The position numbers were made by a program, and so were the translations under genes. The notes beneath the pieces were generated by a model, which had not been told where the DNA came from, did not search any database, and saw only the letters and a list, made by a program, of their open reading frames with translations. A stretch of DNA of 33,802 bases from an uncultured bacterium. Lineage in GTDB: Bacteria; Myxococcota_A; Polyangia; Polyangiales; Houyiibacteriaceae. Below, piece by piece: positions 1 through 33,802 of the stretch (within the stretch, counting starts at the first letter, position 1; each line of letters begins with the position of its first letter). The stretch spans positions 1-33,802 of the forward strand of contig CALJYC010000044.1 in assembly GCA_937984275.1 (NCBI GenBank). The letters run 5' to 3'.

Positions 1-348
1 GACAAGTATGTGACACCCATCTACATGGGCCTCGGACTGCTCCCGTTTCCGGCGGAGCTCCACTACATCGTGGGCGAGCCGATCCGCTTGCCCTACGGCC
101 CCGAGGCTGCCGAGGATCGTGAAATCGTCGCGCAGCTCCACCGGCAGGTAGCGGAAGCCGCACAGAAGTTGATCGACCGAGGCCTCGAAGAGCGCAAGAT
201 CGCTGGCACTGGCACTGGCACTGGCACTGACACTGACACTGGCACTGACACTGACACTGGCACTGGCACTGGCACTGACACTGGCACTGGCACTGGCACT
301 GGCACTGACACTGACGCCGGCACCTCTCGGGATCGACTCGTGGTATAG
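1..348 (+). CDS. C-terminal part of an acyltransferase-like protein (PlsC-like fold suspected), 5' truncated by the window edge, ending in a (GT/DT)n tail
   Basis: Frame stays open from base 1 (DKYVTPIYMGLGLLPFPAELHYIVGEPIRLP...), typical of the C-terminal part of phospholipid/glycerol acyltransferase-like proteins; stop at 346-348. Confidence 0.55.
   Translation, partial: DKYVTPIYMGLGLLPFPAELHYIVGEPIRLPYGPEAAEDREIVAQLHRQVAEAAQKLIDRGLEERKIAGTGTGTGTDTDTGTDTDTGTGTGTDTGTGTGTGTDTDAGTSRDRLVV
205..312 (+). repeat. Hexanucleotide tandem repeat, 18 units of GGCACT/GACACT
   Basis: Read directly: 18 consecutive 6-bp units, encoding alternating Gly-Thr and Asp-Thr. Confidence 0.97.
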
Positions 349-369
349 TTCGGGGCTCCGGGGGGAAGC

Positions 370-924
370 GTGGCGTATAGGCTCTACCGAAGAACATTCA
401 CCAAGCTCAGCTTGCTCACCGGCGCCGGCGCGCTGGTTCTCCCTGCGTGCAGCGACGATTCAGCCACGCCTAGCGGCACCGTCACGCTCACTGCCGACGA
501 ACGTGAGCTCATGGAGCGCTTTGCAGAGGTTTACGTGCCGACAGACGGCACATCGCTCAAGCCGCGATCGGACGTTCCGGTGGTCGACAACATAGAGCAC
601 GCGTTCTCGCTCATGGACGCTCCGACCCTCGAACAGGTGCGCATTGGGCTCAAGCTTTTCAACTACGGCGCGATCCTGATCGGTTTTCACTTCACCCGTT
701 TCGTCCATCTCTCGGCCGGGCAGCGGCTCGGTTACATCCAGCGATGGGAAGAAGGCATGGAGATCCAACGCGGGATCTCTACCGTCCTCAAAAAGCTAAT
801 GTGTTACGGGTACTGGAAGGACGTCGAGGCCGGCCGCGCGATTGGTTACCAGGGCCCGGTTTCGGAAGCAGGCGGCATTCCCAGCCTGGGCAATGCGCCG
901 ATGCCCCAAGTCCCGAGCGAGTGA
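370..924 (+). CDS. Tat-exported lipoprotein, gluconate 2-dehydrogenase subunit 3-like
   Basis: GTG start; N-terminus YRRTFTKLSLLTGAGALVLPAC has a twin-arginine motif (RRTFTK) and a lipobox; directly upstream of a GMC oxidoreductase. Confidence 0.6.
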   Translation: MAYRLYRRTFTKLSLLTGAGALVLPACSDDSATPSGTVTLTADERELMERFAEVYVPTDGTSLKPRSDVPVVDNIEHAFSLMDAPTLEQVRIGLKLFNYGAILIGFHFTRFVHLSAGQRLGYIQRWEEGMEIQRGISTVLKKLMCYGYWKDVEAGRAIGYQGPVSEAGGIPSLGNAPMPQVPSE

Positions 925-929
925 CCGCC

Positions 930-2486
930 ATGCCAGACGAACCCAGAACGATGGCCGAGCGGCGCCCGATCTTGAGAGTCACGCAGCCGAGCGAGATGCC
1001 GGACGCCGGGCTCACCCTCGATGCGGACGTCGTGGTCATTGGTTCGGGCGCCGGAGGCGCGGTGACAGCCTACGAGCTGACACGGTCGGGAGCGAAAGTC
1101 GTCGTGCTGGAAGCAGGGCCGCACATCCCGTCCGGTCGGTTTCAGGAGCACGCCCCAACTGCGCTCGAGACCTTGTACGAGGACCATGGGAATCAGACGA
1201 ACACGACGGGCGACCTGCCGATCCTTCAAGGAAAGTGCGTTGGAGGTTCGACCGTCGTCAATGCCGCTGCGTGCTTCCGCGTGCCGGACCAGGTCTTGCA
1301 AAATTGGACCGAGGAGCACGGTCTCGACAATCTCTCGCCCCAGGCGCTGGCTCCCTACTTCGAACGAGTCGAGCGAAACCTCTCCGTTCATCAGAACCAG
1401 CCGCACGAGGTCAACTACAACGGGCGTCTGCTGATCGAAGGCGCGCAGAAGATCGGGATTTCGGCGGCTCCCATCTCTCGCAACATCAAGGATTGCGCGC
1501 TGACCGGGCACTGCGTCTCCGGGTGCAAGACCGATCGTAAGCAATCGATGCTGGTAACCTATCTGCCATGGGCGAGCGAGCTCGGCGCAACGATTTTGAG
1601 CGGCACGCGCGCTGAAACTTTCGAGATCAGCAACCGCCGCGTCACAGCGGTCAACGCGGTCGCCACCGATTCGAGTGGCAAGATGAAGCCGGTTCGAGTC
1701 GAGGCGGCTCTGGTCGTCGTGGCCGCCGGCGCGGTGCAGACCCCTCTCCTGTTTCAGAAGAACAGAATCGGAAACAGCAGCGGCCAGGTCGGGCACAACT
1801 TCGCGTGCCATCCGTCGCTTGCGGTGTTTGGCGAGCACGACAAAGAGGTCTACGCGTGGGTCGGCGCCACCCTGAGCGCGCAAGCGGGCGACATCGAGAA
1901 CCCCCTCAAAGGCGGGTACTTACTCGAGGCCGGGATGGTCGGCCCCGTCATCACCAGTAGTTGGATCGACGGCGGCATCGGCCGCGACTTCGTCGAGTTC
2001 ATGGAGAACTCCAAGAAGATGCAAGCTGCTGTCACGCTGATCCACGACCACAACGTCGGCCGCGTCTACCTCGAGGGCGATCGCAAGCGCATCGACTACG
2101 ACCTCGACGATCGCGACTTCGAATCGATGCGCGAGGCGCTGCGCGGGACGGCGCGAATCTACTTCGCGGCTGGGGCACACAGGGTGTATCTGCCCACGAC
2201 GCGCCGAACCACGATCGAAAGCGCGGAGCAAATCGACTCCGTGATCAACGGCCTGACGAACGGAAAGCACCGGTACCGCATGACGTCGTACCATCCGCAG
2301 GGCACGATGCGGATGGGCGCCGACCCCGCGAGAAGCGTGGTTGCACCGGACGGCCGCTGTCACGACCTCGACAACGTGTACGTCCCGGACGCAAGCCTGT
2401 TTCCGTCATCACTGCTCGTGAACCCGCAGGTCACCGTCTACGCGATGGCGAGCTACATCTCCGACCGGATCATGGCGCGCGGCTAG
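930..2486 (+). CDS. GMC family oxidoreductase (FAD-dependent)
   Basis: ADVVVIGSGAGGAVTAYELTRSGAKVVVLEAG Rossmann FAD motif; C-terminal YHPQGTMRMG...NVYVPDASLFPSSLLVNPQVTVYAMA typical of GMC_oxred_C. Likely ATG at 930 (ORF track start 744 is too early). Confidence 0.88.
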   Translation: MPDEPRTMAERRPILRVTQPSEMPDAGLTLDADVVVIGSGAGGAVTAYELTRSGAKVVVLEAGPHIPSGRFQEHAPTALETLYEDHGNQTNTTGDLPILQGKCVGGSTVVNAAACFRVPDQVLQNWTEEHGLDNLSPQALAPYFERVERNLSVHQNQPHEVNYNGRLLIEGAQKIGISAAPISRNIKDCALTGHCVSGCKTDRKQSMLVTYLPWASELGATILSGTRAETFEISNRRVTAVNAVATDSSGKMKPVRVEAALVVVAAGAVQTPLLFQKNRIGNSSGQVGHNFACHPSLAVFGEHDKEVYAWVGATLSAQAGDIENPLKGGYLLEAGMVGPVITSSWIDGGIGRDFVEFMENSKKMQAAVTLIHDHNVGRVYLEGDRKRIDYDLDDRDFESMREALRGTARIYFAAGAHRVYLPTTRRTTIESAEQIDSVINGLTNGKHRYRMTSYHPQGTMRMGADPARSVVAPDGRCHDLDNVYVPDASLFPSSLLVNPQVTVYAMASYISDRIMARG

Positions 2487-2900
2487 CTACTGCGTTTTTT
2501 GAACTCGGGCGAAGCACCAGATGCCGCCGTCGGCTTCGACGAGCTTCCAGCCCTCTGCACCGAGACCCGAGAACTGTGTCGTCATCGCGTCGGGTTTCTT
2601 GGCCGGACGGACGCACTTGTACTCCCACTTGTGCGAGCCCCATTTCCCGTGGCAGCCGTGGTGCGCCTTGCCCTTGCCGCAGTGGGCGCATGCCTTGCCC
2701 TGTTTGCAGTACGGGCAGGTCTTGCCCTCGGTGCAATGCGGACAGTCTTTGCCCGCCGCGCAATGCGGACAGTCGGAGCCCTGTGCACAGGTTTGACAAG
2801 ACGCGGCGTTGCCATCGGTCTGCGATTCGGCGGGAGTACCGCCAAAGGCGAGCCACATCACGCCAGCGGTGAGAACAGAAGCTAGAAGCACAGAACGCAT
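2487..2900 (-). CDS. Secreted Cys-rich protein with tandem CPxC repeats and a DUF4177-like C-terminus
   Basis: Signal peptide MRSVLLASVLTAGVMWLAFG; repeats SDCPHCAAGKDCPHCTEGKTCPYCKQGKACAHC; C-terminal KWEYKCVR...GLGAEGWKLVEADGGIWCFAR resembles DUF4177. Confidence 0.75.
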   Translation of the reverse strand: MRSVLLASVLTAGVMWLAFGGTPAESQTDGNAASCQTCAQGSDCPHCAAGKDCPHCTEGKTCPYCKQGKACAHCGKGKAHHGCHGKWGSHKWEYKCVRPAKKPDAMTTQFSGLGAEGWKLVEADGGIWCFARVQKTQ

Positions 2901-2939
2901 GAATCCTCCTCGAGTTGAAGCGAGCAGCCTAGCACGAAC

Positions 2940-2988
2940 AATTAACCCTTCTAAAAAGGGGTCTGACCCCTTTTTAGAAGGGTTAATT
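2940..2988. repeat. Perfect 49-bp palindrome (24-1-24), overlapping the trpF stop codon
   Basis: aattaacccttctaaaaaggggtc-t-gacccctttttagaagggttaatt read directly; arms are exact reverse complements. Confidence 0.97.
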
Positions 2989-3591
2989 TTTGGCGGCGGT
3001 TATGAAGGCTTGGACTTGGGCGTGGTCTTTTTGACCGGGGGCCATTTCTACTCCGGAGGCTACGTCTACGCGGAAGGGGTTCACGGCGTGGATGGCTTCG
3101 GCGACATTGTCAGGGTTGAGACCTCCCGCCAGGGTCAGCTTCCGCTCCTTCGCGACCGCCGCTGCGATGTCCCAATCGAAGGTACGGCCGGTGCCGCCGG
3201 GCATGCCCGGCACGCTGGCATCAAGCAGGAGATGCTCGCCGGGATAGGTTCGGGCGAGCTCGATTGCGGAGCCGTCTTTCACGCCAATCGCTTTGTATGC
3301 ATTTGGAAGCAGCTCCGCCAGCAGCTCGGGAGGCTCCGCACCGTGCAACTGCGCCCATTGAATCCCGGTGTCGCGCAGGGTCTCGCGAATCTGCTCGAGG
3401 GTGAAATCGACGAAAACCCCGACCATGACGGCACGGTCGCGAGCGCCCTCAACGATCGCGCGGGCCGTCGGGACGTCCACACATCGAGGCGAGCCCGGCC
3501 AAAAGTTGAGACCGATCGCGTCGGCGCCTGCGTCGATGCAACGCACTGCGTCGTCGACCGTCGTTAGCCCGCAGATCTTGACCTCAACCAT
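2983..3591 (-). CDS. trpF: Phosphoribosylanthranilate isomerase
   Basis: MVEVKICGLTTVDDAVRCIDAGADAIGLNFWPGSPRCV...; C-terminal LAGGLNPDNVAEAI. Start moved to the ATG at 3591 from the ORF-track start 3747. Confidence 0.93.
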   Translation of the reverse strand: MVEVKICGLTTVDDAVRCIDAGADAIGLNFWPGSPRCVDVPTARAIVEGARDRAVMVGVFVDFTLEQIRETLRDTGIQWAQLHGAEPPELLAELLPNAYKAIGVKDGSAIELARTYPGEHLLLDASVPGMPGGTGRTFDWDIAAAVAKERKLTLAGGLNPDNVAEAIHAVNPFRVDVASGVEMAPGQKDHAQVQAFITAAKN

Positions 3592-3737
3592 ACCCCGAGG
3601 ATGCGCCGACAGTGTCTCATCGTCCAACCTCCCGATAACCACTTGCGGACCAGGGAACCCCGCCCTAGAACGCGTTCCAGTTTGGCCCGGAAGGACGGGC
3701 GTTACGGAGCCTGCGGGACTAGAATCGACAATCGAGC

Positions 3738-5615
3738 ATGGAACCATCTGCCGCTGCGCGCGTTCAGCCCAGTCCGCGTGAAACCCTAGACTCCGTCATC
3801 ATCCGATTTGCCGGCGACTCCGGCGACGGGATGCAACTCACCGGTAGCCAATTCACCACTGCTACGGCCGACGCCGGAAACGATCTTTCGACGTTTCCAG
3901 ACTTCCCCGCGGAGATCCGCGCGCCGGCCGGCACGACCTACGGCGTGTCCGGCTACCAAATCCACTTCGCGTCGCACGACGTACAAACACCCGGGGATGC
4001 CCCCGATGTCCTCGTGGCGATGAACCCTGCCGCGCTCAAGGTCAACAGCGAGGTGCTCAAGACAGGTGGCTTGCTCGTGGTCAACAGCGGGGCATTCACC
4101 GCGAACAATCTCAAGAAGGCCGGCTACGAGGTGAATCCGCTCGAAGACGGCTCGCTCGATCGCTTTCGTGTATTGGCGCTCGACGTCACGAAGATGACCC
4201 TCGACGCAGTGAAAGAGGTCGGCCTCGGTTCCAAAGACGCCAACCGCTGCAAGAACATGTGGACGTTGGGCCTCATGTATTGGCTCTTCGGCCGCGAGCG
4301 CGATCAAACGGTTGGCTGGCTCAAGAACAAATTCGCGAAGCGCCCCAAGCTCGCTGAGGCAAACATCGCAGCGCTCAACGCCGGCCACATCTACGGCGAG
4401 AACGCGGAATTGCCCCACGGAATCAACGCGTATCAGGTGCCGTCGGCGAACCTGGCGCCGGGCGAATACCGCAATATCAGCGGCAACGAAGCGACCGCGT
4501 GGGGCCTAGTCACGGGCGCGAGGCTTGCCGGCCTCGAGGTCATGTACGGTTCCTACCCGATCACGCCGGCGTCGAGCCTGTTGCACAACTTGGCGCGTCT
4601 CAAGCACTTTGGCGTGACGACATTCCAGGCCGAAGACGAGATCGCTGCCGTCGCGGCGGCTGTCGGAGCAAGCTTCGGTGGCTCGATCGGCGTCACGGGC
4701 ACCTCCGGTCCGGGCGTCGCATTGAAGTCCGAAGCGATTGGGGTGGCGATGATGGCGGAGCTGCCATTGGTCATCGTCAACGTCCAGCGTGGCGGGCCTT
4801 CGACCGGGCTTCCGACGAAGACCGAACAGTCCGATCTCTTCCAGGCGGTCTGGGGGCGCAACGGCGACGCACCACTCGTGGTGCTGGCCGCCGCAACGCC
4901 GGGCGACTGCTACTACATGGCGATCGAAGCGATTCGCGTCGCGACGACCTACATGACGCCGGTCATCTTGCTCACCGACGGCTATCTCGCCAACAGTGCA
5001 GAGCCTTGGCTACTGCCCGACGTCGACGCGCTCAAGCCATTCCCGGTCGCGTTCCACCAGGAGCCCGAGGGCTTCCACCCCTTCTCGCGGGACGAGGAAA
5101 CTCTAGCCCGCGTGTGGCCCGTGCCGGGGACGCCCGGTCTCGAACACCGCATCGGAGGGCTCGAGAAGGACCGGAGCACTGGCCATATTTCCTACGACCC
5201 CCACAACCACCACCTGATGACCAGCGTTCGGCACGACAAGATCGCGGGAATCGCGAGAGACGTCGCACCCGCGAAGGTCGACCAGGGGGACAACCACGGC
5301 GACTTACTGGTCGTCGGCTGGGGATCGACGTACGGCTCGATCAGACAGGCGGTAAGCGTGCTGCGCGAGAAAGGCCACCAGGTATCGCACCTGCACCTTC
5401 GCAACATCTGGCCCCTTCCCGAGGGGCTTGGAAACTTGCTCGATTCGTTCCATACCGTCCTGGTCCCTGAGCTCAACAACGGACAGCTGGTGAAGCTGCT
5501 TCGCGCCGAGTACCCGGTCGACGCCGTGAGCTTGCCCCGAGTGACAGGGCTGCCCTTCCGTATTGGCGGCCTCATCCAAGCGATGGAAGAGCGTCTGCAG
5601 GGGAGCGCGATATGA
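3738..5615 (+). CDS. korA: 2-oxoacid:acceptor (2-oxoglutarate:ferredoxin) oxidoreductase, fused gamma-alpha subunit
   Basis: N-terminal IIRFAGDSGDGMQLTGSQFT; GSYPITPASSLLHNLARLKHFGVTTFQAEDEIAAVAAAVGASFGG; TGTSGPGVALKSEAIG. Confidence 0.93.
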   Translation: MEPSAAARVQPSPRETLDSVIIRFAGDSGDGMQLTGSQFTTATADAGNDLSTFPDFPAEIRAPAGTTYGVSGYQIHFASHDVQTPGDAPDVLVAMNPAALKVNSEVLKTGGLLVVNSGAFTANNLKKAGYEVNPLEDGSLDRFRVLALDVTKMTLDAVKEVGLGSKDANRCKNMWTLGLMYWLFGRERDQTVGWLKNKFAKRPKLAEANIAALNAGHIYGENAELPHGINAYQVPSANLAPGEYRNISGNEATAWGLVTGARLAGLEVMYGSYPITPASSLLHNLARLKHFGVTTFQAEDEIAAVAAAVGASFGGSIGVTGTSGPGVALKSEAIGVAMMAELPLVIVNVQRGGPSTGLPTKTEQSDLFQAVWGRNGDAPLVVLAAATPGDCYYMAIEAIRVATTYMTPVILLTDGYLANSAEPWLLPDVDALKPFPVAFHQEPEGFHPFSRDEETLARVWPVPGTPGLEHRIGGLEKDRSTGHISYDPHNHHLMTSVRHDKIAGIARDVAPAKVDQGDNHGDLLVVGWGSTYGSIRQAVSVLREKGHQVSHLHLRNIWPLPEGLGNLLDSFHTVLVPELNNGQLVKLLRAEYPVDAVSLPRVTGLPFRIGGLIQAMEERLQGSAI

Positions 5616-6625
5616 GTCCCAACTCACCAAAGAAAGAATACACCCGCAAAGACTTCGCTTCCGATCAGGAAGTTCGCTGGTGCCCCGGCTGCGGCGACTA
5701 CGCGATTCTCGCCGCCGTGCAGCGAACCCTGCCGAGCCTTGGATCGACCCCGGAGAACACCGTGTTCATTTCCGGCATCGGCTGCTCGAGCCGGTTCCCC
5801 TACTACATGAACACCTACGGGTTTCACACGATCCACGGCCGCGCGCCCGCGATCGCGACAGGGCTCAAGCTCGCCAACCCCAAGCTCGACGTCTGGGTGA
5901 TCACCGGTGACGGCGACGGGCTGAGCATTGGCGGCAACCATCTGCTTCACGTGTTGCGCCGCAATATCGACCTACAGATCATGCTGTTCAACAATCAGAT
6001 CTATGGCCTGACGAAGGGGCAGTACTCGCCGACGTCGCAGGTCGGTAAGGTCACCCCTTCGAGCCCGCTCGGGTCGATCGACCAACCAGTGGTGCCGACG
6101 CGTTTCGCGTTGGGCGCGCGCGCGACTTTCGTGGCTCGAGCTTTCGACACGTCGAAAAAGCTCCCGGAGGCGTTGAGCGCGGCCCGCGAGCACAAAGGCG
6201 CATCGTTCATCGAGATCCTCCAGAACTGCCCCGTCTTCAACGACGGAGTCTTCGAGCTGATCACGGATCGAAAGACTGGCCCGGCCTACCAACTTTGGCT
6301 CGAGCACGGCCAACCGATGAAATTCGGGGCCAACGGCGAGAAAGGCCTCCGATTGAAGCCGGAAACGCTCAGCCTCGAGGTCGTGACGATCGGCGAGGAC
6401 GGCGTCAGCGAGCAGGACATCGTCGTTCACGACGAGACCAACGCCTCGCTTGCGTGGATGCTCACGGACCTACCCGAGGTCGTCGCGCTCGGCGTGCTCT
6501 ATCGTCAGCCAGGCCCCGTCTACAACGAAAGCGTTGCAACCCAGCGCGACCTCGCAGAGGACCGATTCGGCGAGCCGGACCTACATGCCCTTCTTCGGCA
6601 AGGGCACACCTGGACCGTTTCCTGA
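5612..6625 (+). CDS. korB: 2-oxoacid:acceptor oxidoreductase, beta subunit (TPP-binding)
   Basis: RWCPGCGDYAIL, ISGIGCSSRFPYYMNTYGFHTIHGRAPAIATGLK, TGDGDGLSIGGNHLLHVLRRN; ATGA overlap with korA. Confidence 0.94.
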   Translation: MSPNSPKKEYTRKDFASDQEVRWCPGCGDYAILAAVQRTLPSLGSTPENTVFISGIGCSSRFPYYMNTYGFHTIHGRAPAIATGLKLANPKLDVWVITGDGDGLSIGGNHLLHVLRRNIDLQIMLFNNQIYGLTKGQYSPTSQVGKVTPSSPLGSIDQPVVPTRFALGARATFVARAFDTSKKLPEALSAAREHKGASFIEILQNCPVFNDGVFELITDRKTGPAYQLWLEHGQPMKFGANGEKGLRLKPETLSLEVVTIGEDGVSEQDIVVHDETNASLAWMLTDLPEVVALGVLYRQPGPVYNESVATQRDLAEDRFGEPDLHALLRQGHTWTVS

Positions 6626-7327
6626 CGCCGCGCCGTTGGACACGGGCAACGTCAACACGATGCGAAGGCCGTGCGGGTCGCGCACGCTTGCCGTGACGTA
6701 GCCGCCGGAGCGCGACGCTAAATCTGCAAGCCTGGTCAGTTCGAACCCGACTTTCGGCCGCCGATCGAGCTTGGTGAATGGGGTGAACAAGGCGCAAAGC
6801 TCCTTCTCGCTCGGACTCGCGCCGTCGTCTTCAATTGTCAACGCAGCGGCGGAGCCGACGACGCGCGTGGCAACACGAAGCGATGTGGCGGCCTTGGTCT
6901 GTGCCATGAATTGCGCCACTCCAGAGAGCGCCTCCCTAGCCATCCAAACGTCCAGCTGGACAGTCGAGTCTTCGGCGCTCAGATCGAGCTCGGCGGGTGT
7001 TCCGAGCTCAGAAACCACGTTGGTCACGAGATCGTTGAGAGAAAGAGCCCGTGCGCGAAACGACGCTTCTCCTGCGAGGACGGCAAGTTGACGCATGAGC
7101 TCGCGCCCATCTTCCGCCGCATCGCGAACTTCGCCCATGTACTTCTCGAGCGCCTCGACGTTTGAAGCGCTCTTCTGTGCCAGATGCGCATTCCCGATGA
7201 TCACCCCGAGGATGTTGTTGACTTCATGAACGACACCCGCCGCGAGGTCTCTCGCCGCCTGCATACCCTCCGGATGCAAGATGCCCTTCCCCGGAACCTG
7301 CGATTCGTCGGCGGCCATCGTCGTCAA
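6581..7327 (-). CDS. Histidine kinase-like protein with intact H-box and degenerate ATPase motifs
   Basis: DLAAGVVHEVNNILGVIIGNAHLAQ is an H-box/DHp motif; the C-terminal half looks like HATPase_c (IEDDGASPSEKELCALFTPFTKLDRRPKVGFELTRLADL) but lacks a clean N-box and GxGLGL. Confidence 0.7.
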   Translation of the reverse strand: MTTMAADESQVPGKGILHPEGMQAARDLAAGVVHEVNNILGVIIGNAHLAQKSASNVEALEKYMGEVRDAAEDGRELMRQLAVLAGEASFRARALSLNDLVTNVVSELGTPAELDLSAEDSTVQLDVWMAREALSGVAQFMAQTKAATSLRVATRVVGSAAALTIEDDGASPSEKELCALFTPFTKLDRRPKVGFELTRLADLASRSGGYVTASVRDPHGLRIVLTLPVSNGAASGNGPGVPLPKKGM

Positions 7328-7698
7328 ACCTCGAGCAGCTTCTTCACGGCGCGGATGACCCGTGGTGCTTGAATCGGCTTTTCAATGTACGCGTTCGCGC
7401 CCAGCGCCAGCGCCCGGTCCCGATCGTTCGGCGCGCTTTCCGTGGTGATGATCACGATGGGGGTCTTCTCGTGCCGCGGGTCAGCCCGAACGTGCCGTAC
7501 GAGCTTCAGACCGTCCATCACGGGCATGTTGACATCAGTCAACACGAGATCGAATCGCTGTGTGGCCAGTGCACGGATGCCGGCCAGGCCGTTCTCGGCC
7601 ACGACGACTTCCATTCCAGGGATTCGTTCGAGAGACTCTGCCAACATGTTGCGCATCGTCTTGGAATCTTCGACTACGAGGCAGCGGTACCGACGCAT
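7324..7698 (-). CDS. CheY-like single-domain response regulator
   Basis: CLVVEDSKTMRNML, DLVLTDVNMPVMDGLKLVRHVR, IVIITTES, YIEKPI. Confidence 0.94.
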   Translation of the reverse strand: MRRYRCLVVEDSKTMRNMLAESLERIPGMEVVVAENGLAGIRALATQRFDLVLTDVNMPVMDGLKLVRHVRADPRHEKTPIVIITTESAPNDRDRALALGANAYIEKPIQAPRVIRAVKKLLEV

Positions 7699-7746
7699 GG
7701 CTAACTCAATCCTACGATAGGAGACGGTGTGCTCAAAGTTCGAGCC

Positions 7747-8823
7747 TCATTTCGGTCCTGGCCGCGCGAGCTCGGCGAGCATGTCGCCGAGAGCCCAAAT
7801 CCCTAGCGATTGATGCTGCACCCCGGACCGCTGCGCGGCCAGAGGCATTCCTGAAACAACGGCCGTCTCAGGCGCTTCGACCAACACCGTTCCGCCTCTC
7901 TTCGAGATGGCACGGACTCCTTCCGCCCCGTCGTCCCCCATTCCTGTGAGCACCACGGCGATCGCCCTATCGCCGAGCACTCGGGCCGCGGAGCTGAAGA
8001 GCTGATCAACCGAGGGGATGTAGTGGGAGTGTTGATCGGGAGCCACGACGCGAATCGCAGGTCCGCGATCCGAGGGAACGACCTCGATACACCGCCCTCC
8101 CGGGCAAACATAGGCATGCCCACGAGCGAGGCGCTCGTATTGCTTGGCTTCCGAGACCTGCACCACGCCGGTCCTGTCGAGGCGACCGGCAAACGTTCGG
8201 GTGAAGCGTGGCGGCATGTGCTGGGCGATTACCAGCGCGGCATCGACCTCCTCGTGCAGGTGGCGAAACAAGGTGACCAGCGCTTTCGGACCCCCGGTCG
8301 AGGCACCGATGACGATGACCTTGCTCGGCACCCTCTTCAGCACTGAGGGCTCCCGTACACCGCTCGACGTTTCGCGAACGTCGCCGTCGAGAGCTAGACC
8401 GCCGAGGGTCGTCCTGCGAAGGGCCAGGGGTGATAGTTGCTGGACGACACGCACTTTCTCGATGAGCTGCCTTCGCAAACTCTCGAGCGGGGCATCTGAC
8501 CCCTGAGGCTTCTCGAGGAAATCGATCGCGCCGAGCTCGAGGGCGCGAAAAACGTTCTCCTTTGCCGACAGCCCGGACACCACCACGACGGGAAGAGGAT
8601 TGCGATCCATCAGAAGTTGAAGAAATTCGAACCCGTCTAGCCGCGGCATCTCCAAGTCCAGCGTGATGAAGTCCGGCGGCTTTGCTTCGACGGCCCGCAG
8701 GGCGTCCGCCCCGTCGCTTGCGACATCCACGCTCGAGATGCCCGGAATTTCCCCGAGGATCGCAGCGATCGTGCGCCGATTCAGCGAAGAGTCATCTACG
8801 ACCAGTGCGCGGAGCTCTCTCAC
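7747..8823 (-). CDS. cheB: Chemotaxis protein-glutamate methylesterase/glutaminase
   Basis: Receiver domain plus IGASTGGPKALVTLFRHL, IAQHMPPRFT, VVLTGMGDDGAEGVRAI. Confidence 0.95.
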   Translation of the reverse strand: MRELRALVVDDSSLNRRTIAAILGEIPGISSVDVASDGADALRAVEAKPPDFITLDLEMPRLDGFEFLQLLMDRNPLPVVVVSGLSAKENVFRALELGAIDFLEKPQGSDAPLESLRRQLIEKVRVVQQLSPLALRRTTLGGLALDGDVRETSSGVREPSVLKRVPSKVIVIGASTGGPKALVTLFRHLHEEVDAALVIAQHMPPRFTRTFAGRLDRTGVVQVSEAKQYERLARGHAYVCPGGRCIEVVPSDRGPAIRVVAPDQHSHYIPSVDQLFSSAARVLGDRAIAVVLTGMGDDGAEGVRAISKRGGTVLVEAPETAVVSGMPLAAQRSGVQHQSLGIWALGDMLAELARPGPK

Positions 8824-9705
8824 CTAGCGTCTCCTCGGAGGCAACTCGGTGTACGGGATCGGGCGCCGATAGACGATGTCGGTGGTCAGCTGCGCGATCT
8901 CGAAGGCGGTGCTCGACTGGAGCAGCGACTCGCTGTGACCCAAAAGCAGGTAACCACCGCGATTCAACCGCTCGTAGATCGTGTCGAGAACGTTGCGGCG
9001 CGAGGCGTCATCGAAATAGATCAGAACGTTTCGGCAGAAGGTGACGTCCACGCGCCCCACGATGGCGGCGCGCCGCTGATTCATCAGGTTGAGGTGCCCG
9101 AAATGGCACATCGACCGGATACGCGGATGAACCTGTCTGCCTTCATCGGTGTCGATGAGGTAGCGCTCATATTCGGGAATCATCGCCCTGAAGCTCGCTG
9201 AGGTGTAGGTGGCCCCACGTGCCTTGCGCAACACGCGGCGCGAAATGTCGTTTCCAAATATGCGGATGTCCCAGCCCTCGAACAGACCGGTCGCGTCGAT
9301 GAGCATTGCAATCGTGTAGACCTCTTCCCCGCTCGAGCATCCCGCGCTCCACACGTCGAGCCGCTTCGACCCTCGGGCGAGCGCTCGTCCTCGAACGACG
9401 GGGAGAATCTCATCGGTGAAGGCTCGCAGTTGGTAGGCTTCGCGAAAGAAATAGGTTTCGTTCGTCGTCAGAACCTCGGCGGCCGCTTCGAGCTCCGCGT
9501 CCGCTCTCGGGTGGTACTGTAAGTACCGGTAGTATTCGGCGAAGTCATCGATCCCGAGGTCGCGAAGACGCTCCCGAAGACGCCGTTCGACGATGTACGC
9601 CGAATCGTCCGCGAAGTAGATCCCACAGAATTGGTTCACGAAATCCCGAAGGAGGCGGAATTCCTTTAGGTCCAAGGTCGGCCCCGCGTCGTGCAGCAAG
9701 GTCAC
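8824..9705 (-). CDS. cheR: Chemotaxis protein methyltransferase
   Basis: FREAYQLRAFTDEILP, LDVWSAGCSSGEEVYTIAMLI, FGNDISRRVLRKARGATYT, VDVTFCRNVLIYFD, GGYLLLGHSESL. GTG at 9705 overlapping the upstream stop is the likely start (ORF track start 9768). Confidence 0.92.
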   Translation of the reverse strand: MTLLHDAGPTLDLKEFRLLRDFVNQFCGIYFADDSAYIVERRLRERLRDLGIDDFAEYYRYLQYHPRADAELEAAAEVLTTNETYFFREAYQLRAFTDEILPVVRGRALARGSKRLDVWSAGCSSGEEVYTIAMLIDATGLFEGWDIRIFGNDISRRVLRKARGATYTSASFRAMIPEYERYLIDTDEGRQVHPRIRSMCHFGHLNLMNQRRAAIVGRVDVTFCRNVLIYFDDASRRNVLDTIYERLNRGGYLLLGHSESLLQSSTAFEIAQLTTDIVYRRPIPYTELPPRRR

Positions 9706-9706
9706 G

Positions 9707-11728
9707 TCAAACTCCGCGCAAACCGCTCTCGATGGCGTGTCGAACCATGGAATCGCTCTCGCTGGCAAGCGCCTTGGTTAGAAGCTTTCGGGTATGCTCG
9801 GTATCGAGATCGAGCAGAAGCTTGATCGCCAGCATGCGAACGTTCCACGCCGAGTGTTGGAGACCCTGGCCCACGAGCCGCTCGGCGTTGCGAACAGGCA
9901 AGGTGTGGGCTGCGCGGAGCCCGGCCTGAAAGACCTCGTCATCGGAGTGAGCGAGAGCGCGCTCGACGGACACGGCGACTTCGGAATCCCCTAGCCACGC
10001 TAGGGCATCGAGCGCAGCAGCGATGACTACCGGCTCTTGGTCCTCTAGCAAGTCTCGAATTCGGGGAATGGCATCACTGGCGTCACGCCGGCCAAGAGCA
10101 AGAGCTGCCTCGGCCCGAATAGGAGGAAACGGAGAATCGAGCGCGGTGCTGAGCGGCCCGTTGGCCTCGGCGGTGCTCATCTGGCCGAGCGTTCGAACCG
10201 CGGCGATTTGAACGTCGATGTCTTCGTCTGCAACGGCATAGCCGATCAGTTGAGCCACGTCGGTCGCGTTCGCCATGGCAAGCGCCTGAACGACTGCTCG
10301 GCGTGTGCGCGGATCACCGCTATGCAAGCCGCGTTTGAGCATTTCGACCGCGCCGCTGGAATCTAGACGGGAGAGCACGTGCGCGATATCGGCACCCCCA
10401 GGGCCGTCGAGGTCCGCGCGTTGGAGGGCCTCCTCCACGAGGATGGGCACTCGCTTGGCGAGCGCTTCGAGCGCGCTGGTCGCGGCTGCGCGAACGTGAT
10501 GTGACGAGCTGCTCAAGCATTCGACGAGCGCGCGGCAGTCGCGTGGGTCACCCCACCAACGAAGGCTCTCGGCCGCCGCGGCTCGGACGGCGTTCGGTGC
10601 GTCGGTCAGATCTCGCTCGATCAAGCTGCGAATGCGATCGCGCGTGCCTTCTGAAATCGAGTCGAGATGCCGGTAGCTCAGCTCGGCCGCAAGCTCGAGT
10701 GAGATTGCCCACACCCGCGGCTCACCACGGTGCTGCATCAGCAACGGCTCGATCAGCCCGGGGCCCCAACTCCGGAGAGCGTCGACGGTTTCGGCGTTGG
10801 CGACGTCATCGGCGACCGCTTGAAGAACGGCCTCGAGAGAGCTCTCGTCCCTGCACAGCACCGCAAGGTAGGCAGCACCTTGTCGAGTCGCGGTATCCCC
10901 ATGAAGGAGCGCCTCGTGGATTGCATGCCGGAACGATTCGTTCGAGGCGCTCAATCGCTCGATCAATTCGGCGCGATGGGCCTCGGCCTCCTCGGCAAGC
11001 TCCGCGATGGCGCGAAGGGCCGCCGAGGAGGTCTGAGGCGAGGCATCGGCCGCGAGCTCCAGAAGAAACTCCAGTGCCTCTGGCTCCCCAGTCCGTCCGA
11101 GAAGCTCAGCGGAAATGCGGCGAACGATTGCGTCATCGACCGCCGGTTTGAGCTCTTCCCACGGAACACGGGTGCCCAACCGCGTCAGCCCCTCGACGAT
11201 GGAGATGCGGAGAAACAGATGGGGCGTGGGCAGATGCTCCCGAAGAAGGCTTTCGGCGCGGGCGCCCCCGATACAAACCAGGGCCTCCACGGCTGCAGCC
11301 GCAACGTTTGCGTCTGAGCCTCGAACGAGCGATTCGAGCTGGTCGATCATCTGGGGATCGCGCGTCTTGCCCATCGCCTCGACGAGGAACTTCCGCACGC
11401 CCTCTCCCGCAGCTTCGCAAGCGCTGGCGAACTTCTCGGCGTTGCCCTGAGCAACCATCCCGAGGACTTCTATCGCTGCGTTGCGCAAACCAATGTTGTC
11501 GGTCTCGACCACTCGGATGAGAAGCGCGTCGATCAGCGCATCCTTCTCACGTGTTTGCGCCGCAAGCGAGATCGCTTCTCTTCGAACGCGCCAATCCGTG
11601 TCCGACAACGCATCGAGAATCTGGGTCAGTGGCGTCCCCTGAGGACGCAGGCTCATTCCATGGACCGCCTGACGGCGGACGTCCGGGTCGGCGGAGTGAA
11701 ACGCCTGGTCGAGCCGATCGCTGGTCAC
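9707..11728 (-). CDS. HEAT-repeat protein embedded in the che operon
   Basis: About 670 aa of repeated helical motifs such as DPDVRRQAVHGMS, DTDWRVRREAISLAAQ, DSPFPPIRAEAALALGRRDASDAIPRIRDLL; ATGA overlap with upstream cheW. Confidence 0.88.
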   Translation of the reverse strand: MTSDRLDQAFHSADPDVRRQAVHGMSLRPQGTPLTQILDALSDTDWRVRREAISLAAQTREKDALIDALLIRVVETDNIGLRNAAIEVLGMVAQGNAEKFASACEAAGEGVRKFLVEAMGKTRDPQMIDQLESLVRGSDANVAAAAVEALVCIGGARAESLLREHLPTPHLFLRISIVEGLTRLGTRVPWEELKPAVDDAIVRRISAELLGRTGEPEALEFLLELAADASPQTSSAALRAIAELAEEAEAHRAELIERLSASNESFRHAIHEALLHGDTATRQGAAYLAVLCRDESSLEAVLQAVADDVANAETVDALRSWGPGLIEPLLMQHRGEPRVWAISLELAAELSYRHLDSISEGTRDRIRSLIERDLTDAPNAVRAAAAESLRWWGDPRDCRALVECLSSSSHHVRAAATSALEALAKRVPILVEEALQRADLDGPGGADIAHVLSRLDSSGAVEMLKRGLHSGDPRTRRAVVQALAMANATDVAQLIGYAVADEDIDVQIAAVRTLGQMSTAEANGPLSTALDSPFPPIRAEAALALGRRDASDAIPRIRDLLEDQEPVVIAAALDALAWLGDSEVAVSVERALAHSDDEVFQAGLRAAHTLPVRNAERLVGQGLQHSAWNVRMLAIKLLLDLDTEHTRKLLTKALASESDSMVRHAIESGLRGV

Positions 11729-12225
11729 GGCGCCTCCGATGGCAAGGACGGCATGTCTCCGGGATGAATCGCCATTGCGGGTTCGACGAGCCGTTCGGCA
11801 TCGAGCAGGAACACGAGCCGATTGTCGTGCCGGTAGGCTGAGGTAATCCCGCGTCCGTGATGACGCTCGTCCAACACCGGCACTTCCCGCTGCTTTGCTT
11901 CCGCGGACGAAAAAACGTCAAGCACTGCATCTACGACGACCCCGACCAGCATTCCGGCTGTTTCCAGGATGATCCACTTGGTTCGTCGAGTCGTCTCCTG
12001 GGCGGGCAGACCAAAAAGACAGCGCAAGTCGACGATCGCCACTACATGCTCGCGGTAGTCTGAGACTCCGAGGACGAAGGGGCGCTCGCGCGGCAGCTCG
12101 ATGACCGGAAGCGGGTTGACGATCTCACGGATGCGCGCGACTTCGAGCGCATACAGGACCGTTCCGACCTCGACCCGAATCAAGTCCTTCGCAAGTGTCG
12201 CGCTGTATGCCCTGCCTTCGCTCAC
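11725..12225 (-). CDS. cheW: CheW-like coupling protein
   Basis: LIRVEVGTVLYALEVARIREIVNPLPVIELPRERPFVLGVSDYREHVVAIVDLRCLFGLP typical of CheW. Confidence 0.9.
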   Translation of the reverse strand: MSEGRAYSATLAKDLIRVEVGTVLYALEVARIREIVNPLPVIELPRERPFVLGVSDYREHVVAIVDLRCLFGLPAQETTRRTKWIILETAGMLVGVVVDAVLDVFSSAEAKQREVPVLDERHHGRGITSAYRHDNRLVFLLDAERLVEPAMAIHPGDMPSLPSEAP

Positions 12226-12226
12226 T

Positions 12227-12718
12227 TCATTCCCCTAGCAACGACACCGGATCGATCAGAATCAACATGTCTTCCGAATCGGTCGCCGAAGCCGAAGGAA
12301 CACGCCCGACGCCCACGACGTACTCGGAAAGCTCGGCGCCCATCGCACTCGCATACTCAATCTGGTTGGGTTCCATTCGATACACCTGAATCACGCGGTC
12401 CACGGCGACACCGATGAGCTCTTCGCCATTGTCGACTAACAGGACACGGCCGTACGCCTCCGTCTGCTCCACCTCGAGATGCAACATCTTAGGCAGGTCG
12501 ATCAAGGTGATGATCTGGCCCCGCACGGTGATGACTCCTAGGAAGTGCTCGGGCGCGCGCGGAACCTCGGTCAGGGGGGGCGGCACCAAGATCTCGCGCA
12601 CCGCGGACAGCGGAAACCCATAAGCCTCATCGCCCGCCAGGACCGCGAGAACCGCGACGGCCCCAGTCTCGCTGTCCAAATCGGGCGCCAGCGTCGCCCG
12701 TTGTCCGGTCGGGTTCAT
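12227..12718 (-). CDS. cheW: CheW-like coupling protein (second copy)
   Basis: AVLAVLAGDEAYGFPLSAVREILVPPPLTEVPRAPEHFLGVITVRGQIITLIDLPKML. Confidence 0.92.
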   Translation of the reverse strand: MNPTGQRATLAPDLDSETGAVAVLAVLAGDEAYGFPLSAVREILVPPPLTEVPRAPEHFLGVITVRGQIITLIDLPKMLHLEVEQTEAYGRVLLVDNGEELIGVAVDRVIQVYRMEPNQIEYASAMGAELSEYVVGVGRVPSASATDSEDMLILIDPVSLLGE

Positions 12719-14787
12719 GGGTGCGTCTCCAGGGCTCGGAGCGCGCCCGGCCCGTCGAAATGCTCGGTGAAGAGCGCCGGCGCGTCGAGCACCAACGCTA
12801 CTTTCTGGTCGCCCAAATCGGTGGCACCGGCGAAGCCCCGAACCGACGACAAGCTCTTGCCGAGGGCCTTGATGATCACGTCGTCCTGACCGATGAGCTC
12901 ATCGACGACGAACCCCAGCTCTCGGTTTCCCATCGAGCCGACGACGACGAATCGGCCTTCTTTTCGGCTGGAGCCTCGAAAACCAAACAAGCGAGCGAGA
13001 TCGCAAATCGGAAGCGTCTCGCCGCGCAACGTGATGACCTCACGGCCTTGAATGGTGCGCACATCTTCCGGCACGTACGGGATCGCTTCGCGAACCGCCG
13101 TGATCGGCAACGCAAAAGTGCGCGACGCGACCGTGACGATGAGCGCACGAATGATCGCAAGGGTGATCGGAAGCGTCACCGTGATCTTCGTTCCGCTGCC
13201 TTGCTCGCTCGCGATCGAGATCATCCCGCCCAACCGAAGGATGTTGGTCTTGACGACGTCCATGCCGACGCCTCGGCCCGACAAGTCCGTGATCTCGGAG
13301 GTCGTGCTCAGCCCTGGAAGGAACACCAAGTTGAGCATCTCCTGGCGCGTGAGCTCATGACTGGCGTCAGCGCTCAACAGGCCGCGCGACACCGCGGCTT
13401 CTCGCAGCTGGTGTGCATTCATGCCGCCGCCATCGTCCTCGACCTCGATGACCACGTTGCTGCCCTTGTGATAGGCATTGAGCGCCAGGGTGCCTTCCGA
13501 CGGCTTGGCGACGCGGTTCCGCGCGTCGGCAGGCTCGATACCGTGATCGATGGCGTTCCTGACCAGGTGCATCAGCGGGTCCGTCAGCTCTTCCACGATG
13601 AGCTTGTCGACCTCGGTGTTCGCGCCCGTGACGACGAGGCGAACTTGTTTGTCGCGCTCCCGCGCAACCTGCCGCACGATGCGAGCGAGCTTGTTGAACA
13701 CCTGGCCAAGCGGCACCATGCGAACGTCGAGGATTCCGGTGCGGAGCTCGGAAAGCTGACGCTCGAAGCCGCGGCCGATGCGGTCGAGATCCATGAGCGA
13801 TTGCCGGTGCATCGATTCGCTCTTGAAGCGATCGACGATTCGGTTGACGGCGCTCCGAACCAACGCGAGCTCACCCACGACGTTCATCAGGTGGTCGAGC
13901 TTTCGAATGTCGACACGGACCGAGTTGGCCACCGAACGAAGAGATGCCTGGCTTGGGTCCTCTTCGGGATGAGGTCCCATGCTGACCGCAGCCGAGGGAA
14001 TGGACGTGAGCCTCGGGGGCAGCGTCGGCAGGTGCGTTCGCTCCTCGAGCGCCTCGATGGTGCCGTACCGCCCTTCAAAATGAGCCTTGAGGTCATCCTC
14101 CGGCACTCGGCTAGCGAGCAGTACCACAAGCTCGATTGTGTCCTCGTTGCCTCCCTCCATGCTGGGCAGGTAGGTGACAATTTCGGCATCGTCGCGCGCC
14201 ACGTCGCGCAGTGTCTCGATCGAATCATCGATAGCGGTCAGGTCAAACGCTGCGCGGAGTCGATAGAGCTTCAATCCTTCCCGGATGCACGCGCGGAGCC
14301 GATGTTCTTCGTACTCCGTCAGCACCGAGAGAACGGCAGGCTCGATTGCGTACTTGTCGAGCGGATCGCCTTCTTCCGGCTCGGGCTCGGCGCCAATCGA
14401 GCGGATGGCCGCGATGTAAGCCTGCACCCCCGGTTCTTCGTCCGGGGACTGCGGATCATCGAGCGCCAAGAGCCGCTGAAACCGCTCGACCGAGTCGAAG
14501 AGCAGGTCGAGCAACTGCGAACCGACGGGCGTGCGACCCAGTCGCAGATCGTCTAGCAAGTCCTCGAGCGCGTGAGCGACCGCGCCCACGTGCTTGTACC
14601 CAAACATCCCTGCGATGCCCTTGAGGGTGTGAACGCTGCGGAAGATCTCGTTGATCAGGGCCGGGTCGATGCGTTCGTTTCCATGATGGGCCTCGTCGAG
14701 CAACAAGAGATCGCGCGACAACGCCTCCACGAGCTCTTGGGCTTCCGCCAAGAACTCCTGTTGCACATTGTCCCGAGGGTCGCTCAC
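12715..14787 (-). CDS. cheA: Chemotaxis histidine kinase CheA
   Basis: P1 EIFRSVHTLKGIAGMFG; N-box LMHLVRNAIDHGIEPADAR; VIEVEDDGGGMN; LFLPGLSTTSEITDLSGRGVGMDVVKTNI reads as a CheA ATPase; C-terminal CheW-like domain. Confidence 0.96.
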   Translation of the reverse strand: MSDPRDNVQQEFLAEAQELVEALSRDLLLLDEAHHGNERIDPALINEIFRSVHTLKGIAGMFGYKHVGAVAHALEDLLDDLRLGRTPVGSQLLDLLFDSVERFQRLLALDDPQSPDEEPGVQAYIAAIRSIGAEPEPEEGDPLDKYAIEPAVLSVLTEYEEHRLRACIREGLKLYRLRAAFDLTAIDDSIETLRDVARDDAEIVTYLPSMEGGNEDTIELVVLLASRVPEDDLKAHFEGRYGTIEALEERTHLPTLPPRLTSIPSAAVSMGPHPEEDPSQASLRSVANSVRVDIRKLDHLMNVVGELALVRSAVNRIVDRFKSESMHRQSLMDLDRIGRGFERQLSELRTGILDVRMVPLGQVFNKLARIVRQVARERDKQVRLVVTGANTEVDKLIVEELTDPLMHLVRNAIDHGIEPADARNRVAKPSEGTLALNAYHKGSNVVIEVEDDGGGMNAHQLREAAVSRGLLSADASHELTRQEMLNLVFLPGLSTTSEITDLSGRGVGMDVVKTNILRLGGMISIASEQGSGTKITVTLPITLAIIRALIVTVASRTFALPITAVREAIPYVPEDVRTIQGREVITLRGETLPICDLARLFGFRGSSRKEGRFVVVGSMGNRELGFVVDELIGQDDVIIKALGKSLSSVRGFAGATDLGDQKVALVLDAPALFTEHFDGPGALRALETHP

Positions 14788-15173
14788 CGAGAGACCTCTT
14801 CCGCCGAGCCGAGCAAACTTCGAATCAGCGCTCGAAGCTCATCGACTTCGAACGGCTTCTTGAGAAACGCGTCGGCGCCGAGCTCGGTGCCCCGCTCCGA
14901 ATCGGGACCATCCACCTGTGTGCTGATCAGGATCTTGCGAGCGCCCTGCTGCCGTGGGCTCTTCTTCATGAAGGCGAGCAGTTCGAGCCCATTGATATCC
15001 GGCATGTTGACGTCGACGATCACGACGTCGAACGCGTTAGAAGCAAGCAGCCGGAGCGCTTCGAAGCCGGTCTCGGCCTCTTGAACCCGGGCGAAGTCCG
15101 CGTCCTCCAAAGAAGCGCGGACGAACGCGCGCACGGCGCTGCTGTCGTCGACAATGAGAGCTTGGAATGCCAC
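14784..15173 (-). CDS. cheY: CheY-like single-domain response regulator
   Basis: ALIVDDSSAVRAFVRASL, DVVIVDVNMPDINGLELLAFMK, LISTQ, FLKKPF. Confidence 0.94.
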   Translation of the reverse strand: MAFQALIVDDSSAVRAFVRASLEDADFARVQEAETGFEALRLLASNAFDVVIVDVNMPDINGLELLAFMKKSPRQQGARKILISTQVDGPDSERGTELGADAFLKKPFEVDELRALIRSLLGSAEEVSR

Positions 15174-15223
15174 TCGATCCCCCCGCGTACATGGTAACAG
15201 AGAGAAACCGAGGGGGACCTGCC

Positions 15224-15583
15224 CTATTCACGCCAAAACAAGCGCGACTTCGGCTCGTCCTCGGCGCAGGATGAACATGCGCACAGGCTCCGGAGGAACC
15301 GATGGCTGTAGATCCCGGTTTGGTGTCCGTCACGCCACACGAGCCGGAACGCGTAATTCCCGATGGGCTCGATGTCGGTCAGCTCGAGGTCGCCGCCTTC
15401 CACGAACCGAACGGGCCCTTCGTGACCCTGACAGTGCGCGCAGGGGCAGAAGCCGCGCAATAGCTCATGCGGGTAAACACTGCGGTGCCCATCGGCCCAG
15501 TCGATTTCCATCACACGGGCTCCACGCGGCGCGCGAAGCTCGGTTGGCGCAGGCGCTTCACTCACGAAATGCGGCCCTCCCAC
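15224..15583 (-). CDS. DUF971 / gamma-butyrobetaine hydroxylase-like N-terminal domain protein
   Basis: MEIDWADGHRSVYPHELLRGFCPCAHCQG...LTDIEPIGNYAFRLVWRDGHQTGIYSHRFLRSLC matches the DUF971 pattern. Confidence 0.85.
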   Translation of the reverse strand: MGGPHFVSEAPAPTELRAPRGARVMEIDWADGHRSVYPHELLRGFCPCAHCQGHEGPVRFVEGGDLELTDIEPIGNYAFRLVWRDGHQTGIYSHRFLRSLCACSSCAEDEPKSRLFWRE

Positions 15584-16320
15584 CGGCCCGATGCCGCGGA
15601 CGTTCGCTCCCGAACGCTAACCGTTGCATGGTGTGCATCCAGATGCGCCAGCGCGTCGTGAATCTCTTGGCGCTCGCCGTCCGGCCACGGCTGCTGGGGA
15701 AACTCGGACGTCGCCTGCACCGCCACCCAACGGCGAAGTGCACCCGCCGACAGAATCAATCGCCCCCCGCCGCACGCCCTGCACACGATCCCGCCCCGCC
15801 CAGCGTCAAAGGACGCAGAACGCCCCGGCGCCGGCATCTTGCCACACTGAACGCAGCGATCGAGCGTCGGCGCGAAACCGAGCAACGCAAGAGCTCGAAT
15901 CTGGAGGCACAGCAGAGCCTCTTCGACGGGTGCGCCTTCGTTGAGCGCGGTCAGGAACCGCACCGCAACATCGAACACGGCAGGCTCGGGCTCGTGATCA
16001 GGTACGCGCTCACGAATGACGGCCAGTGCTGCACCCGCCGCCCCAATTGCCTCCAAACTCCGAAGGATCTCGTGAAACGATCGGTCGACCGACACACGCT
16101 CCAAGTGCGCGAGCTCGCCGCGGCCAGGCCGGAAGTGCGCGTTCATCAAGACATAGGGTTGCAACGCACCGCCAAACCGACGCTGACTCTTTCGAGCGCC
16201 GCGAGCAAGTGCGGAGATCTTGCCGTACTCCTCTGTTAGGAGTGTGACGATGCGGTCGGAGTCGCGATAGTCGACGGAACGCAGAAGGAGCGCTCGACTT
16301 TGGCGGCTTCGAGTTGGCAC
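15562..16320 (-). CDS. recO: DNA repair protein RecO
   Basis: SRALLLRSVDYRDSDRIVTLLTEEYGKISALARGARKSQRRFGGALQPY; zinc motif CVQCGK...CRACGG. Confidence 0.92.
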   Translation of the reverse strand: MPTRSRQSRALLLRSVDYRDSDRIVTLLTEEYGKISALARGARKSQRRFGGALQPYVLMNAHFRPGRGELAHLERVSVDRSFHEILRSLEAIGAAGAALAVIRERVPDHEPEPAVFDVAVRFLTALNEGAPVEEALLCLQIRALALLGFAPTLDRCVQCGKMPAPGRSASFDAGRGGIVCRACGGGRLILSAGALRRWVAVQATSEFPQQPWPDGERQEIHDALAHLDAHHATVSVRERTSAASGRWEGRIS

Positions 16321-16727
16321 GGCACCGCGGAGGATAGCTCAATCGGATCGTCCTGTGCAGGCGCGCGCCGCACGAGGGCGAAGGTGGCCACGATGATCGC
16401 GAAAAGGGCCGCCGTCGTGAGCGCCAGCAGAAGAGCCCGGTATCCGCGGCGGCTGTGGACCGTCGCGAGCGGTGCCGGAGACAGGGCTTGCGGACGCTCC
16501 TCGTCAAAGCGCGCAAGGACCTCGTCCGCGCTGATATCAACCGCCGACGCGTAAGCCTTGATGAAGCCGCGAACAAATACCCCGCTCGGCAGGTCTTCGA
16601 AGCGATCGTCTTCGAGTGACTCGAGCGTCCTGCGGGGGATGCGCGTCGTGCTCGAGACCTCTTCGATCGAAAGCCGGCGCGTCTCGCGCTCGGTCTTCAA
16701 GTAGTCGCCGATCGAGTCACTCCTCAT
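16236..16727 (-). CDS. RodZ-like HTH transmembrane protein
   Basis: SIGDYLKTERETRRLSIEEVSSTTRIPRRTLESLEDDRFEDLPSGVFVRGFIKAYA plus a single TM segment YRALLLALTTAALFAIIVATFALV. Confidence 0.78.
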   Translation of the reverse strand: MRSDSIGDYLKTERETRRLSIEEVSSTTRIPRRTLESLEDDRFEDLPSGVFVRGFIKAYASAVDISADEVLARFDEERPQALSPAPLATVHSRRGYRALLLALTTAALFAIIVATFALVRRAPAQDDPIELSSAVPCQLEAAKVERSFCVPSTIATPTASSHS

Positions 16728-17515
16728 CGTGACGCCTCGAGAAGGGATTGACACATGCGCCCATCGTTCGAGTACGGGTCGAGCTCAACGCACTCTTCCA
16801 AGTCGGCGATCGCGTCTCGGCGATGGCCCAAGCGCGCGCGCACCTCTCCGCGCAGGCGCCACGCACCCTGAAGCTGCGGACTCTTGGAACACGACTCGTC
16901 GGCACCGAGGGCGCTCACGAGCGCGCGCTCCGCATCCTTCAACTGCTGCAGATGCCACATGGCCCGAGCCATCGTGTAATAGCCAACGCAAAATCGCGGC
17001 TGTATTCGGACCGCTTCCATCGTGGACTTCACCGCCTCTTGATATTCGCCTAGGTGGAATTGTGCCAGTCCAAGATTGCCCCATGCAAGATGTGGAGCTG
17101 TGTTCAGTTCATCGATTGCGGACTGCCGGAGCACGACGATCGCATCCTCGTAACGTTCCAGCTCCATGAGGCAGAGCCCGTAGATGTTGCGAGCCTCTGC
17201 AAGTGTCGAACCGCCACGCTTTTGCTTCTCCAGGAGCTTGATGGCAGTGCTCAGATCTTGTTCTGCTTTTTGGTAGTCCCGGCGTTCCATCTGGATGAAC
17301 CCCAGAAGCAGGTGGGCTTCGGCGTTGTTCGGGTTGAGCTCGAGAGCGATGTGCAGATGTTCAATGGCACTGGCCGTCTGACCCTCACTCCGAAGGGCAG
17401 CCGCAAGCTTGAATTCCCGCTCGGAGCGCTCACCGTCCGGCGTCGTCGCCCCGGAGGTCGTCGCGCAGCCAATGACCAGGCAAACCAGCCAAACCAATCC
17501 CCACATTCGAAGCAC
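16724..17515 (-). CDS. TPR-repeat lipoprotein (PilF/PilW/Tgl-like)
   Basis: Lipobox LVCLVIGC; tandem TPRs (AIEHLHIALELNPNNAEAHLLLGFIQMERRDYQKAEQDLSTAIKLL ...). Confidence 0.78.
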   Translation of the reverse strand: MLRMWGLVWLVCLVIGCATTSGATTPDGERSEREFKLAAALRSEGQTASAIEHLHIALELNPNNAEAHLLLGFIQMERRDYQKAEQDLSTAIKLLEKQKRGGSTLAEARNIYGLCLMELERYEDAIVVLRQSAIDELNTAPHLAWGNLGLAQFHLGEYQEAVKSTMEAVRIQPRFCVGYYTMARAMWHLQQLKDAERALVSALGADESCSKSPQLQGAWRLRGEVRARLGHRRDAIADLEECVELDPYSNDGRMCQSLLEASR

Positions 17516-17564
17516 GTAGAGGGTCTACTGAGTGCGACGACCCCGGTCAAGAAGGGGTGTCGGT

Positions 17565-18218
17565 TTACCGACAGCTCAGGCCGTGGCGCACGTCTTCCTT
17601 GAGCGCGAGCAGATCGTGAAGCTGGCGCAGCGCCGAAGCGTCACTGATGGTGATCGTTTGATCACCTACCGAGAGGTATCCTCGCTCCTGCAACTGGCCG
17701 ACGACCGCTTTGACCTGATCGAGGTCCAATGCAGTTCGGGTGGATAATTCGAGAGGCGAGAGCTCGAGCGGCCCTTCCTCTGTGACGTCGACCGCATGGA
17801 GGAGGGTGTTCAGCACCCGGATGGTGGGATCGGGCAGCAGGAAGTTCTCGATTTGCTCGCCCGCCCGCTGCAGGCGCCGAGCGAGCTGCTGCATGACGCC
17901 CTCCCCTAGGTCAGGGCGGCGACGCACGAGCGCCCGAAAGGTGTCGCTCTCGATAACCAGCGCAGTCACGGGCTCCATCGCTTGAGCGGTCGCGGAGCGA
18001 TGCGCCCCCGGCAAGAGAGCCTCTTCACCGATTAGCTCCTCCGCCCCGTAAAGGCCGATGCTTCGTTCGACCCCTCGCGCGCGCTTGACGAGCTGTACTC
18101 TGCCCGTGCGGATCAGGTAGAGCTCCGTTGCAGGGGCTCCCGCGTAGTAGAGGGTCGTCCCAGCGGAAAAGCTCCGGTAGTACCGATCGATTCCGATCTC
18201 ATCGGTCGAATCCGCCAT
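17565..18218 (-). CDS. Crp/Fnr-family (cyclic nucleotide-binding domain) transcriptional regulator
   Basis: YRSFSAGTTLYYAGAPATELYLIRTGRVQLVKRARGVERSIGLYGAEELIGEEALLPGAHRSATAQAME; C-terminal winged-helix-like region. Confidence 0.85.
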   Translation of the reverse strand: MADSTDEIGIDRYYRSFSAGTTLYYAGAPATELYLIRTGRVQLVKRARGVERSIGLYGAEELIGEEALLPGAHRSATAQAMEPVTALVIESDTFRALVRRRPDLGEGVMQQLARRLQRAGEQIENFLLPDPTIRVLNTLLHAVDVTEEGPLELSPLELSTRTALDLDQVKAVVGQLQERGYLSVGDQTITISDASALRQLHDLLALKEDVRHGLSCR

Positions 18219-18260
18219 CCGGTTCAGTTACCCCACTTGGCGTAAGCGCCGCAACCGCTA

Positions 18261-19235
18261 TCAGGCCAGGTGGCAGGCAACCTCGTGCCCCGGCTCGAGC
18301 GCCCGAAGCGCTGGAACCTCTCGATCACACAGGCCTTTTTCGGCGATCGGGCATCGAGGGTGAAAGGCACAACCGCTAGGAGGATCGATTGGGCTCGGCA
18401 CGTCACCCTCCAACAACAAGCGCCGTTTGCGGGCTGTCGGGTCGGGCTCGGGAGCGGCGCTCAGAAGAGCTTCGGTATAGGGATGACGGGGTTTGTTGTA
18501 GATCTGATCCGAGCTCGCGAGCTCCACCACGCGGCCGAGGTACATGACCGCCACGCGTCGGCTAACGTGCTCGACGACATGTAGATCGTGGGCGATGAAT
18601 AGATAGCTCAGGCCAAGCTCTTCTTGAAGGTCGCTGAGGAGGTTCACGATCTGCGCCTGAATGGAGACGTCGAGGGCGCTGACCGGCTCGTCTGCCACGA
18701 TGAAGCTGGGGGAGACGGCCAGTGCGCGCGCGATGCCGATGCGTTGGCGCTGTCCGCCGGAGAACTCGTGCGGATAGCGTCGCATGTGCTCGGGCCGCAA
18801 CCCAACCCGTTCGAGCAACGCGGCGATGCGCTCCTGCTCCTCCGATGCGGAGCTCACCATCCCGTGCACGCGCAACGCTTCGGACAGCGCAGCCTGTACC
18901 GTCATGCGGGGGTTCAACGAGCTGTAGGGATCCTGAAAGATGATTTGCATCTTGCTGCGGATCGGTCGCAGCGCCGACTGCGACAGACTGGTGATGTCTT
19001 GCCCCTCGAAGTAGACGCGCCCGCTCGTCGGCTCCTGGAGCCGCAGCAACAACCGCCCCAACGTGCTCTTGCCGCAACCGGACTCTCCGACGAGGCCCAG
19101 GGTTTCGCCCGGCATCACCTCCAGGCTGACGCCGTCGACGGCGCGCAGCTCCGCATGGCCACGCCTGATGCCGCGCGACGGGCCGCGAAACGACTTGCGT
19201 AGCGACTCGGCGCGTATGATCGGTTTCCTGCTCAT
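18261..19235 (-). CDS. oppF: Oligopeptide/dipeptide ABC transporter ATP-binding protein (OppF/DppF-like)
   Basis: [54 protein letters not shown], oligo_HPY tail [16 protein letters not shown]. Likely start 19235 (ORF track 19349). Confidence 0.92.
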
Positions 19236-20206
19236 GCCGACGCCTCGGCGTGAAAGCACGAAACCGCACTTTGATCGAGTTGCTGCAAGGTCGGCTCGCC
19301 CGCGCGGCACGCGTCGGTGACGAGGCCGCAGCGATCTTGAAAACGGCACCCCGTCGGCAGCTCGCGCAAGTCGGGAACGATTCCCGGGATGGTCGGCAGC
19401 CGTTCCCCACGATTACGGGCGCTCGGCAAACTGTGCAGCAACCCCCGTGTGTACGGATGGCGCGGCGTTTGAAACAAGACGTTGGTCTCCGCTTGCTCGA
19501 CGATCTTGCCTGCGTACATGACGGCAATCTCGTGTGCGAACTCCGCCATCACACCGAGATCGTGACTGATGAAGATGATGCTCATGCCAAGCTCTTGCTG
19601 CAACGAACGGAGCAAATCCAGGATCTGCGCCTGAATCGTAACGTCGAGCGCCGTCGTGGGCTCATCGGCAATCAAGAGTCGCGGCTCGCACGCGAGCGCC
19701 ATCGCGATCATCACGCGCTGCCGCATGCCACCAGATAGCGTGTGCGGATAGGACTCGATCCGCTCCGTAGGAGCGGGGATCCCGACCAAATCCAGTAACT
19801 CGATTGCGCGGGCCTTGGCGGCGCGGCGGCTCACGTCCTGGTGAAGTCGGATCGCCTCCACGATCTGCGAGCCAACTGTATACACCGGATTGAGCGACGT
19901 CATCGGTTCCTGAAAAATCATCGAGATCTCGTTGCCCCGCAGGCTCCGCATCTCCGATTCGCGAAGCTGGAATAGGTCGCGGCCTTCGAATAACGCCTCG
20001 CCGCCCTCGATGAACCCCGGCGGGCTCGGGATGAGGCGCATGATCGACAACGACGTGACGCTCTTCCCACAACCACTCTCCCCGACGATGCCGAGCGTGC
20101 GGCCGGGAAGCACGTCGAACGAGACGTCGTCGACGGCTCTCAAGTAACCCTCGTCGGTCTCGAACGCCGTGACCAGGTGGCGCAGGCTTAGCAGGGGCTC
20201 GGTCAT
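19232..20206 (-). CDS. oppD: Oligopeptide/dipeptide ABC transporter ATP-binding protein (OppD/DppD-like)
   Basis: [85 protein letters not shown]. Confidence 0.94.
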
Positions 20207-20246
20207 GCGGCGCTACCTTAGCACCGGTCCGCCGATGCTCGGCCTT

Positions 20247-21059
20247 TCATGAGCACGAGGCGAATTCGATCGACATGCCGGGGCTCGGCGTTTGCTGAAA
20301 GGCCCCCTCCGGAACGTTGGGGTTCAACGAGATCGATTTCACGCGAACCGAGGTGTCGGCGTCATTGACCTCATCGACAAACCGAACGTTCGTGGGAAAC
20401 GACTGGCCCTCGACGTCGACGTAGTCGTCATACGTCGCCTCCCAGCGCATCTTGCCGTCAGGGGCGCGCTCGGTGGATCGCCGGAGCGTCAATCGTTGGG
20501 CCTCCGGAAGCTTGTCCCGGTCGGCGTCATCGACGGAGAACGCGACCTCCTGGGTGGTACCGTCCGCGGCACCGAGCGTCACGACATAGCGCCCGTCGCG
20601 ACACTCCATCGACCGCTCGGTCGCGTCGATCATTGGTGTGTCGCCGGTGAGAAGCCGAAGCACGTTCTCCGCGTCAACCGAGATCCCCAACAAGCGGGCG
20701 ATATTCTCGGGACACGTCGGGCCGTGCAGGAACACGCCTTCGCGCAAATCGCTGAGCTGGAAGGTGTCCCCATCGCTCGTCAACACGGCCGCGGGCCCCA
20801 CCTGTGTCATGACATCGAAACGAACGCGGTTCGGCTGCTCGAGAAACATCAACACCGTGCCGCGAATGCGACCATTGCGGCCCCATTGCGTCACGCGAGC
20901 TTCGGCCTTGATCGACTGCCAGCCGGATTGACGGCTAGCGTGATCGTCTAGCGCTTTCCCAGCGTCCGTACGAGCTTGTACGGGACACGCAGGCGCTGTC
21001 TTGCAGCCTGTGACGGCCAACGACAACAAGAACAACGCGGTGAGCCACCCGCGCGTCAC
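20247..21059 (-). CDS. Lipoprotein, LolA/LolB- or DUF4292-like
   Basis: GTG start overlapping the upstream stop; MTRGWLTALFLLSLAVTGCKTAP lipoprotein signal; beta-rich body. ORF-track start 21479 lies inside the upstream gene. Confidence 0.65.
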   Translation of the reverse strand: MTRGWLTALFLLSLAVTGCKTAPACPVQARTDAGKALDDHASRQSGWQSIKAEARVTQWGRNGRIRGTVLMFLEQPNRVRFDVMTQVGPAAVLTSDGDTFQLSDLREGVFLHGPTCPENIARLLGISVDAENVLRLLTGDTPMIDATERSMECRDGRYVVTLGAADGTTQEVAFSVDDADRDKLPEAQRLTLRRSTERAPDGKMRWEATYDDYVDVEGQSFPTNVRFVDEVNDADTSVRVKSISLNPNVPEGAFQQTPSPGMSIEFASCS

Positions 21060-22171
21060 TAGTTGTCTGGAGCTCCCAAGTCGATCCAGTCTTCGACGAC
21101 CTGGATCAGCGGCTCGGCGATTGACCCAGGGGGCGGCATCACCGTGCCACAAGCCGGAGGATTGTTGCGCATCTTGTCGAGCAAGAGTGAGTTGTCCGAA
21201 ACGCCTGGAACCACGAGCGTGCCGAAAGTGGCACACACGCCTCCGGTGTAGGCCGAAGCGTTGACCACCGCCGGATACGAGTCCCCGGCCCAGTCGCTGG
21301 TGTTGGTCTTGTCGAAGCCGCTCAGGTCCAACGCTTCGACCGCCGCCCCACTCGGATCCGCGCCGCCTGGGATTCGGGTGCCGAACGGATTGTTTGGATT
21401 CTGGTCGTCGTTGTTGTTGGGCGGTCCGTGACAGGCAACGCACTCGGTGAACATGATGCTCCAGTAGATCTCGCTCCACTCCGGCGCGGGGAGCGCCCCT
21501 TGCGGCCCGGAGTAGACGCAGATCTCGTCGTCGACGCTAGCGCAGGGCTGGAGCTCGTCCTCCGGGGATGTCGCGATCTCGGTGCGCGCGATGACAGGCG
21601 ACTGACAAGCGAGCCAGTTGCGGACGATCTCTTGGCCCTCCTCGGATCGGATCGAGGGCAGCAGCGACTCGCCGTCTTTGCGGAGCCAAGGCGTGGGATT
21701 CTCCGCGAGCACTCCGGCTTCGCCCGGCGGCATCGCACCCGCGCGAATCTCCTGAATCATGCCCTCGGCCCAGCTGTTGATGCTGCTCTGGTTGCCGTAT
21801 AGGCGCCCAATCCGATCCGCATAGGGGGGCGACTGGTCATCGCAGTCGTCGAATGGAACCGTGCACGCGAGCGCCACGTCGAAGTTCAGCCCTGCTGGAA
21901 CACCAACCCGGTTGGCTCCTACAGCGGCGGGCGCATGACAAAACGTTCCATCGCCGCAGGTGGATTGCACCAGGGCTTGCCCCTCATACATCGGCAGGCC
22001 GTCGGTGACGCGAGACGCGATGTCGAACGCAGCGGGCCCGGGAATCGCGCGCCCGTCCGTCGTTTGGCCGTCCAGATTGCATTCACCGAGGTCGCGCTTA
22101 CAGCCCCCAATGCTCGTCAGGGCGCTCGCAATGAGCACAAGTGAGCAAGCAAGAGCGGGGCCGCGAAGCAT
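21059..22171 (-). CDS. Secreted lipoprotein, c-type-cytochrome-like
   Basis: Lipobox SIGGC; TECVACHGPP (CxxCH) and CGDGTFCHAP; conserved MPPPGSIAEPLIQVVEDWIDLGAPD end. Likely start 22171 (ORF track 22342). Confidence 0.65.
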   Translation of the reverse strand: MLRGPALACSLVLIASALTSIGGCKRDLGECNLDGQTTDGRAIPGPAAFDIASRVTDGLPMYEGQALVQSTCGDGTFCHAPAAVGANRVGVPAGLNFDVALACTVPFDDCDDQSPPYADRIGRLYGNQSSINSWAEGMIQEIRAGAMPPGEAGVLAENPTPWLRKDGESLLPSIRSEEGQEIVRNWLACQSPVIARTEIATSPEDELQPCASVDDEICVYSGPQGALPAPEWSEIYWSIMFTECVACHGPPNNNDDQNPNNPFGTRIPGGADPSGAAVEALDLSGFDKTNTSDWAGDSYPAVVNASAYTGGVCATFGTLVVPGVSDNSLLLDKMRNNPPACGTVMPPPGSIAEPLIQVVEDWIDLGAPDN

Positions 22172-22229
22172 CTGAGCCGGCAAATTGCTTCTGATGCCCC
22201 GCGGAGTCAAGCGAGATGCGCGGCCCCGC

Positions 22230-23039
22230 TCAGGCTGCGGGCCGGAGGTGCCCCAGGCGATCGCGGAGCTTTTGACGGGCCCGGACCTCGAGCTGCCGGA
22301 TCCGCTCCTTGCTGACACCCATCTCGCGGCCGAGCGCCGCAAGCGTGCAAGGCTCCTCGGAAAGGATGCGCGCCTCGATGATTCGCTGCTCGCGCGTGGT
22401 CAAGCTCGCCATCGCCGACTGCAACGCGGCACGCACGTGGTGCACCGATTCGGAACGCGCAAAACACTCTTCAGGAGTCGGCTGCTTGTAGGTCATGCGC
22501 TCCATCGCAGTGGGCGCATCGGACACCGACGCGTCGAGAGAGAGGTCTCCGCGCGCCAACAACGGCCACAGCTGTTTCGCGCGAGTGAGCGGCATCCCAC
22601 TTTCTTCGGCAAGCGCCTGCGGCGACTCGAAGGCCTGGCGCCGAAATGCGCGCATGGCCCGACGCTCGGTGCGCGTCGTCCCCAACCGGACGATCCGATA
22701 GGAGCGCACGACGTAGTCGCGAATCTCAGCGCGAATCCAATACGCCGCGTACGTGATCAGCCGGCAGTTCTTTTCAGGGTCGAACCTCGACGCGGCCTTC
22801 AACAGTCCGAGGTTGCCCTGCTGAACCAAATCTTCGAGGGGAACACCCCAGCGCCGATACTCGCGCGCGATGGAGATGACGAACGGCAGGCTCGACTCGA
22901 TCAAGCGAGCCCCGGCGGATTGCTTACCCTCCGCCCAACTCTGCGCGAGCTCACGTTCGGTCTCGGCGTCTAGGATCTCGATCCGCTTGAGTGAAGCACG
23001 GTATCGGTCCAAGGCCGTTGCAGTGACAATGGTCGGCAT
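22230..23039 (-). CDS. RNA polymerase sigma-70 family factor, RpoH-like
   Basis: LIESSLPFVISIAREYRRWGVPLEDLVQQGNLGLLKAASRFDPEKNCRLITYAAYWIRAEIRDYV; region 4 LTTREQRIIEARILSEEPCTLAALGREMGVSKERIRQLEVRARQKLR. Likely ATG at 23039. Confidence 0.92.
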   Translation of the reverse strand: MPTIVTATALDRYRASLKRIEILDAETERELAQSWAEGKQSAGARLIESSLPFVISIAREYRRWGVPLEDLVQQGNLGLLKAASRFDPEKNCRLITYAAYWIRAEIRDYVVRSYRIVRLGTTRTERRAMRAFRRQAFESPQALAEESGMPLTRAKQLWPLLARGDLSLDASVSDAPTAMERMTYKQPTPEECFARSESVHHVRAALQSAMASLTTREQRIIEARILSEEPCTLAALGREMGVSKERIRQLEVRARQKLRDRLGHLRPAA

Positions 23040-23266
23040 GCCTGACCGCTGCTGCACTATCTGTGCCGAACGAACAAGCACCGAAAACGTGGGAAAACCC
23101 AGCGTGTGTCCCCCGCGGCGCGGCGTTTTGCCACATGCGGCAACCTCTTCGCCGCGGCAGCGGCGGCAAGACTTGCGCCACCCGCGCAAGACTTGCAGAT
23201 GCGCAGAAAGGCTGGAGTTTTCCGTGTGAGCTTTGCTGGTGCACTCAATTATGCTAGTTTCGGTGC

Positions 23267-23533
23267 GTGGAAGTCGTCCTTCGCAAAGTTGGCCGGAAGT
23301 CGGGTCGAGCTGTCGTTGGGCGTCTCTTGCGGCCGCCTCGGAAGGGCTCCGTCGTCGTCATCGAGTTTGCCGATGGACTCCACGAGTACGTCACCACGCC
23401 GGTGAAGCGCGTGCTTCAACTTTGCGGGCAGGACGGGTTGGACACCTATTACCTGCAAACCGCGAATAGCCGCTACCGCCTCGAGGTTCGTTCGAACGAA
23501 TCCGGCGTGATTGATCAGCCCGTCGCGAACTGA
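23267..23533 (+). CDS. Small hypothetical protein (88 aa)
   Basis: GTG-start ORF MEVVLRKVGRKSGRAVVGRLLRPPRKGSVVVIEFADGLHEYVTTPVKRVLQ..., divergent from the sigma factor, with no better competing frame. Confidence 0.6.
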   Translation: MEVVLRKVGRKSGRAVVGRLLRPPRKGSVVVIEFADGLHEYVTTPVKRVLQLCGQDGLDTYYLQTANSRYRLEVRSNESGVIDQPVAN

Positions 23534-24360
23534 GCCGAGCCGGTCACGAGCTTGCCGAGCTTGCCGACCAGCTGGTCGAGCACGGTTTGTAGCTGCGCAA
23601 AGTCGCTCTTCTTGATCTCACTCGTCTGTTCGTCGACGTAGAGCGCGCGGTTGAGCTCGATCTGAACGGCATGCTGACGGCGTTTGGGGGCGCCATAGCT
23701 CGAGGTCGTCCACCCACCGCGATACGGGTCGTCGTGCTTCACGCTCAAACCGGCGGCGCGAAAATGCGAATCAATGAGATCGATAATACGACCATCGGCG
23801 GTGGAACGTCCGCGCGTGCCGGGGACGATGTCGGCACGACGCACCTCCGCCCCACCTACCATTCGCCGGCCAGACGAGGGCATTGAATGCGCGGCCAGGA
23901 TCACGACTTGACCGTGCTGCTCCCGTATCTGCGCCGCAACCTCGCGCAGCGTCCGGTGATAGGGCTCATAGTAGAGATCTAGTCTTCGGGTGAACTGTTT
24001 GACGGTGAGCGGCGCACGCAGCAATGGCGTCCCGTCCGTCCTAGCGCGCCAAACGACCCCGCGCGCTGGGATGTGGCGCGCCTTCGGGTGCCTCGGCACC
24101 GCCGCCGAGTCGACCTCGTCGGGACCGCGGTTGAGATCAACGACATACCGGGATACCCGTGACACCAGGAGGGTCGCGCCGTTCTCCGGAGCACGTTGGT
24201 AGAGTTGATCGACGTAGATGTCGGAGTCGCGCAACATGGCCAACGGCGTCGCGTCGATCTCGGATTCGACCGCAGGGGGAACCTGCAAGCCCGAATGCGG
24301 AACTTCGACGAGCACGGGGCTCGGAGTGGTTCTTGGGTGGGTTAACTCGACGAAAGTCAC
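23515..24360 (-). CDS. N-formylglutamate amidohydrolase family protein
   Basis: PVLVEVPHSGLQVPPAV, DSDIYVDQLYQRAPENGATLLVSRVSRYVVDLNRGPDEVD, VILAAHSMPS. Confidence 0.9.
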   Translation of the reverse strand: MTFVELTHPRTTPSPVLVEVPHSGLQVPPAVESEIDATPLAMLRDSDIYVDQLYQRAPENGATLLVSRVSRYVVDLNRGPDEVDSAAVPRHPKARHIPARGVVWRARTDGTPLLRAPLTVKQFTRRLDLYYEPYHRTLREVAAQIREQHGQVVILAAHSMPSSGRRMVGGAEVRRADIVPGTRGRSTADGRIIDLIDSHFRAAGLSVKHDDPYRGGWTTSSYGAPKRRQHAVQIELNRALYVDEQTSEIKKSDFAQLQTVLDQLVGKLGKLVTGSAQFATG

Positions 24361-24367
24361 GCGGGGC

Positions 24368-26368
24368 TCAAGCGCTATACGATTCTCGGAAGGGCATCTG
24401 CGAAGGACTCACCTTGGTCCGAACCAGCCCACACGCAAGCCCTAGATAGAGCGCGCGGTAGACCGGCTCCAGATCCGCCCCCGAAGCGCTCTCCCGAGCC
24501 AACACGCCCCCGAGAGTCGTATCGCCCGAAACCGAGTCGAGCACGCCGATCCATGGGGGGGGCAGACGAAATGCCGTCAGGGGAGGACCATCTTCACAGC
24601 GCTCGACCACCCGCTCGCGAAGCGGCTCGAGCACCGATTCGATCTCCTCCAGGTGTGCCTCGCTCGCCGCGTCTCGCAGAAGCTCGTACGGGTCTTGTCC
24701 CGTCGGGAAGGTCTCTTCGTGACTGCGAGCGCCACGCACGAATGCCCACTCGCCGCGCCGCCAACGGAACGACTCCATCAATCGGCCACGAACCTGATCG
24801 CCGATCGCCCTGAACAGCTCGACCGGGCGCAGGATCCCGAGCCCGACGAGCGCGTCCCCGAGACGCCCGCCGTACTTTGGCAGGAGCGCCAACGCCATCT
24901 CGATCTCCATCCGCAAGCACTGACCGGTCGCCACCAGGTACTCCCCCAGAAGCTCCGACTTGTCCGTCGACGCAACGAAGTCGGGCTTGCCATCGACGAA
25001 GTAGATCTTCTTGCGCCGGTTACGCTGCCATAGGTGCAACACGCCGGTCTGTTGCCTGGAGATGATGTCGTAGAAAACCGGCAGCAGAGTCGCCGCCCGG
25101 AGCTGCCCTTGCTTCTCGGCCTGCGCAAGCTCTTCGAGCTTCCATTGAAGCCCAGGCGACGTGACGAAACGTGTGAGCTCGGGGAGGTGCGATGGATCGA
25201 GGTACGTACCGTCGGCCTTGGAGATCTTGCTGCTGCGGCTGTCGATGACGCCCGTCGTGAGGAGCTGGATCAGGCGCGGGTAGCTCATCGGCCCCATCAC
25301 GCTGCCGTCGGTCAGCTGAACGCGATAGATCGTCGGTGAGGTGACGGCTTGCGGCCCGATCAGTTCCTGCCCCGCGTGGTGCATCAGGTCGCTATCCACC
25401 AAGGAGGGTACTTTGGCGCCCGGAAGGTGGAGATCGGGGCCCTCGCCTTCCACCAGATTGAGCTGGGAGAGGAGGCGGGCCACCCGATCGGGGCCGTGCC
25501 CCATCCCTCGACGCCGAATCACCTCCGCGCACGCCTCGGCAAACGCGCCCGCGGTCGGCCGTTCTGCAGGGTCACGCTGCAGGCCACCAAGAACGACGGC
25601 ACGGATGTCTTGTGGGATGCGCCGCTCGCATCGTGCGAGCACTCGAAGGTCCCCATCTCGAATCTGCAGGAGGACGTTCAGCTCGCTCTCTCCCTGGAAC
25701 AGCGGCTCGCCGATCAGCATTTCAGCCAGGACGGTCGAAAGCGTGAACACGTCGCTCTTGCCGCTGAGCTCCTTTCCGAGCACCTGTTCAGGGGACATGT
25801 ACCCGAGCTTGCCGCGAACCTGGCCATCTTCGGTGGTTGGGGCACGGCTTCGAACAGTTGCGATGCCAAAGTCGGTGAGCTTCACATGACCGGTACGGCT
25901 CAGCAGAATGTTGGCCGGGCTGACGTCGCGATGGACGAACTCGAGCGGCTCCCCCTCGTCGTCGACCGCGTGATGAGCGTAATCGAGGGCTTGGGCAGTT
26001 TGATAGGCAATGTGGAGCGCCACGTCCCAGGGGATCGGCGAATCCTCGGGCGCGCTGCGTAGCAGCCGGCTCACGTTGGATCCGTCGACGAGCTCCATGA
26101 CGAGCACGAGGTCGTCGCCCATCGTGCCGAAGTCGAACACCTGAACAATGTTGGGGTGTTCGAGCAGAGCCGCGAGGCGCGCTTCGTCGATGAACATCCA
26201 AACGAAGTCCGGATCACTCGAATACTGCGGCAGAATTCGCTTCAGAGCCACGCGCTTCGAGAAGCCGTGCAGACCTTCACGACGAGCAACGAAAACCTCG
26301 GCCATCCCCCCCGCCGCCAAGCGACGCTCGATGTGGTACGGCCCGAGTAGCGGCCGTTCTTCACTCAC
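24368..26368 (-). CDS. Serine/threonine protein kinase with GYF_2-like and DUF4388 (PATAN)-like C-terminal domains
   Basis: YHIERRLAAGGMAEVFVARR...VALKRIL, FVHRDVSPANILLSRTGHVKLTDFGIA, GKLGYMSPEQVLG; later VQLTDGSVMGPMSYPRLIQLLTTGVID and GVLHLWQRNRRKKIYFVDGKPDFVAS. GTG at 26368 has an SD-like GGAGGG upstream; the ORF track starts at 26395. Confidence 0.9.
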   Translation of the reverse strand: MSEERPLLGPYHIERRLAAGGMAEVFVARREGLHGFSKRVALKRILPQYSSDPDFVWMFIDEARLAALLEHPNIVQVFDFGTMGDDLVLVMELVDGSNVSRLLRSAPEDSPIPWDVALHIAYQTAQALDYAHHAVDDEGEPLEFVHRDVSPANILLSRTGHVKLTDFGIATVRSRAPTTEDGQVRGKLGYMSPEQVLGKELSGKSDVFTLSTVLAEMLIGEPLFQGESELNVLLQIRDGDLRVLARCERRIPQDIRAVVLGGLQRDPAERPTAGAFAEACAEVIRRRGMGHGPDRVARLLSQLNLVEGEGPDLHLPGAKVPSLVDSDLMHHAGQELIGPQAVTSPTIYRVQLTDGSVMGPMSYPRLIQLLTTGVIDSRSSKISKADGTYLDPSHLPELTRFVTSPGLQWKLEELAQAEKQGQLRAATLLPVFYDIISRQQTGVLHLWQRNRRKKIYFVDGKPDFVASTDKSELLGEYLVATGQCLRMEIEMALALLPKYGGRLGDALVGLGILRPVELFRAIGDQVRGRLMESFRWRRGEWAFVRGARSHEETFPTGQDPYELLRDAASEAHLEEIESVLEPLRERVVERCEDGPPLTAFRLPPPWIGVLDSVSGDTTLGGVLARESASGADLEPVYRALYLGLACGLVRTKVSPSQMPFRESYSA

Positions 26369-26516
26369 ACATCCCTCCGTTAGTGACCGGCGCATCCATC
26401 ATAAGCGCGTGAGGCACCGACTGTCAGCTTACTCCCCGTTTCAGCCAGAGCGGAACACTTGGGGCTCCGCTTCATTCCTGTTTATCATACCAATATCCAC
26501 TGGGTACGGGGGAACC

Positions 26517-28250
26517 ATGGGGATTGTTCGGAAGACGTCGCGCTCTAAGAAATCAAAGGATCCGCTTCTCGGGAAAGTCGTTGCCGGTCGATATCGACTG
26601 GAATCGATGCTCGGCGAAGGCGGAATGGGTGTCGTCTATCGAGCACGACACGTGCTCATCGACCGCGTCGTCGCGCTGAAGCTGATTCGGCCTGACTTGC
26701 GAGGCGAGACGCACTTGCGCGCTTGGATGGTACGCGAGGCGCGCGCGGCGAACCGCGTCGACCACGCACACATCGTCGACATTCACGATGTCGGAGAGAC
26801 GGAAGACGGAGAGCTCTATCTGGTGATGGAGTACCTGATCGGGGATTCGCTCTCGTCGCAGATCGCGAAAGGCCCGATGCCGATTGCGCGCGCGGTCGAC
26901 ATCCTCGAGCAGATGACTGCGGCACTTGCGCGTGCACACGATCTCGGCGTCGTACACCGCGACCTGAAGAGCGACAACATCATGATCACGGCGCGCGGCG
27001 GCCGAAAAGACTTCGTGAAGATCTTGGACTTCGGTCTGGCTGCGCTGACGCGTGACCCGCGTCTCGCGCCCAAGGGCGCCGTCTTCGGGACGCCCGAGTA
27101 CATGTCACCAGAGCAGGCGCGCGGCGAAGACGCCATCTCGTCGAGCGATCTGTACGCACTCGGTGTGCTGTTCTTCGAGATGCTCACCGGACGGCTTCCT
27201 TTCCGTTCGGGAGATCGAGACGAGCTGCTCGAGATGCAGCGAAAGGCCAAGGCGCCGAGCCCTCGGAAATACCGCCCGGAGATTCCGGAGCAGGCCGAGC
27301 AAATCATTCTCAAGCTGCTCGAGAAGAAGGCGGAAGACCGTTTCCGCGATGGGCACCATCTCAAAGAGGAGCTCAAGGAGATGCAGCGGTCCCTTCCCTC
27401 GCGGGAGTGGGATGCGCCAACCGATGTTGCGCCTGTAGCACCACCGCCACCGCCGCCAGCGCAGACGCCGGGAGTGGTCGAATGGAGCGGCACCGCCGCA
27501 AACTTCCTTCGGGCAGTTGCACGAGCCTACCCGGACGGGGATGCGCCGGCCGAGGTGCAAGGCGCGTCGGACAAGATTTGGGAGCTCGCATCGCGGGCGT
27601 CCAGGCTCGAGGGAGAGCTAGAGAGTCATTCGAAGAAGCTCGAGGCAATCGAAAAGCGCGGCCGAGGCCTTCGTGCTGAAATCGGTCGTAAGGTCGAAGA
27701 CCTGGCCGGTGAAGAATCGCGCGCCTTGCGCGATGCGTCGTCGGAGCGCGACGTCCTGAGCCACCTGATCCTGAAGCGGAAGCGAGCCCAGCGCGAGCAC
27801 CAGACCGCGCAGGCCGAGGCGAAGGCGGCGGGCAACAACATCGAACGGATCCGGCGCGGATACGAATCACTTGGCGCGACCCGCGCCCAGGTCGAAGTCC
27901 TCGAAAGCGTATCGCGCGACTACGAACGCCGTGCGCGCTCGAAGGAGGACATCGCCGCCGAACGGCGGAAGCAAATCGAAGAGCTGCGCGCCCAACTGAA
28001 ACGATACAGCGAGGCCCTCGAAAACGATTTGCAGACCGGCCGCGAGCGAATCGCCAACCGCGTCCGAGAGGCCCTCGCCTACGAGAAGGCCTTCAGCGAC
28101 GCCTCGAACCTGCTGCTCGACCACCTCCGCGATAAAACGGAATGCCGAGAGCTCCTCGAAGACATCGACAAACGCCGCAACGGCAAAGACCCCGACGACA
28201 AGCCATCCGAGCTCCAAGAGCTAATGCAAAAACACGTCGCCGCCCGATAG
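26517..28250 (+). CDS. Serine/threonine protein kinase with long coiled-coil C-terminal region
   Basis: YRLESMLGEGGMGVVYRARH...VALKLI, VVHRDLKSDNIMI, FGTPEYMSPEQARGED; residues after the kinase are charged heptad-like helices. ATG at 26517 (ORF track 26148 is too early). Confidence 0.92.
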   Translation: MGIVRKTSRSKKSKDPLLGKVVAGRYRLESMLGEGGMGVVYRARHVLIDRVVALKLIRPDLRGETHLRAWMVREARAANRVDHAHIVDIHDVGETEDGELYLVMEYLIGDSLSSQIAKGPMPIARAVDILEQMTAALARAHDLGVVHRDLKSDNIMITARGGRKDFVKILDFGLAALTRDPRLAPKGAVFGTPEYMSPEQARGEDAISSSDLYALGVLFFEMLTGRLPFRSGDRDELLEMQRKAKAPSPRKYRPEIPEQAEQIILKLLEKKAEDRFRDGHHLKEELKEMQRSLPSREWDAPTDVAPVAPPPPPPAQTPGVVEWSGTAANFLRAVARAYPDGDAPAEVQGASDKIWELASRASRLEGELESHSKKLEAIEKRGRGLRAEIGRKVEDLAGEESRALRDASSERDVLSHLILKRKRAQREHQTAQAEAKAAGNNIERIRRGYESLGATRAQVEVLESVSRDYERRARSKEDIAAERRKQIEELRAQLKRYSEALENDLQTGRERIANRVREALAYEKAFSDASNLLLDHLRDKTECRELLEDIDKRRNGKDPDDKPSELQELMQKHVAAR

Positions 28251-28313
28251 CTAGAGCGCCGTAAGAGACCCTCCACAAGACAATGGCGAACGCAGCGGCT
28301 CCTAACCGCCCCT

Positions 28314-28452
28314 CGTATGTCGACTTCTCCAGAGGAGAACGGCTCGCGATGGGCAGCACAGTGATTGGGTCGGCGCCTAGCCGTGTGTCGACATATGCAG
28401 CCGTGCCGACGGGGCTCCCAATCGCGAGCACGCCCGTCGCGAGCCGTTCTCC
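28314..28452. repeat. Two interleaved long inverted repeats (A-B-A'-B') between a kinase gene and tRNA-Leu
   Basis: TATGTCGAC 28316-28324 pairs with GTCGACATA 28387-28395; GGAGAACGGCTCGCGA 28334-28349 pairs with TCGCGAGCCGTTCTCC 28437-28452 (16/16), extendable inward by 5 bp with one G-U. Confidence 0.85.
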
Positions 28453-28486
28453 GCTGACTCATTTCGGAAGCGCTGGGGCCGCTTAG

Positions 28487-28569
28487 TAGCCGAGGTCGGA
28501 CTCGAACCGACACATCCAAAGGATACCGGATTTTGAATCCGGCGCGTCTGCCAATTCCGCCACTCGGCC
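28487..28569 (-). tRNA. tRNA-Leu, anticodon CAA
   Basis: Reverse strand GGCCGAGTGGCGGAATTGGCAGACGCGCCGGATTCAAAATCCGGTATCC...GTCGGTTCGAGTCCGACCTCGGCTA folds as type II tRNA; anticodon loop CGGATTCAAAATCCG; no encoded CCA. Confidence 0.95.
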
Positions 28570-28706
28570 GAGGGGGCCGGACTTATAGCAGGCCCCAGGC
28601 GGCGTGCATTCCTGAAAGGTAGGGCGCGAGCCCCGTGGTCGCCGCGGCGCGTCGACTTTGCGGGGTGGGTTCGCTAGGCTCGGCCCAACTAGAAGGGGCT
28701 CGATAC

Positions 28707-29705
28707 ATGACAAGGACCGCGATTCTGGGGCTGGGGCATTACGTGCCCTCGAAGGTCGTCACCAACGACGACCTCGCGAAAATGTTCGACACGAGCGACG
28801 AGTGGATCCAGCAGCGCACAGGCATCAAAGAGCGCCGCTACATCGAGGAAAGCGGCACCGGAGCCAGTGACCTCGCCGTGCCGGCCGCCAAGATGGCCTG
28901 TGAAAACGCCGGGATCGACGTGTCTGAGATCGACGCAATCATCTTCGCAACGCTTTCTCCCGACTTCAACTTCCCCGGCAGCGGCTGCTTCTTGGGCGAC
29001 AAGCTCGGCCTCGGGGGGGTGCCCGCACTCGATGTGCGCAACCAGTGCAGTGGCTTTCTCTACGGCATGCAGATCGCCGACGCGTGGATTCGATGCGGTA
29101 TGTACAAGCGCGTCCTACTGGTGGGTGCCGAGGTCCACTCGACCGCGCTCGACTTCAGCGACGAAGGTCGCGACGTGACGGTTCTTTTCGGCGACGGTGC
29201 GGCTTGCGCGCTCTTGGGGCCCAGTGACGACGACGATCGGGGAGTCCTCGACGTCGAAGTCCACGCAGACGGAAGCGGCGCGAAGGAGCTCTGGCTCGAG
29301 GGACCAGCCAGCGCGTACAAACCTCGCCTCACCCACGAGATGATCGACAACAAATCGGTCTACCCGGCGATGAACGGCCGCCACGTGTTCCGATGGGCTA
29401 CGGCCAAGATGCCGGAGGTAAGCAAGTCGGTGTTGGAGCGCAACGGGGTGTCGATCGAGGACCTCGACCTGGTGGTCCCGCACCAAGCCAACAAGCGGAT
29501 CAACGAATTCGTGTCGCAGAAACTCGCGATCCCACCCGAGAAGGTCGTCCACAACATCCAGAAGTACGGCAACACGACCGCCGCATCGATCCCCCTCGCG
29601 CTCAGCGAGGCCGTGCAGGAAGGCCGCGCCAAGAAGGGCGACCTGATTCTCATGCCCGCGTTTGGCTCCGGTTTCACCTGGGGCGCGGCGCTCGTGCGGC
29701 TCTAA
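28707..29705 (+). CDS. fabH: 3-oxoacyl-ACP synthase III
   Basis: AILGLGHYVPSKVVTNDDLAKMFDTSDEWIQQRTGIKERRYIEE, VRNQCSGFLYGMQIADAWI, VVPHQANKRINEFV, YGNTTAASIPLAL, MPAFGSGFTWGAALVRL. ATG at 28707. Confidence 0.93.
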   Translation: MTRTAILGLGHYVPSKVVTNDDLAKMFDTSDEWIQQRTGIKERRYIEESGTGASDLAVPAAKMACENAGIDVSEIDAIIFATLSPDFNFPGSGCFLGDKLGLGGVPALDVRNQCSGFLYGMQIADAWIRCGMYKRVLLVGAEVHSTALDFSDEGRDVTVLFGDGAACALLGPSDDDDRGVLDVEVHADGSGAKELWLEGPASAYKPRLTHEMIDNKSVYPAMNGRHVFRWATAKMPEVSKSVLERNGVSIEDLDLVVPHQANKRINEFVSQKLAIPPEKVVHNIQKYGNTTAASIPLALSEAVQEGRAKKGDLILMPAFGSGFTWGAALVRL

Positions 29706-29708
29706 CCC

Positions 29709-30722
29709 GTGTTTCCGAAGGCCGACCGCGTTGCTGTCGTGCTAAACGGCAACGCACGGCAGGTCACTGACGAGCTCGTCGAAAGCTTCGATCAACTGGT
29801 CGGAAGCGGCGACCTCTTCTTATCGAGCAGCTTGGACGAGGCGCACGGCATCGCGCTCGAAATCGTCGAGTCTCGCTATCCGGTGGTATTGACGGGAGGC
29901 GGCGATGGGACCTTCGTGCAAATGGTTACGGCGATCACGAAAGAGGCGCGCAGCCGAGACCAGGAACCACCGCGCTTTGGTCTGCTGAAGCTCGGTACCG
30001 GCAACTCGCTCGCATGGGCGCTCGGCGCGGGGACTTCGCGCAAAGGCGTGTTCGCCGACTTGGCTCGGTTGCGGCATGACAGCGCCCACCGAGATTTTCG
30101 TCTCATCGAAGTGCAGGATCTGCTCACGCCGTTCGCGGGCGCAGGGTTCGACGCGCTGGGGCTCAAGCATTTCCACGAGGTTCGTTCCGTCATGCGTCAC
30201 TTGCCATGGGTCGGGAAGCGCGCGACAGGCGCGATCTCCTACGCGATCTCGATCCCGACACTGACGATCCCCGAGCTCGCCCTTCGGCCGCGGATGGAGG
30301 TGAGGATCGTCAACCGTGGCGCGGCGGAACGTCTCGACCAGAACGGCCAGCCGTGCGGCTCGCCGATCGAACGAGGTGAAGTCATTTTCGAAGGCGCGTG
30401 CATCGCAGCGTTGGTGTCGACGATCCCGTACTGGGGATTCGGTGTGCGGGTGTTCCCGTTCGCCGACCGACGCCCCGCGGACCGCTTTTGTCTGCGCGTG
30501 GTCGCGACGAGCCCACTACACGTTGCTGCACACATGCTCAGCGTATGGAAGGGGACCTACCGCGACGAGAAGCTGATCGACGTCTACGCCGAGGACGTCG
30601 AGTTCGAGTTCGACAAGCCGACCGCAATCGAAATCGGTGGTGATCCCGCGGGGATGACGGACTCCATGCGCGCTCGATTGCACCCGGATCCGGTCAAGCT
30701 CATCGACTACGACGCTCCGTAA
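29709..30722 (+). CDS. Diacylglycerol kinase catalytic-domain protein (lipid kinase-like)
   Basis: GTG start; VAVVLNGNARQVTDELVES, YPVVLTGGGDGTFVQMVTAI, FGLLKLGTGNSLAWALGA typical of DAGK_cat. Confidence 0.85.
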   Translation: MFPKADRVAVVLNGNARQVTDELVESFDQLVGSGDLFLSSSLDEAHGIALEIVESRYPVVLTGGGDGTFVQMVTAITKEARSRDQEPPRFGLLKLGTGNSLAWALGAGTSRKGVFADLARLRHDSAHRDFRLIEVQDLLTPFAGAGFDALGLKHFHEVRSVMRHLPWVGKRATGAISYAISIPTLTIPELALRPRMEVRIVNRGAAERLDQNGQPCGSPIERGEVIFEGACIAALVSTIPYWGFGVRVFPFADRRPADRFCLRVVATSPLHVAAHMLSVWKGTYRDEKLIDVYAEDVEFEFDKPTAIEIGGDPAGMTDSMRARLHPDPVKLIDYDAP

Positions 30723-30841
30723 CCCTCTCCAGCCGAGCGTCCCTCCGAGAGGATTTCGATGGCCGGCGCCCGGGTTCTGAGCGGAAAAAGGGAATTTTGT
30801 TACCTTTCTCTCAGTAGGGCTGTAATAATACAGAAATACCA

Positions 30842-31531
30842 ATGCGGGGATTTAGGAATTGGATCATGCTGGGGGCCGGATGTGCCGCCGCTTTGCTCGT
30901 CGCCTTCGGGGGGGCATCAGCCGAATCGGTCGAAGGATCGGTTCAAGGCGACAAGGGCAAGCAGGCGAGCTCCGGCGCCAGTCAACACGACTACTACTGG
31001 AAGGTTTGGAACGGCGCCCTTCCGGAGCAACGCGACAAGGACGATCACGACGACGTGCTTGCGGTGCTGACAGGCAAGTTCACCGGACCGCCGATCGGCT
31101 GCAAGTTCCGCTTCCGCGGAGGCGGGCTCGATCCTTCGACGATCGCTGCACGCTCGGGAACGACCGTTCGAATCGAGAACGGGGACGCGTTTACGCACGA
31201 GCTCTCGGTCGACGGACTACCCGGCTTCACGCCTCTCGAATCCGGCCCGGGCAAGGCACGGGCGATTCCCGTTCCGGTCGGTGGACCATGGGAGCTCGGT
31301 GACCGCATTTATGGGCACGTCGACGGCCACCTACACTCGATGCGCGAGCTCGTCGCCTGCGCGACGGTCACGCCGAGCGGCAAGTTTCGGTTCGATAAAG
31401 TTCCGCCAGGCCCATACTCGTTGAGAATTCTTCGGGGGTCCGAGCAAGTGGCCATGCGCCGTGTCACCGTACCGGCAGGCAAAACACTGAAGGTCGATCC
31501 GCTCAGCCTGAGCAAGAGTCGGAGGAAGTAA
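30842..31531 (+). CDS. Secreted cupredoxin-/carboxypeptidase-regulatory-like protein
   Basis: Signal peptide RNWIMLGAGCAAALLVAFGGASA; ARSGTTVRIENGDAFTHELSVDG, VHSMRELVACATVTPSGKFRFDKVPPGPYSLRIL-type pattern. Confidence 0.65.
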   Translation: MRGFRNWIMLGAGCAAALLVAFGGASAESVEGSVQGDKGKQASSGASQHDYYWKVWNGALPEQRDKDDHDDVLAVLTGKFTGPPIGCKFRFRGGGLDPSTIAARSGTTVRIENGDAFTHELSVDGLPGFTPLESGPGKARAIPVPVGGPWELGDRIYGHVDGHLHSMRELVACATVTPSGKFRFDKVPPGPYSLRILRGSEQVAMRRVTVPAGKTLKVDPLSLSKSRRK

Positions 31532-31534
31532 CCG

Positions 31535-33394
31535 ATGTTGTCTCGCCTTTGGTACTTGGTTCTAGCTTTGGCCGTCGGGGGAGCGCTTGCAGGCGCGTTC
31601 TTGAACAAGTCGGCCGCCAGTCGGGAAGCCGAATTCCAGCTCGGAGAGCAGCTACGCCGCGACCGAATCGAAGCGGAGTTATGGATGCGACTCGACGCAC
31701 GGCTTCGTTTGGACGCCTTGGCATCCGTCGCAGTCGAGCCGGAGGTTCGGCAGACTCTGCGTAGCTCGAGCGGTCGCGCCGGGACGCCCCCAACAGCCAC
31801 GCGCAAGCGGCTGAGCCAGAAGCTCGGCATGCTCAACGCCAAGCTCGAAGAGGGCAAGGGAGACATGGTCTTCGCCGTAGACACGGAGGGCGAGGTCGTG
31901 GCCACGCTCGACAAGAACGCGATGGGATCGGAGCGGCTCGACAAGATGCCGCTCGTCCGTGACGCGCTCCGAGGTTTCATGCGAGACGACGTGTGGGTCT
32001 ACAACGGTGAGGTCTTCAGAATGGCCGCGCGCCCCGTCTTCGACGGCGGCCGCTATGTGGGCGCGATCGTGCACGGCATGGCGATTGGGGACGACCTCGC
32101 GAGGCGTCTCGGGAGCAAGCTTCCGAACGCGTCGGTCGTGTTCTTCTTCCGCGATCGATTGATTGGGGCTCATGTGGGCGGAGCCAAAGCGCCAAGCAGC
32201 GCCGAGCTCAAGAACGGACTCTCGCCCGCGCTTGCCAGCATGGAGAACGGCGAAGGCTCGATCGAGATCGGCGAGCGCACTCGCGTGATCGCGTCGCCCG
32301 TTCGCGGCGAGGCTGCGCATGCCGAGGTGGGCTACGTCATTGGCCGCAAGGGAAGCACCGTCGGCCTCGGCGGGCTGTTCGCGAATACCTTCAAGGAAGA
32401 CGTTGCGTCGCTGCCGTGGCTAGTCGTCATCGGAATTCCCCTCTTGCTCCTGCTCCTCGGCTTGTTCCTGCTCTACCTGGAGCACGACAAGGCAGTCGGG
32501 ATTCTTCGTAAGGCCAGCGAAAGCCTCGCGAAGAGCGAGCTGAGTAGTCTTCCCGAGGGAGAGCTGCGACGCCACTACCGCAAGATCGCCGAGAACTTCA
32601 ATGGCGCGCTTCGTGCGGGCGTCGGATTCAAAGAAGACAGGGCCGAACGCGCCTCGGTCGACCTCGACCAGATCCTCAACACTACGCGCGATAGCGCTGA
32701 CTCGGGTTACTTCGGTTTCTCCGACGAGGCGCCCACGGCCAAGCAGGTCTCACTCGACGATCCCGAGCCGGCGCGAAAACCGGCGGCGAGTTCGCAGCAT
32801 ATGACGCCCATTAAGCCGGATCCAATCGGCAAGAGCGTGGCAGCCAAAACAGATCACGGTGCGGTGACTGCACCGCCGCAGGGAACACCGACGGCGCGCC
32901 CCGATGGCGCACCAACCGCCCGCCCGCAGCGCTCGCCTTCGTCGCGGCCGCAGCGCTCCCCATCATCTTGGCCAGCGCGCGCGCCGTCTTCGCGTCACCC
33001 GGTGACCGCAACTGTTCGGCACGGCGAGGATCATTTCAACACTGCGCCGGACGACCCACCGACTCGTCCGAACGCGATGCTTGACGACTACGATGGATTT
33101 GATCATCCCGAAGAGAACACCCAGATCAAGCACGTGCCACAGGAGCTACTCGAAGCTTCCGCACCGGCGGTGCAAGGCGAGGAGACGCACTTCCGTGAGG
33201 TGTTCGACCGGTTCGTCGCGACGCAAGAAGAATGTGGTGCTCCGGTGAACGGGCTCACCTTCGACAAGTTTGTACGCAAGCTTCATGCCGCCCGCGAGCA
33301 GGTCATGAAACGCCACGATGCGGCCTCCGTACGCTTCACCGTGTACGTAAAAGACGGCCGCGCAGCGCTCAAAGCCAGTCCAGTCAAACAGTGA
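31535..33394 (+). CDS. Membrane protein with Cache-like periplasmic sensor region, HAMP-like stretch, low-complexity linker and an MXAN_5187-type C-terminal domain
   Basis: Two TM segments (LWYLVLALAVGGALAGAFL; WLVVIGIPLLLLLLGLFLLYL) flank a domain with VFAVDTEGEVVATLDK...VRDALRGFM; linker TARPDGAPTARPQRSPSSRPQRSPSSWPARAPSS; tail FVATQEECGAPVNGLTFDKFVRKLHAAREQVMKRHDAASVRFTVYVKDGRAALKASPVK. Confidence 0.75.
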   Translation: MLSRLWYLVLALAVGGALAGAFLNKSAASREAEFQLGEQLRRDRIEAELWMRLDARLRLDALASVAVEPEVRQTLRSSSGRAGTPPTATRKRLSQKLGMLNAKLEEGKGDMVFAVDTEGEVVATLDKNAMGSERLDKMPLVRDALRGFMRDDVWVYNGEVFRMAARPVFDGGRYVGAIVHGMAIGDDLARRLGSKLPNASVVFFFRDRLIGAHVGGAKAPSSAELKNGLSPALASMENGEGSIEIGERTRVIASPVRGEAAHAEVGYVIGRKGSTVGLGGLFANTFKEDVASLPWLVVIGIPLLLLLLGLFLLYLEHDKAVGILRKASESLAKSELSSLPEGELRRHYRKIAENFNGALRAGVGFKEDRAERASVDLDQILNTTRDSADSGYFGFSDEAPTAKQVSLDDPEPARKPAASSQHMTPIKPDPIGKSVAAKTDHGAVTAPPQGTPTARPDGAPTARPQRSPSSRPQRSPSSWPARAPSSRHPVTATVRHGEDHFNTAPDDPPTRPNAMLDDYDGFDHPEENTQIKHVPQELLEASAPAVQGEETHFREVFDRFVATQEECGAPVNGLTFDKFVRKLHAAREQVMKRHDAASVRFTVYVKDGRAALKASPVKQ

Positions 33395-33395
33395 G

Positions 33396-33424
33396 TTGAC
33401 CGCGGGGAACCGCGGCTCTAGTTT
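33396..33424 (+). promoter_or_regulatory. Candidate sigma70-type promoter TTGACC-N17-TAGTTT
   Basis: TTGACC 33396-33401, 17-bp spacer, TAGTTT 33419-33424, just upstream of the ncRNA candidate. Confidence 0.6.
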
Positions 33425-33430
33425 AATGAA

Positions 33431-33630
33431 TGGTCTCTCTGTTGTTGCAGGTGAGGAAGGAGTAGTGAATCCCTGACTAGGTCGATTCGGGAGCTTTCAA
33501 CGTACGTGGTGTGCGGACCCGGCTAGCGTCATCGGGGGGCCTAAAGCGTGCGACACCGGTTCCCACCTACTAGTAAATTGTAGGGGTTCGACTCAATATT
33601 AGATCCCACGGCAACAACGGTCCGGGCTAT
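33431..33630 (+). ncRNA. Candidate 6S-like RNA (ssrS)
   Basis: No good ORF; closing stem CTGTTGTTGC / GCAACAACGG, internal unpaired region, second stem GAATCCCT / AGGGGTTC, further pairing ACTAG../..CTAGT and GGGAG/TTCCC giving a rod-like hairpin of about 190 nt; promoter upstream, terminator downstream. Confidence 0.6.
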
Positions 33631-33637
33631 TTGGGGG

Positions 33638-33665
33638 GCCGACTCGAAAGAGTCGGCTCTTCGTT
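33638..33665 (+). terminator. Rho-independent-like terminator
   Basis: GCCGACTC-GAAA-GAGTCGGC followed by TCTTCGTT; perfect 8-bp stem with a GNRA-type loop. Confidence 0.8.
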
Positions 33666-33705
33666 TATGGGGACTGTCTCCTTTTCAGGATCGTTAACCC
33701 TTCGG

Positions 33706-33726
33706 AAAAGGGGACTGTCCCCTTTT
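33706..33726. repeat. Palindrome AAAAGGGGAC-T-GTCCCCTTTT with a partial neighbour copy at 33669-33685
   Basis: 10-1-10 perfect inverted repeat read directly; core and flanking TTAACCCTTC resemble the palindrome at 2940-2988. Confidence 0.9.
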
Positions 33727-33732
33727 TCTTCT

Positions 33733-33801
33733 TTATTGGCTGGGGGCGGTTAGGCGGGCGATTCGGACGCCTAGGCGGAAGTACCAGGGCTTTTTGTCGT
33801 A
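33733..33801 (-). CDS. C-terminal end of a protein continuing past the window edge
   Basis: Reverse strand reads YDKKPWYFRLGVRIARLTAPSQ-stop (TAA at 33733-33735); aromatic/Arg-rich and plausible as coding; too short for the ORF track. Confidence 0.5.
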   Translation of the reverse strand, partial: YDKKPWYFRLGVRIARLTAPSQ

Positions 33802-33802
33802 C

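Follow-up and report, generated by a model that had tools for sequence, protein, structure and literature searches.

Introduction

6S RNA is a small bacterial RNA that restrains RNA polymerase by imitating an open promoter. In gammaproteobacteria its gene is commonly linked to ygfA or zapA, a linkage that does not define the family. In E. coli and related bacteria, opening of the downstream helix allows formation of a hairpin in the 3′ strand of the central bubble (3′-CB hairpin), which drives release (PMC8876501). Ms1 has a 6S-like fold and another partner (PMC4191392, PMC9130861). A search of the open literature returned no dedicated study of 6S RNA in myxobacteria.

The stretch of DNA analysed here (the window) comprises 33,802 nucleotides from an uncultured Myxococcales bacterium (contig CALJYC010000044.1 of assembly GCA_937984275.1). 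A sequence-only reading had proposed that an unannotated 6S RNA gene lies near its end. Our analysis indicates that positions 33433–33627 on the plus strand are almost certainly the single ssrS gene of this bacterium, with its own housekeeping-type promoter and intrinsic terminator, and that by homology its RNA would act through promoter mimicry and pRNA-driven release. It is a genuine if somewhat divergent 6S RNA, adds a member to a family already known, and carries no sign of a new mechanism.

Results and Discussion

Identification and distribution of the 6S RNA gene

An Rfam search at gathering thresholds found nothing at the locus. When the search was run with an E-value threshold, the 6S family RF00013 matched 33433–33627 (+) over model positions 1–187 of 187 (39.8 bits, E 1.8e-6). 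The 6S-model comparison proposed at the outset returned the family at full length, though 6.6 bits short of its gathering score of 46.4. The gathering threshold is a curation cut-off and no biological defining feature; as the locus scores below it, it is overlooked by threshold-based annotation. The RNA measures 195 nt against 187 model positions. The sole match in the window at gathering level is a tRNA-Leu (CAA) at 28487–28569 on the minus strand.

A hold-out covariance model, R1, was derived from alignment A3, which contains other genera only and leaves out the genus of the window. R1 scores 138.6 bits (E about 2e-35) at 33432–33626. The window RNA is homologous to RNAs of other genera and families that score above the RF00013 cut-off. 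In the whole genome (3.49 Mb in 397 contigs, 88% complete) this locus is the only RF00013 match, and neither RF00013 nor R1 finds a second 6S locus in the 88%-complete assembly. The sequence-only reading had named two findings that would speak against it; a better 6S gene elsewhere was not encountered in this assembly, and no other Rfam family gave a credible match at the locus. Weak Rfam matches to sraA, mir-5681, Sphinx_1 and SorX near the end of the window lie far under their cut-offs and were discarded as chance.

By nucleotide search, the same locus is present in 29 of 96 other genomes, including 15 of the 18 from the same genus; one of these 15, G010, matches the upstream part only, because its contig stops there. 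RF00013 detects 6S RNA in 67 of 97 relatives (40 above the cut-off) and, in a phylum-wide set of 284 genomes, in 144, and the lineage model R1 recovers eleven order-level genomes missed by RF00013 under stricter filters. Standard Rfam thresholds overlook 6S RNA in much of the lineage, and absence calls there are therefore unreliable. The window locus fills an annotation gap, and the lineage alignment is usable for a better 6S model.

Two 6S loci each were seen in three genomes. In G305 and G071 the loci are unlike in score and lie on separate contigs, so that they are either true paralogues or contamination. In G043 they have equal scores and opposite orientations on one contig, possibly an inverted repeat of the assembly.

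Conserved fold and covariation

Folding this one RNA by itself offers little proof (–69.6 kcal/mol, z = –2.1; 6 of 200 shuffled sequences do equally well), and comparison decides. Two sequence-only alignments were used, A1 covering mostly the genus and family and A2 the whole order. The 46-pair structure is formed in 95.7% of cells in A1 and 90.9% in A2, with compensatory changes at 20 and 29 of the 46 pairs, respectively, flanking the central bubble on both sides. None of 500 shuffles reaches the observed values, a control in which relatedness is not removed by the shuffling; in a slid-register control that keeps relatedness, pairing falls to 38–52%. The covariation that the sequence-only reading had asked for is thus found in relatives.

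The rod-like 6S fold comprises a closing stem, an internal loop, helix P2, a large central bubble and an apical arm. The closing stem pairs CTGTTGTTGC (33439–33448) with GCAACAACGG (33611–33620) and shows compensatory changes. Helix P2, the downstream duplex, pairs GAATCCCT (33467–33474), the predicted pRNA template, with AGGGGTTC (33582–33589), which is partly shared with the 3′-CB hairpin. Both stems lie exactly where they had been proposed. The RF00013 alignment identifies P2 as the homologue of the downstream duplex in E. coli; P2 is paired in 99.6% of cells in A1 and 95.8% in A2. Distal to the central bubble, GGGAGC (33489–33494) pairs with GTTCCC (33559–33564), followed by the apical arm CGTACGT ... 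GCGTGCG (33501–33552, helices 5–7), which includes the GGACCCGG/CCGGGG hairpin. Helices 5–7 are paired in 95–100% of cells, with at most 12 compensatory cells at one pair. A helix ACUAG/CUAGU, which would collapse the central bubble in the minimum-energy fold of the RNA, is not retained in other genera and was dropped.

The central bubble and the 3′-CB hairpin

The sequence-only reading had placed the central bubble at 33449–33466 opposite 33590–33609. An internal loop does exist there, but it is not the central bubble of 6S RNA: in the RF00013 alignment it sits between the closing stem and P2. Nor is it wholly open, since part of it is paired with covariation, GTGaGG (33451–33456) with CCCAC (33605–33609), a short helix kept in most sequences with some compensatory changes. 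This loop assignment is the only error in the earlier 6S interpretation. The alignment places the true central bubble beyond P2, with 33475–33488 as its 5′ side, where the pRNA start is predicted near the P2 border, and ACCTACTAGTAAATTGT (33565–33581) as its 3′ side.

Overlapping the latter region, CCUAC(N9)GUAGG (33566–33584) can form a 3′-CB hairpin. Its GUAGG overlaps the 3′ strand of P2 and its partner CCUAC belongs to the 3′ strand of the central bubble, and hence the hairpin and P2 are mutually exclusive. RNAalifold on the order-wide alignment dropped P2 in favour of the hairpin, which prompted an explicit test of both helices. Both are conserved; two pairs specific to the hairpin carry 14 compensatory cells. 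Folding of the free RNA gives P2 a probability of 0.94, against 0.06 for the hairpin; constrained folding, with the 5′ template strand made unavailable as it would be by pRNA, raises the hairpin to 0.99. With the template blocked, the hairpin reaches 0.8–1.0 in most relatives, several of which are high already when free. In the aligned register it is not predicted in 6 of 30 order-level sequences (L029, L047, L048, L049, L052 and L069). Evidence for the release hairpin described for gammaproteobacteria, including covariation, is thus available in Myxococcota too.

These elements bear on the possibility that the RNA descends from 6S RNA and has lost or changed its function, for example by binding core RNA polymerase without sigma as Ms1 does. 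The window RNA departs from the Rfam consensus and scores below the cut-off, and Ms1 offers a precedent of a 6S-like fold with a different partner (PMC4191392, PMC9130861). We nevertheless regard a changed function as improbable. P2, the 3′-CB hairpin and the two sides of the central bubble are all retained and strongly conserved, no Ms1-type Rfam match appears up to E = 10, and no second 6S candidate was found in the 88%-complete genome. A functional 6S RNA remains the preferred reading.

Promoter, terminator and genomic context

The proposed promoter TTGACC-N17-TAGTTT is present at 33396–33424. Its –35 element TTGACC (33396–33401) is in the same place in 14 of 14 same-genus loci, and TTGAC(C) precedes 6S in most other genera; the –10 element TAGTTT (33419–33424; TACTTT or TACCTT in congeners), after a 17-nt spacer, is conserved in position and stands about 8 nt ahead of the conserved GTCC start of the RNA. 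The proposed GAAA-loop terminator at 33638–33657 is an exact perfect inverted repeat, GCCGACTC-GAAA-GAGTCGGC, followed by TCTTCGTTT; a terminator-like hairpin of varying sequence occurs at the equivalent place in most relatives. The promoter agrees with the consensus at no more than 8 of 12 positions, and a pattern scan for promoters and terminators listed neither site, so conservation across relatives was used instead. There, TTGAC(C) is separated by about 17 nt from a –10 element of the form TA...T; the GTCC...GGAC RNA starts about 8 nt further on and is usually followed by a terminator-like hairpin. These conserved positions suggest that 6S would be transcribed as an independent unit.

The terminator stem-loop recurs in identical form on another contig, at its first bases (G000:C155:1-20); this could be the sequence across the assembly break, or a terminator used more than once. 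At the contig end, the palindrome GGGGACTGTCCCC (33704–33729, flanks AAAAGG/CCTTTT) is a dispersed repeat: the genome contains 19 exact copies, whereas the reversed control has 0. The repeat may be the reason why the assembly breaks here.

The upstream gene (31535–33394, +) encodes an MXAN_5187-family protein (NF041620, 243 bits), and the 6S promoter starts one base after its stop codon. Homologues adjoin 6S in about ten other genera (loci L019, L021, L023–L026, L031, L045, L046, L048 and L069), generally with the 3′ end toward 6S and sometimes co-directional, sometimes convergent. No mention of MXAN_5187 was found in the open literature searched. A Pfam scan of ten adjacent proteins in five relatives found neither ygfA nor zapA. 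It is possible, as a tentative generalization, that the 6S RNAs of the order make up a divergent clade that RF00013 often fails to detect, with a gammaproteobacteria-like P2/3′-CB switch and a persistent position 3′ of an MXAN_5187-family gene that would hint at shared regulation.

The same surroundings speak to a second alternative, that the element is a cis-acting leader, riboswitch or other regulator of a downstream gene, with no free-standing RNA. The contig stops about 140 nt beyond the terminator, leaving any such gene out of view. In G015 (L033), a close relative, the gene that follows (6211–7671) lies on the minus strand, opposite 6S, so the RNA there is no leader. Taken with the promoter and terminator that bracket the RNA and with its 6S homology, this makes a leader very improbable. 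That the fold arose by chance, or that the element is the 3′ UTR of the MXAN_5187-family gene, is barely conceivable: the promoter one base past the stop codon and a single-sequence z-score of just –2.1 would fit it, and it is contradicted by the covariation, the full-length 6S model match, the hold-out score and other genera in which the RNA is convergent to the MXAN_5187-family gene or away from it. The conserved positions of promoter and terminator, joined to the model match and the covariation, uphold the earlier identification as 6S RNA.

Proposed mechanism

By homology, the RNA would mimic an open promoter and occupy the sigma70-type holoenzyme as growth slows. When nutrients return, the polymerase would copy a short pRNA off the 5′ strand, from about 33474–33478 back through GAAUCCCU; the predicted pRNA would contain AGGGAUUC and start opposite 33474–33478. 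The template role is a prediction from the conserved template strand and the modelled refolding. Synthesis of the pRNA would open helix P2 and liberate GUAGGGG, of which the freed GUAGG could pair with CCUAC to give the 3′-CB hairpin, and the polymerase would presumably be released.

Comparison with known 6S RNAs

The window RNA shares with RF00013 a full-length alignment, the closing stem, P2, the central bubble, the apical arm, its own promoter and terminator, and the motif CCCACCU, conserved on the 3′ side of the bubble. It differs in its lineage-specific sequence, which holds the score at 39.8 bits against 46.4, and in its neighbour, an MXAN_5187-family gene in place of ygfA or zapA in gammaproteobacteria.

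Ms1 of actinobacteria resembles it in the 6S-like rod fold (PMC4191392). Ms1 binds core RNA polymerase, belongs to another phylum and gives no match to the window RNA.

As in gammaproteobacterial 6S RNA, the 3′-CB hairpin draws on the 3′ strand of P2 and can form only after P2 opens, although for some relatives folding predicts the hairpin even before the RNA is blocked. It has 5 bp, whereas that of E. coli has 9 bp (PMC8876501). In this shortness it resembles the hairpin of B. subtilis 6S-1, of about 5 bp (PMC8876501). The latter is already formed in the free RNA, while in the window RNA P2 is predicted to dominate (0.94 versus 0.06).
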